The translations under genes and the position numbers were made by a program. The notes under the pieces are model-generated. The model searched no databases. It saw nothing but the letters and a program-made list of their open reading frames with translations, and was not told the origin of the DNA. From contig NZ_CP060711.1 in assembly GCF_014395425.1 (NCBI RefSeq), forward strand, positions 2,790,001 through 2,854,000: a DNA stretch of 64,000 nucleotides. The letters are read 5' to 3'. This DNA is from Thermomonas brevis. GTDB lineage: Bacteria > Pseudomonadota > Gammaproteobacteria > Xanthomonadales > Xanthomonadaceae. Positions 1 through 64,000 of the stretch are shown here, piece by piece. Positions within the stretch are counted from its first letter, which is position 1, and each line of letters starts with the position of its first letter.

Positions 1-1550
1 ACAAGGCCGGCAACCTCGGCTGGCTGAAACCCTACCTGCGCGGCAGCTCCAGCTGGACGACCGAGCTGGCGGTGCCGCGCGGCGTGGCGCAAAACGCGCC
101 GCCCAGCCGATTGCGGCTGCGCTCGAACCTGGTGGGCACCGCCATCGAACTGCCGGCGCCGCTGCGCAAGCCGGCCGCGCAGGCGCTGGCGGCGGACATC
201 GGCATCCGCCTGCCGCTGGAAAGCGGCGAGGTGGAGGTGGCGCTGGGCGATCTGCTGTCGCTGCGCAGCCGCAGCGCCAACGGCAAGACCGGCCTGCGCG
301 TGCAGCTGGGCGGCGGCCCGGCCGGTGCGCCGCCGGCCTCAGGCTTGGCCGTGGGCGGACGCGTGGAACGGCTGGACGCGCTGGACTGGATCGGTCTGGG
401 GACTGGCGGGCACGGCGACGCCGACATGCCGCTGCGGCGGATCGAGATCGACGCCGGGCAGCTGCATCTGCTCGGCTCCGATGTCGGCCCGGCGCGGCTG
501 GTGGTGGCGCCCGCGCCGCGCGGCACCGCGGTGCAGGTGCAGGGCGAAGGCATCGCCGGCGCGCTGCTGGTGCCGGAGCAGGACGGCGCGACCGTGGCCG
601 GCCGCTTCGAACGCCTGCACTGGGCGCTGCCGCCGCGGACGGCGGCGCAGGTTGCCGGGCCCGCAACGGCGCCGACGCCTACCGCGCCCGGCTTCGACCC
701 TGCCGCGATCCCGCCGTTGCTGTTCGACGTGGACGACCTGCGCATCGGCGCGACGGCGATGGGCCGCGCGCGCTTCCGCAGCACGCCGGTGGCCGGCGGC
801 ATGCGCATGGACGAGTTCACCACCGCCGGCGGCAAGCAGCGCCTCGCCGCCAGCGGCAGCTGGCTGGGTCGCGGCGCGAACGCGCGCAGCCAGCTGAAGC
901 TGGACGCGAACAGCGACGATATCGGCGCGCTGCTGGACGGTTTCGGCTTCGGCGGCCAGGTGGGTGGCGGCAAGGGCAAGTTCGGCGTCGAAGCGAACTG
1001 GCGCGGCGGCCCCGGCGATTTCGATACGGCGACGGTGGACGCGCGCCTGCTGGTGGACGCGCACGACGGCCATCTGCTGGAGATCGAGCCGGGCGCGGGC
1101 CGCGTGCTGGGCCTGCTCGGCGTGGCCCAGCTGCGCCGGCGGCTGACGCTGGATTTCAGCGACATCTTCAGCAAGGGCTTCGCCTTCGACCGCATCCAGG
1201 GCAACGCGCACCTGGCGCAGGGCCAGCTGCGCACCGACAACCTGAGCGTGCGCGGCCCCGCCGCCGAAATCCACGTGCGCGGCAGCACCGACCTGCGCAA
1301 CCAGCGTTTCGACCAGACCGTGGACGTGCTGCCGAAATCCGGCGGCATCCTGACCGCGGTGGGCGCGCTGGCCGGCGGGCCGGTGGGCGCGGCGGTGGGC
1401 GCGGTGGCGAACGCGGTGCTGGACAAGCCGATGCGCGGCATCGGCGCCAAGTCCTACCGCGTCACCGGGCCGTGGGCCTCGCCCAAGGTCGAGGCCATTA
1501 CCCGCAGCACGTCGGCGCAGCTCGGCGCGGACCGCGGGCAGGGCGATTGA
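1..1550 (+). CDS. yhdP: YhdP-family (AsmA-like) envelope protein, C-terminal part
   Basis: Open from the left edge (reading frame begins at base 3), leaving the last 515 residues of a much longer protein whose start lies outside the window. The sequence is glycine- and alanine-rich with alternating short beta-type stretches. It ends in a region (LAGGPVGAAVGAVANAVLDKP, then YRVTGPWASPKVE) typical of the C-terminus of YhdP/AsmA-like proteins. These proteins form long bridges that move phospholipid between inner and outer membrane. It is followed directly by tldD, the usual neighbour of yhdP in gammaproteobacteria, which supports the call. No catalytic residues are expected. The family call is from composition, C-terminal pattern and context. 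Confidence 0.8.
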   Translation, partial: KAGNLGWLKPYLRGSSSWTTELAVPRGVAQNAPPSRLRLRSNLVGTAIELPAPLRKPAAQALAADIGIRLPLESGEVEVALGDLLSLRSRSANGKTGLRVQLGGGPAGAPPASGLAVGGRVERLDALDWIGLGTGGHGDADMPLRRIEIDAGQLHLLGSDVGPARLVVAPAPRGTAVQVQGEGIAGALLVPEQDGATVAGRFERLHWALPPRTAAQVAGPATAPTPTAPGFDPAAIPPLLFDVDDLRIGATAMGRARFRSTPVAGGMRMDEFTTAGGKQRLAASGSWLGRGANARSQLKLDANSDDIGALLDGFGFGGQVGGGKGKFGVEANWRGGPGDFDTATVDARLLVDAHDGHLLEIEPGAGRVLGLLGVAQLRRRLTLDFSDIFSKGFAFDRIQGNAHLAQGQLRTDNLSVRGPAAEIHVRGSTDLRNQRFDQTVDVLPKSGGILTAVGALAGGPVGAAVGAVANAVLDKPMRGIGAKSYRVTGPWASPKVEAITRSTSAQLGADRGQGD

Positions 1551-1593
1551 TTTCGCGCGGATCGCCACGACATTCTTCAATCCAAATACCGTT

Positions 1594-1659
1594 GTTCCGG
1601 GCGCAGCGACGAACCTGCTTCATTTGCTTCGACGGCAGGTTCGCCGCTGCGCCCGGGAC
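1594..1659. repeat. 25-bp near-perfect inverted repeat upstream of tldD
   Basis: Arms 1594-1618 and 1635-1659 are inverted copies with two differences, both transitions that would be G:U-tolerant in RNA, around a 16-nt loop. The arm core reads CCGGGCGCAGCG. It lies between the yhdP stop and tldD, outside any gene. There is no T-run, so it is more likely a dispersed palindromic (REP-like) repeat than a terminator. Confidence 0.6.
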
Positions 1660-1688
1660 GACAAGACATGCAATCCCAGGACAACCCC

Positions 1689-3128
1689 ATGCCCCATCTC
1701 GCCATCGCCGAATCCCGCCTGCTGCTGCCCACCGGGCTCGACGCCTCCGCGCTGGAGCGCGCGTTCGGCGCGCTGCTGGGGCCTGGCATCGACTTCGGCG
1801 ACCTGTACTTCCAGCACGCCCGCCGCGAGGGCTGGAGCATGGAGGACGGCATCGTCAAGGACGGCTCGCACAGCATCGAGCAGGGCGTGGGCGTGCGCGC
1901 GATCTCCGGCGAGAAGACCGGCTTCGCCTATTCCGACGAACTGGACGCGCCGGCGCTGCTCGCCGCCGCACAGTCGGCGCGCGCGATCGCCCGCGACGGC
2001 CGCGCGCACGGCGCGCACGCGTTGCAGCGCAGCGGCGGACGCGCGCTGTATCCCGCGCTCGATCCCATCGACGCGCTCGACAACGCCGCCAAAGTGGACG
2101 CGCTGCGCCGCGTGGACGGACTGGTGCGCGCGCTCGATCCGCGCGTGCAGCAGGTGATGGTGAGCCTCTCCGGCGGCGTGGACACCGTGCTGGTGGCGCG
2201 CAGCGACGGCGTGCTGGCCGGCGACGTGCGCCCGCTGGTGCGGATGAACGTGCAGGTGATCGTGGAGCAGAACGGCCGGCGCGAATCGGGCTTCGCCGGC
2301 TTCGGCGGGCGCTATTCCTACGAGGAACTGCTGGCCGACGGCAAGCCGGAGAAGTTCGCCCGCGAGGCGCTGCGGCAGGCGCTGGTGAACCTGGAAGCGG
2401 TCGACGCACCGGCCGGCGCGATGCCGGTGGTGCTCGGCCACGGCTGGCCGGGCGTGCTGCTGCACGAAGCGGTGGGCCACGGGCTGGAAGGCGACTTCAA
2501 CCGCAAGGGCACCTCGACCTACGCCGGCCGCATCGGCCAGCGCGTGGCCGCGCCCGGCGTCACCATCGTCGACGACGGCACGCTGGACGGCCGCCGCGGT
2601 TCGCTCAACATCGACGACGAGGGTACGCAGACGGCGTGCACCACGCTGATCGAGGACGGCATCCTGGTCGGCTACATGCAGGACACGCTCAACGCGCGGC
2701 TGATGGGCATGGCCCCGACCGGCAACGGTCGCCGCGAATCGTTCGCGCATCTCGTCATGCCGCGCATGACCAACACCTACATGCGCGCAGGCACGCACGA
2801 CCCGGAGGAGATGATCCGTTCGGTCAAGCGCGGCCTGTACGCGGTCAACTTCGGCGGCGGGCAGGTGGACATCACCAGCGGCAAGTACGTGTTCTCGGCG
2901 ACCGAGGCGTATTTGATCGAGGACGGCAAAATCACCGCGCCGGTGAAGGGCGCGACCCTGATCGGCAACGGTCCGGAGACCATGCAGAAGGTGGCGATGA
3001 TCGGCCACGACCTGGCGCTGGACGACGGCGTCGGCATCTGCGGCAAGGACGGGCAGAGCGTGCCGGTGGGCGTGGGTCAGCCCAGCCTGCTGATTTCGGA
3101 AATCACCGTGGGCGGGACGAAGGCGTGA
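1689..3128 (+). CDS. tldD: TldD metalloprotease subunit
   Basis: Zinc-dependent peptidase subunit that works as a heterodimer with PmbA/TldE in the cytoplasm. It cleaves unstructured peptides and, in enterobacteria, matures microcin B17 and degrades the CcdA antitoxin. The 479-residue product carries the family HExxxH zinc motif (HEAVGH, residues 259-264) and the conserved N-terminal stretch DFGDLYFQ ... [16 protein letters not shown]. An in-frame ATG 21 bp upstream (1668) is an alternative start. I prefer 1689 because AGGA lies about 8 nt before it and the N-terminus then fits the family length. The partner pmbA lies 0.8 kb downstream, with a divergent yjgA gene between. Confidence 0.95.
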
Positions 3129-3138
3129 GCGCACCGGC

Positions 3139-3292
3139 TCGTCATTCCCGCGAAAGCGAGCCTCTGTCGACGGACGCATGCTCATTTGCTCGTCATTCCC
3201 GCGAAAGCGGGAATCCAAGGACATTGCTCTTGCTTCCGTGTTGCCATGGAAAACAAAGTCCCTGGATTCCCGCTTTCGCGGGAATGACGAGC
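3139..3292. repeat. Three ATTCCC-N8-GGGAAT type repeats
   Basis: Intergenic DNA between tldD and yjgA holds a truncated copy (3139-3160), a full copy (3189-3220) and an inverted full copy (3261-3292) of a unit with core ATTCCCGCGAAAGCGGGAAT. The two full copies match over about 31 of 32 bases and form a long inverted repeat with a 40-bp spacer. The core itself is a palindrome. It matches the dRS3-type pattern ATTCCC-N8-GGGAAT known from Neisseria and similar repeats of other proteobacteria. It may also act as a bidirectional terminator between the convergent tldD and yjgA. Confidence 0.75.
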
Positions 3293-3337
3293 AAGAACAC
3301 GCGTCACAAGAGAAATGATTTCGCGGGAAGGACGGCT

Positions 3338-3904
3338 TCAGGCTTCGTCGTCGCCTTCAAGCGTCTCGTCGCCGGCTTCACTGCCACCCACCAGCAACTC
3401 CCGCAGCTCCCGGAACAACTCCCGGAACGCCCGCGGCGGCTTGTTCTTCGCCCGCTCCTCGCGCGCATTGCGCACCAGCTGGCGCAGCTTCTGCCGGTCG
3501 GCCTGCGGATGCGTGGCCAGCAATTCGGTCAGCGCGGCGTCGCCGTCGTCGCCCAGCAGCGCGTCGCGCAGGGCTTCGGCGCGGTGCAGCGCGGCGGTTT
3601 CGCGGCGCGCGGCCTCGCCGTCCTTGCTCATGGCGTCGCGGATCGCGTCCAGCGCGTCGTCGTCCAGCTTGCGCATCTGCTTGGCCAGGAACGCCAGCTG
3701 CCGCTTGTGGGCGATGTGCGAGGTGATGCGCTGGGTCTCGCGGATGTGCGGCAGCAGGTCCTCGGGCACCGGCAGCTTCGCCAGCTGCGCGGCGCTCAGC
3801 GCCACCAGTTGCTGTCCCAGTTCCAGTACGTCCAGCGCCGCGCGGCGCTGCTCGCTGCGGCTGGGGCTGAAAAACTCGCCGGTTTCTTCGTCACGTCCTC
3901 GCAT
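3338..3904 (-). CDS. yjgA: YjgA/DarP ribosome-associated protein (DUF615)
   Basis: Small, highly charged, helical protein of the DUF615 family. Its E. coli member YjgA (DarP) binds late 50S precursors and helps mature the 23S rRNA peptidyl-transferase centre. The 188-residue product shows the family features: [34 protein letters not shown], and a C-terminal [23 protein letters not shown]. Start chosen at the ATG of MRGRDEE, the usual family beginning. An in-frame ATG at 3922 has a better-looking GGGGA sequence upstream and would add six residues. It is divergent from pmbA with only about 17 bp between start codons, so its promoter must lie inside pmbA. Confidence 0.92.
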
Positions 3905-3921
3905 TGCCACAGGATAAGCCA

Positions 3922-5292
3922 TTGAACGTCCCCGCCACCCATTCCGACCTTCCCGCCGACGACAGCCTGCCGCGGCTGGAGCGCCTGTCCGCCGTCGCCG
4001 AGCGGCTGCTCGACCGCGCCCGCGCGGCCGGCGCCGATCAGTGCGAGGTGACCTGCAACGAGGACGCGGGCCTGTCGGTCAACGTGCGCATGGGCGAGGT
4101 GGAGACGGTGGAGGCCACCCGCGACCGCGGCGTCGCCATCACCGTCTACTTCGGCAAGCGCAAGGGCAGCGCCAGCACCGCCGACCTGCGCGACGAGAGC
4201 CTGGCCGCCACCATCGAGCAGGCCTGCGCGATCGCCCGCCATACCGAGGAGGATCCGGCCTCCGGGCTGGCCGACGCCGACCTGATGGCGAGCGCGCTGC
4301 GCGAGTTCGACAGCTGGCATCCGGCGCCGTTCGACGCCGATCGCGCCGTCGACATCGCTCTGGCCTGCGAGGCCGCCGGGCGCGGCGTGGACGCGCGCAT
4401 CGGCAATTCCGACGGCGCGTCGATGAACGCCAACGCCTCGCTCAGCGTGTACGCCAATTCGCACGGCTTCCTTGGCGCGGAACGGGCCACGTCCTACAGC
4501 ACCGGCTGCGCGCTGATCGCTGGCGAGGGCGATGCGATGCAGCGCGACGGCTGGTTCAGCGTGGCGCTGGCGCAGTCCGACCTGGAAGCGCCGGACGCCA
4601 TCGGCCGCAAGGCCGCGCGGCGCACGCTGGACCGGCTCGATCCGCGCCAGCTGCCGACCGGCGAGGTGCCGGTACTGTTCTGCGCGGAAATGGCGCGTTC
4701 GCTGATCGGCAGCTTCATCGGCGCGGTGTCCGGCGGCGCGCTGTACCGGCGCGCCAGCTTCCTGCTGGACAGCCAGGGTACGCGGGTGTTCCCGGAGTGG
4801 TTCGCCATCGAGGAAAACCCGTTCCTGCCGCGCGGGTTCCGTTCGGCGGCGTTCGACGCCGAGGGCGTGGCGACCCGCAGGTCGATGCTGGTCGACGGCG
4901 GCATCGTCCAGCGCTACGTGCTCGGCAGCTATTCGGCGCGCAAGCTGGGCCTCGCCACCACCGCGAACGCCGGCGGCGTGCACAACCTGCAGGTGAAGGC
5001 GAACGCCGGCGATCTGGCGGCGATGCTGCGCGGCATGGGCCGCGGCCTGCTAGTGACGGAGCTGATGGGGCAGGGCGTGAACGCGATCACCGGCGACTAC
5101 TCGCGCGGCGCGGCCGGCTTCTGGGTGGAGAACGGCGAACTGGCCTACCCGGTCGACGGCATCACCATCGCCGGCAACCTGAAGACGATGTTCGCCGGCA
5201 TCGAGGCGGTGGGCGACGATGTCGATCCGCGCTCGCACGTGCGCACCGGCTCGATCCTGGTCGGGCGGATGACGGTGGCCGGCGGCGGCTGA
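3922..5292 (+). CDS. pmbA: PmbA/TldE, partner of TldD
   Basis: Non-zinc-binding partner of TldD; together they form the peptide-degrading TldD/E complex. The 456-residue product has the family N-terminal [22 protein letters not shown] and the C-terminal [24 protein letters not shown] ... [10 protein letters not shown]. It lacks the HExxxH motif, as expected for TldE. I take TTG at 3922 as the start because AGGA stands about 8 bp upstream. A TTG at 3904 in the same frame has no ribosome-binding site. The gene runs away from yjgA with almost no intergenic DNA. Confidence 0.93.
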
Positions 5293-5385
5293 GCCGATCG
5301 CCGGACGGCCGTTTCCGCCATCGGTTCGCGTTATCCTCGGCGACGCGGCAATCGATGCCGTCTTTGCCAATCGGGGATGAACGAA

Positions 5386-5817
5386 ATGGACCAATTCGAA
5401 ACGGACGCCGCGACACCGCCACCGCCGCCTCCGCCGGCCGGGACGCCGTCGAAGGACGAGCGGCAGTGGGCGATGTTCGCCCACCTGTCGGCGCTGCTCG
5501 GCGGCCTGCTGACCTCGGCGTTCGGCGGCTGGGGCTTCTTCCTCGGCCCGCTGGTGATCTGGCTGATGAAGAAGGACGAGATGCCGTTCGTGGCCGACCA
5601 GGCCAAGGAAGCGCTGAACTTCAACATCACCGTGTCGGCGATCTTCCTGCTGCTGGTGATCTTCACCGTGCTCACCATCGGGATCGGTGCGCTGCTGACG
5701 GTGCCGGTGGCGCTGGTCGTCGGCATCACCGCGCTGGTGCTGGTGATCATGGCGGCGATCAAGGCCAACGAGGGCGTGGCTTACCGCTATCCGCTGACGA
5801 TCCGCCTGGTCAAGTAA
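5386..5817 (+). CDS. DUF4870 membrane protein, first copy
   Basis: Small integral membrane protein of the DUF4870 (Tic20-like) family; function unknown. The 143-residue product has an acidic, proline-rich head (seven prolines after DAAT), then WAMFAHLSALLGGL, a conserved AxQAKEALNFNIT segment and three to four hydrophobic helices, ending AYRYPLTIRLVK. The ATG at 5377 overlaps the GGGG Shine-Dalgarno stretch, so the ATG at 5386 is the better start. A second member of the same family follows 190 bp downstream, suggesting an old tandem duplication. Confidence 0.85.
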   Translation: MDQFETDAATPPPPPPPAGTPSKDERQWAMFAHLSALLGGLLTSAFGGWGFFLGPLVIWLMKKDEMPFVADQAKEALNFNITVSAIFLLLVIFTVLTIGIGALLTVPVALVVGITALVLVIMAAIKANEGVAYRYPLTIRLVK

Positions 5818-5842
5818 GCCGCCATCGCAGCATGCTTCACCG

Positions 5843-5867
5843 CGAGCCCGGGCCTGTCCCGGGCTCG
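5843..5867 (+). terminator. Hairpin after first DUF4870 gene
   Basis: A perfect 10-bp stem (CGAGCCCGGG / CCCGGGCTCG) with a 5-nt loop lies 25 bp past the stop codon and is followed by CTCGTTT. The T-run is weak, so termination may be partial. Confidence 0.55.
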
Positions 5868-6009
5868 CTCGTTTCGGCGGCCGTCCGATTCGCGCGCGTC
5901 GCGACGGCATTCATCGCGTGAGGCTGGTTTCCGTCGCAAACCGGATTGCGTCGCCCGGTGGCGTCCCCATCATCGAACCATGCCGGATCGGTTCCGGTGG
6001 GAGACGACG

Positions 6010-6453
6010 ATGGACACCGTGCAGATGCAGACCCTGACCTCGAGCCAGAACGACCGCCTGTGGGCGGCCAGCGCCCATGGCGGAGCCCTGCTGCTGGCGT
6101 TCCTGACCAGTTGGAGCGCGGGCATCGCCGGCATGCTGGCGGCCGGGGCGATCTACCTGGCGAAGAAGGACGATTCCGGTTTCGTAGCCGAACACGCGCG
6201 CGAAGCGTTCAACTTCAACCTGTCCATGTTCCTGATGGCCTGTGCGCTGGCGATCGTTGGCGCGGTGCTGGTGGGCGCGACGATCCTGACGCTCGGCATC
6301 GGCGCCATCGTCACCCTGCCCGCCGGGCTGGTGCTGGCGGTGATGGCGGCGGTCGTGGCGGTGAGCTGGCTGGTGTGCAGCATCGTCGCGACGTTCAAGG
6401 CGTGGAACGGCGAGTCCTACCGCTATCCGTTCACGCTCCGCCTGTTGAAGTAA
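6010..6453 (+). CDS. DUF4870 membrane protein, second copy
   Basis: Paralogue of the preceding gene: 147 residues, starting MDTVQMQTL. It has the family pattern WAASAHGGALL, AEHAREAFNFNLSMFL and the same ending YRYPFTLRLLK, with about four hydrophobic segments. Unlike the first copy it lacks the proline-rich acidic head. The ATG at 6010 is chosen because GGGAGA lies just upstream; an ATG at 5980 is in frame but has no such site. A strong terminator follows at 6472. Function unknown; a membrane role is inferred only from the helices. Confidence 0.85.
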   Translation: MDTVQMQTLTSSQNDRLWAASAHGGALLLAFLTSWSAGIAGMLAAGAIYLAKKDDSGFVAEHAREAFNFNLSMFLMACALAIVGAVLVGATILTLGIGAIVTLPAGLVLAVMAAVVAVSWLVCSIVATFKAWNGESYRYPFTLRLLK

Positions 6454-6471
6454 GCGCGGCGAAAGAGTTGG

Positions 6472-6497
6472 AAAAGGCCGGGGATTCCCGGCCTTTT
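6472..6497. terminator. Rho-independent terminator, bidirectional
   Basis: AAAAGGCCGGG and CCCGGCCTTTTT form a 7-bp GC stem with an ATT loop, flanked by A4 on the left and T5 on the right. It can therefore end both the DUF4870 transcript (plus) and the long ispA transcript (minus) that converges here. Confidence 0.85.
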
Positions 6498-6509
6498 TCT
6501 GCCTGCGGT

Positions 6510-7385
6510 TCAGTGCGTGCGCTCGACCACCTGTCGCGCCAGCGCGGCCAGCGCGCCGGTGTCGGCGTCCAGCGCGTCCAGCGCCTGCCGCATCGTCGCC
6601 GCCAGCGTCTCCAGCCGCGCGCGGCTGGCGTCGATGCCGATCAGCGCGGGGAACGTCGCCTTGTCCTGCGCCGCGTCCTTGCCGGCGGTCTTGCCGAGGG
6701 TGGCGGCGTCGCCCTCGATGTCGAGCAGGTCGTCGCGGATCTGGAAGGCGAGGCCGAGTGCGTCCGCATAGCGATCCAACTGCGTCGATTGCTCGGGCGT
6801 GGCGTTGCCGGCCAACGCGCCCAGCCGCACCGCGCAGCGCAGCAGCGCGCCGGTCTTGAGCGCGTGCAGGCGTTCGAGCTGCTCCGGGGCGATGACGCGG
6901 CCGGTGGCGTCGATGTCCAGCGCCTGTCCGCCGCACATGCCCGCCACGCCCGAGGCGCGCGCCAGTTCGGCGAGCATGGCGACGCGCCGTTCCGGCGGCT
7001 GCGGCGCGGCGGCCAGCGTTTCGAAGGCCAGCGTCTGCAAGGCGTCGCCGGCGAGGATGGCGGTGGCTTCGTCGAAGGCGACGTGCACGGTGGGCTGGCC
7101 GCGGCGCAGGTCGTCGTCGTCCATCGCCGGCAGGTCGTCGTGCACCAGCGAGTAACAGTGAACCAATTCGACCGCGGCAGCGGCGGCGTCCAGTTCCGCG
7201 TCCGGCGCGCCGAGCGCGGCGCCGGTGGCGTAGACCAGCAGCGGGCGCATGCGCTTGCCGCCGTTCAGTACACCGTGGCGCATCGCCGCGTGCAGACGCT
7301 GCGGCGAAGTGGCGGGATCGGGCAGGGCGCGTTCCAGCGCGGCGTCGGCGCGCGCGCGCCAGGACGAAAAATCAGGCGCAGCCAT
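6510..7385 (-). CDS. ispA: Farnesyl diphosphate synthase
   Basis: Makes C15 farnesyl diphosphate from IPP and DMAPP in the MEP-derived isoprenoid pathway, feeding undecaprenyl and quinone synthesis. The 291-residue protein has both aspartate-rich motifs of the polyprenyl synthase family: [14 protein letters not shown] and FQIRDDLLD, plus [12 protein letters not shown] near the N-terminus. It overlaps xseB by 14 bp, a usual pairing. The neighbouring dxs often seen downstream is absent; a terminator follows instead. dxr, cdsA and uppS, which use or supply the same pathway, lie in the same strand block. Confidence 0.96.
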
Positions 7386-7638
7386 CGTCGCCGCTGTCGA
7401 AATCGCGGGCGTCCTCGGGCCGGGCCGGATCGCTGAGCAGGCGTACGCGCAGCTCGGCCTGCTCCAGCGCGCCCTGGCAGCGGCGGTACAGGCCGACGCC
7501 GCGCTCGTAGGCGGCCAGCGATTCCTCCAGCGTCATCTCGCCGGTTTCCATCCTGCCGACCAGATCCTCCAGCGCCTGCATCGACTGCTCGAAGTCGGCG
7601 ACGGGCGAGGCGTCGGGTGTTTGCGGTTTGCGTGCCAT
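7372..7638 (-). CDS. xseB: Exodeoxyribonuclease VII small subunit
   Basis: Small regulatory/structural subunit of exonuclease VII, which degrades single-stranded DNA together with XseA (not in this window). The 88-residue product has the family core [41 protein letters not shown], expected to form a helical hairpin. It overlaps the ispA start by 14 bp and follows tilS after 9 bp, so all three are probably cotranscribed. Confidence 0.95.
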
Positions 7639-7647
7639 GCCGCGAGT

Positions 7648-8925
7648 TTACGCCAGCGTCGTCCATTCCAGCCGCGCGCCGTTCGCGGCCAGCCAAGCGG
7701 ACAGGCGCGCGGACAGGATGGCGTCGCCGGCCGCCAGCAGTTCGCCGGCTTCGTCCGACAGCAGCGGCAGGCGTTCGCGTCGCCAGGGCCGGATGTCGGC
7801 GTCTTGCAGGACGTGTTTGAGCGCGTGCGAATGCGTGCGGCCCGGCAGGGTGATGCGCTCGCCGCCCTGGCGCGCGTGCACGCGCAGCGGCGCGTCGAAG
7901 CGCTGCGCGCCGAGCAGGCGCAGGGTGTCGCCGGTGGGGAGCGCGAGCGGCGTGCTGCCGTCCCAAGGAGCCGACCAGTCGGTAGACAGCGGGGCACGGA
8001 TTGCGCCCCCATGCAGCAGGTTTCGCCAGCGCTGCACGTGTGCGCCGCGCCAGTCGAAGCGCGGGTTGGCGTCGTGCGGCGCGGCGAGCAGTTCGCCTTC
8101 GATGCGGGCAATGCCGTTGCCCGGCAGCGGCGGCAGCTCCAGCGCCGCGATCCAGCGGCGCAGCACGCGCGCGCGGCGCGGCGACGGCAGTGCCCGCAAC
8201 GCGTCGGCGTCCAGCGTGTGCGGATCGCGACGTGCGGCGGTCAATGCCTGCGCGTCTTCGGCTTCCAGCAGATCGCTCGCCTGCGCGCACAGCGCCGCGC
8301 TGCGGGCGAAGCCGTCGGCGGCGTGCGGCCAGCGTTCGCGCAGCAGCGGCATGACGGCGTTGCGCAGGAAGTTGCGGTCGAAGTCGGTGCCGGCGTTGCT
8401 CGGATCGTCGATCCATTGCAGGCAGTGCGTCTTCGCGTATCCGCAAAGCGCCGAATGGGGAATATCGAGCAGCGGCCGCCACAGCCAGCCGGACGCATGG
8501 CGCCGCCACGGACGCATCGCCGCCAGCCCGTCCGCGCCGGAGCCGCGCAGCGCGCGCAGCAGGAAGGTTTCGGCTTGGTCGTCGCGATGATGGGCGAGGG
8601 CGAGGATTTCGCCATCGCCCAAGGCATCTGCAAAGGCGGCGTGCCGCGCCGCGCGTGCCGCGCCTTCGATGCCGAGGCCGGACGCGCGTTGGACGTCGAC
8701 GTGGACGACGGCCATCGATACGCCCAGCGCATCGCAGACGCGCCGGCAATGCGCCGCCCAGCCGTCGGCATCGGCATGCAGGCCATGATGGACGTGGAGC
8801 GCGCGCAGGCCGGCGTGGCGGATGCGTTCGTCCGCCGCCAGCAGATGCAGCAGGACGGTGGAGTCCAGCCCGCCGCTGAAACCCAGCAGGATTGGAGATA
8901 GCCGCGGCGGTTCGGGCAGGCGCAT
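7648..8925 (-). CDS. tilS: tRNA(Ile)-lysidine synthase
   Basis: Modifies C34 of the CAU anticodon of tRNA-Ile2 to lysidine using ATP and lysine, changing both codon and amino-acid identity; essential. The 425-residue product carries the PP-loop ATPase motif SGGLDST near residue 17, then HVHHGLHADADGWAAHC and HHRDDQAET (N-type ATPase core), and a C-terminal domain ending in a TilS-like LPL... region. Start placed at MRLPEPPRLSP. The upstream in-frame extension to 9087 would run back into accA and looks non-coding. It lies between accA and xseB on the same strand. Confidence 0.94.
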   Translation of the reverse strand: MRLPEPPRLSPILLGFSGGLDSTVLLHLLAADERIRHAGLRALHVHHGLHADADGWAAHCRRVCDALGVSMAVVHVDVQRASGLGIEGAARAARHAAFADALGDGEILALAHHRDDQAETFLLRALRGSGADGLAAMRPWRRHASGWLWRPLLDIPHSALCGYAKTHCLQWIDDPSNAGTDFDRNFLRNAVMPLLRERWPHAADGFARSAALCAQASDLLEAEDAQALTAARRDPHTLDADALRALPSPRRARVLRRWIAALELPPLPGNGIARIEGELLAAPHDANPRFDWRGAHVQRWRNLLHGGAIRAPLSTDWSAPWDGSTPLALPTGDTLRLLGAQRFDAPLRVHARQGGERITLPGRTHSHALKHVLQDADIRPWRRERLPLLSDEAGELLAAGDAILSARLSAWLAANGARLEWTTLA

Positions 8926-8972
8926 GCCGCCAGTGTAGGGCGGCGCTTGCTTCGCCGATGGCGGATGCACGC

Positions 8973-8990
8973 AGCCGGGCAAGCCCGGCT
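8973..8990. repeat. Short palindrome between accA and tilS
   Basis: AGCCGGGC-AA-GCCCGGCT is a perfect 8-bp inverted repeat in the 73-bp accA-tilS gap. On the coding (minus) strand it reads GGAGCCGGGCTTGCCCGGCT, a form resembling short dispersed palindromes of xanthomonads. There is no T-run, so read-through into tilS is likely. Confidence 0.5.
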
Positions 8991-8998
8991 CCAAGGGG

Positions 8999-9961
8999 TC
9001 AGGAGGCGATGTCGTAGGCGCCATAGCCGCGCAGGCGGCGGTAGCGGTTTTCCAGCAGCGTTTCGACCGGCTCGCTTTGCAGCGCATCCAGCTCGTTCAG
9101 CAGCACCGCCTTCAGGCGCTTCGCCATCTGCACCGGGTTGCGGTGCGCGCCGCCGGTGGGTTCGCGCACCACCTTGTCGACCAGGCCCAGCGATTGCAGG
9201 CGCTTGGCGGTCATGCCCAGCTGCTCGGCGGCGTCCTTGGCCTTGCCGGCGTCGCGCCACAGGATCGAGGCGCAGCCTTCGGGGGTGATGACAGAGTAGG
9301 TGCTGTATTCCAGCATGATCGTGCGGTCGCCCACGCCGATCGCCAACGCGCCGCCGCTGCCGCCTTCGCCGATCACCGTGCACACGATCGGCACGCGCAG
9401 CTCGGCCATTTCCAGCAGGTTGCGGGCGATGGCCTCGGACTGGCCGCGTTCCTCGGCGTCGATGCCCGGCCAGGCGCCGGCAGTGTCGATGAAGGTCAGA
9501 ATCGGCAGGCCGAAGCGTTCGGCCAGCTTCATCAGCCGCAGCGCCTTGCGGTAGCCCTCCGGTTTCGGCATGCCGAAGTTGCGCTTGATCTTGGCCTTGG
9601 TGTCGCGGCCCTTCTCGTGGCCGATCACCATCACCGGGCGGCCGTCGATGCGGGCCAGGCCGCCGACGATGGCGTTGTCGTCGGCGAAGGCGCGGTCGCC
9701 GGCCAGCTCCTGGAACTCGTCGCAGATCACCCGCAGGTAGTCCAGCGTGTACGGGCGCGAGGGGTGGCGCGAGAGCTGCGAGACCTGCCACGGGGTGAGG
9801 TCGCGGAAGATGGTCGCGGTGCGCTTGCGCAGCTTCTCCTGCAGGGCGTGCACTTCGGCGTCGATGTTGACCGCCGGGCCGCTGCTGGCCTGCCGCAGTT
9901 CCTGGATCTTGGTTTCCAGGTCGGCGATGGGCTGCTCGAAATCGAGGTAGTTCGGATTCAT
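8999..9961 (-). CDS. accA: Acetyl-CoA carboxylase carboxyltransferase alpha subunit
   Basis: With AccD (not here) transfers carboxyl from carboxybiotin to acetyl-CoA to give malonyl-CoA, the first committed step of fatty acid synthesis. The 320-residue length is normal for the family. Clear landmarks are [15 protein letters not shown] at the N-terminus, [19 protein letters not shown], and the crotonase-type oxyanion region [10 protein letters not shown] ... [12 protein letters not shown]. It lies between dnaE and tilS as in other gammaproteobacteria, with 52 bp to the dnaE stop. Confidence 0.97.
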
Positions 9962-10013
9962 CCGGGCAAGTTTAGCCCAGCCGGGCCACCGTACCGAACC
10001 GGACGGTGGCGGC

Positions 10014-13000
10014 TCAGTGCGATGTCGCCCACGGCCGGGCCAGCTGCACGCTGACCGTGCTGACGCCCGGCAGGCTGCGCAGCAGGCCGGGCAGGGCGGC
10101 GTCCACGCGCAGACCGCGGCCGCCGTTCAGGGTCAGCCGGCCGATCCCGGCGGCGGTGGCGGCCTCCAGCAGCACGGGGGTGGGGCCGGCGTGGGCCTTC
10201 AGCACTTGCTCGAACTGCTGCAGCGCGCCCGGCTCGCGCAGATCGATGCGGATCGAGATCCGCTGCGCCTGCTGGCCGCAGATCTGCGCGAAATCCCAGC
10301 AGCGGCTGGCGCGCAGCGAGAAGCCGCCGTTGAACTCGTCCTCGCGCAGGCCGCCCTCGACCACCAGGATGCGGTCGCGGGTGAGCAGTTGGGCGAACTC
10401 CGTCCACTGCTCGTTGAAGAAGCCGCATTCGATCCGCCCGCGCCCGTCCTCCAACTGCACGAACGCCTGCGAATCGCCGCGCTTGCGCATGCCGATCACC
10501 TGTCCGGCCACCACCGTCTGCACCATCGGCCGCCAGCTGCGGCCTTCCTGCGGGCGGTTGTTGCGCGAGCCGCTTTCCCAGATCGCGTCCAGCGCGGACA
10601 GGTCGTGGCCGACCAGCTTCTGCACGTCGTCGCGGTACGGGTCCATCGGATGCCCGCTAAGGTAGTGCCCCAGCGTGTCGTGCTCGCCCTGCAGCAACTG
10701 CGCCAGCGGCCACTCGGTGGTTTCCGGCAGTTCGATGCGGATGTCGGTGCTGCCGCCGCCGAACATGTCGAACATGCCGGCCTCGCGGTTCTTCGCCATC
10801 TGGTCGGTGGCCTTCAGCGCCTCCGGCAGCTGCAGCATCAGCGAGGCGCGGTTGACCGCCAGCGCGTCCATCGCACCGGAATGGATCAGCGCTTCCATGG
10901 TGCGCTTGTTGAGGCCGGCGGCGGAGACGCGCTGGCAGAAGTCGAGCAGGTCGCGGAACGCGCCGCCTTCCGCGCGGCCGCTCCCGGCATCCTGCCTCCC
11001 GCGGCACTCGTCCATCCTTGGACGTCGCGCCGCCACGATGGCCTCGCACACGCCCTGACCCACGCCCTTCACCGCGCCGAGGCCGTAGCGGATGGTGTCC
11101 GGCGCGGTCGCCTCGAACATGTAGGTGGAGGCGTTCGCGTCCGGCGGCAGCACGGTCAGCCCGAGGCCGCGCGCTTCATCGAGGAAGCCCACCACCTTCT
11201 CGGTCTTGTCCATGTCCGAGGACAGCGTGGCCGCCATGAACTCGGCCGGGTAGTGCTTCTTCAGCCACGCGGTCTGGTAGGCGACCAGCGAGTAAGCGGC
11301 CGCGTGCGACTTGTTGAAGCCGTAGCCGGCGAACTTCTCCATCAAGTCGAAGATTTCGTCGGCCTTGGGGCCGTCCACGCCGCCCTTGGCCGCGCCTTCG
11401 CGGAAGATCTCGCGGTGCTTGGCCATTTCGGCCGGCACCTTCTTGCCCATTGCGCGGCGCAGCAGGTCGGCGCCGCCCAGCGAGTAGCCGCCGACGATCT
11501 GCGCCATCTGCATGACCTGCTCCTGGTAGACCATGATGCCGTAGGTCTCCTGGAGCATGGCCCGGGTGCGCGGATCGGGGTATTCGAACTCCTCGGTGCC
11601 GTGCTTGCGCGCCACGAACGACGGAATCATTTCCATCGGGCCGGGGCGGTACAGCGCGTTCAGCGCGATCAGGTCCTCGAAGCGGTCGGGTTTCGCGTCC
11701 TTCAGCGCGCGCCGCATGCCGGAGGATTCGAACTGGAACACCGAGCCGGTATTGCCGTTGGCGAACACGTCGCGGTAGACGCTGGCGTCGTCCAGCGGGA
11801 TCGCGGCGATGTCGAGCGCGTCCTTGCCCTCCGTCGCACGTCGCGCGTTGATCGCCTTCACCGCCCAGTCGATGATGGTCAGGGTGCGCAGACCGAGGAA
11901 GTCGAACTTCACCAGGCCGACGGCTTCCACGTCGTCCTTGTCGAACTGGGTGACCGGGTTCTTGCCCAGCGTGCCGTGGTCGTGTTCGGCGAACAGCGGG
12001 CAGAAATCGGACAGCGGCGAGGGCGAGATCACCACGCCGCCGGCGTGCTTGCCGGCGTTGCGGGTGAGGTCTTCCAGCTGCAGGGCGAGGTCGATCAGGT
12101 CGCGGACGTCGTCCTCGCTGTTGTAGCGCTGGATCAGGTCGGGCGAGGCCATCTCGCCGTCCATCCCGCCCTTGCCCTGGCCCATCGCGTCCTTCAGCGA
12201 AATGCCGAGGATGTTCGGGATCAGCTTGGCGATGCCGTCCACCATGCCATAGCCGAAGCCGAGCACGCGCCCGGTATCGCGCAGCACCGCCTTCGCCGCC
12301 ATCGTGCCGTAGGTGATGATCTGGCTGACGCGGTCGCGGCCGTACTTGCGCGCGACGTAGTCGATCACCTCGTCGCGCCGGTCCATGCAGAAGTCGATGT
12401 CGAAGTCGGGCATCGACACGCGTTCCGGGTTCAGGAAGCGCTCGAACAGCAGGTTGTACGGCAGCGGGTCGAGATCGGTGATCTGCAGCGCCCACGCCAC
12501 CAGCGAGCCGGCGCCGGAGCCGCGGCCGGGGCCGATGGGGATGCCCTGGTTCTTCCCCCACTGGATGAAGTCGGCCACGATCAGGAAGTAGCCGGGGAAG
12601 CCCATCTTGCAGATGGTGTCCAGCTCGAACTCCAGCCGCGCGTCGTAGTCCTCGCGGGTCTTGCCGGGAGCGAGCGGATTTTTTTGCAGACGCGCTTCCA
12701 GGCCGGCGCGGGACTCGCTGCGGATCCAGCTGTCCAGCGTCTCGTCCGACGGCACCGGATAGGCCGGCAGGAAGTACGTACCGAGCTTGAGCTGGATGTT
12801 GCAGCGCTGCGCCAGCGCGACCGTGTTGTCGAGCGCGTCCGGCACGTCGGCGAACAGCGCCGCCATGTCCTCGGTCGATTTCAGGTACTGCTCGGCGCTG
12901 TAGTCGCGCGGGCGGCGCGGGTCGTCCAGCACGCGGCCGGAGGCGATGCAGACGCGCGCCTCGTGCGCGTCGAAGCCGGCGGCGTCGAGGAAGCGCACGT

Positions 13001-13634
13001 CGTTGCTGGCGACTACCGGCAGGCCGAGCTTGCCGGAGGCGTGCAAGGCGAAGCGGTTGAAGGCTTCGTCGCCCTCGCGGCCGGTGCGGGTCAGCTCCAG
13101 GTGCAGGTCGTCGCCGAACACGCGCCGCCATTCGGCGAGCTGCGCTTCGGCGAGGTCGTGGCGGTTGGCCAGCGCCAGGCGTCCGGCCAGGCTGGCGCGG
13201 CCGGCGATGGCGAACAGGCCGGCGTGATCGTCGCGCAGCCATTCCGGATCGATGGCGACGCAGTCGCCGCGCTGGCCTTCCAGCCACGCGCGGCTGAGCA
13301 GGCGCGACAGGCTGAGGTAGCCGGTGTGATCGCGGCACAGCAGGGTCAGCATCGACGGCGCGTCGCCGCCATCGGCGATCATCACGTCGCTGCCGGCGAT
13401 GGGCTTGATGCCGACGCTTTCCGCCGCCTTGTAGAACTTGACCAGCGCGAACAGGTTGTTGCGGTCGGTCACCGCCAGCGCCGGCAGGTTCAGCTCCACC
13501 GCGCGGCTGAGCAGGTTGGGCCGGTCGCCGGCCTTTTCCGGGCGCGCATAGTCCGGCTTCTCGGGCACGCGGATGGTGGAATCCACGAGCGAGAACTCGG
13601 TGTGCAGGTGCAGATGGACGAAACGTGCGGGCAT
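10014..13634 (-). CDS. dnaE: DNA polymerase III alpha subunit
   Basis: Replicative polymerase subunit, 1206 residues. The N-terminal PHP domain begins [19 protein letters not shown]; the palm carries the catalytic aspartates in PDFDIDF (residues 409-415); [10 protein letters not shown] and [15 protein letters not shown] belong to the fingers; an OB-fold segment ([13 protein letters not shown]) and tau-binding tail follow. Start set at the HLHLHTEF methionine; the longer in-frame extension to 13919 overlaps rnhB and is not coding. Oddity: residues about 871-889 ([20 protein letters not shown]) interrupt the usual link between VCEAIVAAR and [11 protein letters not shown]. They coincide with a palindromic DNA insertion (10977-11024) that keeps the frame. 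Confidence 0.97.
10977..11024. repeat. In-frame palindromic insertion inside dnaE
   Basis: Two adjacent hairpins. The first is GCCGC-TCCC-GGCA-TCC-TGCC-TCCC-GCGGC (10977-11005), a nested stem with matching TCCC internal loops. The second is CGTCCA-TCCT-TGGACG (11009-11024). The 48 bp equal 16 codons and sit exactly where the protein departs from the normal DnaE pattern. The structure resembles REP-like mobile palindromes of this bacterial family. Confidence 0.65.
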
Positions 13635-13716
13635 CGCGTGGTCGCGTGTTGAACCCGCAGGGTAGGGCCGGGGGGCGGACCGGGCAAGGCTTGACAGGCG
13701 CGCGATCCGCGTCCGG

Positions 13717-14334
13717 TCAGGCGGGCTGCGGCAATCCCGGCAGTTCGTCCTGCACGGGCGTCGCGCCCAGCGCGTCGCGCACCGGCGCGAAGCTGCGGCG
13801 GTGCTGCGGGCAGGGGCCGAAGCGGCGCAGCGCGTCCAGGTGCTGCGGACAGGGATAGCCCTTGTGGCGGTCGAAGCCGTAGTGTGGGTGCAGCGCGTGC
13901 AGCTCGCGCATGCGGGCATCGCGCGCCACTTTGGCGAGGATCGAGGCAGCCATGATGGCGCGGTCGCGGGCGTCGCCGCCCACCCAGGCTTCGGCCGGGC
14001 AGGGCAGGTCCTTCGGCAGCCGGTTGCCGTCGATGCGCGCGCAGTCGGCCATGTGGGCCACGCCGAGCAGCGCCTCGCGCATGCCGTGCATGGTCGCCTG
14101 GAAGATGTTGCGGCGGTCGATCTCGTCGGCTTCGACGAACACGATCTTCCACGCCAGCGCGCGCTCGACGATGCGCGGGTAGAGCAACTCGCGCTTCTTC
14201 TCGGTCAACGCCTTGGAGTCGTCCAGCCCGTTCACCGGCGTGCGGCCCGGCGCGAACACCACCGCGGCCACCACCACGGGCCCGGCCAATGGGCCGCGCC
14301 CGGCTTCGTCGATGCCGGCGATGCGCAGGTTCAT
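13717..14334 (-). CDS. rnhB: Ribonuclease HII
   Basis: Cleaves the RNA strand of RNA-DNA hybrids and removes single ribonucleotides from DNA. The 205-residue product has the signature [17 protein letters not shown] near the N-terminus with the first two active-site acids, followed by [12 protein letters not shown] and the later active-site region [26 protein letters not shown], then [13 protein letters not shown]. The start ATG overlaps the lpxB stop (ATGA), a sign of translational coupling. The lpxB-rnhB-dnaE order is classical for gammaproteobacteria. Confidence 0.96.
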
Positions 14335-15470
14335 GCGCGTTGCAGCAGTCCCGCCACCGCGTCGGCGGCGCGCTGCGAGGCATCGCGGCGCAGCATTTCG
14401 TGGATTGCGAGGAAACGCGGCTGCAGCGCGGCGACCGCATCGGCATCGCGGAACCAGTGCAGCAGCGCGGCATGCAGCCTGTCCGGCGTGCAGTCGTCCT
14501 GCAGCAGCTCGGGAATCAGCGTTTCCCCGGCCAGCACATTGGGCAGGCTGACGTGCCGCGACTTCAGCAGCCCGAACAGCTTGACGATGCGGTAGGTCAG
14601 CGGCGCGATGCGGTGGCCCACCACCATCGGCCGCTTGCACAGCATCGCCTCCAGCGCGGCGGTGCCGGAGGCCAGCAGCACCGCGTCGCTGGCGATCATG
14701 ATGCGCTGCGCCTGGCCGTCGACGACGCGGAACGCCGGCGCATCGCCGAGGATTTCATCGATGGCGGCGCGGCACTGCGCGTTCGCCGCCGGCACCAGCA
14801 CGCGCAGGCCGGGTACGTCATCTGCAAGGCGGCGTGCGGCGTCGGCGAAGTCGGGCAGCATGCGCCGGATTTCGCCCAGCCGGCTGCCGGGGAGCAGGGC
14901 GAGGATCGGCGCATCGGCCGGTTCGTCCAGCGCCACGCGGGCGGCGGCGCGGTCGGGGTGAAGCGGAATCGCATTGGCCAGCGGATGACCGATGAAAGCG
15001 GCATCGACACCGTGTTTCGCGTAGATCGGCGGCTCCATCGGGAACAGGCAGAGCACACGGTCGGCGCTCTCGCCGATCTTCGCCGCGCGGTTCTCGCGCC
15101 AGGCCCAGACCGAGGGGCTGACGTCGTGCACGGTGCGCACGCCGCGCTGCTTCAGCCAGCGTTCGACGCCGAGGTTGAAGTCGGGGGCGTCGATGCCGAT
15201 GAACACGTCGGGTTTCCAGTCCAGCACGCGCTGGCGGAAGGTCTTGCGCAGTTTCAGCAGGCGCGGCAGGTGCGCCAGCACTTCGGTCAGGCCCATCACC
15301 GCCAGCTCGCTGGCATCGAACCACGTGTCCATGCCGGCCGTGCGCATCGCATCGCCGCCGATGCCGGCGAACTGCGCATCGGGGAAGCGCGCGCGCAGGG
15401 CTTCAATCAGGCCGGCGCCGAGCTGGTCGCCCGAGGTTTCTCCGGCACAAAGCGCAATGCGAACAGTCAT
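14331..15470 (-). CDS. lpxB: Lipid-A-disaccharide synthase
   Basis: Membrane-associated GT-B glycosyltransferase that joins lipid X and UDP-diacylglucosamine to form the lipid A disaccharide. The 379-residue protein starts [21 protein letters not shown] and keeps [28 protein letters not shown] and [15 protein letters not shown], all LpxB landmarks, plus [21 protein letters not shown] in the donor site. It overlaps rnhB by 4 bp. Upstream, a 118-bp gap to lpxA holds a large perfect hairpin (15494-15574). Confidence 0.97.
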
Positions 15471-15493
15471 GCTGCTTCTCGCATGGAAATCGG

Positions 15494-15574
15494 GTCGCGC
15501 CTGCGGCGGGGGCGGACTCCAACCAAGCGAGTATCGGGGAGCGACTTGGAGTCCGCCCCCGCCGCAGGCGCGAC
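15494..15574. repeat. Constant-loop hairpin element, copy 1 (lpxA-lpxB gap)
   Basis: Perfect 29-bp inverted arms (15494-15522 and 15546-15574) enclose a 23-nt loop at 15523-15545 that begins CCAAGCGAG and ends GGGGAGCGAC. The same 23-nt loop recurs exactly at 33682-33704, there flanked by different arms. The element begins 14 bp after the lpxA stop codon and lies inside the lpx operon. No T-run follows in the direction of transcription. On the lpx transcript the loop would appear as its reverse complement. Confidence 0.85.
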
Positions 15575-15588
15575 AAGGCCGATCAACT

Positions 15589-16374
15589 TCACCGCAGCAG
15601 CGGCCGCTCGCCGGCTTCGATGAAGTCGAGGAAGGCGCGCACGTCGTCGCTGTCCGCGGCGATCTCGGCCAGTTCGACCTTGGCCTCGTCCAGCTTCGCC
15701 TCGCCCATGTACAGCGCGCGGTAGGCGCGCTTGATCGCGGCGACGCGCGCCGCGTCGAAGCCGCGACGCTTCAATCCTTCGGCGTTGATGCCGCGCGGCC
15801 GCGCGTATTTTTCCTGCGCCACCATCAGGTACGGCGGCACGTCGCCGTTGACGAACGCGCCCATGCCGATGAACGCGTAATCGCCGATCCGGCAGAACTG
15901 GTGGATGCCGGAAAAGCCGCTGAGGATGACGTGGTTGCCCACCGTCACGTGCCCGGCCAGCGTCGCGTTGTTGGAGAACACGCAGTCGTTGCCGACGATG
16001 CAGTCGTGGGCGATGTGGCTGTAGGCGAGGATCCAGTTGCGGTGGCCCAGCCGGGTGATGCCGCCGCCGTCGCCGGTGCCGCGGTTGATGGTGACGAACT
16101 CGCGGATTGAATTGCCGTCGCCGATCTCCAGCTCCACGCGCTCGCCGCGATACTTCTTGTCCTGCGGCTCGCCGCCGATCGCGGCGTGGCCGTGGAAGAC
16201 GTTGTCGCGGCCGATCCGGGTCGGGCCCTCGATGGTGCAGTGCGGCCCGATTCGGGTGTTGTCGCCGATCTCCACCTCCGCGCCGATCACCGCATAGGCG
16301 CCGACCTGCACGCCCGCGCCGAGGCGCGCGCGCGGATCGATGGCGGCGGTGGGGTGGATCGCGGTCCCGGACAT
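15589..16374 (-). CDS. lpxA: UDP-N-acetylglucosamine acyltransferase
   Basis: First enzyme of lipid A synthesis: transfers a 3-hydroxyacyl chain from ACP to UDP-GlcNAc. The 261-residue protein is a left-handed beta helix of hexapeptide repeats, starting [26 protein letters not shown]. It keeps the catalytic-histidine region [11 protein letters not shown], then [12 protein letters not shown] and [17 protein letters not shown]. Start at MSGTAIHP gives normal family length and leaves a 5-bp gap after the fabZ stop. An ATG at 16404 in frame overlaps fabZ and is less likely. Confidence 0.96.
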
Positions 16375-16379
16375 CGCGC

Positions 16380-16850
16380 TCAGTCCTTCGTCGCCGCCGC
16401 GCACAGGATCTCGGCGCAGGCGACCTGCTCGCCGTCGACGCGGGCCACGCCCACGTACTGCGCCATGTTGCGGATGCGGCGCCTCAGCTCCACGTCCAGC
16501 TCCAGCCGGTCGCCGGGCACCACCATGCGGCTGAACTTGGCGTTGTCCACCTTGACCAGGTAGAAGGTCTGGCCGTCGCCCGCGCCCGGATCGCGCGAGA
16601 GCTGGGTGAGCAGGCCGCCGGCCTGCGCCAGCGCTTCCACCACCAGCACGCCCGGCATCACCGGATGGCCAGGGAAATGGCCGGTGAAGAACGGCTCGTT
16701 GTAGCTGACGTTCTTGTAGGCGAGCACGCGCTTGTCCTTCTCGAACTCGACCACGCGGTCGACCAGCAGGAATGGATAGCGGTGCGGCAGCAGGCGCTCG
16801 ATCTCGGCGCTGGTGACGGGCAGGCTCACGGGTGCGGATGCATCAGTCAT
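16380..16850 (-). CDS. fabZ: (3R)-hydroxyacyl-ACP dehydratase
   Basis: Hot-dog-fold dehydratase that removes water from 3-hydroxyacyl-ACP in fatty acid elongation. It competes with LpxA and LpxD for the same substrate, so its place between their genes is meaningful. The 156-residue protein has [14 protein letters not shown] and [23 protein letters not shown], with predicted catalytic His58 and Glu72. The start overlaps the lpxD stop as ATGA. The larger in-frame extension upstream runs antiparallel-free through lpxD and is a shadow. Confidence 0.97.
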
Positions 16851-17860
16851 TCGTTGTCCTTGCCGCCGTCCGGGCTGCGCCGGGCGATGCGGTCGAGTTG
16901 CTTGAAGCGAGCGGCGCTCTTGCGCCAGCTGCGATTGTCCATCAACGGCGTGCCGGAAGAATACTCGCCCGGCTCGCGGATCGAGTGCGTCACCAGCGAC
17001 ATCGCGGTGATCACCACGCGGTCGCAGATTTCGAGATGGCCGAGGATGCCGGCCGCGCCGCCGATCAGGCAGTGCCTGCCGATCCGCGCGCTGCCGGCCA
17101 CCGCCGAGCAGCCGGCCATCGCGGTGTGCGCGCCGATGCGGACGTTGTGGCCGATCTGGATCTGGTTGTCGAGGCGCACGTCCTCTTCGAGCACGGTGTC
17201 TTCCAGCGCGCCGCGGTCGATGGTGGTGTTGGCGCCGATCTCGCAGTCGTCGCCGACCACCACGCCGCCCAGCTGCGGCACGTTGATCCAGCGTCCGGAT
17301 TCCATCGCCAGGCCGAAGCCGGCGCCGCCGAGCACGGCGCCCGGCAGGATGCGCACGCGTTTGCCCAGGCGCACCCGGGTCAGCAGCGTCACGCGGGCCT
17401 GCAGCTCGCAATCCTCGCCGACCTCGCAGTCCTCGCCGATCACGCAGCCGGGGCCGACGACGGCGCCGGCGTGGATCCGGCTGCGCGCGCCGATGGAGAC
17501 GTGCGGGCCGACGCTGGCGGCGGGATCGACGTGCGCTTCGGGATCGACGGCGGCGGTCGGGTGGATGCCGGCAGGACGCGCCGGTTTGCGCTCGAACAGC
17601 GCGGAGATGCGCGCGAACGCCACGTAGGGATCGCGCGCGACCAGCGCGGTGCCGTCGCGCGCGTCCGCATCCGCTTCGCGCACCACCACCACGCCGGCCC
17701 GCGTCTGCGCGAGCTGGGCGCGGTAGCGCGGATTGGCGAGGAAGCTCAGCTGCGCGGGCGCGGCGTCGGCCAACGTGCCGACGCCGGAAACCTTGCGGTC
17801 CTCGCCGCGCAGTTCCAGCCCGAAGCGTGCGGCAAGCTCGGATGCAGCGAAGGCCGGCAT
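16847..17860 (-). CDS. lpxD: UDP-3-O-acyl-glucosamine N-acyltransferase
   Basis: Third enzyme of lipid A synthesis: adds an N-linked 3-hydroxyacyl chain. An N-terminal uridine-binding domain (MPAFAASELAARFGLELRG) is followed by a long hexapeptide beta helix (VVGPGCVIGEDCEVGEDCEL and similar) containing GGAGFGLAMESGRWINVPQLG and the catalytic-type histidine in QIGHNVRIGAHT. Start taken at the ATG 17860 because it aligns with other LpxD N-termini. A GTG at 17878 in frame would add six residues. It lies directly behind bamA, with no skp gene between, and overlaps fabZ by 4 bp. Confidence 0.95.
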   Translation of the reverse strand: MPAFAASELAARFGLELRGEDRKVSGVGTLADAAPAQLSFLANPRYRAQLAQTRAGVVVVREADADARDGTALVARDPYVAFARISALFERKPARPAGIHPTAAVDPEAHVDPAASVGPHVSIGARSRIHAGAVVGPGCVIGEDCEVGEDCELQARVTLLTRVRLGKRVRILPGAVLGGAGFGLAMESGRWINVPQLGGVVVGDDCEIGANTTIDRGALEDTVLEEDVRLDNQIQIGHNVRIGAHTAMAGCSAVAGSARIGRHCLIGGAAGILGHLEICDRVVITAMSLVTHSIREPGEYSSGTPLMDNRSWRKSAARFKQLDRIARRSPDGGKDNE

Positions 17861-17879
17861 GCCCGTGCCGCCGCTCACG

Positions 17880-20354
17880 TCAGAGCTGGCCGCCGAAGTT
17901 GAACTGCAACCGTTCGACCTGGTCGCCGTCCTTCTGGCGGAGCGGCAGCGCGTAGCTGATCGACAACGGCCCCATCGGCGAGCGCCACAGCAGCGCGATG
18001 CCGGCCGAAGCGCGCAGCTCGTTGGCGCTGAAGTTGTCGTAGCCGTCGTAGACGTTGCCGAAGTCCAGGAACGCGGAGACGCGCGCCGACGGGCTGTCGA
18101 ACAGCTTCGGGAAGATCGCCTCCACCGAGCCGGCCAGCAGCATCGAACCGCCCAGCGGCTGCTTGTAGCCGTAGCTGGAGGACCAGGACGGGCCGAGCGT
18201 GTTGTCGGTGAAGCCGCGGACCCGGCCGTTGGAGGAGATGCCGCCGGCGTAGAAATTCTCGAAGAACGGCAGGCCCTGGGCGGTCACCGTCTTCTTGAAG
18301 TCGGGCGAGGTGGTCAGGCAGGGATCGGTGCCGGCCGGTCCGGGGACCGAGGTGTCGGCGACGCCGTCGTTGTTGGTGTCCACCAGCGTCGGCGCGGTGT
18401 AGCAGATGTTGCGGGTGAACGTCTTGCCGTAGGAGTCGCCGTAACCCAGGTTCAGCGCGGTCTTCAACACCAGCGCCTGGCTGAGCGGCCAGTACTTGGA
18501 CACGTCGTAGGACAGCTTGAAGTATTCCACCGTCGAACCCGGCAGGGCGATTTCCGCCGAAATGTTCTGAGTGCTGCCGACCACCGGGGTGAAGTAGTTG
18601 TTGCGGGTATCGCGGCCCCAGCCCACCTGCGCCTTCCAGGTGTGGAAGGTGCGCTGGCCGACCGCCTTGATGTAATCCACCAGCGGCGTCGGGGTGGAGC
18701 CTTCGTAGGCGAGGATCTCGTTGGTGTCGGCGCCGAGCATCACCGAAATCGAGTCGCTCTCGCTCAGCGGAATGCCCATGAAGACCTGGAAGGCGCCGCT
18801 GTTGGTCGAATACTGGGCGACGTTGAAGCTGGAGTAGTCGAACTCGCGCCACCACACGTTGTAGCCCAGCGACAGGCCGCCGTCGGTGAAGTACGGATTC
18901 ACGAACGAGAAGTCGTAGCGCTTCTGGTAGTCGCTGCGGGTGACCGCGGTCGAGACGCGGTTGCCGGTGCCGAGGAAGTTGTTCTCGGACAGCTGCAGCG
19001 ACAGGTTGAGGCCGGACAGCTGCGAATAACCGACGCCGGCCGAGATGCTGCCGGAGGTGGTCTCCTTGACCGTATAGACCACGTCGACCTGATCGTCGGC
19101 GCCGGCCACCGGCTCGCTCTCCACCTCGACGGTCTCGAAGTAGCCCAGCCGGTCCAGGCGCACCTTGCCGCGGTCGATCGCCGCCTGCGAGTACCAGCTG
19201 CCCTCGAACTGGCGCATCTCGCGGCGCAGCACCGGATCGGCGGTGCGGGTGTTGCCCTTGAACACGATCCGGCGCACGTTCACGCGCGGACCCGGTTGCA
19301 CTTGGAAGTCCACGCCGACGGTGCGCTTGTCGCGGTCGATGCTGGGGATCGGGTTGACCCGCGCGAAGGCGTAGCCGATGTTGGACAGGCGCGCGGTGAT
19401 CGCGTTGGTCGCCAGTTCCAGCAGGCCGCGCGAGAACACGTTGCCGGGCCTGATGAAGCCGACGATGGTTTCGATCTCGGACTTCGGCAGCACGGTGTCG
19501 CCGGAGACGGTGACGTCGGCGAAGTTGTACACCTCGCCCTCGGTCATGCCGGCGGTGATGAACATGTCCTTGCGATCGCCGCTGATCGACACCTGGGTGG
19601 AATCCAGGCTGAAATCGACGAAGCCGCGGTCGAGGTACCAGGAGTTGAGCTTCTCGATGTCGCCGGAGAGCTTCTCGCGCGAGTACTGGTCGTCGCGCTT
19701 GTACCAGCTCAGCCAGTTGCTGGTGTGCGATTCCCAGCCCTTGGTGATGTCTTCTTCCGCGTATTTCTCGTTGCCGATCAGGTTGAGGTGGCGGATCTTG
19801 GCCGCCTTGCCTTCCTTCACGGTAATGGTCAGGTTGACGCGGTTGCGGTCCAGCCGCTCCACCGACGGCGTGATCTGCACGCTGTACTTGCCGCGGTTGT
19901 TGTACTGGCGGGTCAGTTCCTGGGTGACGCGGTCCAGGTTGAGCGGATTGTAGGTCTCGCCTTCGGCCAGGCCGATGTCCTTCAGGCCTTTGGTCAGGTC
20001 CTCGGTCTTGAGGTCCTTGTTGCCGGACAGGGTCAGCTTGTTGATCGCCGGGCGTTCGACGACGGTGATCACCAGGATGCCGTCCTGGCGGTCCAGCCGC
20101 ACGTCCTGGAAGAAGCCGGTCTTGTACAGCGCGCGCATCGCCTCCGCCGCCTTGCCGGCATCCAGGGTGTCGCCGCGCTCCACCGGCAGGTAGGTGAACA
20201 CGGTGCCGGCGCCGATGCGCTGGAGGCCGTCGATGCGGATGTCGCTGACCGTGAAGGGCGCGAATGCCGTCTGCGCCAGGGCCGGCAGCGAAAGCGCCGA
20301 GGCCAGGGCAAGGGTGAGCAGGCGGCGGTGCAGGGGTCGGGTCATGCGGAACAT
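17880..20354 (-). CDS. bamA: Outer membrane protein assembly factor BamA
   Basis: Core of the BAM complex that inserts beta-barrel proteins into the outer membrane; essential. The 824-residue protein has a signal peptide (cleavage likely after LPALAQ), five POTRA domains to about residue 430, then a 16-strand barrel. The lid-lock motif VRGF is at 712-715 and the protein ends LQFNFGGQL. Oddity: an extracellular loop at residues 651-679 holds a cysteine pair (Cys651, Cys679) around DTNNDGVAD, a calcium-binding-type loop like those of thrombospondin type 3 or EF-hand repeats. rseP is upstream and lpxD directly downstream. Confidence 0.97.
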   Translation of the reverse strand: MFRMTRPLHRRLLTLALASALSLPALAQTAFAPFTVSDIRIDGLQRIGAGTVFTYLPVERGDTLDAGKAAEAMRALYKTGFFQDVRLDRQDGILVITVVERPAINKLTLSGNKDLKTEDLTKGLKDIGLAEGETYNPLNLDRVTQELTRQYNNRGKYSVQITPSVERLDRNRVNLTITVKEGKAAKIRHLNLIGNEKYAEEDITKGWESHTSNWLSWYKRDDQYSREKLSGDIEKLNSWYLDRGFVDFSLDSTQVSISGDRKDMFITAGMTEGEVYNFADVTVSGDTVLPKSEIETIVGFIRPGNVFSRGLLELATNAITARLSNIGYAFARVNPIPSIDRDKRTVGVDFQVQPGPRVNVRRIVFKGNTRTADPVLRREMRQFEGSWYSQAAIDRGKVRLDRLGYFETVEVESEPVAGADDQVDVVYTVKETTSGSISAGVGYSQLSGLNLSLQLSENNFLGTGNRVSTAVTRSDYQKRYDFSFVNPYFTDGGLSLGYNVWWREFDYSSFNVAQYSTNSGAFQVFMGIPLSESDSISVMLGADTNEILAYEGSTPTPLVDYIKAVGQRTFHTWKAQVGWGRDTRNNYFTPVVGSTQNISAEIALPGSTVEYFKLSYDVSKYWPLSQALVLKTALNLGYGDSYGKTFTRNICYTAPTLVDTNNDGVADTSVPGPAGTDPCLTTSPDFKKTVTAQGLPFFENFYAGGISSNGRVRGFTDNTLGPSWSSSYGYKQPLGGSMLLAGSVEAIFPKLFDSPSARVSAFLDFGNVYDGYDNFSANELRASAGIALLWRSPMGPLSISYALPLRQKDGDQVERLQFNFGGQL

Positions 20355-20451
20355 CCTGTGGGTGTTGCGGGTGCGGGCGAGCCCTGTCCGGGGCGTCCGG
20401 TTGCGGTCGATGCCGGGACGCGGGGCGCGTCGTCGCGGCGCTTGTGATGCG

Positions 20452-21810
20452 TCACGACACCAGGTGCAGGATGTCGTTGTAGAAGGCCAGTCCCATCAGC
20501 CCCGCGACCAGCGCGAGGCCGACGTACTGGCCCACGGCCATGGCCCGCTCGCCCAATGGGCGGCGGATGACCAGCTCGATAAGGTAATACAGCAGATGAC
20601 CCCCGTCCAAGACGGGGATGGGCAGCAGGTTGATCAACGCCAGACTGACCGACAGCAGGGCCAGGAAGTTCAGGAACCAGGCCGGGCCGCGGGTGGCGAA
20701 GTCGTTGGCGGCACGGGCGATGGTGAGCGGGCCGGAGACGGTGTTCTGCACCGACACCCGGCCGGCGAAGGCGCGGCCGATCATGTCGACCAGCTGCTTG
20801 GCCTGGAAGCCGGTTTCGCGCACGGCGGCGGGAATGGCGGCCAGCGGACCCAGCCGCAGCACCGCGTCGTGCGGCGGGACGCCGGGCGCCGCGTTGGCGA
20901 TGCCGAGGATCCAGTGCGGCTTGCCGTCGTCGCCGGCGATGCGCTGCGGCGCCAGCTCCAGCGCCAGCCGCTCGCCGTCGCGCTCCACCTCGACCATGCC
21001 CGGGCCGCCGCGCTCGCCCAGCCGGGCCACCAGCGGGGCGATGTCCTCGAAGCTCGCCACCGGATGGGCGTCGATCGCGGTGATGCGGTCGCCTTCGGCC
21101 AGTACGCCCCAGGCGGGGGTGCCTTCGCGCACGCTGCCGACCAGCGCCGGCAGCAGCAGGTGGCGCGGCACCAGCCCGATGTTGCCCAGCAGGCGCAGTT
21201 CGTCCGCCTGCGCCGGCAGCTTCTGCAGCGGCAGCGTGCGGGTGGCGGTGCCGCCGTCTTCGCGACGGACCTGCAGCGGCACCGGCTGGCGATCCAGCGC
21301 GGCGACGGAGAGCGCCATGCCCAGCTCGCTCCAGGTCGGCGTCTCGCGGTCGCCCACCGCCAGGATGCGGTCGCCCGGATGCAGCCCGGCCTGCGCGGCG
21401 AGGCCGCCGGCGCTGCCGACCACCGGCGCGTAGTCGGGGCGGCCGATCACCAGCATCGCCCACAGCAGGCCGAACGCCAGCAGCAGGTTGGCCAGCGGGC
21501 CGGCGGCCACGACCGCCATCCGCTGCAGCACCGGCTTGCGGTTGAAGGCGCGATGCAGCTCGTGGGCGGGCACGTCGCCCTCGCGCTCGTCCAGCATGCG
21601 CACGTAGCCGCCCAGCGGGATGGCCGCGACCACGTATTCGGTGCCGTCCTTGCCGAGCCGCGACCACAGCGGCTTGCCGAAGCCCACCGAGAAGCGCAGC
21701 ACCTTCACTCCGCAGCGTCGGGCGACCCAGAAATGGCCGAACTCGTGGAAGGTGACCAGCACCCCCAGCGCCACCAGCAGCCACCACAGCGAGCCGAAGA
21801 ACGTGCTCAT
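20452..21810 (-). CDS. rseP: RseP site-2 intramembrane protease
   Basis: Inner-membrane zinc metalloprotease that cuts anti-sigma factor RseA-type proteins and remnant signal peptides. The 452-residue protein has the active-site HEFGH in the first membrane helix (residues about 22-26), two central PDZ domains (for example [25 protein letters not shown]) and the third zinc ligand in [19 protein letters not shown]. Its start overlaps the dxr stop (ATGA). bamA follows after 97 bp, matching the common dxr-rseP-bamA order. Confidence 0.96.
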
Positions 21811-22985
21811 GCGGCGGCTCCGCGGGCGGGCAGGGCTTCGATGCGCGCGCGCGCGGCTTCGCGGGCGCGGGCGTCGGCAGCCAGCAGCGCATCAATCGAA
21901 TCGGCGGGCTGCGACGGCATGGCGTCCAGGACGGCGGCGACGGTGTCGGGGATGTCCAGAAAACCGATCCGGCCCTGAAGGAAGGCTGAAACCGCCTCTT
22001 CGTTGGCCGCGTTGAGCGCGGCGGGCGAGGTGCCGCCGGCGGCCAGCGCGTCGAACGCCAGCGCCAGGCAGGGGAAAGCGTCCAGATCGGGCGCCTCGAA
22101 CTCCAGCCGGCCGCCCTGCGCCAGCAGATCCAGCGCGCCGACGCCGGAGGCGATGCGGCGCGGCCAGCCCAGCCCGACTGCCAGCGCGGTGCGCATGTCC
22201 GGCAGGCCGAGCTGCGCCAGCGTGCTGCCGTCGACGAAATCGACGAACGAATGCACCAGCGACTGCGGGTGCACCAGCACGCGGATGCGCTCGCCGGGCA
22301 CGCCGAACAGATGGTGCGCCTCGATCACTTCCAGCCCCTTGTTCATCAGGCTGGCGGAATCGACGGAAATCTTCGGGCCCATCGACCACTTGGGATGCGC
22401 CACCGCCTGCGCCGGGGTGACCGAGGCGAGCGCCTCTCGGCTCCAGCCGCGGAATGGGCCGCCGGAGGCGGTCAGGGTGATCCGCGCGGCCGGGTTGCCG
22501 TCGGCCAGGCACTGGAAGATCGCGTTGTGCTCGCTGTCGATGGGGACGATGGCGGCGCCGTGCGCGCGCGCCTCGCGCATCAGCAGTTCGCCGGCCAGCA
22601 CCAGCGATTCCTTGTTGGCCAGCAGCAGGCGCTTGCCGGCGCGCGCGGCGGCGAGCGTGGAGGGCAGGCCGGCGGCGCCCACGATCGCGGCGACCACGGT
22701 GTCGCAGGCGTCGCCCGCCACCAGCGCGTCCATCGCCTCGCCGCCCGCGTGCGCCTGCGTGGGCAGGCCGGCGTCGCGCAGGCCGTCGCGCAGCGCGACG
22801 TAGCCGGCGTCATCGGCGATGACGGCGTGCTCGGGCCGGTGCGTGCGGCACAGCGCCAGCAGCGCGTCCACCTTGCTGCCGGCGGCCAGCACGCTGGCGC
22901 GCATGGTCTGCGGATGGCGCGCGATCACGTCCAGCGCGGACGCGCCGATCGATCCCGTGGCTCCCAGCACCGCGACTCGCTGCAT
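21807..22985 (-). CDS. dxr: 1-deoxy-D-xylulose-5-phosphate reductoisomerase
   Basis: Second enzyme of the MEP isoprenoid pathway, converting DXP to MEP with NADPH. The 392-residue protein begins [21 protein letters not shown] (NADPH-binding). It has [16 protein letters not shown] and [13 protein letters not shown] with metal-binding residues, ASGGPFRGW, and [31 protein letters not shown]. The start lies 2 bp past the cdsA stop and the stop overlaps rseP. The in-frame extension upstream is a shadow within cdsA. Confidence 0.97.
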
Positions 22986-22987
22986 CG

Positions 22988-23839
22988 TCAGAACCCCAGC
23001 CAGATCTTGCCCAGCGCGAACACCGGCAGCGCCGCCAGTACGCTGTCGATGCGGTCCAGCACGCCGCCGTGGCCGGGGATCAGATGCCCCGAGTCCTTCA
23101 TGCCGACGTGGCGCTTGAGCAGGCTTTCGAACAGGTCGCCGGCCACCGAGAACAGCACGGTGAAGATCGCGACGAGGATGACCGCCGGCAGCTGCGCCGC
23201 AGGCGTGCCGATGACCAGCGCGCCGACGACCGCCACCAGCATCGCCAGCGCGACGCCGCCGATCAGGCCTTCCAGCGTTTTGTTCGGGCTGATCCGGGGC
23301 GCCAGCTTGCGCCCCGCGAACCACCGGCCGCCGAACTTGCGGCCGGCGAAATACGCGCCGCTGTCCGCCGCCCACACCAGCAGCAGCGCCAGCAGCAGCC
23401 AGCGGTGGCCGTGCGGTTCGCTGGAGTGGATCACCGCCAGCGCGCACCAGGCCGGCACCACCGCGGCGGTGCCGGCGGCCAGCTTGAACACGCGCGCGTT
23501 GCCGTCGTGGCGGGAGGCGAAGTCGTAATGGCGCAGCCACAGCAGGGCCAGCAGCCACCAGACCACGCCCAGCACCACTGCGAGCTGGAACAGCGGCAGC
23601 GCGCCGGCGTGCGGCGAGCGCGAACCCCACACCAGCGCCACCATCAGCGCCAGGTTGCAGGCCAGCAGGATCGTGCGGGACAGGGCGTCCTCGACGTCGG
23701 CCAGCCGCAGCCATTCCCACAGCGCGGCCAGGAACACCACCGCGCTCAGCAGCATCAGCCAGCCGGTGGGCAGCAGCAGGACGGCGGCGATGACGGCCGG
23801 GGCCATGACCAGGGCGGCCAGGATGCGGGTCTTGGTCAC
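22988..23839 (-). CDS. cdsA: Phosphatidate cytidylyltransferase
   Basis: Integral membrane enzyme making CDP-diacylglycerol from phosphatidate and CTP, the branch point of phospholipid synthesis. The 283-residue protein has about eight hydrophobic segments and the family signature near the end: [36 protein letters not shown]. The start is GTG at 23839, overlapping the uppS stop as GTGA; this is the only start that leaves the gene clear of uppS. Confidence 0.95.
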
Positions 23840-24585
23840 GTCGTACCTCCAGGGGCGTGGCGCTTCACCTGCGCGCTGGTCAGGCCGAAGCGGCGTTCGC
23901 GCCCGGCGTAGTCGTCCAGCGCGGATTGCAGCAGCGCGGCGTCGACGTCCGGCCACAGCGCATCGGTGAACCACAGTTCGGTGTAGGCGAGCTGCCAGAG
24001 CAGGAAATTGCTGATCCGCAGCTCGCCGCCGGTGCGGATGAACAGGTCGGGCGGCGGCAGGTCGGCCAGCGCCATCCGCGCGTCCAGCGCAGCCTCGTCG
24101 ATCTGGTCCGGGCGCAGCCGACCGGCGGCCACGTCCTCGGCGAGGGCGCGCGCGGCGGCGGCGATTTCTTGGCGTCCGCCGTAGCTGGCGGCGATGTTCA
24201 GGTGCAGGCGGTCGTTGCCGGCGGTCAGCGCCTCGGCGGCCTGCATGCGGGCGAGGATGGCGGCGTCGAAGCGGCCGCGCTCGCCGATGAAGCGCAACCG
24301 CGCGCCCAGCCGGTGAAGCTCGTCCACCTCGCGCTCCAGCGCACCGAGGAACAGCTTCATCAGCCCGCCCACTTCCTCGGCGGGCCGGTTCCAGTTCTCG
24401 CTGGAAAAGGCGAACAGGGTCAGCGCGCCGATGCCGCGGTCCAGGCAGAACTCCACGCAGCGCTTGACCGCGCGCGCGCCGGCGCGGTGGCCGATCAGGC
24501 GCGGCCGGTGGCGCTGCTGCGCCCAGCGGCCGTTGCCGTCCATGATGATGGCGAGGTGGCGCGGAACCGCGGCGGCGCTGGTCAT
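23836..24585 (-). CDS. uppS: Undecaprenyl diphosphate synthase
   Basis: cis-Prenyltransferase that extends farnesyl diphosphate to C55 undecaprenyl diphosphate, the lipid carrier for peptidoglycan and O-antigen. The 249-residue protein starts [25 protein letters not shown] with the catalytic Asp in MDGNGRW, followed by [19 protein letters not shown], and the C-terminal [22 protein letters not shown]. It overlaps cdsA by 4 bp. Its substrate is made by IspA, encoded 16 kb downstream in the same block. Confidence 0.97.
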
Positions 24586-24644
24586 GGCGCGGCGTCGCAG
24601 TGCGGGCAGGGCGGTTGCGGCATGGCCGACAAGGGCGGCCGCCC

Positions 24645-25202
24645 TCAGACCGACATCAGTTCGGCTTCCTTCGCCTTCACCACGTCGTCCACGTCCTTGA
24701 TGGCGCTGTCGGTGATCTTCTGGATCTCGCCTTCCGTGCGCGCGCTGTCGTCCTCGGTGATCTGCTTGTCCTTCAGCAGTTCCTTCACCTGGTGGTTGGC
24801 GTCGCGGCGGATGTTGCGGATCGCCACCTTGGCGTCCTCGCCCTCGCCGTGCACGACCTTGGTCAGGTCCTTGCGGCGTTCCTCGGTCAGCGCCGGGATG
24901 TTGAGGCGGATGGTGGTGCCGGCGGTGTTCGGGGTCAGGCCGAGGTCCGAGGCCAGGATCGCCTTCTCCACCGCGCCCACCATCTGCTTTTCCCACGGGG
25001 TGATGACGATGGAGCGGGCGTCGGCCACCGACACGCTGGCGACCTGCGACAGCGGCATGTCGGAGCCGTAGTAGTTCACCTTGATGCTGTCCACCAGGCC
25101 GGCGTTGGCGCGGCCGGTGCGGACCTTCACCAGGTTGTGGCGCAGCGCCTCGATGCTCTTGGCCATGCGGGCCTGGGCGTCTTTCTTGATCTCGTTCAAC
25201 AT
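24645..25202 (-). CDS. frr: Ribosome recycling factor
   Basis: Splits the post-termination ribosome together with EF-G. The 185-residue length is exact for the family. Landmarks: [57 protein letters not shown], and the C-terminal helices [15 protein letters not shown] [20 protein letters not shown]. It follows pyrH after 68 bp and precedes uppS by 59 bp on the same strand. Confidence 0.97.
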
Positions 25203-25270
25203 GGCGGCGGCGCTCCGGAGGAATCTGCAAACGCGCGATTATAAGCGGCGCGGGCGCCGCCGGGCGCGGT

Positions 25271-25993
25271 TCAGTCGCGGGCGCGGACCAGCGTGCCGAT
25301 CGGTTCGCCGCGCAGGATCTTCAGCAGCACGCCGGGCTGGGCCATGTCGAACACGCGCAGCGACAGGCTGGCGTCGCGGCACAGAGCGAACGCGGCGGTG
25401 TCCATCACCTGCAGGTTGCGGGCGATGACTTCGTCGTAGGTCAGGGTGTCCAGCTTGACCGCGTCGGCGTGCTTCTTCGGGTCCTTGTCGTAGACGCCGT
25501 CGACCTTGGTCGCCTTCAGCAGCAGGTCGGCGCCGACCTCGATGGCGCGCAGCGCGGCGCCGGAGTCGGTGGTGAAGAAGGGGCTGCCGACGCCGGCGGC
25601 GAAGATGCAGATCCGGCCTTTTTCCAGGTGGCGCACGGCGCGGCGGCGGATGTAGTCCTCGCACACGTCGTTGATCTTGATCGCGCTCATCACCCGGCAC
25701 TTGGCGCCGAGCTTCTCCAGCGCGTCCTGCATCGCCAGCGCGTTGATGACGGTGGCCAGCATGCCCATCTGGTCGCCGGTGACCCGGTCCATGCCGCCGG
25801 CGGCCAAGCCGGCGCCGCGGAAGATGTTGCCGCCGCCGATCACCAGCGCGACTTCCGCGCCGGCGTCGCGCGCCTCGATCACTTCGCGCGCCAGCCGGTT
25901 CAGCACCTTCGGGTCGATGCCGTAGTCCTCGTCCCCCATCAGCGCCTCGCCGGACAGCTTCAGCAGGACGCGGCGATAGGCGAGATTGGACAT
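25271..25993 (-). CDS. pyrH: UMP kinase
   Basis: Hexameric kinase forming UDP from UMP and ATP, with allosteric control by GTP and UTP. The 240-residue product has [14 protein letters not shown] at the N-terminus, [31 protein letters not shown], and [18 protein letters not shown], all typical. rpsB and tsf, the usual upstream neighbours, are not here. An HDOD-GGDEF gene ends 60 bp upstream on the same strand. Confidence 0.97.
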
Positions 25994-26053
25994 GGAGACT
26001 CCGGGCGATGGAAACCCGCGGATTCTAGCGGAAAGCGCCCGGGACGCGGCGGC

Positions 26054-27559
<1,506 letters not shown>

Positions 27560-27737
27560 CGCGCCGTGGATTGAATCCCGTGGGCCCAAGTATGGGCGTG
27601 AATGGGGCTTGTGATAAGCCGGCGCACTGAGGCATCGATCCCGTTTTGATGTACGGGATCGGCCCGGCGCGGCGGCCATGGGCGCGGAATGGTCGAGAAA
27701 GCCTGCGCTTCCGTTGCGCCGGAGATCCCGGCGCCGG

Positions 27738-27781
27738 AAACGAAGAAGCCCGCGATGCGCTCGCGGGCTTCTTCGTTTTTT
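27738..27781. terminator. 18-bp-stem terminator beside tRNA-Asn
   Basis: A perfect 18-bp stem (27738-27755 / 27761-27778) with a 5-nt loop ends in T6 on the plus strand and in TTTCC on the minus strand. It stands 6 bp past the 3' end of tRNA-Asn (minus) and upstream of the HDOD-GGDEF gene, so it most likely ends the tRNA transcript. The plus-strand T-run suggests it also blocks antisense transcription. Confidence 0.8.
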
Positions 27782-27787
27782 GCTGTC

Positions 27788-27864
27788 TGGCGCCCGAAGT
27801 TGGACTCGAACCAACGACCCCCTGATTAACAGTCAAGTGCTCTAACCGGCTGAGCTATTCGGGC
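27788..27864 (-). tRNA. tRNA-Asn (GTT)
   Basis: 77 nt folding into a full cloverleaf: acceptor GCCCGAA/TTCGGGC, D arm GCTC-GAGC, anticodon arm CTTGA-CTGTTAA-TCAGG with GTT at positions 34-36, T arm GTTGG-TTCGAGT-CCAAC, discriminator G and encoded CCA. It is transcribed leftwards from the promoter at 27875-27903 and ends at the hairpin 27738-27781. Confidence 0.96.
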
Positions 27865-27874
27865 GAGGTCGCGC

Positions 27875-27903
27875 ATTGTATGCGGGTCGTTGCGGTTGGG
27901 CAA
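27875..27903 (-). promoter_or_regulatory. Sigma-70-type promoter of tRNA-Asn
   Basis: On the minus strand TTGCCC (27903-27898) and TACAAT (27880-27875) are 17 bp apart, with a GC-rich stretch between the -10 box and the tRNA start 11 bp further on. This fits a strong stable-RNA promoter. Confidence 0.7.
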
Positions 27904-27934
27904 GCGTGCGCGGGCAAAGTGTTTGCGCCGACGT

Positions 27935-28465
27935 TCAGGACGGACACGGCAGCGCTTGCGCGGGGCGTTCGCTGCGCGGGCGGCCGACGTTGTTGACGAT
28001 CACCCGGCCCAGCAGTTCGCCGCGCGCGTTGCAGATGGACAGGGTCAGGTTGGCGCCGGCGCTGGTGCCGTCCGGCAGGTAGCGCAACTGCTGGCGGCCG
28101 GCGCTGCTGGCGATGCGCAGGTGGCGGCTGGTCGGCTCCGTTTCCACCCGCAGCACGTCGTCGCCGCGGTCGGGCCTGCGGTTGCCGTCTTCGTCGACGA
28201 ACAGCATCCAGCCCCGGCTCCAGTCGGTGCCGGCTTCGCAGGCATTGCCGTCCGGCGTCGGGCACAGCACCGTCCGGCGGTTGCGGGTGACCGCGGCCAG
28301 GCGCGCCAGCTGCATATGTGCCGTCAGCGAAGAAATGGCCGCGGAGGCGCGCTGGCGCTCGACGAGGGCGTCCATCGATGGCAGGGCAAGGCCGGCGAGG
28401 ATCGCCATGACGGCGGTGGCGGCGGCCAGTTCGATCAGAGTGAAGCCGGCGTGGCGGTGCGGCAT
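27935..28465 (-). CDS. GspH/FimT-type minor pseudopilin
   Basis: 176-residue prepilin-like protein. It begins MPHRHAGFTLIELAAATAVMAILAGLALPSM: a short leader with the G|FTLIE prepilin peptidase site, Glu5 of the mature protein and a hydrophobic helix. The rest matches the GspH/FimT fold in spacing, with ARLAAVTRNRRTVLCPT and a C-terminal RVIVNNVGRPR. It would be a minor subunit of a type IV pilus or type II secretion pseudopilus. No other pilus genes are nearby, so it stands alone between tRNA-Asn and uvrB. Confidence 0.88.
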   Translation of the reverse strand: MPHRHAGFTLIELAAATAVMAILAGLALPSMDALVERQRASAAISSLTAHMQLARLAAVTRNRRTVLCPTPDGNACEAGTDWSRGWMLFVDEDGNRRPDRGDDVLRVETEPTSRHLRIASSAGRQQLRYLPDGTSAGANLTLSICNARGELLGRVIVNNVGRPRSERPAQALPCPS

Positions 28466-28634
28466 GGCGAAGCTCCCGTGGCGTGGGAACAGGCTGCGCG
28501 GCGGCTGCCGGGAACGGGATCGGCGACTGGCTGGCGCGGGCATCGGAAAACGCCTCGGGACGGGTCGGATTTCGTGACGATTCCGGTCACGGCAGCGGCG
28601 TAAACTCGATGGTTGCCTTCCCGCGCGCCGCCCG

Positions 28635-30683
<2,049 letters not shown>

Positions 30684-30763
30684 CGGTTCCCGATGCCGGA
30701 ACGGCCCCGGAGGCGGGCGATCCGGCTTTTCGGGGAGGGACCAGGCAAAAGCGGGATGCCCGC

Positions 30764-30793
30764 TTGTCGCCGCGGGATTTATCAAGCTACAAT
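30764..30793 (+). promoter_or_regulatory. Promoter of tRNA-Val and possibly thrS
   Basis: TTGTCG (30764-30769) and TACAAT (30788-30793) are 18 bp apart. The stretch between the -10 box and the tRNA (TCGCGCCCC) is GC-rich, as in stringently controlled stable-RNA promoters. Confidence 0.7.
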
Positions 30794-30805
30794 TCGCGCC
30801 CCTTC

Positions 30806-30880
30806 GGGCGGTTAGCTCAGCGGTAGAGCACTACCTTGACATGGTAGGGGTCACAGGTTCGAACCCTGTACCGCCCACCA
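30806..30880 (+). tRNA. tRNA-Val (GAC)
   Basis: 75 nt with perfect cloverleaf: acceptor GGGCGGT/ACCGCCC, D arm GCTC-GAGC, anticodon arm CTACC-TTGACAT-GGTAG with GAC, T arm ACAGG-TTCGAAC-CCTGT, discriminator A and encoded CCA. It is followed 138 bp later by a terminator-like hairpin and then thrS. Confidence 0.97.
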
Positions 30881-31018
30881 CGCTTCACTCAGGCGTGGCA
30901 AACGAATTGGAGACAGGTGGCCCGCGGCAACGCCGGCCGAGCGTGCGACATGAACACTACCGGCGCCCACTGCTGATCCCTGCCGACGCATTCGCTCTCC
31001 CTTCAGTGTGGACAATCG

Positions 31019-31041
31019 AAAGGCGCTTCGGCGTCTTTTTT
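31019..31041 (+). terminator. UUCG-loop terminator/attenuator ahead of thrS
   Basis: AAAGGCGC-TTCG-GCGTCTTT (8 bp, one G:U pair) followed by T6 and further T-rich sequence. It ends the tRNA-Val transcript and, being 77 bp before thrS, could act as a regulated attenuator for the thrS operon. A second hairpin, CCGGCCA-TCCC-TGGCCGG (31078-31095), lies just before the thrS ribosome-binding site. I found no T-box-like sequence. Confidence 0.75.
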
Positions 31042-31117
31042 CGTTTTTGTTTTGTTTGTCCGTCCCTGAACAAAAGCCCGGCCATCCCTGGCCGGACTTT
31101 CCAAAAGAGCACAGCCC

Positions 31118-33022
31118 ATGATCTCGATCACGCTTCCCGACGGCTCCCAGCGCCAGTTCGACGCCCCCGTTTCCGTCCTTGAAGTCGCCCAATCCATCGG
31201 CGCCGGCTTGGCCAAGGCCACCGTCGCCGGCGAGGTGGATGGCCGGCTGGTCGATGCGTGCGAGGTCATCGACCACGACGCCAGGCTGCGCATCATCACG
31301 CCCAAGGACGCCGAAGGCGTGGAGATCATCCGCCACTCCTGCGCCCACCTCGTCGGCCACGCGGTGAAGCAGCTCTATCCGGACGCCAAGATGGTGATCG
31401 GCCCGGTCATCGACGAAGGCTTCTATTACGACATCTACAACGAGCGCCCGTTCACGCCGGAAGACCTGGCGGCGATCGAGCAGCGCATGAAGGAACTGAT
31501 CGCGCAGGACTACGACGTGGTCAAGCGGATGACGCCGCGTGCGGAAGTGGTCGAGACGTTCAAGGCCCGCGGCGAGGAGTACAAGCTGCGCCTGATCGAG
31601 GACATGGGGCCCGAAGTCACGGCGATGGGCCTGTACCATCATCAGGAATACGTGGACATGTGCCGCGGCCCGCACGTGCCGAACACGCGCTTCCTCAAAG
31701 CGTTCAGGCTCACGCGCATCTCCGGTGCGTACTGGCGCGGCGACTCCAAGAACGAGCAGTTGCAGCGCATCTACGGTACGGCGTGGGCGGACGACAAGCA
31801 GCTCAAGGCCTACATCCAGCGCATCGAGGAGGCCGAGAAGCGCGACCACCGCAAGATCGGCAAGCAGCAGGACCTGTTCCACCTTCAGGAAGAAGCGCCG
31901 GGGCTGGTGTTCTGGCACCCGAAGGGCTGGTCGCTGTGGCAGGTGGTTGAGCAGTACATGCGCAAGGTCTATCGCAACACCGGCTACGGCGAGGTGCGCT
32001 GCCCACAGATCCTCGATGTCGAGCTGTGGAAGAAGTCCGGCCACTGGGACAACTACAAGGACAACATGTTCTTCACCGAGTCCGAGAAGCGGACGTATGC
32101 GGTGAAGCCGATGAACTGCCCCGGCCACATCCAGGTCTTCAACCAGGGCCTGCACAGCTACCGCGACCTGCCGATCCGCTACGGCGAGTTCGGCAGCTGC
32201 CACCGCAACGAACCGTCCGGCGCGCTGCACGGCATCCTGCGCGTGCGCGGCTTCACCCAGGACGACGGCCACGTGTTCTGTACGGAAGCGCAGATCGAAT
32301 CCGAGGTGCGTGCCTTTCACGAACAGGCGCTGAAGGTGTATGCGGACTTCGGCTTCGAGGACATCCAGATCAAGATCGCGCTGCGCCCCGAGTCCCGCCT
32401 TGGCGACGACGCCACCTGGGACAAGGCCGAGGACGCGCTGCGCTCCGCCTTGCGCGCTTCCGGCGTGGAATGGCAGGAATTGCCGGGCGAGGGCGCGTTC
32501 TACGGGCCGAAGATCGAATACCACCTCAAGGATGCCATCGGCCGCACCTGGCAGCTCGGCACCATGCAGGTCGATTTCATGATGCCGGGCCGGCTGGGCG
32601 CGGAATACGTCGATGAAAACAGCCAGCGCAAGCATCCGGTGATGCTGCACAGGGCCATCGTCGGCTCGATGGAGCGCTTCATCGGCATCCTGATCGAACA
32701 CCATGCCGGCCAGTTCCCGGCCTGGCTGGCTCCGGTGCAGGCGGTTTTGATGAACATCACCGATGCGCAGGCCGACGCCGTCGAGGCCGCCAGAAAAACC
32801 CTTGCGAATCAAGGATTCCGGGTTGTTTCCGATTTGCGGAACGAAAAAATCGGCTATAAAATCCGCGAGCACACGCTGCAGCGCGTGCCGTACCTGCTGG
32901 TGGTCGGGGACCGCGAGAAGGAAAACGGCCAGCTCTCCGTGCGCACGCGGGGTGGGGAAGACCTTGGCAGCATGTCCGTTGACGCCTTCGCCGCGCGCCT
33001 GCGCGAAGAAGGAGCCGGCTGA
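31118..33022 (+). CDS. thrS: Threonyl-tRNA synthetase
   Basis: Class II synthetase charging tRNA-Thr. The 634-residue protein has an N-terminal TGS domain ([19 protein letters not shown]), the editing (SAD) domain with [20 protein letters not shown] and CRGPHVPNT, the catalytic core with [17 protein letters not shown]-like [25 protein letters not shown] (motif 2), [18 protein letters not shown] (motif 3), and the anticodon-binding domain to the end. First gene of thrS-infC-rpmI-rplT-pheS-pheT-ihfA. An upstream hairpin may regulate it. Confidence 0.97.
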
Positions 33023-33046
33023 CGGCACCACCGCTTCGCGAAGCCC

Positions 33047-33072
33047 GAACGCCGGTTCCGGAACCGGCGTTC
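33047..33072 (+). promoter_or_regulatory. Palindromic hairpin in thrS-infC gap
   Basis: A perfect 26-bp palindrome (two halves of GAACGCCGGTTCC) lies 24 bp after the thrS stop and 39 bp before the infC start. In RNA it gives a strong hairpin with no T-run, so it is more likely an mRNA processing or stability element than a terminator. Confidence 0.55.
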
Positions 33073-33111
33073 GAACCGGCCCGTCCGGGCCAACCCTTGG
33101 AGACAGCCACA

Positions 33112-33636
33112 ATCAGTACCCCCGACAACAAGCAGAACCGCAGGAACAACGAGATTCGCGTCCCGCGCGTGCGCGTCATCGGCAGCGACGGCGAGATGAT
33201 CGGCGTCCTGTCGCGCGACGAGGCGCTGCGCATGGCCGAGGACGAGGAGCTCGACCTCGTCGAGATCCAGCCCAACGCGGATCCGCCGGTCTGCAAGATC
33301 ATGGACTTCGGCAAGTTCAAGTTCGAACTGCAGAAGAAGGCCAACGAAGCCAAGAAGAAGACCAAGCAGGTCGAGATCAAGGAAGTGAAGTTCCGTCCGG
33401 TCACGGACGAGGGCGACTACCAGATCAAGCTGCGCAAGATGCGCGAATTCCTGGTCGAGGGCGACAAGATCAAGGTCAACATCCGTTTCCGTGGCCGCGA
33501 GATGAGCCACCAGGAGCTGGGGCGCGAAATGGCGGCCCGGATCGAGGCGGATCTTGGCGAGGACATCGTCATCGAGTCCCGTCCGCGCCTGGAAGGGCGG
33601 CAGATGGTGATGATGATCGCGCCGAAGAAGAAGTGA
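33112..33636 (+). CDS. infC: Translation initiation factor IF-3 (ATC start)
   Basis: IF-3 stops 50S joining and proofreads the start codon. The 174-residue product has the N-domain ([57 protein letters not shown]) and the C-domain ([27 protein letters not shown]). No ATG lies at the right place. ATC at 33112, 9 nt after GGAG, gives the family N-terminus [11 protein letters not shown]. An upstream in-frame TTG (33097) overlaps the Shine-Dalgarno. Rare starts (AUU in E. coli) let IF-3 repress its own gene, so ATC is the best call. Confidence 0.95.
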
Positions 33637-33657
33637 TGTTCGCGGCCGGACCCCGCA

Positions 33658-33728
33658 GGCGACTGCCGGGCGTCTCGGTCACCAAGCGAGTATCGGGGAG
33701 CGACTGACCGGGACGCCCGGCAGTCGCC
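33658..33728. repeat. Constant-loop hairpin element, copy 2 (infC-rpmI gap)
   Basis: 24-bp inverted arms (33658-33681 and 33705-33728, one mismatch) enclose a 23-nt loop at 33682-33704. The loop is identical to that at 15523-15545, while the arms are unrelated in sequence. It starts 21 bp after the infC stop codon, within the 332-bp infC-rpmI gap. Here the loop is in the sense direction of the transcript; in the lpx copy it is antisense. Confidence 0.85.
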
Positions 33729-33809
33729 ACTCGGGATGCGCGGGGGATGAACCCGCTGATTTGCAAGGCAAAGATTGCAAACCCGACGGCAGCCGGCCAT
33801 AATTGCCGG

Positions 33810-33831
33810 CCCGGTTCGCCGGGTTTGTTGT
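33810..33831 (+). promoter_or_regulatory. UUCG hairpin in rpmI-rplT leader
   Basis: CCCGG-TTCG-CCGGG followed by TTTGTTGT, 138 bp before rpmI. It looks like a weak attenuator. The rest of the 332-bp gap holds the constant-loop element (33658-33728) and otherwise no gene. L20-mediated repression acts in this region in E. coli, so a regulatory leader is plausible, but the structure is not proven here. Confidence 0.45.
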
Positions 33832-33968
33832 ATGGCAACATCAGGACCCGCCCGGATTCCTTCGGAATCAAGGGCTTACCCACCGGCAAGGCAGGATGGA
33901 AAGCGTGGCGAAGCCGCAAGGCAGGAGCCGCCGCCTCGGCCAGTCAGTTGATTTCGCAAGGATCCCCA

Positions 33969-34166
33969 ATGCCCAAGATCAAGACCAATCGGGCGGCGGC
34001 CAAGCGCTTCCGGAAGACCGCTTCCGGCAAGTACAAGTGCGGCCACGCCAACAAGAGCCACATCCTCACCAAGAAGGCGACCAAGCGGAAGCGCAACCTG
34101 CGGCAGACGAACCACGTTCGTGCCGAGGACGCGGGCCGTCTGGACCGCATGCTTCCGTATTTGTGA
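33969..34166 (+). CDS. rpmI: 50S ribosomal protein L35
   Basis: 65-residue, very basic ribosomal protein. [41 protein letters not shown] and the ending [12 protein letters not shown] are diagnostic. AAGGA lies 7 bp before the ATG. rplT follows after 11 bp, the invariant bacterial pair. Confidence 0.98.
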
Positions 34167-34177
34167 GGAGATAAGAC

Positions 34178-34537
34178 ATGGCACGAGTCAAGCGTGGTGT
34201 TACGGCGCGCCGCCGTCACAAGAAAATCCTGACCCAGGCGAAGGGCTACTACAACGCCCGCCGCAAGGTCTTCCGCGTCGCCAAGCAGGCCGTCACCAAG
34301 GCCCTGCAGTACGCGTACATCGGTCGCAAGCAGAAGAAGCGCCATTTCCGCACCCTGTGGATCGCGCGCATCAACGCTGCCGCGCGCGCCAACGGCATGA
34401 GCTACAGCCGCTTCATGAACGGCCTGCTGAAGGCCGGCATCACCCTGGACCGCAAGGTGCTGGCGGACATCGCCGTGCACGACGCGGCGGGTTTTGCGGC
34501 CCTGACCGAAAAGGCCAAGGGCGCTTTGGCGGCGTAA
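34178..34537 (+). CDS. rplT: 50S ribosomal protein L20
   Basis: 119-residue early-assembly 23S rRNA-binding protein that also represses its own operon in E. coli. It starts [39 protein letters not shown] and has [24 protein letters not shown] and [10 protein letters not shown], all family landmarks. GGAG precedes the ATG by 10 bp. It ends 114 bp before pheS, a gap containing two hairpins. Confidence 0.98.
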
Positions 34538-34561
34538 GCCGTCACTCCACAGCAGTTGTAG

Positions 34562-35662
<1,101 letters not shown>

Positions 35663-35671
35663 GGTGCCGCG

Positions 35672-38056
35672 ATGAAGTTCTCCGAAAACTGGCTCCGCCA
35701 GCACGTCAAGACGGGCGCCACCCGCGAACAGCTGGCGGCCACGCTGACCGCGATCGGCCTGGAGGTCGAGGAACTGGCGCCATTGGGCGACGGGCTCGAC
35801 GGCGTGGTCGTCGCGCGCATCGTCGAATGCGCGAAGCATCCCGAAGCCGACCGCCTGCAGGTCTGCCAGGTCGATGCCGGCAACGGCGCGATGCTGCAGA
35901 TCGTCTGTGGCGCGCCGAACGCACGGCCGGGGCTGGTCGCGCCGCTGGCGACCATCGGCACGAAGATCGGCGAGATCACCATCAAGGCGGCCAAGCTGCG
36001 CGGCGTCGAATCGAACGGCATGCTGTGCTCGGCGAAGGAGCTCGGCCTCGACGCCGATGCGTCCGGCCTGTTGGAACTGCAGGCCGATGCGCCGGTGGGC
36101 GCGCCGCTGGCCGACTATCTAGGCCTGCCGGATGCGAGCATCGAGCTGAAGCTGACGCCGAACCGCGCCGACTGCTTCGGCGTGCGCGGCATCGCCTTCG
36201 ACGTGGCCGCCGCCACCGGCTGCGAGGTCGAACCGCTGTCCGCCGCGCCGGTGTCCGTCGCCAGCGCGGCGACCCTGCCGGTGGAGCTGGGCGCAGGCGC
36301 GGAAGCGCCGCGCTATGCCTGCCGCGTGATCGAGGGTGTGGACGCGAACGTGGCGACGCCGGTCTGGATGGCCGAGCGCCTGCGCCGCAGCGGCGTGCGC
36401 CCGGTCAGCTTCCTGGTCGACGTCACCCAGTACGTGATGCTGGAACTCGGCCAGCCCATGCACGCCTACGACCGCGACCTGCTGAAGGGCCCGGTCGGCG
36501 TGCGCCGGGCGCGCGACGGCGAAACGCTGGTGTTGCTCAACGGCGACGAGGCGAAGCTCGACGCGCAGTTCCTCGTGATCACCGATGCGGATCGCGCGGT
36601 CGGCCTGGCCGGGATCATGGGCGGCAACGACACCAAGGTTGGCGCGGCGACGCGCAACGTGTTCCTGGAGGCCGCGCATTTCGCGCCGGCCGCGATCATC
36701 GGTCGCAGCCGCAGGCTGGGCTTGCATACCGATGCCGGCCACCGGTTCGAGCGCGGCGTCGATCCGGAACTCCCGCCCGTCGCGGTCGAATACGCCACGC
36801 GGCTGATCGTGGACATCGCCGGCGGCAAGCCCGGTCCGGTGGTCGATGCGGTGCGTGAAGCCGACATGCCGAAGCCGCAACTCGTCCGTTTGCGCCGCGC
36901 GCGCCTGGCGCGCGTGCTCGGCACGCAGGTGCCGGACGGCGAAGTGGCGCGCATCCTCGGCGCGCTCGGCTTCGCGGTGGCGGCGACCGACGACGGCTGG
37001 CAGGTGACCGTGCCGCCGCGCCGCTTCGACATTGCGATCGAGGAAGACCTGATCGAGGAAGTGGCGCGCATCCACGGCTACGACGCGATCCCGACCACCC
37101 TGCCGGGCGGGGCGACGCGGCTGGTGCCGGCCACCGAGACCCGCAGCAGCGAACACGACGCGCGCCGCCAGCTGGTCGCGCGCGACTACCTGGAAGCGAT
37201 CAACTACGCCTTCGTCGACGCCGATCTGCTGGCGACGTGGCGGCTTGCGGACGGCAGCGTCGCGCTGGCCAATCCGCTGAGCGCCGAACTCGGCGTCATG
37301 CGCACGCGCCTGCTGCCCGGCCTGACCGCGGCGCTGGCGCGCAACGCCGCGCGGCAGCAGTCGCGGGTGCGACTGTTCGAGATCGGCAGGACGTTCGGGA
37401 TGGGGGGCGATGCGCCCGTCGAGACGATCCGCATCGCCGCCGTCGTTTGCGGCGACGCCGCGGCGGAGCAATGGGGCGAAGCGTCGCGCAAGGTCGATTT
37501 CCACGACCTCAAGGGCGACCTCGACAGCCTCGCCGCGCTGTCGGGTGCGACGCTCGACTGCCGCGCGTCGGCCGAGCCGTTCGCGCATCCGGGCCGTTCC
37601 GCAGACGTCTTCCGCATCGGCGAAAACGGCGAGGCCGTGCGCATCGGCTGGATCGGCCAGCTGCATCCGCGTTTGCAGCAGGCGCTGGGCCTGGATACGG
37701 ACGTGTTCGGCTTCGAACTCGAGCTCGGGGCGCTGCTCGCGCGCGGGTTGCCGCGTGCGAAGGCGCTGTCGAAGTATCCGTCCGTCCGCCGGGATCTCGC
37801 GTTCGTCGTCCCGGAAAACGTGTCCTGGGCGGCGCTGAAGGCGACCGCGGAATCCGCCGCCGGCCCGACGCTGCGCGGGCTGGTGCTGTTCGACCGCTAC
37901 GCCGGCAAGGGCATCGAAACGGGTTTCAAGAGTCTCGCCATCGGCTTGATTTTGCAGGACGAATCGCGCACGCTGGCCGACCGTGACGTGGATGCCGTGG
38001 TGGCGGATGTGGTGGCCGCATTGGGCAAGGAACACGCTGCGGTCATCAGGCGCTGA
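35672..38056 (+). CDS. pheT: Phenylalanyl-tRNA synthetase beta subunit
   Basis: 794-residue partner of PheS carrying the editing site that hydrolyses Tyr-tRNA-Phe. Domains in order: MKFSENWLRQHV N-terminal region, tRNA-binding EMAP-II-like domain (about 40-150: CAKHPEADRLQVCQVDAG), B3/4 editing domain (200-400), B5 domain, catalytic-like core and a C-terminal FDX anticodon-binding domain (LSKYPSVRRDLAFVV to IGLILQDESRTLADRDVD). Length is normal. It is followed by ihfA after 12 bp, as in other gammaproteobacteria. Confidence 0.97.
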   Translation: MKFSENWLRQHVKTGATREQLAATLTAIGLEVEELAPLGDGLDGVVVARIVECAKHPEADRLQVCQVDAGNGAMLQIVCGAPNARPGLVAPLATIGTKIGEITIKAAKLRGVESNGMLCSAKELGLDADASGLLELQADAPVGAPLADYLGLPDASIELKLTPNRADCFGVRGIAFDVAAATGCEVEPLSAAPVSVASAATLPVELGAGAEAPRYACRVIEGVDANVATPVWMAERLRRSGVRPVSFLVDVTQYVMLELGQPMHAYDRDLLKGPVGVRRARDGETLVLLNGDEAKLDAQFLVITDADRAVGLAGIMGGNDTKVGAATRNVFLEAAHFAPAAIIGRSRRLGLHTDAGHRFERGVDPELPPVAVEYATRLIVDIAGGKPGPVVDAVREADMPKPQLVRLRRARLARVLGTQVPDGEVARILGALGFAVAATDDGWQVTVPPRRFDIAIEEDLIEEVARIHGYDAIPTTLPGGATRLVPATETRSSEHDARRQLVARDYLEAINYAFVDADLLATWRLADGSVALANPLSAELGVMRTRLLPGLTAALARNAARQQSRVRLFEIGRTFGMGGDAPVETIRIAAVVCGDAAAEQWGEASRKVDFHDLKGDLDSLAALSGATLDCRASAEPFAHPGRSADVFRIGENGEAVRIGWIGQLHPRLQQALGLDTDVFGFELELGALLARGLPRAKALSKYPSVRRDLAFVVPENVSWAALKATAESAAGPTLRGLVLFDRYAGKGIETGFKSLAIGLILQDESRTLADRDVDAVVADVVAALGKEHAAVIRR

Positions 38057-38068
38057 CAGGGGACGGCA

Positions 38069-38386
38069 ATGGCGTTGACGAAGGCGGAAATGGCGGAACG
38101 CATCTACGAGGAGGTCGGGCTGAACAAGCGCGAGGCCAAGGAGTTCGTGGACGTGTTCTTCGATGCGCTGCGCGAGGCGCTGGAGCAGGGCCGGCAGGTC
38201 AAGCTCTCGGGCTTCGGCAACTTCGACCTGCGCCGCAAGAACCCGCGCCCCGGCCGCAATCCCAAGACCGGCGAGGAGATCCCGATCTCCGCGCGCACCG
38301 TGGTTACGTTCCGCCCCGGCCAGAAGCTGAAGGAGCGCGTGGAAGCATTTGCGGGCGCCGGCGGCACGGAGGCGGCGCATGCTTGA
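38069..38386 (+). CDS. ihfA: Integration host factor subunit alpha
   Basis: DNA-bending nucleoid protein, partner of IhfB. The 105-residue protein has [61 protein letters not shown] (the beta-arm that inserts into the minor groove, with the conserved proline in NPKTG) and [17 protein letters not shown]. It overlaps the following merR by 8 bp and closes the thrS operon. Confidence 0.97.
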
Positions 38387-38735
38387 TCCGGGCAGCAACC
38401 GCGAGCTTCCGCCGATCCCGGCCAAGCGCTATTTCACCATCGGCGAAGTCAGCGAACTGTGCGACGTGAAGCCGCACGTGCTGCGCTACTGGGAAACCGA
38501 GTTTCCCAGCCTGGAACCGTCCAAGCGCCGCGGCAACCGCCGCTACTACCAGCGCCACGACGTGCTGATGGTGCGGCAGATCCGCAGCCTGCTGTACGAA
38601 CAGGGCTACACCATCGGCGGCGCGCGCCTGCGCCTGGAAGGCGAGGGCGCGAAGCAGGAATCGGCGCTGAGCAACCAGATCGTCCGCCAAGTGCGGGTCG
38701 AGCTGGAGGAAGTGCTGCAGATCCTGCGCCGCTGA
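38379..38735 (+). CDS. MerR-family regulator coupled to ihfA
   Basis: 118-residue MerR-type DNA-binding protein: [55 protein letters not shown] gives the winged helix-turn-helix. A short helical tail lacks the cysteine or effector domain of metal sensors, so no ligand can be named. ATG at 38379 overlaps ihfA by 8 bp, showing cotranscription and probable translational coupling. This ihfA-merR pairing is common in gammaproteobacteria, but the target is unknown. Confidence 0.93.
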
Positions 38736-38765
38736 CTCGCCTCGCCGAAAGCGGGCGGGCTCGGG

Positions 38766-38771
38766 TATAAT
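38766..38771 (+). promoter_or_regulatory. TATAAT -10 box before tRNA-Pro
   Basis: A perfect TATAAT 14 bp before the tRNA, with GC-rich sequence between. No good -35 match was found at 16-18 bp spacing. Confidence 0.6.
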
Positions 38772-38785
38772 CGCCGGCCAATCTT

Positions 38786-38861
38786 CGGGGTATAGCGCAG
38801 CCTGGTAGCGCACTTGTCTGGGGACAAGTGGTCGTCGGTTCAAATCCGGCTACCCCGACCA
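38786..38861 (+). tRNA. tRNA-Pro (GGG), anticodon loop one base short
   Basis: 76 nt: acceptor CGGGGTA/TACCCCG, D arm GCGC-AGCCTGGTA-GCGC, T arm GTCGG-TTCAAAT-CCGGC, discriminator A and encoded CCA. The anticodon arm CTTGT/ACAAG pairs perfectly but leaves only CTGGGG, six bases, where seven are normal. Shifting the arm to keep a seven-base loop breaks the pairing. GGG remains the best anticodon. Either a real odd tRNA or one G lost from a homopolymer in sequencing. Confidence 0.9.
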
Positions 38862-38890
38862 ATTCATACATTGGCTCCGTGCTTGGAGCC

Positions 38891-38933
38891 AAACGCGAAA
38901 ACCCCGCCTTTTCAGGCGGGGTTTTTCGCGTTT
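38891..38933. terminator. Strong bidirectional terminator after tRNA-Pro
   Basis: AAACGCGAAAACCCCGCC / GGCGGGGTTTTTCGCGTTT form a long stem around TTTTCA, with A4 and T5 inside the arms. It ends the tRNA-Pro transcript 29 bp downstream and isolates rfbB. Confidence 0.88.
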
Positions 38934-38987
38934 GGGCGATAATAAAACGCTGTTTTGCTTCATCTCCGGAATCAAGGACGTTTGCAC

Positions 38988-40043
38988 ATGACGACATGGC
39001 TGGTCACCGGCGGCGCCGGTTTCATCGGTGGCAACTTCGTGCTGGAGGCGGTGCGCCGCGGCATCAAGGTGGTGAACCTGGATGCGCTGACCTACGCGGG
39101 CAACCGCGACACGCTGGCGTCCATCGACGGCGATCCGAACCACGTGTTCGTGCACGGCGATATCGGCGATGGCGCGCTGGTGGCGAAGCTGCTGGCCGAG
39201 CACCGTCCCGACGCCGTGGTGAACTTCGCCGCCGAGAGCCACGTGGACCGCTCCATCGACGGCCCGGCCGCGTTCGTGCAGACCAACGTGGTCGGCACGC
39301 TGGCGCTGCTGGAGACGGTGCGCGATCACTGGAAGGCGCTGGACGACGAGGCAAAGCAGGCGTTCCGCTTCCTGCACGTCTCCACCGACGAGGTCTACGG
39401 CACCCTGGGCGAGACCGGCAAGTTCAGCGAAACCACGCCGTATGCGCCGAACTCTCCGTATTCGGCGTCGAAGGCCGCGTCCGACCACCTGGTGCGCGCC
39501 TTCCATCACACCTACGGCCTGCCGGTGCTGACGACGAACTGCAGCAACAACTACGGCCCCTACCACTTCCCCGAGAAGCTCATTCCCCTGGTGATCGCCA
39601 AGGCGCTGGCCGGCGAGCCGCTGCCGGTTTACGGCGACGGCAGGCAGGTGCGCGACTGGCTGTTCGTCAGCGACCACTGCGAGGCGATCCGCACCGTGCT
39701 CGCGAAGGGTCGCGTCGGCGAGACCTACAACGTCGGCGGCAACGCCGAGAAGCAGAACATCGAGGTGGTGAAGGCGATCTGCGCGCTGCTCGACGCGCGC
39801 CGTCCGCGCGAGGATGGAACGCCGCGCGAATCGCAGATCACCTTCGTCGCCGACCGCCCCGGCCACGACCGCCGCTACGCCATCGACGCCAGCAAGCTGC
39901 GCGACGAACTGGGCTGGGAGCCGAAGTACAGCTTCGAGCGGGGCATCGCGGAAACGGTGGACTGGTACCTGGCCAACCAGGATTGGGTGAACCGCGTGCT
40001 GGACGGTTCCTATCGCTTGGAGCGCATCGGGGTGGCGGCATGA
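38988..40043 (+). CDS. rfbB: dTDP-glucose 4,6-dehydratase
   Basis: Second step of dTDP-L-rhamnose synthesis. The 351-residue extended SDR protein has NAD-binding [11 protein letters not shown] at the N-terminus, [22 protein letters not shown] and the catalytic [10 protein letters not shown] (Tyr-xxx-Lys), then [23 protein letters not shown] lies 8 bp before the ATG. It overlaps rfbA by 4 bp. Rhamnose is likely used in O-antigen or exopolysaccharide. Confidence 0.97.
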
Positions 40044-40927
40044 GCGCGCGCAAGGGCATCGTCCTCGCCGGTGGTTCCGGCACCCGGCTGTATCCGATCA
40101 CCCAGGCGATCAGCAAGCAGCTGCTGCCGGTGTACGACAAGCCGATGGTCTATTACCCGCTCAGCGTGCTGATGCTGGCGGGCATCCGCGAAGTGCTGAT
40201 CATCAACACGCCGCACGAGCAGGCGCTGTTCCAGCGCCTGCTGGGCGACGGTTCGCAGTGGGGCATGCGCATCGAATACGCGGTGCAGCCGAGCCCGGAC
40301 GGGCTGGCGCAGGCGTTCCTGATCGGCCGCGAATTCCTCGCCGGTGGCCCGAGCTGCCTGGTGCTGGGCGACAACATCTTCCACGGCCACGGCCTGACCG
40401 ATCTGCTGCAGCGCGCCGACGCGCGCGACGCGGGCACCACCGTGTTCGGCTACTGGGTGCGCGATCCGGAGCGCTACGGCGTGGCCGAGTTCGACGCCGC
40501 AGGCAAGGTGGTCGGGCTGGAGGAAAAGCCGGCGAAGCCGAAATCCCACTACGCCGTCACCGGGCTGTATTTCTACGACGGCCGCGCCAGCGACTTCGCA
40601 GCGTCGCTCCAGCCGTCGCCGCGCGGCGAGCTGGAAATCACCGACCTCAACCGTCGCTATCTGGAGGACGGCTCGCTGCACCTGGAGAAGATGGGACGCG
40701 GTTACGCCTGGCTGGACACCGGCACCCACGAATCGCTGGTGGAGGCCTCCACCTTCATCCAGACCATCGAAACGCGCCAGGGCCTGCGCGTATGCTGCCC
40801 AGAGGAAATCGCCTTCTTCAACGGCTGGATCGACGCCGATCAGCTGCGCGCATTGGCCGCGCCGCTGGCGAAGAACGGCTACGGGCAGTACCTGCTCGGC
40901 CTGATCGAGCAGGGACGCATCGCGTGA
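40040..40927 (+). CDS. rfbA: Glucose-1-phosphate thymidylyltransferase
   Basis: First step of the rhamnose pathway: joins glucose-1-phosphate and dTTP; feedback-inhibited by dTDP-rhamnose in the family. The 295-residue protein has the nucleotide-binding [31 protein letters not shown] and later [11 protein letters not shown] and [14 protein letters not shown]. It overlaps rfbB and rfbC by 4 bp each (ATGA, GTGA), so the four genes form one coupled operon. Confidence 0.97.
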
Positions 40928-41484
40928 AGATCATCGAAACCGAATTGCCGGGCTGCGTGGCGATCGAACCGGCGGTGCACGGCGACGAGCGCGGCTTCTT
41001 CTACGAAGGCTGGAATGCCGAACGTTTCGGCGAGCACGGCCTGCCCACCCGCTTCGTCCAGCACAATGTCTCGCGCTCGCAGCGCGGCGTGCTGCGCGGG
41101 CTGCATTACCAGTGGCCGAACAATCCGCAGGGCAAGCTGGTCAGCGTGCTGGAAGGCGAGGTGTACGATATCGCGGTCGACATCCGGCGCGGTTCGCCGA
41201 CGTTCGGCCAGCATGCGGCCGTCGTCCTGAGCGCGGACAACAAGCGCCATTTCTGGATTCCGGAAGGCTTCGCCCACGGCTTCCTGGTGCTGAGCGAAAC
41301 GGCGCTGTTCACCTATCTGTGCACCGCGCCCTACGATCGCGCCAGCGACAATTCGCTGCGCTGGGACGATCCGCAACTGGGGATCGACTGGCCGCTGGCG
41401 GAAGTGTCGCTGTCAGCCAAGGACGTGGGCGCGCCGCTGCTGGCGGACGTCGCGCCGGAACGACTGCCGCAGTACGCCGCATGA
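40924..41484 (+). CDS. rfbC: dTDP-4-dehydrorhamnose 3,5-epimerase
   Basis: Cupin-fold epimerase for the third step. The 186-residue protein, starting at GTG ([11 protein letters not shown]), has [29 protein letters not shown] with the catalytic histidine, [18 protein letters not shown] and [15 protein letters not shown]. It overlaps rfbD by 4 bp. Confidence 0.97.
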
Positions 41485-42377
41485 AGCTGCTGGTGCTGGG
41501 CGGCAACGGCCAGGTGGGGCGCGAGCTGCGCCGCAGCCTGCCGGCTTTGGGCGAAGTGGTGGTGGCGACGCGCGATGGTGCGGAGGCCGACGCTGTTGCC
41601 GACTTCGATGCCCCCGAATCGCTGGCGGACTTGGTGCATCGCATCGCGCCCGACGTGGTGGTCAACGCCGCCGCGCATACCGCGGTGGACAAGGCGGAAA
41701 GCGAGCCGGACGCCGCGTTCCGGGTGAACGCGCTCGGTCCCGCCGCGTTGGCGCAGGGCTGCGCCGCGACAGGCGCCTTGCTTGTGCACTATTCGACCGA
41801 CTACGTGTTCGACGGCAGTGGCTCGCGCCCGTATCGCGAGGACGATGCCACGTCGCCGCTGGGCGCATATGGCGCAAGCAAGCTGGCCGGCGAAGAGATG
41901 ATCCGCGCCAGCGGCGCGCGCCACGCGATCCTGCGCACGGCCTGGGTGTATGCGGCGCACGGAAAGAATTTCCTGCGCACGATGCTGCGACTGGCGGGCG
42001 AGCGCGACGAGCTGCGCGTGGTCGCCGACCAGGTCGGCGCGCCGACGCCGGCCGCATGGATCGCCGATGCCACCGCGCGAATCATCGCGCATGGAGTGCC
42101 GGCATCCGGCACCTGGCATCTGGTCGCCGCCGGCGAAACCAGCTGGCACGGCTTCGCCGACGCGATCATGGACGAAGCGCTGGCGGCGGGACTGCTGAAG
42201 CGCCGGCCGCGCGTGCTGCCGATCGCGACCGCCGACTATCCGACTCCCGCGCGCCGTCCCGCATATTCGGTGCTGGACACCGCGAAGCTGAGCGCCGATT
42301 TCGGCATCGTTCCGCCGGATTGGCGCGACGGGCTGCGCGCGGTGCTTGCGGCATGTGCTGCGGAGAAGGGCGTTTAG
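41481..42377 (+). CDS. rfbD: dTDP-4-dehydrorhamnose reductase
   Basis: Last step: NAD(P)H reduction to dTDP-L-rhamnose. The 298-residue SDR protein has [43 protein letters not shown] and catalytic YGASKLAGE, then RTAWVYAAHGKNF. Order rfbB-A-C-D equals the rmlBACD of xanthomonads. It is followed by a terminator-like repeat region. Confidence 0.97.
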   Translation: MKLLVLGGNGQVGRELRRSLPALGEVVVATRDGAEADAVADFDAPESLADLVHRIAPDVVVNAAAHTAVDKAESEPDAAFRVNALGPAALAQGCAATGALLVHYSTDYVFDGSGSRPYREDDATSPLGAYGASKLAGEEMIRASGARHAILRTAWVYAAHGKNFLRTMLRLAGERDELRVVADQVGAPTPAAWIADATARIIAHGVPASGTWHLVAAGETSWHGFADAIMDEALAAGLLKRRPRVLPIATADYPTPARRPAYSVLDTAKLSADFGIVPPDWRDGLRAVLAACAAEKGV

Positions 42378-42453
42378 ACGCGGATCAAAGCCGATGTACG
42401 CGGATGAGTTTGCTCCGCGTTGCTTGATCCGTTTTTTCCCGCGTTGATCCGCG
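42378..42453. repeat. GCGGATCAA repeat region and terminator between rfbD and vanY-type gene
   Basis: ACGCGGATCAA (42378-42388) recurs inverted as TTGATCCG (42424-42431, followed by T6) and TTGATCCGCGT (42444-42454). The first inverted pair with T6 can act as a terminator for rfbD. The set resembles short GCGGAT-type dispersed repeats of this family. Confidence 0.6.
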
Positions 42454-43293
42454 TCAGGAACGCTTTTGGGCCGCGTCGAGAGCGGAGTAGTACCAGTGCC
42501 AGGGCTCGTACACGATGCCGTGCGGGTTGTCGCGCGGGTAGCTCATCGCGAAGCCGTGTTCGCCGGCATGTCCGCGCAGCCAGGCGAACGCGGGCGTGCG
42601 CTCGAACGATTCCTCGGCCGGCGGTTCGTCCGGCGTGCCGATGTCCAGCGCCAGTCCGGAATGGTGCTCGGAGAATCCCGGCGCGGCGTTGACCGCGAGA
42701 ATGTCCTCGACCTGCAGCCCGCGCGCCAGCTTCCGTTCGAAGATGCCGAGCTGGTAGTCGTGGCTGCGGTAGCCGGAGATCGCCTCCAGCACGATGCCGT
42801 CGGCCAGCGCGGCATCGCGCAGGCGCAGCCAGCCGCGGGCGGCGTCGATGCGCAGCCACAGCGGACGACGCCAGCGGTCGAAGCCGGCGAAGGCCAGCCA
42901 GTCCGGTTCGGGCACGAGGTCGAGGCCGGTGCTTGCGGCATAGCCGTCGGCATCCAGACCGAGGGCATCCAGCCGTTCGTGCAGGCGATGCAGCGGCAGC
43001 GTGCCGACGTGTTCCAGCCCATTGCGGGGATGCAACGGATGCGCGGCCAATGCGCGCCGCGCCACTGCCATCCCCGGTTCCCGCTGCAAGGCCGGCCGCA
43101 GCGCATGCAGGCCATCGTCCAGTTCCGCCGCCAGATACGCGCCGTCGCGCTTGCGCCGCAGTACGCGCCGCGCCCGCGCCAGCAGGCGTGCGTGCGCATT
43201 GCCGCGCACGCGCAGCAGGTCGGCCGGCCAGAGTTCGATCTCCGGCGTGTTGCGCAGGACGGCCTTGAGCGGGAGCGGGGGCGTGCGCGTCAT
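42454..43293 (-). CDS. M15 (VanY-type) D-Ala-D-Ala carboxypeptidase
   Basis: 279-residue predicted zinc peptidase acting on peptidoglycan stem peptides. The C-terminal half has the M15B signature SEHHSGLALDIG (SxHxxGxAxD) and EPWHWYY, with three zinc ligands and the catalytic acid. The N-terminal 120 residues are not recognised and no signal peptide is seen, so location is uncertain. Start at MTRTPPLPL (43293); a longer frame to 43353 would read through the receptor terminator 43305-43342. It lies downstream of the TonB receptor but is separated from it by that terminator. Confidence 0.85.
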   Translation of the reverse strand: MTRTPPLPLKAVLRNTPEIELWPADLLRVRGNAHARLLARARRVLRRKRDGAYLAAELDDGLHALRPALQREPGMAVARRALAAHPLHPRNGLEHVGTLPLHRLHERLDALGLDADGYAASTGLDLVPEPDWLAFAGFDRWRRPLWLRIDAARGWLRLRDAALADGIVLEAISGYRSHDYQLGIFERKLARGLQVEDILAVNAAPGFSEHHSGLALDIGTPDEPPAEESFERTPAFAWLRGHAGEHGFAMSYPRDNPHGIVYEPWHWYYSALDAAQKRS

Positions 43294-43304
43294 GCCGGCA
43301 GGAT

Positions 43305-43342
43305 AAAGAAAACCCGCCCGGCTGTGCGCCAACCGGGCGGGT
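43305..43342 (-). terminator. Terminator of TonB-receptor transcript
   Basis: On the minus strand ACCCGCCCGG / CCGGGCGGGT (10 bp) with an 11-nt loop is followed by TTTTCTTT, 37 bp after the receptor stop codon. Confidence 0.8.
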
Positions 43343-43378
43343 GCGGCGTCCATGCCGCCGGGGTGGAGAGCCCCCGAG

Positions 43379-45735
43379 TCAGAAACTCCAGGACACGGAG
43401 ACGCGGTAATTCCGGCCGGGCTCCGAGTAGCGGCCGATGCCGTCGTCGGTGGCGTAGCCGTAGAGATAGAAATCGCCGCGGCTCACGTTGCGGATGCGCG
43501 CCCACTGGTAGTAGCGCTCGTCGGTCAGGTTGTAGACGCCGGCGTTGATGCGCAGGTGGTCGTTGACGCGGTAGCTGCCGAACAGATCCAGCACGGTGTA
43601 GGCGTCGCTGAGGAAGGCGGGGTCAGGCCGCCCATGACGTCCTTCGTCTGGTAAACGTCGCCGGCTTTCTTGGCCAGCGCGTGGGTCACGTTGCCGGTCA
43701 GACGCAGGCGTCCCTGCAGGCCTTGCCAGCTCAGACCCAGTACGCCGCGATCGGGGTTGATGCTGTTCAACGGATGGCGCGGTTCCTTGCCTTCCTGGGT
43801 GCTTTCGTTGTGCGTCCACGCCGCGCGCAGCAGCCAGGCGTCGCCCAGGCGCCACAGGCCTTCCAGCTCGTAGCCCTTCACCGCGACGCTGCCCAGGTTG
43901 ACGGTGGTGGTGACGTCGTAGCCGTTGCGCTTGCTGCACACGCCGCGGGTGCAGCTCTGATACTCGACGTTCGCGTTTTCGGTGACGCGTACGCTGTCGA
44001 GGAAATCCTCGTAGCGGTCGCGGAACACCGACACGCCGAAGCGCGTGCGCCCGCTCTGCCAGCGGTAGCCGAACTCCAGGTTGAGGCTGGTTTCCGCGTC
44101 CAGATCCGGATTGGCGGCGGTGGTGGGCACGGTCACGACCTTGCCAGTGGCGACTTCGGTGATGTCGGCGGTGCTGGTCGGCGCGTACATCTCGCCGGTA
44201 GTGGGTGCGCGGAAGCCGCGCCCGGACTGGAACCACAGCGACTGGTGCGGCAGGAACTCGTAGCTCAGGCCGGCCTGCCAGGTGGGCGCGGCGAAGCTGA
44301 CGTCGCGCACCGTGCCGCTCTTGTCCACGAAGGTCGGCGACAGGTGCGGCGAATAGTCGTAGCGGTCATAGCGCGCGCCCAGGGTCAGCTGCAAGCGGTC
44401 GCCGAGCAGGCCGATGCGGTCGCGCAGGTACAGATTGCTGGCGACGGCGTCGGTGCCCGGCACCTGCGCCGGATCGACGGTGGCGGTGTCCAGCACGCCG
44501 GCGTTGTTCCAGCGGTAGTCGATGGCGTTGAAGTCGATCTTGCGCTTCTGCCAGGCAGCGCCGTAGGTCAGTGCGTGGCGAGCGGTGCGCTTGGCGAAGT
44601 CCAGCGCCAGCTTGTCCAGGCCCTGCTCGGTGGTGCGGTCTTCGGCGCGGTTGCAGGTCTTCGCCAGCGTGCAGGGCGTGGTGTTGGGCGTCGCGGTCGG
44701 GTTGGCCGAGCTGCCGCTGCCGGCGACGATGCGGGTGATGCCGCGACTTTCGGTGTCCTGATGGTCGAGGCGAAGCTCCAGGCTGTCGAACGCGGCGGTG
44801 TTGGCCGTCCAGTTGTAGATCAGGCCGTAGCGGTCGCGGGCGCTGTGGTCGTCGCCGATGCGCGACAGATAACCGGGCGGGGCCACGCGGGTCAGGTTGT
44901 CCACCAGGTTGTCCACGCGGTTGCGCTCGTAGGTGAAGCCGAGGCGGTGCGCGTCGGACAGTACGAAATCGAGTTTCGCCAGCACGTTGGTGCTGTCGTG
45001 GTCGATGGGGTCGGGCAGGCGGCGGTTGCTGCCGATCTCGACGGCGGTGCTGTCGTACCAGCCTTCCGCCTCGTGCGCCTGGCGGCGGGTATAGACCAGC
45101 ATGGATTCGACGATGCCGGTGCGGTTGGCAAGCGTCAGCGAACCCAGCTTCTCGCCGTTGTAGCCGGTGTAGCCGAACTTGCCGCCGAGGTAAGTGTCGT
45201 TGCCGTCGGCCGCGAGATAGTCGCGCGCTTCCTTGGTGGTGAACAGCACCGCGCCGCCCAGCGCGCCGCTGCCGGCAGTGATGGAGTCGGCGCCCTTGAC
45301 GACTTCCACGCTCTTGAGCGAATCGATGTCCACGCCGCCCTGGCCGGCGCGGAAGAACTCGTAGTCGCGCGCGGTTTCCAGCCCTTCCGCCATCGACAGC
45401 CCATCGACGGTCATCGCCACGCGGTCGCCTTCGATGCCGCGGATGTTGAAGCCGTTGTCGCCGAAGCGGCCCATGTCGGAGACGCTGACGCCGGGGATGT
45501 AGCGGATCACGTCTTCCATGCTCTCGGCCATCTCGTCTTCGAGCTGGTCGGCGTCGAGTTTCTTCACGTTCTGGTTGGGCGATTTCTGTTCGTCGCGGGT
45601 GCCCACGACCTCGACGGTATTCAGGGTTTTGGCGCGTGGCTTGCCGTCGGCGGTTTCGTCGTCGGCATGCGCGAGCGCGGGCAGGGACAGCGCGGCGGCG
45701 ATCGCCAGCGCCAGCAGGCGGGGGTTGGGGGTCAT
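43379..45735 (-). pseudogene. TonB-dependent haem/iron-type receptor, frameshifted
   Basis: Outer-membrane receptor of the haemoglobin/haem/transferrin type: signal peptide (LPALAHA), TonB-box-like TVEVVGTRDEQ, plug domain (DVIRYIPGVSVSDMGRFGDNGFNIRGI), barrel with the FRAP box (GRGFRAPTTGEMY) and NPDL (residues about 535-580), both features of haem receptors. The frame running from 45735 ends early at 43525. The true C-terminus (FLSDAYTVLDLFGSYRV ... YRVSVSWSF) continues in another frame to 43379. One missing base between about 43615 and 43650 explains it; restored length 785 residues. The barrel end is lost, so the protein is probably inactive unless this is a sequencing error. Confidence 0.85.
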
Positions 45736-45831
45736 GGTGGAGCTCCGCAGTCAGGAAAAAGGGGAGAGGGCGCGCACCGGGCGGCGCACGGGAGTCCTGG
45801 CGGAACATGCTGTCGGCATGCGTTGCTGGGG

Positions 45832-45856
45832 CGCGGGGCGCCGAGGGCGCCCCGCG
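45832..45856 (-). promoter_or_regulatory. Intercistronic GC hairpin before the receptor gene
   Basis: CGCGGGGCGCC-GAG-GGCGCCCCGCG, 11-bp perfect stem, in the 189-bp gap between the EF-hand gene and the receptor. There is no T-run; it may tune the level of receptor mRNA within the operon. Confidence 0.5.
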
Positions 45857-45924
45857 GGAGTGCGACCATCGGCCGGCGGGATGCGCCGGCGACGGGGATT
45901 CGCGGGAGGATCAGCGCGTGGCGA

Positions 45925-46839
45925 TCACGGCTTGGTCTTGCGCGCCGGCGTCTGCTGTTGGAGGCCGGCGTGCTGCACCGGCGCGGCCGGCAGCGTGGCG
46001 TCCGTCGCATCGACGATGCCGTCGTGGCTGCGGTCGGCGGCGTCGAACATGCGCTTGCCGGAAACCTGGTACTCGGCGAAGGTCATCTTGCCGTCGTTGT
46101 CCTTGTCCAGCGAACGGAACCGCACGCGCGTCTGCGTATCCGGCGCCTTGCCGCGCTCGGCGATGCGCGCATCCAGACGGGCGGTGAACTCGGCGAGGTA
46201 CTCGTCGGGAGACAGCGCGCCGTCCTTGTCGGCGTCGGTGCGGGCGAACTGTTCGTCGCGGCGGGCGGCGAACTCCTCGTGCGACACCAGGCCGTCCTTG
46301 TTGGTGTCGTACAGCGCCAGGAAGCCTTCGGCGGTATGGCTGTCCGGCAGCCCCAGCATGCCGCCGCCGCGCGCGCGCAGCGAGGTGTCGCTGCCGTCGT
46401 CCAGCGCAGTCAGCGTCTTGCTGCCTTCGGTGAACACGCGCTCGCCGCTGGCATCGAACTCGGTGCGCGAAATCCTGCCGTCCTTGTCCGTGTCCAGCGC
46501 GTCGAAGCGCACGCGGGTCTGCGCGAGTTGCGAGGTGCGCTCCTGCGCCACCGCCTCGCGGCTGCGCGCAGCGAACTCGGCCACGTATTCCTCGACATCG
46601 ACGGTGCCGTCATGGTTGCTGTCGGTGGCGTCGAAGCGGGTGCGGCGGAAGCCGTCGAACTCCGCCCAGTCGAGCTTGCCGTCGCCGTTGTCGTCGAACT
46701 GGGCGATGAAGTTGGTCACGTTGTCGCCCATGCCGCCGATCAGCGGGCGCTGTTGCTGCGCCGTCTGGGCCAGGGCGGGGAAAGCCAATGCGCAGGCGAT
46801 TGAGCAGGCGAGCGCGCCGGCGAGCAGTCCGGTTTTCAT
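45925..46839 (-). CDS. Exported protein with seven EF-hand loops
   Basis: 304-residue protein with signal peptide (LAFPALAQ) and seven DxDxDG-type calcium loops spread along the chain: DDNGDGKLDWAEF, DSNHDGTVDVEEY, DTDKDGRISRTEF, DTNKDGLVSHEEF, DADKDGALSPDEY, DKDNDGKMTFAEY and DRSHDGIVDATD. Most likely a periplasmic calcium-binding protein. Its place between a DUF4198 gene and a TonB receptor behind a Fur-type site suggests a role in metal uptake, but the function is not known. MKTGLLAG at 46839 is the start, 30 bp after the DUF4198 stop. Confidence 0.9.
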   Translation of the reverse strand: MKTGLLAGALACSIACALAFPALAQTAQQQRPLIGGMGDNVTNFIAQFDDNGDGKLDWAEFDGFRRTRFDATDSNHDGTVDVEEYVAEFAARSREAVAQERTSQLAQTRVRFDALDTDKDGRISRTEFDASGERVFTEGSKTLTALDDGSDTSLRARGGGMLGLPDSHTAEGFLALYDTNKDGLVSHEEFAARRDEQFARTDADKDGALSPDEYLAEFTARLDARIAERGKAPDTQTRVRFRSLDKDNDGKMTFAEYQVSGKRMFDAADRSHDGIVDATDATLPAAPVQHAGLQQQTPARKTKP

Positions 46840-46869
46840 GTCGATCTCCAGGAGGAAAAAGCGTGCGGC

Positions 46870-47667
46870 TTACTGCGCGAGCACGCGGAAGGTCAGGGTG
46901 TAGCTGTTGCTGTATTCGGGTGCGCCGCTCCCGGCCGGGGCCGGGGTGCGATGGCGCGTGAGCGCGACCCAGGTGCCGGCCTGCCGCAACTCCATCGCGG
47001 CCTTGCCCTGCGCATCGGTGGTCAGCTTGACGACCTGCGGCTTGCGGTCGGACGTCCACACCGCTTCGGTGATCTCCACCGGCTGGTTGGCCAGCGGCTT
47101 GCCGTCGTACTGGACGACGAAGGCGAATCGCTCGCCGACGAACAGGTCGTTGGGATGGTCGATGGCGACCAGCTCCAGCCCCTTGCCGCGAGGCGCCAGG
47201 GCGGCGCGGTCGGGCGCGCCGGCGGTGACGTAGGTTTCGGCCAGCGTCAGCGACTGGAAGTCGGACACGATCTTCGCGCCGGCCGGAACCTTCGCCTCGG
47301 CATCGCGCGAGCTTTCGCGCTTGCCGTCGACCTCCCAGGTGCGGAAGCGCGCGCCCAGGCGCGGCCCGGTGCTGAAACGCCAGGTGCCCGGCGTCTTCGC
47401 CAGGGTGTGTTCGACGACGGTGCGCAGCTTGAACAGCTGCACCTTGTCCGGCGCGCCGCGTTTGCCGTCGGGGCCGATGACGGCGAACTCGCCGCCATCG
47501 AACGCCACCTCGGGAACGAGGAAGGTTTCGGTGAAGGCGGCGTCCAGCGCGATGGTGGCGCCCGGTTGCGGGGCGAAGTCGCTGGGCGCCAGGTAAGGCG
47601 TGTGCGCGGAGACGGCGAAAGCGATGCTGGCGGCCAGCAGGCCGGTCAGCAGGGGCAGCGTTTTCAT
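46870..47667 (-). CDS. DUF4198 periplasmic protein
   Basis: 265-residue protein with a signal peptide (MKTLPLLTGLLAASIAFAVSA, cleavage before HTPYLAP) and a DUF4198 (NikM-like, Ig-type) fold. The mature N-terminal histidine and the later SAHTPYLAPSDFAPQPGATI are typical. Relatives often accompany TonB receptors in metal-uptake operons. First gene of the operon: the candidate Fur box and promoter lie 71-100 bp upstream. The metal is not determined. Confidence 0.88.
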   Translation of the reverse strand: MKTLPLLTGLLAASIAFAVSAHTPYLAPSDFAPQPGATIALDAAFTETFLVPEVAFDGGEFAVIGPDGKRGAPDKVQLFKLRTVVEHTLAKTPGTWRFSTGPRLGARFRTWEVDGKRESSRDAEAKVPAGAKIVSDFQSLTLAETYVTAGAPDRAALAPRGKGLELVAIDHPNDLFVGERFAFVVQYDGKPLANQPVEITEAVWTSDRKPQVVKLTTDAQGKAAMELRQAGTWVALTRHRTPAPAGSGAPEYSNSYTLTFRVLAQ

Positions 47668-47737
47668 GCGGTTCCAGTCCTGTGGAGTAGGCGAGGAGCT
47701 GGCGGAACCGGAACGTGCGGCTGCTGGCAAGCGCGTA

Positions 47738-47767
47738 TTGTGCTGTTAAACGAGAATTATTTGCAAT
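47738..47767 (-). promoter_or_regulatory. Promoter with Fur-box-like site
   Basis: On the minus strand TTGCAA (47767-47762) and CACAAT (47743-47738) are 18 bp apart. The 19-bp site 47747-47765 (plus strand TTAAACGAGAATTATTTGC) matches the common Fur box GCAAATGAGAATCATTTGC at 15 of 19 positions and overlaps the -35 box, as expected for iron-dependent repression of the DUF4198/EF-hand/receptor operon. Confidence 0.75.
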
Positions 47768-47857
47768 AACGAATGCGCATGCCGGAGGCGTCGGCGCGCA
47801 CGGTGGACCCCCATGGGTTGCCCGGCCGTTTCGGAAGCTCCACGGCCGGGTGCCGCG

Positions 47858-48400
47858 TCATGGGGAGCGCGATGACACCAGCGCATCCAGCAGCGCCTGC
47901 GGCCGTTCCAGGCTGAGCAGGAGTTGCTGCTTGCCGTCGCGCAGCGGCAGCCACAGCACGCGCTCGCGCTGGGTGAGCAGGCAGAACGCCTTGCCGAAGT
48001 CGCCGCGCAGGCGGAAATGGCCGGCGTGGAAGCCCGGCATCGACATGCCGTTGCTCTTCAGCCACGGGCGCAGTTCGGTGCGTTCGGCAAGATTCACGGT
48101 GCGCGCGCGGTCAAGATCCAGCTCCGTCACCGCGACGCGCTTGCGGTACATCGCGGCGCGCACGTCGAGGATGCCGTCCTGCAGCGTCACCGAGCGCCGC
48201 CGCGTCGCCAGCAGCAGGAATATCAGCACCAGCGGGATGATCACGAACACCGGCAACATGCCGTGCGTGGACTGGCGCGTCAGCCACAGCGCGCACACGA
48301 TGCCGAGCGGCAGCGCGCCGCCCAGCAGCACCAGCATCATCCATGCGAAGGGGGAGGGCGGACTGACCGCGAACGATTGCGAAGCCGGCTGCGTACGCAT
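47858..48400 (-). CDS. Membrane protein with bacterial PH-like domain
   Basis: 180-residue protein with two membrane helices (about 20-40 and 48-66), then a soluble C-terminal part (SVTLQDGILDVRAAMYRKRVAVTELDLDRART ...) that resembles bacterial PH domains found in two-helix membrane proteins. Function unknown. It starts 4 bp after the alpha/beta-hydrolase stop and is probably the last gene of the SPFH cassette. Confidence 0.75.
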   Translation of the reverse strand: MRTQPASQSFAVSPPSPFAWMMLVLLGGALPLGIVCALWLTRQSTHGMLPVFVIIPLVLIFLLLATRRRSVTLQDGILDVRAAMYRKRVAVTELDLDRARTVNLAERTELRPWLKSNGMSMPGFHAGHFRLRGDFGKAFCLLTQRERVLWLPLRDGKQQLLLSLERPQALLDALVSSRSP

Positions 48401-48404
48401 GGCG

Positions 48405-49718
48405 TCAGTGCGCCTTGATCCAGGCCGCCACGTCGTCGATCAGTTGCGGATCGACGTGGCCGGGCTGCTGGTATTCGGCGAGGGAGCCTTCGCCTTCGCC
48501 GGCGATGCCGAGGTGGTTGAGCTTGTCGTACAGCTTGAACGCCACCTTCGGATCGTCGTGGAAGGCGCCCTTCCAGTTCTGCCAGTCGGCGTCCACCACC
48601 TGGATGTCGCGCGCGCCCTGCAGCACCAGCATCGGCAGCTTGACCCGCTTCGCCTCGGCCACCGGGTCGACGCCGTCGATGCTGCGCCAGTAGCCGACGG
48701 GCAGGCCCATCGGGCCCTTCGCCGCCGGATCGGTGGCGGAGTCGCGGGCGACGCGCACCTGCGCGATCAGTGCGTTGATCGCGTCGCGCTCGGCGTCGCT
48801 GGTCTTGCCGTCGTCGAGCACGGCGAGGCGGCGGTTCTGTTCGATCAGGATGTCCAGCAGCGGGCGCGCCGGCGCGGCCAGAAGGATGAGGCCGTCGACA
48901 TGGCCGGACAGCGCGGCGATGCGCGGTGCCATCAGCCCGCCCTGGCTGTGGCCGAGCACGAAGATGCGCTTGGGATCGACGCCTTCCGCCTTGCGCAACA
49001 CATCGACCGCCAGCACCGCATCGAAGGTGGTTTCCTGATCGACGCCGAACTCGCCGCCGGTGAAGTCCTGCGGGCGCGCCTTGGTGCGCTTGTCGAAGCG
49101 CAGCACGGCGATGCCCTGCGCGGCCAGGCCGCGGGCGATGTCGAGGAAGGGCTTGTTGGGGCCGATGGTCTCGTCGCGGTCGTGCGGGCCGGAGCCGTGC
49201 ACCAGCACGACGGCGGGGAACGGACCGTCGCCTTTCGGCATCGCCAGCGTGCCGGGCAGGGCGCGTTCGCCGTCGCCGACCATCAGGTCGCGCTCGACGT
49301 AGGCGGCATCGTCGGCCACTGCCGGCGCGGGCGCGGCGGTCTGCGCGGGCTGGACGACGAAGCCGGCGATCTTGCCTTCGGCGTCGATGGCGAACTTCGC
49401 CACCAGCTCGGCCTTCTCGAAGTGCAGCGGGATCTGCACCATCGTCGCGCCGCCCTGCGCGGAGACGGTCGCCTCGCCGCGTCCTGTGGCCTTGCCGACC
49501 TGCGCCGGCAGCGATTCCCACACTGCCTTCAGCTTGTCGGCCGGCACCGCCGCGGCCATCTGCGCGCCGAACAGGGCTTCGACCTGCGTGTAGTCGCCGG
49601 CGTCGAGGCGATCCAGGGCCTGGCTGGCGAGGGCAGCCGGATCGGCGGTTTGCGCGCTCGTTCCCGCGGACAGCGCGAGCGAGGTGGCGAGGAGGAGGGA
49701 GAGCATCGCAGGGCGCAT
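48405..49718 (-). CDS. Exported alpha/beta hydrolase with DUF3887-like head
   Basis: 437-residue protein with signal peptide (MRPAMLSLLLATSLALSAGTSAQ). Residues about 25-130 resemble the DUF3887 domain (ALDRLDAGDYTQVEALFGAQM). Residues about 140-435 form an alpha/beta hydrolase with HGSGPHDRDE (oxyanion region) and the nucleophile elbow GHSQGG (256-261, Ser258); the acid is likely in LQGARDIQV and the histidine in KLNHLGI. Substrate unknown; an esterase or dienelactone-hydrolase-like role is a guess. It follows DUF4177 after 2 bp. Confidence 0.88.
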   Translation of the reverse strand: MRPAMLSLLLATSLALSAGTSAQTADPAALASQALDRLDAGDYTQVEALFGAQMAAAVPADKLKAVWESLPAQVGKATGRGEATVSAQGGATMVQIPLHFEKAELVAKFAIDAEGKIAGFVVQPAQTAAPAPAVADDAAYVERDLMVGDGERALPGTLAMPKGDGPFPAVVLVHGSGPHDRDETIGPNKPFLDIARGLAAQGIAVLRFDKRTKARPQDFTGGEFGVDQETTFDAVLAVDVLRKAEGVDPKRIFVLGHSQGGLMAPRIAALSGHVDGLILLAAPARPLLDILIEQNRRLAVLDDGKTSDAERDAINALIAQVRVARDSATDPAAKGPMGLPVGYWRSIDGVDPVAEAKRVKLPMLVLQGARDIQVVDADWQNWKGAFHDDPKVAFKLYDKLNHLGIAGEGEGSLAEYQQPGHVDPQLIDDVAAWIKAH

Positions 49719-49720
49719 GG

Positions 49721-49903
49721 TCAGGCTTCCTTCTTGAAGACGAGGATGGGCGAAGCGACGGTGGGTGTGGCGTGGATCAGGTTGACCAGCTCCCAGCCGG
49801 CACGGCCGTGCTTGTCCAGTTCTTCCTGCAGGGCTTCCGGCTTGAAGCCGCCCATCAGGCCGGTCGGTACTTTCACCACCAGGTATTTCCACTGCTTGCT
49901 CAC
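49721..49903 (-). CDS. DUF4177 small protein
   Basis: 60-residue protein with GTG start ([43 protein letters not shown]). The pattern KYLVV ... [16 protein letters not shown] is that of DUF4177, a small beta-alpha fold of unknown function. It overlaps the RHH gene upstream as GTGA, showing tight coupling within the SPFH cassette. Confidence 0.9.
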
Positions 49904-50079
49904 GCTTCATCCTCCGGGTTCGTTTTCGGCGCGGGCATCCGCCCGGCCTTGCGCAGCGCGTCGCGCAGCACGTATTCGATCTGCGCGTTGAGGCTGCGGA
50001 GTTCGTCGTCCGCCCAGCGCTGCGCCGCCGCCAGCACTTCGGCGTTGATGCGCAGCGGGTAGGCTTTCTTCTCCGCCAT
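49900..50079 (-). CDS. Ribbon-helix-helix (Arc-like) small protein
   Basis: 59 residues. An N-terminal strand [12 protein letters not shown] is followed by two helices ([31 protein letters not shown]) with the [12 protein letters not shown] second helix typical of Arc/HicB-type ribbon-helix-helix DNA-binding dimers. A charged tail follows. The start is 6 bp after the micropeptide stop and the end overlaps DUF4177. It may autoregulate the cassette through the palindrome at 51084-51101; this is inference. Confidence 0.85.
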
Positions 50080-50085
50080 CGCGGC

Positions 50086-50163
50086 CTACTTCCGGCGACG
50101 CCGGCGCGCGGCGATGGCGACGATGATGATCACGACGACGGCGCCGCCGATTGCGGATGTCAT
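50086..50163 (-). CDS. 25-residue membrane micropeptide
   Basis: Reads [20 protein letters not shown] then RRRRK: one hydrophobic helix followed by a strongly basic tail, giving a predicted N-out, C-in membrane peptide. AGGAGG stands 5 bp before the ATG, the strongest Shine-Dalgarno in this cassette, and the gene fits snugly between SPFH (10 bp) and RHH (6 bp). No homologue is recognised. Its size and position suggest a partner of the SPFH protein. Confidence 0.7.
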
Positions 50164-50173
50164 GGCGGCCTCC

Positions 50174-51052
50174 TCAGTACAGCGTGCCGGCGTTGACGAT
50201 CGGCTGGGTGCTGCGCTCGCCGCACAGCACCACCAGCAGGTTGCTGACCATCTGCGCCTTGCGCTCCTCGTCCAGTTCGACGACGCCGTTCTTCTGCAGT
50301 TCGGCCAGCGCCATTTCCACCATGCCCACCGCGCCAGCGACGATGCGGGTGCGCGCGGCGATGATCGCGTTGGCCTGCTGGCGCTGCAGCATCGCCTGGG
50401 CGATTTCCGGCGCGTAGGCGAGGTGGCTGATGCGCGCGTCGAGCACCTGCACGCCGGCGTCGGCCAGCCGCTCGGCCAGTTCTTCCCTGAGGTGCTGGCT
50501 GATCTCCTGCGCGTGGCTGCGCAGCGCGACCTGGCCTTCCTCGTGCTGGTCGTAGGGGTAGCTGGTCGCCATCGTGCGCAGCGCGGATTCGGACTGGATG
50601 TGGACGAAGCTCTCGTAGTCGTCCACGTTGTAGACGGCCTCGGCAGAATCCACGACCTGCCACACGATCACCGCGGCGATCTCGATCGGGCTGCCGTCCA
50701 GCTCGTTGACCTTGAGCTTGCCGCTCTCGAAGTTGCGCACGCGCTGGCTGACCTTCTTCTTGCTGTAGAAGGGGTTGTTCCAGCGCAGGCCGTTGTCCTT
50801 GACCGTGCCGACGTACTTGCCAAACAGGCTGACCACGGCGGACTGGTTGGGCTCGACCATGTACAGGCCGCACAGGCACAGCAGCGCGACCAGCCCGATG
50901 GCGACCGCGGAGACCAGCTGGACGACCGACGGGCCGGCGTCGCTGCCCGCACCGGTGCCGGTCACGAACAGCCATGCGGCGAGCAGGCAGGCGACCAGCA
51001 GGGCCAGCAGCATCGGGATGCCGGGAAGGGAGCGGATCGGATGTTCTTTCAT
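50174..51052 (-). CDS. SPFH/Band 7 membrane protein
   Basis: 292-residue stomatin/prohibitin-type protein. Two N-terminal hydrophobic segments (about 12-32 and 46-66) lead into an SPFH domain: [61 protein letters not shown], then a long helical tail rich in Ala/Glu (AEIAQAML-type [39 protein letters not shown]). Such proteins form large membrane rings. First gene of a six-gene cassette with micropeptide, RHH, DUF4177, hydrolase and PH-domain protein. Confidence 0.92.
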
Positions 51053-51082
51053 GGTCGGGCTCGCCGGTGGGTGGACGAGTAA

Positions 51083-51112
51083 TTGATATCAAAATGATAT
51101 CTATCTAGGCAA
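51083..51112 (-). promoter_or_regulatory. Promoter and palindromic operator of the SPFH cassette
   Basis: TGATATC-AAAA-TGATATC (51084-51101) is a direct repeat whose GATATC halves are also palindromes, in otherwise GC-rich DNA, 32 bp before the SPFH start. On the minus strand TTGCCT (51112-51107) and TATCAA (51088-51083) are 18 bp apart and flank it, so a protein bound there would block the promoter. The RHH protein of the cassette is the obvious candidate. Confidence 0.65.
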
Positions 51113-51147
51113 GCGCCTCCCGACGGACGGTCGCCGCGGCGTTCCTG

Positions 51148-52059
51148 TCATTGCTGGGGGACGAGGTAGAACAGCGGCGCCGGGCGCGATTCGCCGGTGG
51201 CGTAGAGGCCGGCGCCGCCCGCGCTCCAGCCGAGCGCCTCGGCCTGCGGAATCAGCGGGATGTCGTGGGCCTCGGGCGCGTGCGTCACCGCGTCGGCCCA
51301 GCTTTCGCCCTCGCCGCGGCGGTAGAACAGCACGCTGCCGTAGGTGAGCACGGCCAGCGTGCGCCGGTCCGGCGAGATGTCGGCGGCGGTGACCTGCGAG
51401 AACAGCGCGGCTAGCTTCGGGTCGCTGCGCCGCAGTTTTTCGCCGACCTGCGGCACGTCGGCCAGCCGGCCGATGCGGCGCGCCTCGCGGACCGCGCCGT
51501 GCGGATCGGCCAGCGGCAGCGCGAACAGCTCCGGCGGCACGCGCTTCTTGGAGACCAGCAAGACCTCGTCCTGCGCCGCGTCCACCGCCACCGCCTCGCA
51601 GTCGCGCGGGCCGTCGGGCCAGCGCGCGCGGATCGTCCAGGCAGGCGCAAGCGTGCCGTTTTCGAGCTTCGCCGGTTCCTCGAACACGTGCAGCGCGAAA
51701 TCACGCCGCCGGCCGCCGTTGTCGCCGGTGTCGGCCAGCAGCAGGTAGTGGCGGCCGTCGAGGTCGAAGCTGGCGATGTCCTCCCAGTCGACGTTCTTCG
51801 CGCCCTGCACGTCGAAGCGCGCCAGCAGCCGGCCGCGCCGGCTGATCGCGTACAGCCGCGCCGGGTTGCCGCTGTCGTTGTGGACCCACAGCACGTCTTC
51901 GTGGACGTGCGAGGCGGCGAGGCCGCTGATTTCGTCCAGCTGGTCGGCCGTCACCAGCCCCGCCAGCCGCGAAAACGGCAGAGACGGCGGCGAGCACGCG
52001 GCCACGCCCAGCAGCAGCGCGGCCAGCAGCGGCATCCGCGGGAAGGAGGGAAACGGCAT
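51148..52059 (-). CDS. Lipoprotein with predicted beta-propeller
   Basis: 303-residue protein with a lipoprotein signal peptide (MPLLAALLLGVAAC, lipobox cysteine at about residue 22). The rest repeats beta-type segments: DEISGLAASHVHEDVLWVHNDSGNPARLYAIS, NVDWEDIASFDLDGRHYLLLADTGDN, DCEAVAVDAAQDEVLLVSKK. This is the pattern of a propeller family found next to phytase-like or SdiA-regulated proteins; no enzyme activity is assigned. Convergent with SPFH end region. Confidence 0.78.
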   Translation of the reverse strand: MPFPSFPRMPLLAALLLGVAACSPPSLPFSRLAGLVTADQLDEISGLAASHVHEDVLWVHNDSGNPARLYAISRRGRLLARFDVQGAKNVDWEDIASFDLDGRHYLLLADTGDNGGRRRDFALHVFEEPAKLENGTLAPAWTIRARWPDGPRDCEAVAVDAAQDEVLLVSKKRVPPELFALPLADPHGAVREARRIGRLADVPQVGEKLRRSDPKLAALFSQVTAADISPDRRTLAVLTYGSVLFYRRGEGESWADAVTHAPEAHDIPLIPQAEALGWSAGGAGLYATGESRPAPLFYLVPQQ

Positions 52060-52149
52060 CCGCACAGGATCGCATGGCCGGTCCGTTCGGCGAAGCGCGG
52101 CGCGGCCCGCGCCGGTTCTGCGGCGGGCGATTCTGTGCAAGGATGCGGC

Positions 52150-52509
52150 ATGAGCGAATCGTCCGGTTACGTCGTGTTCTTCTTCCCGCAGGCGCTGGAA
52201 GCGCTGGGCGAGGCCATCAAGCCCTATCTGCAGGACGGCCCGGCCGGCCCGCACGTGGCCTGCCACGAGATCGACACCGGCGGCGCCTTCATCGAGATGA
52301 CCCTGCAGGGCCGCGCACCGGACGGGCACGGCGTCGAGCTGGAACTGATGGTGCCGTCGAACATGGTGCGGATGATCGTGTCGGCGCACAGCGACAACGA
52401 CTTCGGCTTCTACAACCGCAACCGGCCTTCGCAGGCGATGCTGGAGCCGGGACTGCCGCCGGCGCAGGCGCCCGCGCCCGGGATCGTGCCGGACAAGCCG
52501 GCGGCCTGA
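52150..52509 (+). CDS. Conserved-looking hypothetical protein
   Basis: 119 residues, MSESSGYVVFFFPQALEALG at the start, with an acidic C-terminal tail rich in Pro/Ala. The central part (CHEIDTGGAFIEMTLQGR ... VELELMVPSNMVRMIVSAHSDNDFGF) is predicted alpha/beta and has no motif I recognise. It starts 90 bp from the divergent lipoprotein gene and ends 4 bp from the convergent bpt gene. Coding is supported by codon-biased third positions and tight packing. Confidence 0.75.
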   Translation: MSESSGYVVFFFPQALEALGEAIKPYLQDGPAGPHVACHEIDTGGAFIEMTLQGRAPDGHGVELELMVPSNMVRMIVSAHSDNDFGFYNRNRPSQAMLEPGLPPAQAPAPGIVPDKPAA

Positions 52510-52513
52510 CGCC

Positions 52514-53233
52514 TCAGTCCTGCAGCCGCGCCCAGCCGTACCCGGCGTAGCCTTCGAGCGGGCGGAAGCGGCGCTTGTAGTCCATCTTCGGATGCCCGGC
52601 GATCCAGTAGCCGAGGTACAGGTGCGCGCGGCCATCGCGCTTCGCCCATTCGATCTGGCGCAGGATGCCGAGCGTGCCCAGCCCGCGATCGGCGGCGTCC
52701 GGTTCGTGGAAGGTGTAGACCGCCGACAGCGCATCGGCCGCCAGGTCGGTGACCGCCACCGCCAACAGCCGATGCGTGCCGCGCTCGCGCAGTTCGAGGA
52801 AGCGGCTCTCGTTCCAGGTGCCGATCAGGAACTGCTCGAACTCGCGCGCGCCGTGGTCGTCCATGCCGCCGCCGAGATGGCGGTGGGCGAGGTAGCGCTG
52901 GTACAGCGACAGGTATTCGCCGGTGCAGGCCGGCGCGACGATGTGCGCCTCCACGTCGGCGTTGCGCGCTAGGCAGCGGCGCTGGCTGCGGTTCGGCGCG
53001 AACTCCGCCACCGGCACGCGCACCGGCACGCAGGCGCGGCAGCCGCTGCAGGCGGGGCGATAGACGATGTCGCCGGAGCGGCGGAAGCCCCAGCGCAGGG
53101 CCATCGGGTACAGCTCCGGCAGGCGCGGGTCGCGCGGATCCAGCACGAGGTCGCGCGCCTCGCGGTCGGGCCAGTAGCCGCAGGGATGCGGTGCGCTCTG
53201 GAACAGCCGCAGGTTGTCGTCGTTGCCGCCCAT
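52514..53233 (-). CDS. bpt: Leucyl/arginyl-tRNA-protein transferase (Bpt)
   Basis: Adds leucine from Leu-tRNA to N-terminal Asp or Glu of proteins, making them N-degron substrates for ClpS/ClpAP. The 239-residue protein has a conserved cysteine-rich head ([37 protein letters not shown]) and the GNAT-like C-terminal [25 protein letters not shown] and [21 protein letters not shown]. These match the Bpt/ATE family. Confidence 0.93.
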
Positions 53234-53350
53234 GTCCGAAGGATAGCGCCGCCGCCGCCGTTCAGCCGCGCGCAGGGTGCGCGGTCAACCGCGGCGGAGG
53301 CCGGGCGTTTTCCATGACAGTCCGGCCCGTGCCGGCAGGAGACGAAACCG

Positions 53351-53752
53351 ATGAAGAAGTTGCACCTGTTGATCCTCGCGGCGGCGCTGACGCCGTCGCT
53401 GGCCTTCGCGCAGGACGCCGGGCGCGGCGGGCCGCCGAAGATCGACGCCAACGGCGATGGCGTCATCACCAAGGCCGAGGCCGCCGCCTTCCCGCGCCTG
53501 GCCGCCCGCTTCGACGAACTGGACAAGAACAAGGACGGCAAGCTGAGCGGCGACGAGCGCCCGATGCGCTCCGGCAACGGGCCGGGCCGCATGGCGGCGC
53601 TGGACGCCGACAAGGACGGCCGCATCAGCCGCGCCGAAGCCAAGGCCGATGCCAACGGACTGGCGACGCGCTTCGACCAGCTCGACAAGAACAAGGACGG
53701 CTACCTCGACCGCACCGAACTGTTCACCCGCAAGCCCGGCGAAGGCCGGTAA
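53351..53752 (+). CDS. Exported EF-hand protein, tandem copy 1
   Basis: 133-residue protein with signal peptide (MKKLHLLILAAALTPSLAFAQ) and four EF-hand loops: DANGDGVITKAE, DKNKDGKLSGDE, DADKDGRISRAE and DKNKDGYLDRTE. Likely periplasmic calcium-binding. Its paralogue follows after 10 bp, so the two arose by tandem duplication and are cotranscribed. Confidence 0.9.
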   Translation: MKKLHLLILAAALTPSLAFAQDAGRGGPPKIDANGDGVITKAEAAAFPRLAARFDELDKNKDGKLSGDERPMRSGNGPGRMAALDADKDGRISRAEAKADANGLATRFDQLDKNKDGYLDRTELFTRKPGEGR

Positions 53753-53762
53753 GGAGACCCCC

Positions 53763-54344
53763 ATGAAGAAGCTGCACATCCTCTCGCTGGCGGTGGCCGC
53801 CGCGCTGGCCTCGACCCTCGCCGTCGCTCAGACCGCCGCGCCGCGCACGCACGAAAAGCTGGACGCCAACGGCGACGGCGTCGTCACCAAGGCGGAAGCC
53901 GCGAAGTTCCCGAAGCTGGCCGAACGCTTCGACCAACTGGACAAGAACAAGGACGGCAAGCTGGCCGGCGACGAACTGCCGATGCGTCGCGCCGGCATGC
54001 GCGGGCACGACATGCGCGGCCACGGCGGCGGCATGCGCGGGCTGGACACCGACCACGACGGCCGCATCAGCCGCGCCGAGATGCAGGCCGGCGAGGCGAA
54101 GTGGGCCGAGCGCTTCGATCGGATGGACGTCAACAAGGACGGCTACCTCGACCGCGCCGACATGCAGGCGCGCATGGCCGAGCGCCGCGCCGAATGCTTC
54201 GCCAAGGCGGACACGGACAAGAACGGCCAGCTCAGCCGCGCCGAGTTCGACAAGATGGGCGAAGCCTGTGGACGCCCGCAGGGCCGGGTCGGCCGGATGG
54301 CGCACGGCGGTCCCAATCCGGGGCCGATGCCGCCGAAGCGATAG
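53763..54344 (+). CDS. Exported EF-hand protein, tandem copy 2
   Basis: 193-residue paralogue of the preceding gene with signal peptide (MKKLHILSLAVAAALASTLAVAQ) and five EF-hand loops: DANGDGVVTKAE, DKNKDGKLAGDE, DTDHDGRISRAE, DVNKDGYLDRAD and DTDKNGQLSRAE. It contains a Met/His-rich insert (MRRAGMRGHDMRGHGGGM) between loops 2 and 3 that could bind metal; the role is unknown. Start at the ATG 53763 with AAGGAGA just upstream. Confidence 0.9.
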   Translation: MKKLHILSLAVAAALASTLAVAQTAAPRTHEKLDANGDGVVTKAEAAKFPKLAERFDQLDKNKDGKLAGDELPMRRAGMRGHDMRGHGGGMRGLDTDHDGRISRAEMQAGEAKWAERFDRMDVNKDGYLDRADMQARMAERRAECFAKADTDKNGQLSRAEFDKMGEACGRPQGRVGRMAHGGPNPGPMPPKR

Positions 54345-54369
54345 GCGGAAACAACCGATGTACAACGCG

Positions 54370-54390
54370 ACGGCCCGCCCTGCGGGCCGT
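54370..54390. terminator. Hairpin between EF-hand pair and DUF2007-type gene
   Basis: ACGGCCCGC-CCT-GCGGGCCGT, 9-bp perfect stem between convergent genes. There is no T-run, only TTCG, so it is a weak or Rho-aided terminator. Confidence 0.5.
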
Positions 54391-54404
54391 TCGCGCATCC
54401 GGCG

Positions 54405-55217
54405 TCAGTGCCGGCGCAGCACCCGCCACTCGGCGCCGTTGCGCTCCACGTCGACCAGCTGCGAATCCTCCACGTCCAGGTCCAGCTGCACCTGGCCGCT
54501 GCCGCTGCCGTCGGTCATGTAGTCGTGCACGGCGATGGCGAACGCGCCCTTGGCGGGACAGGCGGAGGCGGGGTGCAGGGTGGTGCCTTTCGGGACGGTC
54601 AGGGCCTGCATCAGCGCGGACGATGGTTCCTTGTTGTCCACCTCCAGGCAGGCGACGGCGGGCCTGCGCTTGTCCAGCGCCTCGCTCACCAGCAGCCGGG
54701 CCAGCGCGGTGGGCACGTCGGCGCGATAGACCTGCAGCTCGGTGACCGCTTCGGGGATCAGTGTCGGCGGCGCGGGCGTCGCGGCAGGCGCGGCGGGCTT
54801 CGGGGCGACATCGGCGGTGCCGTGCTTGCGCATGATGAAGCCGACCAGCCCGATGCCGATGACGGTCAGCGCCAGCAGGCCCAGCCGGATGCGCTTGGCG
54901 CTGAAGAAGCCGGTCTTGCCGGCGGCCGCGTCGCCGTGCCGGCCGCTGGGCAGGTAGCTCGCGCCCGGATCGCGGGTGCTTTCCAGCAGGCCGAGGTCGC
55001 GCAGCAACTGGCGACCGCGCGGCTGGTCTTCGGAATGGACGATCCAGACCGACGGCACTTCGTCCGGCGTGCGGCGGCTGTCGTAGCTGAAGGTGGCGCG
55101 CCGCGAGCTGCGGTAGCTGCGGCCGTTGCTGATCCTGACCGCGATGCCTTCCTTGCGCAGCAGGTCGGCGACCGCTTCGACGTTTTCCAGGCGCTGGCTG
55201 GAGAACACCTTCCTCAC
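54405..55217 (-). CDS. DUF2007-type membrane-anchored protein
   Basis: 270 residues from a GTG start overlapping the tesB stop. N-terminal 80 residues (RKVFSSQRLENVEAVADLLRKEGIAVRISN ... VPSVWIVHSEDQPRGRQLLRDLGL) match the DUF2007 putative signal-transducing fold. One membrane helix follows at about 120-140 (LGLLALTVIGIGLVGFIM), then a proline/alanine-rich linker and a C-terminal domain of about 110 residues (LQVYRADVPTALARLLVSEALDKRRPAVACLEVD). Likely a membrane protein with the second domain in the periplasm. No function is known. Confidence 0.78.
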   Translation of the reverse strand: MRKVFSSQRLENVEAVADLLRKEGIAVRISNGRSYRSSRRATFSYDSRRTPDEVPSVWIVHSEDQPRGRQLLRDLGLLESTRDPGASYLPSGRHGDAAAGKTGFFSAKRIRLGLLALTVIGIGLVGFIMRKHGTADVAPKPAAPAATPAPPTLIPEAVTELQVYRADVPTALARLLVSEALDKRRPAVACLEVDNKEPSSALMQALTVPKGTTLHPASACPAKGAFAIAVHDYMTDGSGSGQVQLDLDVEDSQLVDVERNGAEWRVLRRH

Positions 55218-56077
55218 GGCGCCAGCACCCGGATCATGCCTTCCTGCGCAGTGCTGGCGACCAGCCGGCCGCTGCGGTCGAAGATCTGCCCGCGCGCCAG
55301 CCCGCGCGCGCCCTGCGCGCTGGGGCTGTCGATCGAATACAGCAGCCAGTCGTCGGCGCGGAAGCTGCGGTGGAACCACAGCGCGTGGTCGAGCGAGGCC
55401 ATCTGCACGTTCGGCTGGTAGTAGCTGATGCCGTGCGGGAAGGTGGCGGTGCCGAGCAGGTGGAAATCGCTGGCATAGGCCAGCAGCGCGCGGTGCAGCT
55501 CGGGCGCGTCGCCGACCTTTTCGCTCAACCGGAACCAGACCTGCTGGAACGGTGGGCGCTTCGGCGGATTCAGCTCGTCGCGCGGATAGACGTGGCGGAA
55601 CTCGAACGGGCCGGCGCGGTCCAGCCAGCGCTGCACCTTGGTCGGCAGCAGGGCGAGCTTTTCCGGCGGGATCGCCGGCGCAGGTTCCAGATCCTCGGGC
55701 TTGGGCACTTCCGGCATCGACAGCTGGTGCTCCGCGCCGGCTTCCTCGTCCTGGAACGAGGCCGCGCAGAAGAAGATCACCTTGCCGTGCTGGATCGCGG
55801 TGACGCGGCGCACCGAGAAGCTGCCGCCGTCGCGGGTGCGGTCCACGTCGTAGACGATCGGCGCCTCGATGTTGCCGGCGCGCAGGAAATAGGCGTGCAG
55901 CGAATGCGCCGCGCGCGGCTGGGTCAGCGTGGCCTGCGCGGCCGACAGCGCCTGCCCGAGCACCTGTCCGCCGAACACGTACTTGGTGCCGATGTCGCGG
56001 CTCTGGCCGCGGAACAGGTCGTCTTCCAGCCGTTCCAGCGAGAGCAGTTCGATCAGTTCGGAAACGGGTGCGTTCAT
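55214..56077 (-). CDS. tesB: Acyl-CoA thioesterase II
   Basis: Double hot-dog hydrolase that releases fatty acids from acyl-CoA. The 287-residue protein has ELIELLSLERLEDDLFRGQS, KYVFGGQVLGQALSAAQ, SLHAYFLRAGN, GGSFSVRRVTAIQ in the first half, and ASDFHLLGTATFPHG, ASLDHALWFHRSFRADDWLLY in the second, with the conserved Asp in SLDHA. Start at MNAPVSE (56077). It overlaps the DUF2007-type gene by 4 bp. Confidence 0.95.
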   Translation of the reverse strand: MNAPVSELIELLSLERLEDDLFRGQSRDIGTKYVFGGQVLGQALSAAQATLTQPRAAHSLHAYFLRAGNIEAPIVYDVDRTRDGGSFSVRRVTAIQHGKVIFFCAASFQDEEAGAEHQLSMPEVPKPEDLEPAPAIPPEKLALLPTKVQRWLDRAGPFEFRHVYPRDELNPPKRPPFQQVWFRLSEKVGDAPELHRALLAYASDFHLLGTATFPHGISYYQPNVQMASLDHALWFHRSFRADDWLLYSIDSPSAQGARGLARGQIFDRSGRLVASTAQEGMIRVLAP

Positions 56078-56135
56078 GGGCGGATTATACGGGCGGGCCA
56101 TGATCCACCCGATGACCGAGCAGCGGGCCGCCCAA

Positions 56136-56169
56136 ACGGAAACGGCGACCCTGGGGTCGCCGTTTCCGT
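56136..56169 (-). terminator. Terminator of the autotransporter gene
   Basis: ACGGAAACGGCGACC-CTGG-GGTCGCCGTTTCCGT, a perfect 15-bp stem with tetraloop, 19 bp past the autotransporter stop and followed on the minus strand by TTGGG. It isolates tesB from read-through. Confidence 0.7.
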
Positions 56170-56188
56170 GTCCGCGTGACGACGTTGG

Positions 56189-59100
56189 TCAACGCGCCGG
56201 CGCCGCCCCGAACGGTTGCATCGAGCCGAGGGTGAAGCGCAGGCCGACGCTGTTGCCGGTCACGCCGCTGGCCTGCTCGCGCCGGTACTGGAACGACATC
56301 TGCCAGCCCGAGGCGAGCTGCATGTCGAAGCCCGCGCCCAGCGTCCACATCCGGTTCGCGATGCTGCGCAGGCCCAGCAGGTAGTCGTCGCTCGCCGGGG
56401 CGATCACGTAGTTGATCGCCGCGTCCGTGCCGTTGCGCAGCGCGTCGCGGTATTCCAGCGACCAGTACGGCTGGATGGCGCGCATCCGCCAGCGGCCTTC
56501 CAGGCCCAGCGCCAGCGCGCTGTCGTCGATCGACTGTTCGCGATAGGCGAGGTCGTAGATGCCCAGGCCGGATTCCTGGTAGGCGTCCAGCGTGGTGCGG
56601 CTGGCTTCCAGCCGGCCGTAGCCGGTCAGTTCCATCCGCTCGCCCTGCTGGGTGTAGCCCAGGCTCAGCGCACCGAACAGCTGGTCGCCCTTGCGCCGCG
56701 CGGTGGCCAGCGCATTGGCCGTCGTGCTCCAGCGGCTCAGGTCGAAGTCCAGCCGGCCCCAGCCCAGCAGGCCGTCGACGTACCAGTGGTCGTCGCCGCG
56801 CCACAGGCCGTAGGCGGTGAAGGCCTTCTGGGTGGCGTTCTGGCCGGAGCGGTCGTCGGCGAAGTCGGTGTCGCTCCAGCCGGCGCCGAGCGCGCCGCCG
56901 AACACGAAGTCGCCGAAGGCACGGTCCGCGCCCAGGGTCACGCCGTCGCTGCGCAGGTCGAAGCCGCTGCGGCCCTGGCGGCCGTCGCGTTCGCTGAGGA
57001 CGATGCTGCCCGCCGTCCACACGCCGAAGTCGCGTTGCCGCGAATCCGACGTAGCGCCCAGCGGCAGCGACACGCCGCCGTTCAGGCTGTTGGCGTTGAA
57101 GCGCAGGTTCTGGGTCGACGGCGTGCCCTGCGCGTGCCGCAGCTGGCGCAGGCGATCCAGCACGTTGCCCTGCTGGGCCTGGGCGAAGCGCAGGCTGGCG
57201 TCCACCTGCGCCTGCAGGCCCTCGACCACGGAGGGATCGGCGGTCGGATCGGGGCGCGCGTCCACGGTCAGCTCCAGGGTCGCCGTGCCCGCGGTGTAGT
57301 TCGCGGTGGCAGCCTGGGTGGCAGTCAGCGTGGCGACGCCGGAACCGACGATCGTCACCGTGCGCCCGCTGACCGTGGCGACGCTGGCGTCGCTGCTGGC
57401 GTAGGCGAACGCGCCGGGGCTGGTGCTGGTCGGCTCGGGCAGGTCGAAGGCGGCTTCGCCTTCGGTCTTGTGGATCGCGCCGCCCCAGCTGATGACCGGC
57501 GTGGCCGCGCCGATCGCCACCGTCAGCGTCGCTTCCGGCGCCGCGGTGTAGTTGGCGTCGGCGGCCTGGTTGGCGGTGAGCGCGCAATTGCCGGCGGCGA
57601 GCATCGTCACCGTGCTGCCGCTGACCGTGCACACGGCCGGCGAGGTGGAGGCGAACACCAGCGGGCTGGTCGAGGCGCCCGGCGTGGCGCTGACCGAGAA
57701 CGTGCCGTTAGGCGCGTAGACCGGATGCTCCGGATTCGAGGCGAAGCCGGTGATCGCCTGCGTCGCCGCCGCGATGGTCACGTCCAGTGTCGCTTCCGGC
57801 GCCGCGGTGTAGTTGGCGTCGGCCGCCTGGTTGGCGGTCAGCGCGCAGCTACCGGCGGCGAGCATCGTCACCGTGCTGCCGCTGACCGTGCAGACCGCGG
57901 GCGAGGCGGAGGCGAACACCAGCGGGCTGGTCGAGGCGCCCGGCGTGGCGCTGACCGAGAACGTGCCGTTTGGTGCGTAGACCGGATGCTCCGGGTTCGA
58001 GGCGAAGCCGGTGATCGCCTGCGCCGCCGCCGCGATGGTCACGTCCAGCGTCGCTTCCGGCGCCGCGGTGTAGTTGGCGTCGGCGGCCTGGTTGGCGGTG
58101 AGCGCGCAGTGGCCCGCCGCCAGCATCGTGACCGTGTTGCCGCTGACCGAGCAGACCGCGAGCGAGGTGGAAGCGAACACCAGCGGGCTGGTCGAGGCGC
58201 CCGGCGTGGCGCTGACCGCGAACGTGCCGTTCGGCGCGAAGACCGGAGCGGCCGGGTTGGCGACGAAGCCGGTGATCGTCTGCGAAGCGGCCGAAATCGC
58301 CACCGTCAGCGTCACCTCCGGCGCGGCGGTGTAGTTGGCGTCCGCGGCCTGGTTGGCGGTGAGCGCGCAGCTGCCGGCGGCGAGCATCGTCACCGTGTTG
58401 CCGCTGACCGTGCAGACCGTGGGCGAGGTGGAAGCGAACACCAGCGGGCTGGTCGAGGCGCCCGGCGTGGCGCTGACCGAGAACGTGCCGTTCGGCGCGT
58501 AGACCGGGTTGGCCGGATTGGCGGCGAAGCCGGCGATCGCCTGCGCGGCCGCGCTCACGGTGAAGCTCTGGCTGACCTGCGGCGCGGGCTCGTAGCTCGC
58601 ATCGCCCGGCTGATCCGCGTCGATCGTGCAGGTGCCGGTGCCGACGAGGCTCAGCGCGCCGGCGGACGTGACCGTGCAGACCGCGGGCGTGGCCGAGCTG
58701 AAGCTCACGTCCAGACCCGAGGTGGCCGTGGCGGACAGCGCGGCGCTGGTGCCGTAGATCTGCGTGCCGGGGTTCGCGAACGCGATCGTTTGCGTGCCCT
58801 TGGCGACCTGCACGGTCACCGTGGCCGGCGCCGAGGTGCCGCCGGGGCCGGTGGCGGTGTAGGTGAAGCTGTCCGCGCCGGCGTAGTTGCCCGCCGGCGT
58901 GTAGGTGACCACGTCGCCGGCGACGCTCGCCGTGCCGTGCGAAGGCGCGGTGGCAATGGCGAGACTGCTGTGCACGCCGGTGACCGAGGACGACAGGTCG
59001 ATCGCCACGCCCGTGCTGTTGAACGGCACGGCCACGCCGTTCCTGTCCGACGCGACGGGCGCGGGCGGCGTCGCCACCGTGAGGCCGACCGTGGCGACGT

Positions 59101-62100
59101 TCGACGTGCCGCCGGCACCGGTGGCGGTATAGGTGAAGCTGTCCGCACCGAAGTAGCCGGGTGCGGGCGTGTAGGTCACCACGTCGCCGGCAATGCTCGT
59201 CGTGCCGTGCACCGGCGCGGTTCCGATGGCGATGGAGGCATGCGGCCCGCCGCTGATCGAGGCGGACAGGTCGATCGCGGTGCCGGTGCTGTTGTACGGC
59301 ACCGCCACGCCGGGCTTGTCGCCCGCCACCGGCTTGTCGATGAAGGTGTAGGTGACGCTGCCGATGCTGGTCTGGCCGTTGACCGTGACCGTCACGTTGG
59401 CCGCGCCGCTGCCGATGGCGGGCGCGGTGACGGTGAGCGAGGTCGAACTCGCCGCCGTCACCGTGCCGGCCGTCCCGCCGAAGCTGACGGTGTTGTTGCC
59501 GGGCGTCGTGCTGAAGCCGGTGCCGCTGACGGTCACCACCTGGCTGACCGGGCCCGAACCGGGCGAGATGCCGGTGACGGTCGGCACCACGGCAATGGCG
59601 TTGCCGGCGGTCGCAGGCGTGGTCGGATAACCGCTCGGCGTGAAGGCGCCGAGCGTCATGCCCGAGGACGTGCCGGCGGTCGTGCCGGTGTAGGCGATCG
59701 TCACCGTGCAACTGCCCGACGGGATGGAGAAGCCGTTGAACTGGAAGTTCGCGCCCGCGTCGGAGCCGGATGCGCCGCAACTGCCGCCGAGTGTCGAGCG
59801 CGTCAGCAGCGCCGAACCGACGAGCAGCGGCGCGATGTTCGGCGTGGCGGTGGCATTGGGATTGGTGAACGTGATGGTCGCCGTGCCGGTTTCGCCGACG
59901 CCGAGCGAAGCCGGCGAGAAGTCGAGCGCGGCGACGACGGCGCTTGCGGCGCCCACCGTGAAGCTCTGCTGGACCTGCGCGGCGGCGTTCCAGTTGTAAT
60001 CGCCCGCCTGGTTCGCGTTGATCACGCAGGTGCCGGTGCTGGCGAAGGTCACCGTGTTGCCCGCGAGCGCGCAGCCGGTGCTGGCGCCGTCGAGCGTGTA
60101 GATGACGGACAGGCCCGAACTCGCGCTGGCGCTCACGTTGTAGGGCGCGCCGCCCACCGACGCCAGCGGGGCGGTCGAGGTGAAGCTGATGGTCTGGTTT
60201 CCCTTGGCGATGTTCACCGTGGTGACCGGCGTATCGGCGCTCACCGGCTGGCTGTCGGTGACCCTGACGATGTAGCTGAAGCTGCCGGCGACCGTCGGCG
60301 TGCCCGAGACGGTGCCCGTGCCCGCGTCGAGCGTGGTGCCGGGCACGAACGCGCCCGCGGCAAGCGAGTAGCCGTAGGGGCCGATGCCGCCTGCGGCCGG
60401 ATTCTGCTGGCTGTAGCTGGCGCCCACCTGCAGGCCCGTAGCCGCGGCGGCAGTGATCGTCAGGAGCGCCGGCGTCACGTTGAAGCTCTGCTGCACCGTC
60501 GGCGCGGCGTCGTAGGCGCTGTCGCCGGCCTGGTCCGCGAGGATCGTGCAGGTGCCGGTCGCCAGCAGGGTGAGCGAGGTGCCCGACACGGTGCAGACCG
60601 GCGTCGTGCCCGACGTGAAGCTCACCGTCAGGTTCGAGCTGGCCGTGGCCGACAGCGTCAGCGGCGAGGCCGACAGCGAGGCGTCGGGCAGCGGATCGAA
60701 GCTGATCGTCTGCGAACCCTTGTTCACCGTCACGGTCACCGTGGCCGGCGCCGAGGTGCCGCCGGGGCCGGTGGCGGTGTAGGTGAAGCTGTCCGCGCCA
60801 GCGTAGCCCGCATCCGGCGTATAGGCGATGGACGTGCCCGAGGCGGTGGCGGTGCCGTGCGCCGCCTGCGTCGCCACCGCCACGCTGGTGGCGCTGCCGC
60901 CGCCGAGGCTTAGCGTGATCGGGTTGTTGCTGCTGCCGAAGGCCACGGTGGCGCTGACGTTGCCGGCGGTCGGCGGGAGCCCCGTGATCGCCAGTTGCAA
61001 CCCCGCAGTGGTAAAGCTGAACGGGCCGGTGCCGGTGGAGTTGTCGGTGCCCTGGACGGCGAAGTTGAAGTTGCCCGGCTGAGTGGGCGTGCCGGTGATG
61101 GTGCAGTTGGCGTTGAGCTGCGTGCCGGCTGGCAGTGCGCCGGAGGCCAGCGTAGTGGCGCAGGTATAGGGCGCTCGGCCGCCGGCCAGCATCACCTGCA
61201 CGCCGGACAGCGCGGTGCCCTGGATGCCGGTACCGTTCAGGACGGTGCCGGTGATCGTCGGATTGCCTACAGCCACCGTGACCGTCGCCGGATTCGACGT
61301 GCCGCCAACATTGGTGGCGGTATAGGTGAAGCTGTCATTCCCGCGGAAGCCCACCGGCGCGATGTAATTCACTATCCCCGCGCTATCGACGGACACGCTG
61401 CCGCCCTGCGCCGTGGTGGCGCTGCCCACCGCATAGCTGGTGGGCGAACCCGTCGCCATCGAGGCCACGCTGAGACTGGTCGGCAGGTTGCCGCCGTCGT
61501 TGTAGGCGACGATGGAGCCGTAGGTGAAGGAACTGGCCGTCGGTGCGGCGACGTAGGTATACGCGCCGACGCTCGTGCCGCTGCCGCCGGCCGTGGTGAC
61601 GGTGATGTCCACCGTGCCGGCGCCATGGGCGGGCGAGGTGACGGTAAGCGAGCTCGCGCTTGCCACGGTCACCGTGCCGGTCGATCCGCCGAACTGGACG
61701 GTGTTGTTTCCCGGCGTCGCGCTGAAGCCGGTGCCTGTGATGGTCACCGAGGTGCCGCCCCAGATCGGGCCGACAGTCGGCGAGATCGAGCTGATGGTAG
61801 GCGCAACCGCATTGACGGCGAAGGTCTGACTGACCTGAGGTGCCGCCGAATAGCTGCCGTCGCCCGGTTGGTTGGCGTCGATCGTGCAATTGCCGGGGGC
61901 GACGAAGGTCAACATGCCGCCGGAGGTGATGGTGCAGACGCCGGTCGTCGAAGAAGCGAACACGACGATCAATCCCGAGCTGGCCGCAGCCGTCAGCGTC
62001 GGCGTGGTGCCGAAGTTCTGCGGGCCGGGATTGAAGAAATTGATGGTCTGCGCTGCTTTGGGCGTGACCGAATTGGACGCGGACGACGCCGGCCCCGTGC

Positions 62101-63598
62101 CGATGCCGTTGATCGCCTTCACCGTGAAGGTATAGGCCGTGCCGTTGGTCAACCCGTTGACGGTGATGGGGCAGGCCGCCGGGCCGGTGCAGGTACCGAA
62201 TGCCCCGCCGGGGCCAGCGGTGGCGATGTAGGTTGTGATGGCCGAGCCATTGTCGGCCGGCGCGGTGAAGGTCACCGTGGCTTGCCCGGTGCCCGCCGTG
62301 GCGGTGACGCCGGTCGGCGCGTTCGGGACGAGCGCATAGGTGAACTGATCCGCCCCGCTGGTCGCGCTGGTGCCGCCCGCCGTGGTGACGCGCACGTCCA
62401 CCGTGCCGGTGCCGGCGGGTGCGGTGGCGGTTATCTGATTGGTGTTGTTGACCGTGAAGCCGTTGGCCGACGTGCCGCCGAAGGTGACGGCGGTGGCGCC
62501 GGTGAGGTTGTTGCCGTTGATAACTACAGTGGTGCCGCCGCTGGGCGACCCGGACGTGGGCGAAACCGCAGTGACCGTGGGTGCGGCGACATAGGTGTAC
62601 TGGTCGAACGCACTAGTGGCGCTGGTGCCGCCCGGCGTGGTGACGGTGATGTCGTAGGTGCCGGCGCTGTTGGCCGGCGAGGTGGCGGTGATCTGGGTAT
62701 TGCTGTTGATGGTGTAGGTGGCGTTGGTGGCGCCGAACTTCACCGCGCCGGTCGGGCTGGCCGCCGAAAAGCCGGTGCCGGTAATGGTCACCGTGGTACC
62801 GCCGCCGATCGGGCCGGCAGTGGGCGAAACCGCAGTGATCGTGGGCGCAGAAAGATAGGTGAATGACAGCGCGCCGGTGGTGCCGCTTGGTGCGGTGGCG
62901 GTGACGTTCACCATGCCCGCGGCATGCGCGGGTGTAGCGAAACTGAGGGAGGTGCTGCTGTTGACCGTGACGGAGCCGGCAGGGATGACCGTGCCGCCAA
63001 TGGTCACCGACGTGCTGCCGACCACGAAACCGGTGCCGGTCATCGTCACCACGGTGCCGCCGAAGATGGGGCCGGCAGTGGGCGAAATAGCGGTGGCGGT
63101 GGGTGCGGATGTTCCGCCGCTGCAGGTGACGGTAGCTGATGCTTTGGCAGCAGGTGCAGAGGTGTCCGTCCAGAGATAGACGACGAAGTCCGAAAGACCA
63201 CCGGCTGGCACGGTATAGCTGCCGGATACGTTGATTTCGTTTCCTGCCGAGGATTTTTCTTCAACGGGAATGCCCGGAGGAGTATCCGACGGGCTCCTAT
63301 AGAGTGCGAAACCCGATCCGCCATTGGGATTGGGGTTGGCGGTTCCGGTGGATGTGGCGGTGTAGGTAATGACCTCTCCCGCCTGGACTGTATAGCCTTC
63401 CCGCCAATCGTCACTGGGCGAAGTCAACGTGACGCCGCTGCCCCAGTGCGCGTTGATCGCGGTGCAGCCCGAAGATACGGCCCATGCGGGCATGGTCTGC
63501 AACAGGCCAAGCAGTGCCGCCAACGTCAGCAGCAATCGGCGTTCGAACAGCGTGCCCCAGACGCGCCGGAAGCTCCGGCCCATGCCCGATATCGTCAT
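56189..63598 (-). CDS. Giant autotransporter with IPT/TIG and Ig-like repeats
   Basis: 2469 residues. Signal peptide (cleaved near AWA, residue 40); N-terminal domain to about 165; three IPT/TIG domains (about 165-430; SPTAGPIFGGTVVTMTGTGF and copies); a fibronectin type III domain (about 430-525); further IPT and Ig/cadherin-like repeats (GADSFTYTATGPGGTSAP type); four near-identical 87-residue repeats at about 1685-2032; a linker; and an autotransporter barrel at about 2180-2469. Start ATG 63598 has AGGGG upstream. Passenger repeats carry cysteine pairs, rare in autotransporters. It is probably an adhesin; the ligand is unknown. A longer frame to 63691 has no good start. Confidence 0.9.
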   Translation of the reverse strand: MTISGMGRSFRRVWGTLFERRLLLTLAALLGLLQTMPAWAVSSGCTAINAHWGSGVTLTSPSDDWREGYTVQAGEVITYTATSTGTANPNPNGGSGFALYRSPSDTPPGIPVEEKSSAGNEINVSGSYTVPAGGLSDFVVYLWTDTSAPAAKASATVTCSGGTSAPTATAISPTAGPIFGGTVVTMTGTGFVVGSTSVTIGGTVIPAGSVTVNSSTSLSFATPAHAAGMVNVTATAPSGTTGALSFTYLSAPTITAVSPTAGPIGGGTTVTITGTGFSAASPTGAVKFGATNATYTINSNTQITATSPANSAGTYDITVTTPGGTSATSAFDQYTYVAAPTVTAVSPTSGSPSGGTTVVINGNNLTGATAVTFGGTSANGFTVNNTNQITATAPAGTGTVDVRVTTAGGTSATSGADQFTYALVPNAPTGVTATAGTGQATVTFTAPADNGSAITTYIATAGPGGAFGTCTGPAACPITVNGLTNGTAYTFTVKAINGIGTGPASSASNSVTPKAAQTINFFNPGPQNFGTTPTLTAAASSGLIVVFASSTTGVCTITSGGMLTFVAPGNCTIDANQPGDGSYSAAPQVSQTFAVNAVAPTISSISPTVGPIWGGTSVTITGTGFSATPGNNTVQFGGSTGTVTVASASSLTVTSPAHGAGTVDITVTTAGGSGTSVGAYTYVAAPTASSFTYGSIVAYNDGGNLPTSLSVASMATGSPTSYAVGSATTAQGGSVSVDSAGIVNYIAPVGFRGNDSFTYTATNVGGTSNPATVTVAVGNPTITGTVLNGTGIQGTALSGVQVMLAGGRAPYTCATTLASGALPAGTQLNANCTITGTPTQPGNFNFAVQGTDNSTGTGPFSFTTAGLQLAITGLPPTAGNVSATVAFGSSNNPITLSLGGGSATSVAVATQAAHGTATASGTSIAYTPDAGYAGADSFTYTATGPGGTSAPATVTVTVNKGSQTISFDPLPDASLSASPLTLSATASSNLTVSFTSGTTPVCTVSGTSLTLLATGTCTILADQAGDSAYDAAPTVQQSFNVTPALLTITAAAATGLQVGASYSQQNPAAGGIGPYGYSLAAGAFVPGTTLDAGTGTVSGTPTVAGSFSYIVRVTDSQPVSADTPVTTVNIAKGNQTISFTSTAPLASVGGAPYNVSASASSGLSVIYTLDGASTGCALAGNTVTFASTGTCVINANQAGDYNWNAAAQVQQSFTVGAASAVVAALDFSPASLGVGETGTATITFTNPNATATPNIAPLLVGSALLTRSTLGGSCGASGSDAGANFQFNGFSIPSGSCTVTIAYTGTTAGTSSGMTLGAFTPSGYPTTPATAGNAIAVVPTVTGISPGSGPVSQVVTVSGTGFSTTPGNNTVSFGGTAGTVTAASSTSLTVTAPAIGSGAANVTVTVNGQTSIGSVTYTFIDKPVAGDKPGVAVPYNSTGTAIDLSASISGGPHASIAIGTAPVHGTTSIAGDVVTYTPAPGYFGADSFTYTATGAGGTSNVATVGLTVATPPAPVASDRNGVAVPFNSTGVAIDLSSSVTGVHSSLAIATAPSHGTASVAGDVVTYTPAGNYAGADSFTYTATGPGGTSAPATVTVQVAKGTQTIAFANPGTQIYGTSAALSATATSGLDVSFSSATPAVCTVTSAGALSLVGTGTCTIDADQPGDASYEPAPQVSQSFTVSAAAQAIAGFAANPANPVYAPNGTFSVSATPGASTSPLVFASTSPTVCTVSGNTVTMLAAGSCALTANQAADANYTAAPEVTLTVAISAASQTITGFVANPAAPVFAPNGTFAVSATPGASTSPLVFASTSLAVCSVSGNTVTMLAAGHCALTANQAADANYTAAPEATLDVTIAAAAQAITGFASNPEHPVYAPNGTFSVSATPGASTSPLVFASASPAVCTVSGSTVTMLAAGSCALTANQAADANYTAAPEATLDVTIAAATQAITGFASNPEHPVYAPNGTFSVSATPGASTSPLVFASTSPAVCTVSGSTVTMLAAGNCALTANQAADANYTAAPEATLTVAIGAATPVISWGGAIHKTEGEAAFDLPEPTSTSPGAFAYASSDASVATVSGRTVTIVGSGVATLTATQAATANYTAGTATLELTVDARPDPTADPSVVEGLQAQVDASLRFAQAQQGNVLDRLRQLRHAQGTPSTQNLRFNANSLNGGVSLPLGATSDSRQRDFGVWTAGSIVLSERDGRQGRSGFDLRSDGVTLGADRAFGDFVFGGALGAGWSDTDFADDRSGQNATQKAFTAYGLWRGDDHWYVDGLLGWGRLDFDLSRWSTTANALATARRKGDQLFGALSLGYTQQGERMELTGYGRLEASRTTLDAYQESGLGIYDLAYREQSIDDSALALGLEGRWRMRAIQPYWSLEYRDALRNGTDAAINYVIAPASDDYLLGLRSIANRMWTLGAGFDMQLASGWQMSFQYRREQASGVTGNSVGLRFTLGSMQPFGAAPAR
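57490..58545 (-). repeat. Four tandem 261-bp repeats in autotransporter
   Basis: Four copies with exactly 261-bp spacing (matching points at 57760, 58021, 58282 and 58543), each encoding 87 residues: AITGF-ANP-PVYAPNGTFSVSATPGASTSPLVFAS-VC-VSG-TVTMLAAG-CALTANQAADANYTAAPE. Copies differ at few residues, mainly around the first and third quarters. Such near-identity allows recombination to change repeat number. Confidence 0.9.
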
Positions 63599-63710
63599 CA
63601 CGAATCCCCTGTCCCATCGCGCTGCCGCCGCCATGGCGGGCAGGCTGGATGCGAACTGTAACCGTTTCGCTCGCCGTCGGCCTTGACGCAATCGGGCGGG
63701 GTCGAGCCCG

Positions 63711-64000
63711 TTATGCGATGCGCAGCAGCGGCACCACGCCCAGCACGTCGGACCACGGAAACAGCGGCCCGGGATCGCGCTTGCGCCGCACTTTCACGGC
63801 GGGATCGTCGCTGGCTTCGACCTCGTCCCGATCCAGGTCCTCATGGCCGGCGATCTGCGCCAGCGCCGGCGCTTCGCCCCGCAGCCATTGCAGCAGCGCG
63901 ACCAGCGAGGCGACCTGCGCATCGGTATACGGCTCGTCCATCGCCTGGTGGCGCGAATCCAGCCAGTGCGGGAAGCGTCCGGTGTTGACCAGTTCGATGC
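63711..64000 (-). CDS. N-acetylmuramoyl-L-alanine amidase (AmpD-like), C-terminal part
   Basis: The gene enters from the right edge; 95 C-terminal residues are seen. IELVNTGRFPHWLDSRHQ, then YTDAQVASLVALLQWL and IAGHEDLDRDEV with a zinc-ligand-type histidine, and KRDPGPLFPW with the conserved aspartate-proline, fit the Amidase_2 (AmpD) family. These cut the MurNAc-L-Ala bond of peptidoglycan or muropeptides. Whether it is AmpD itself or an exported amidase cannot be decided without the N-terminus. The terminal VVPLLRIA tail is atypical. Confidence 0.82.
   Translation of the reverse strand, partial: IELVNTGRFPHWLDSRHQAMDEPYTDAQVASLVALLQWLRGEAPALAQIAGHEDLDRDEVEASDDPAVKVRRKRDPGPLFPWSDVLGVVPLLRIA

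Follow-up and report, generated by a model that had tools for sequence, protein, structure and literature searches.

The window analyzed here, 64,000 nucleotides of Thermomonas brevis DNA, contains two long hairpins that share one loop (Table 1). Copy 1 (15494-15574) has 29-nt arms that are 100% complementary around a 23-nt loop, and copy 2 (33658-33728) has 24-nt arms that are 96% complementary, with one G.T pair, around a loop of 23 nt. The loop, CCAAGCGAGTATCGGGGAGCGAC, is letter-for-letter equal in the two copies, and the stems differ. A first-pass annotation had described a perfect 29-bp stem with this loop and the identical loop on a different 24-bp stem, and we confirmed its coordinates and arms. 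The 18-mer core of the loop occurred twice in the window; the mean in 100 shuffles was 0.06, and none of the 100 contained two. Thus, the second core in the window is not a chance event.

Table 1. Positions of the two hairpins and their neighboring genes in the window
Feature	Position	Strand	Basis
Copy 1, 5' arm of stem, 29 nt	15494..15522	+	Inverted-repeat search
Copy 1, constant 23-nt loop CCAAGCGAGTATCGGGGAGCGAC	15523..15545	+	
Copy 1, 3' arm, 29 nt, perfect complement	15546..15574	+	
Copy 2, 5' arm of stem, 24 nt	33658..33681	+	Inverted-repeat search
Copy 2, loop, 23 nt, identical to that of copy 1	33682..33704	+	
Copy 2, 3' arm, 24 nt, one G.T pair	33705..33728	+	
Copy 1 neighbor, presumed lpxB-like gene	14331..15470	-	Protein sequence
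Copy 1 neighbor, presumed lpxA-like gene	15589..16404	-	Protein sequence
Copy 2 upstream neighbor, presumed infC-like gene	33097..33636	+	Protein sequence
Copy 2 downstream neighbor, presumed rpmI-like gene	33969..34166	+	Protein sequence

We take the neighboring genes to be lpxB-like, lpxA-like, infC-like and rpmI-like, names assigned from their protein sequences. Both neighbors of copy 1 are on the minus strand, which places the loop strand of this hairpin antisense to the two genes. The inner arm of copy 1 had no other match in the host genome at up to three mismatches, and guide-like arms with a target elsewhere were accordingly rejected for this copy. The window also holds a long inverted repeat at 3186-3294 (41-nt arms, 95% complementary, around 27 nt), which carries the motif CGTCATTCCCGCGAAAGCGGGAATCC and belongs to a different repeat family without the CCAAGCGAGTATCGGGGAGCGAC loop, and an inverted repeat at 1591-1662 (28-nt arms, 89% complementary, around 16 nt).

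A search of the host genome and its relatives for the loop, with comparison of its flanks, as the first-pass annotation had proposed, revealed a family. In the host genome (one 3.44-Mb contig), 12 places matched the loop at up to three mismatches, compared with three for a backward control pattern, and most of the 12 had near-perfect stems. The search therefore returned 12 host copies, most of them with paired flanks, and none of the outcomes that the annotation had named as refuting (two copies only, unpaired flanks or one stem common to all) held. When a covariance model of the hairpin, built from 72 copies, was run on the host genome, nine of the 12 had strong scores (E 6.8e-12 or less), and the other three, whose loops are altered, had weak ones (E 0.28-0.68). 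Among 25 Thermomonas genomes, 21 gave covariance matches (E 0.05 or less). Under stricter filters than those of the Thermomonas count, hairpins were found in 21 of 198 genomes and nine of 54 genera family-wide, and in two of 369 genomes, one of them the host, in a class-wide sample. The largest counts per genome were 17 (G024) and 19 (G507, where the stricter filters may have lost some copies).

At least 118 stretches with the loop were collected from Thermomonas, Luteimonas, Lysobacter, several gammaproteobacterial MAGs, Burkholderiaceae MAGs and Zeimonas arvi. Hairpins thus occur in Burkholderiales as well. A match in Streptomyces looks like chance, and one in a Sumerlaeia MAG may be a contaminant. 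The exact 18-mer core occurred in no viral contig, and among the matches listed for plasmids and phages there were only short pieces (E 0.6 or more), none spanning 80% of the query, which argues against a phage or plasmid origin. Among 817 overlapping hairpin entries from the fetched loci and the window, 73 lacked the core, and no second constant-loop family was seen in these 73. A description of the family was not found among the papers listed on REP/RAYT, in-frame palindromes, conserved loops with variable stems, template switching, and repeats in Thermomonas and Luteimonas, as far as this literature lies outside subscription. Papers whose text matched loop pieces of 12-13 letters on either strand were unrelated by title, and most concerned E. 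coli typing or detection.

The flanks of the loop pair with high regularity. Of 174 exact-core copies with distinct context and enough flanking sequence for the test, 165 paired at 12 or more of the 14 loop-flanking positions, compared with five of 5000 random places, and several of the nine poorly pairing copies contained a bulge, an N or a shifted register. The median stem was 25 bp (179 copies). In the 72-copy alignment, 98.5% of cells were paired and all 16 of 16 stem pairs had changed on both sides, with controls far lower; because these 72 rows were chosen for good pairing, 165/174 is the fair figure for pairing.

Among 195 copies of standard layout, the loop was exactly CCAAGCGAGTATCGGGGAGCGAC in 117, started with CA in 35 and had a CCG...GAA form in 11; 28 further variants occurred once or twice each. 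A few copies carry a GCGAAT..CGTGG loop, and in some the GAC of the loop is swapped for a small extra hairpin. At L008, L010, L024, L046 and L112 (each near 1501), a small second hairpin is joined to the stem in place of the last loop bases, and L012 resembles these variants but is less regular. In the MAG SG8_30, seven loci (L131, L135, L138, L139, L150, L169 and L220) possess the loop on a stem that is interrupted near it, perhaps by tandem G.A mismatches, and were scored as weak stems. A distant gammaproteobacterial copy (L311 near 1500, in G225) keeps AAGCGAG and GAGCGAC with a longer, different tip between them. Folding of the loop strand as RNA predicted a two-pair GC/GC helix inside the loop; DNA parameters predicted another pairing.

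The first-pass annotation had called the stems unrelated. This held in part: stems mostly differ in Thermomonas, with a median identity of 40% over all pairs of host arms and of 35% for stems across sites. However, four host arms (L002, L003, L007 and L009) are linked at 75-80% identity, and same-stem groups exist in other genomes. In MAG.332, 16 of 16 copies have one stem type, and in Luteimonas salinisoli groups of 14, six and two were found among 24 copies; L. endophytica has six stem types in eight copies. Counts of stem types for G000, G024 and SG8_30 were unusable owing to prior removal of duplicates. The constant part of the element is its tip, and the stem pairs but carries no sequence of its own. 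A nearly constant tip on a freely changing stem is the reverse of the usual repeated DNA palindromes.

Occupied and empty sites were then compared. An SDR gene was examined in 21 genomes. The site is empty (15 nt) in 11 of them; in six the gap is 102-249 nt long and contains one hairpin or two, and in three it exceeds the empty site (36, 42 and 78 nt) but lacks the loop. The length of every gap measured, 20 in all, is divisible by three, and no stop occurs in the six gaps that carry hairpins, whose frames are open. Relative to the empty site, the hairpin genomes hold 87-234 extra bases, which is room for both arms and the loop. At this one old site, where empty sites could be compared, the added bases do not support the suggestion that an inverted copy of neighboring DNA is newly made as the element forms.

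The lpxB-lpxA gap, measured in 24 of 25 Thermomonas genomes, contains the family in 14: one copy in 12 genomes (one copy degenerate; gaps 115-160 nt) and two copies in two (256 nt). In the ten genomes without it the gap measures 0-154 nt, and some of these gaps hold other palindromes. Unrelated palindromes or repeats occupy the gap in L289 2081-2146 (G006), L287 2009-2104 (G016) and L279 (G019), as if this gap attracted palindromes. At infC-rpmI, G002 has a decayed copy. Together, the three comparisons indicate that whole hairpins were added and that copies decay.

The same gaps are used across Thermomonas, among them hslV-hslU, lpxA-lpxB, infC-rpmI, and sites next to adk, a pabC-like gene and hemE; the infC site is also occupied in Lysobacter daejeonensis (L041, L171). 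No recent insertion was found, and since most Thermomonas copies lie at shared sites, no recent movement is seen there. Copies less than 400 bp apart were inverted relative to each other in 32 of 34 cases, duplicates having been removed approximately. Four of the 25 Thermomonas genomes are free of hairpins. They are scattered on a lpxA-lpxB tree, in which many forks are weak, and require four changes. That lineages so scattered lack the hairpins altogether suggests that the hairpins depend on a shared factor, although the absences may have other causes. The recurrent genes that adjoin copies are housekeeping genes at shared sites, and ten Luteimonas loci judged by eye looked ordinary; on these grounds we rejected a linked gene.

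Mismatches within stems were strongly biased by strand. Read on the loop strand, 167 distinct stems contained 126 G.T, 21 A.C and 51 other mismatches. The ratio of G.T to A.C was 43:3 in copies antisense to both neighbors and 41:8 in copies sense to both (difference p 0.20), and the bias was weaker between convergent genes (17:9). Because antisense copies do not show a reversed bias, the mRNA of the neighbors is not what counts. Thus, the loop strand is the one that folds, as single-stranded DNA or as an RNA of its own. When 211 copies were sorted by orientation, both neighbors were antisense in 74 and sense in 62, while 36 copies lay between convergent and 21 between divergent genes, 12 lay inside predicted ORFs and six had one side unassigned; ORFs were taken from a codon-usage script, and the count includes the Streptomyces coding match (L175), probably a chance one. 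The hairpins therefore have no fixed orientation to genes.

We then compared copies of the same orientation at the same site. The lowest bin of divergence comprised 10 pairs, with 10% divergence at fourfold sites. In it, 15.5% of stem pairs had changed on both sides and 5.5% on one side, whereas independent change at equal arm divergence would give 3.3% and 29.8%, respectively; some genomes enter more than one of the compared pairs, and in GC-rich genes fourfold sites do not evolve in a fully neutral way. Arm sites in this bin diverged by 18.2% and loop sites by 2.6%. One-sided changes, counted in same-orientation pairs at one site, left 138 G.T, 35 A.C and 31 other mismatches. In L107 and L089, whose neighboring coding DNA is 98.3% alike, 24 stem pairs contain four double and three single changes. 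These analyses covered the loci other than L032, L015, L038, L041 and L119-L236, and pairs whose arms differed by at most 45%. The results favor arm-to-arm copying, as in template switching, over slow two-step compensation. The first-pass annotation had proposed that pairing is selected while the sequence drifts. Pairing is indeed kept and the arms change together, with both sides changed in 16 of 16 pairs; it may be upheld by selection, strong selection included, or by arm-to-arm copying.

Loop orientation was compared at the same sites, with L032 and loci L119-L236 set aside. Among same-site stems at least 80% alike, a likeness that occurs in 0.02% of comparisons between sites, 16 pairs carried the loop in opposite orientations and 53 carried it in the same one. 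The best opposite case was L042 versus L044, with stems 95% alike. Inversion of the loop within the stem would account for these pairs, and so might the loss of one partner from inverted pairs at one site, such as that at L099. At L032 (1-158, G023:C90), the end of a MAG contig folds back on itself at a hairpin. This artefact of assembly looks like a flipped loop; the locus was therefore left out, and the flip that G023 and G024 seemed to show at the folD site was rejected.

We consider that the hairpins probably form a REP-like, loop-tagged family of palindromic repeats that is recognized in single-stranded form by a putative factor. The folded tip on its stem, in single-stranded DNA or in the element's own RNA, would be recognized by a trans-acting factor that spread the hairpins. 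After insertion, the arms would stay matched mainly by the copying of one arm from the other, through template switching or hairpin-primed synthesis, and A.C mismatches on the loop strand would be tolerated less than G.T. We propose that arm copying and tolerance of G.T together would let the stem sequence change quickly around a tip that is kept. The REP-like reading is supported by flank pairing, covariation, loop-strand bias, mixed orientation, concerted arms, inverted pairs, same-stem groups, the whole insertion in the SDR gene and the four scattered absences. Against it stand a factor or mobilizer that was not found, the absence of REP foot tags, unlinked Y1 genes, low copy numbers and the lack of recent movement in Thermomonas. 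A variant that we regard as improbable is that a putative nuclease acts on the constant tip of the extruded hairpin and that hairpin-primed copying rebuilds one arm and can flip the tip, by analogy with the ends of parvoviruses (compare PMC8794818). If so, the stem would be a self-renewing palindrome without a sequence of its own.

Several other readings share part of this evidence. Each copy could be a structured RNA transcribed from its own loop strand, with the tip as a protein- or ligand-binding module and the stems covarying under ordinary selection on RNA structure. G.T (as G.U) is tolerated on one strand only, the stems covary in the 72-copy alignment, and in some copies the last loop bases are swapped for a small second hairpin, a modularity in the style of RNA. 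However, the copies have no fixed orientation to genes, so that each would need its own promoter, and double changes have come about more quickly than expected from two-step compensation. Further, Rfam at gathering score returned only three tRNAs in the whole window, and the 36 matches in the copy 1 region (E up to 5), mainly to long-stem microRNA models, all fell below that score. We therefore judge an RNA family unlikely. Less is to be said for a purely mutational product, in which template switching at old palindromes has left the perfect arms, and perhaps the loop flips, as its traces, and the element today has neither a function nor a factor. According to PMC8794818, template switching in RNA genes can create hairpins, maintain them and invert their loops; the concerted change of arms at about the fourfold-site rate and the 16 pairs of like stems (80% identity or more) with opposite loops fit such a process. 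It leaves unexplained why a 23-nt loop is nearly constant across genera (2.6% divergence versus 18.2% in the arms) and why G.T exceeds A.C on the loop strand, an excess that arm-to-arm copying alone does not explain. We give this reading little credence.

The differences in stems between sites, in the host genome and in the cross-site median, could also mean that stems are made at birth: a short loop sequence would insert, and an inverted copy of the adjacent DNA would then be formed around it. This is very doubtful: the DNA added to the 15-nt empty site of the SDR gene leaves room for both arms, same-stem groups exist and the inner arm of copy 1 occurs nowhere else in the host genome. That the hairpins are bidirectional transcription terminators or mRNA 3'-end hairpins is hardly tenable. 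Most are intergenic, and convergent gaps outnumber divergent ones (36 versus 21 of 211 copies), but the 8 nt that follow the stem contain at least four T in only three of 179 copies, and the 8 nt that precede it contain at least four A, the equivalent on the other strand, in ten of 179. Further, the mismatch bias ignores gene direction and some copies lie inside reading frames.

The family has a wider interest. It is defined by its loop and leaves the stem free, whereas the REP families compared here are defined by a foot tag or a stem sequence. It is a natural experiment on the upkeep of palindromes, by selection or by arm-to-arm copying, since each site can be followed through a genus alongside neutral coding positions. 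It also points to a putative factor of Gammaproteobacteria and Burkholderiales that would recognize the structured tip of 23 nt.

PMC3733652 describes REPs as small, mainly intergenic palindromes that form inverted dimers and alternating arrays and include some intragenic units. The stems of GTAG/CGTC-tagged families are 5-13 bp with loops of 2-20 nt, and they vary with pairing kept and frequent G-T pairs (PMC3733652). REP copy number is reported to be often over 100 per genome. The present hairpins are likewise mainly intergenic, small palindromes with inverted neighbors, some intragenic copies, varying paired stems and G.T pairs, and the inverted dimers (HH/TT) of REPs are matched by the 32 of 34 inverted close neighbors. 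They differ in having a 23-nt loop, instead of a foot tetranucleotide, as the constant part, in the size of the median stem (25 bp) and of the standard loop (23 nt), both beyond the REP ranges, and in a copy number of at most 19 per genome. In 12-nt foot windows of 179 copies, GTAG occurred four times at the 5' foot (chance 5.6), and CGTC occurred 12 times at the 5' foot (chance 6.9) and five times at the 3' foot (chance 11.3); neither tag was convincingly enriched. GGAG was enriched at the 5' foot (38 versus 14.4 by chance, 179 copies), which may reflect shared ancestry.

RAYT transposases (Y1, PF01797) are the mobilizers of REPs. Two genomes that are 100% complete, G008 and G018, have seven and two hairpin matches, respectively, and no PF01797 match, and Y1 is present in the hairpin-free G003, G006 and G019. 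In 30 fetched Y1 loci the 15-mer core was absent at up to two mismatches, with four matches at three, and 26 Y1 proteins gave no match to any of the 118 named hairpin loci. A RAYT as mobilizer is thus disfavored, Y1 being unlinked to the hairpins.

Rickettsia palindromic elements are palindromes inserted in frame inside protein genes, as are the hairpins in the SDR gene of six genomes. By description they are set apart from the present family, in which copies in reading frames are a small minority and the loop is the constant part. Integron attC sites are folded single-strand hairpins that are recognized largely by structure and vary in sequence. The present hairpins would resemble them as folded single strands of variable sequence; unlike attC sites, they were accompanied by no cassette array or integrase that we noticed in the loci inspected. 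Finally, the template-switch hairpins of RNA genes, as described in PMC8794818, share with the present family perfect stems, concerted compensatory changes and loop inversions, but that work concerns a mutation process, whereas the hairpins described here are a dispersed family with one loop.
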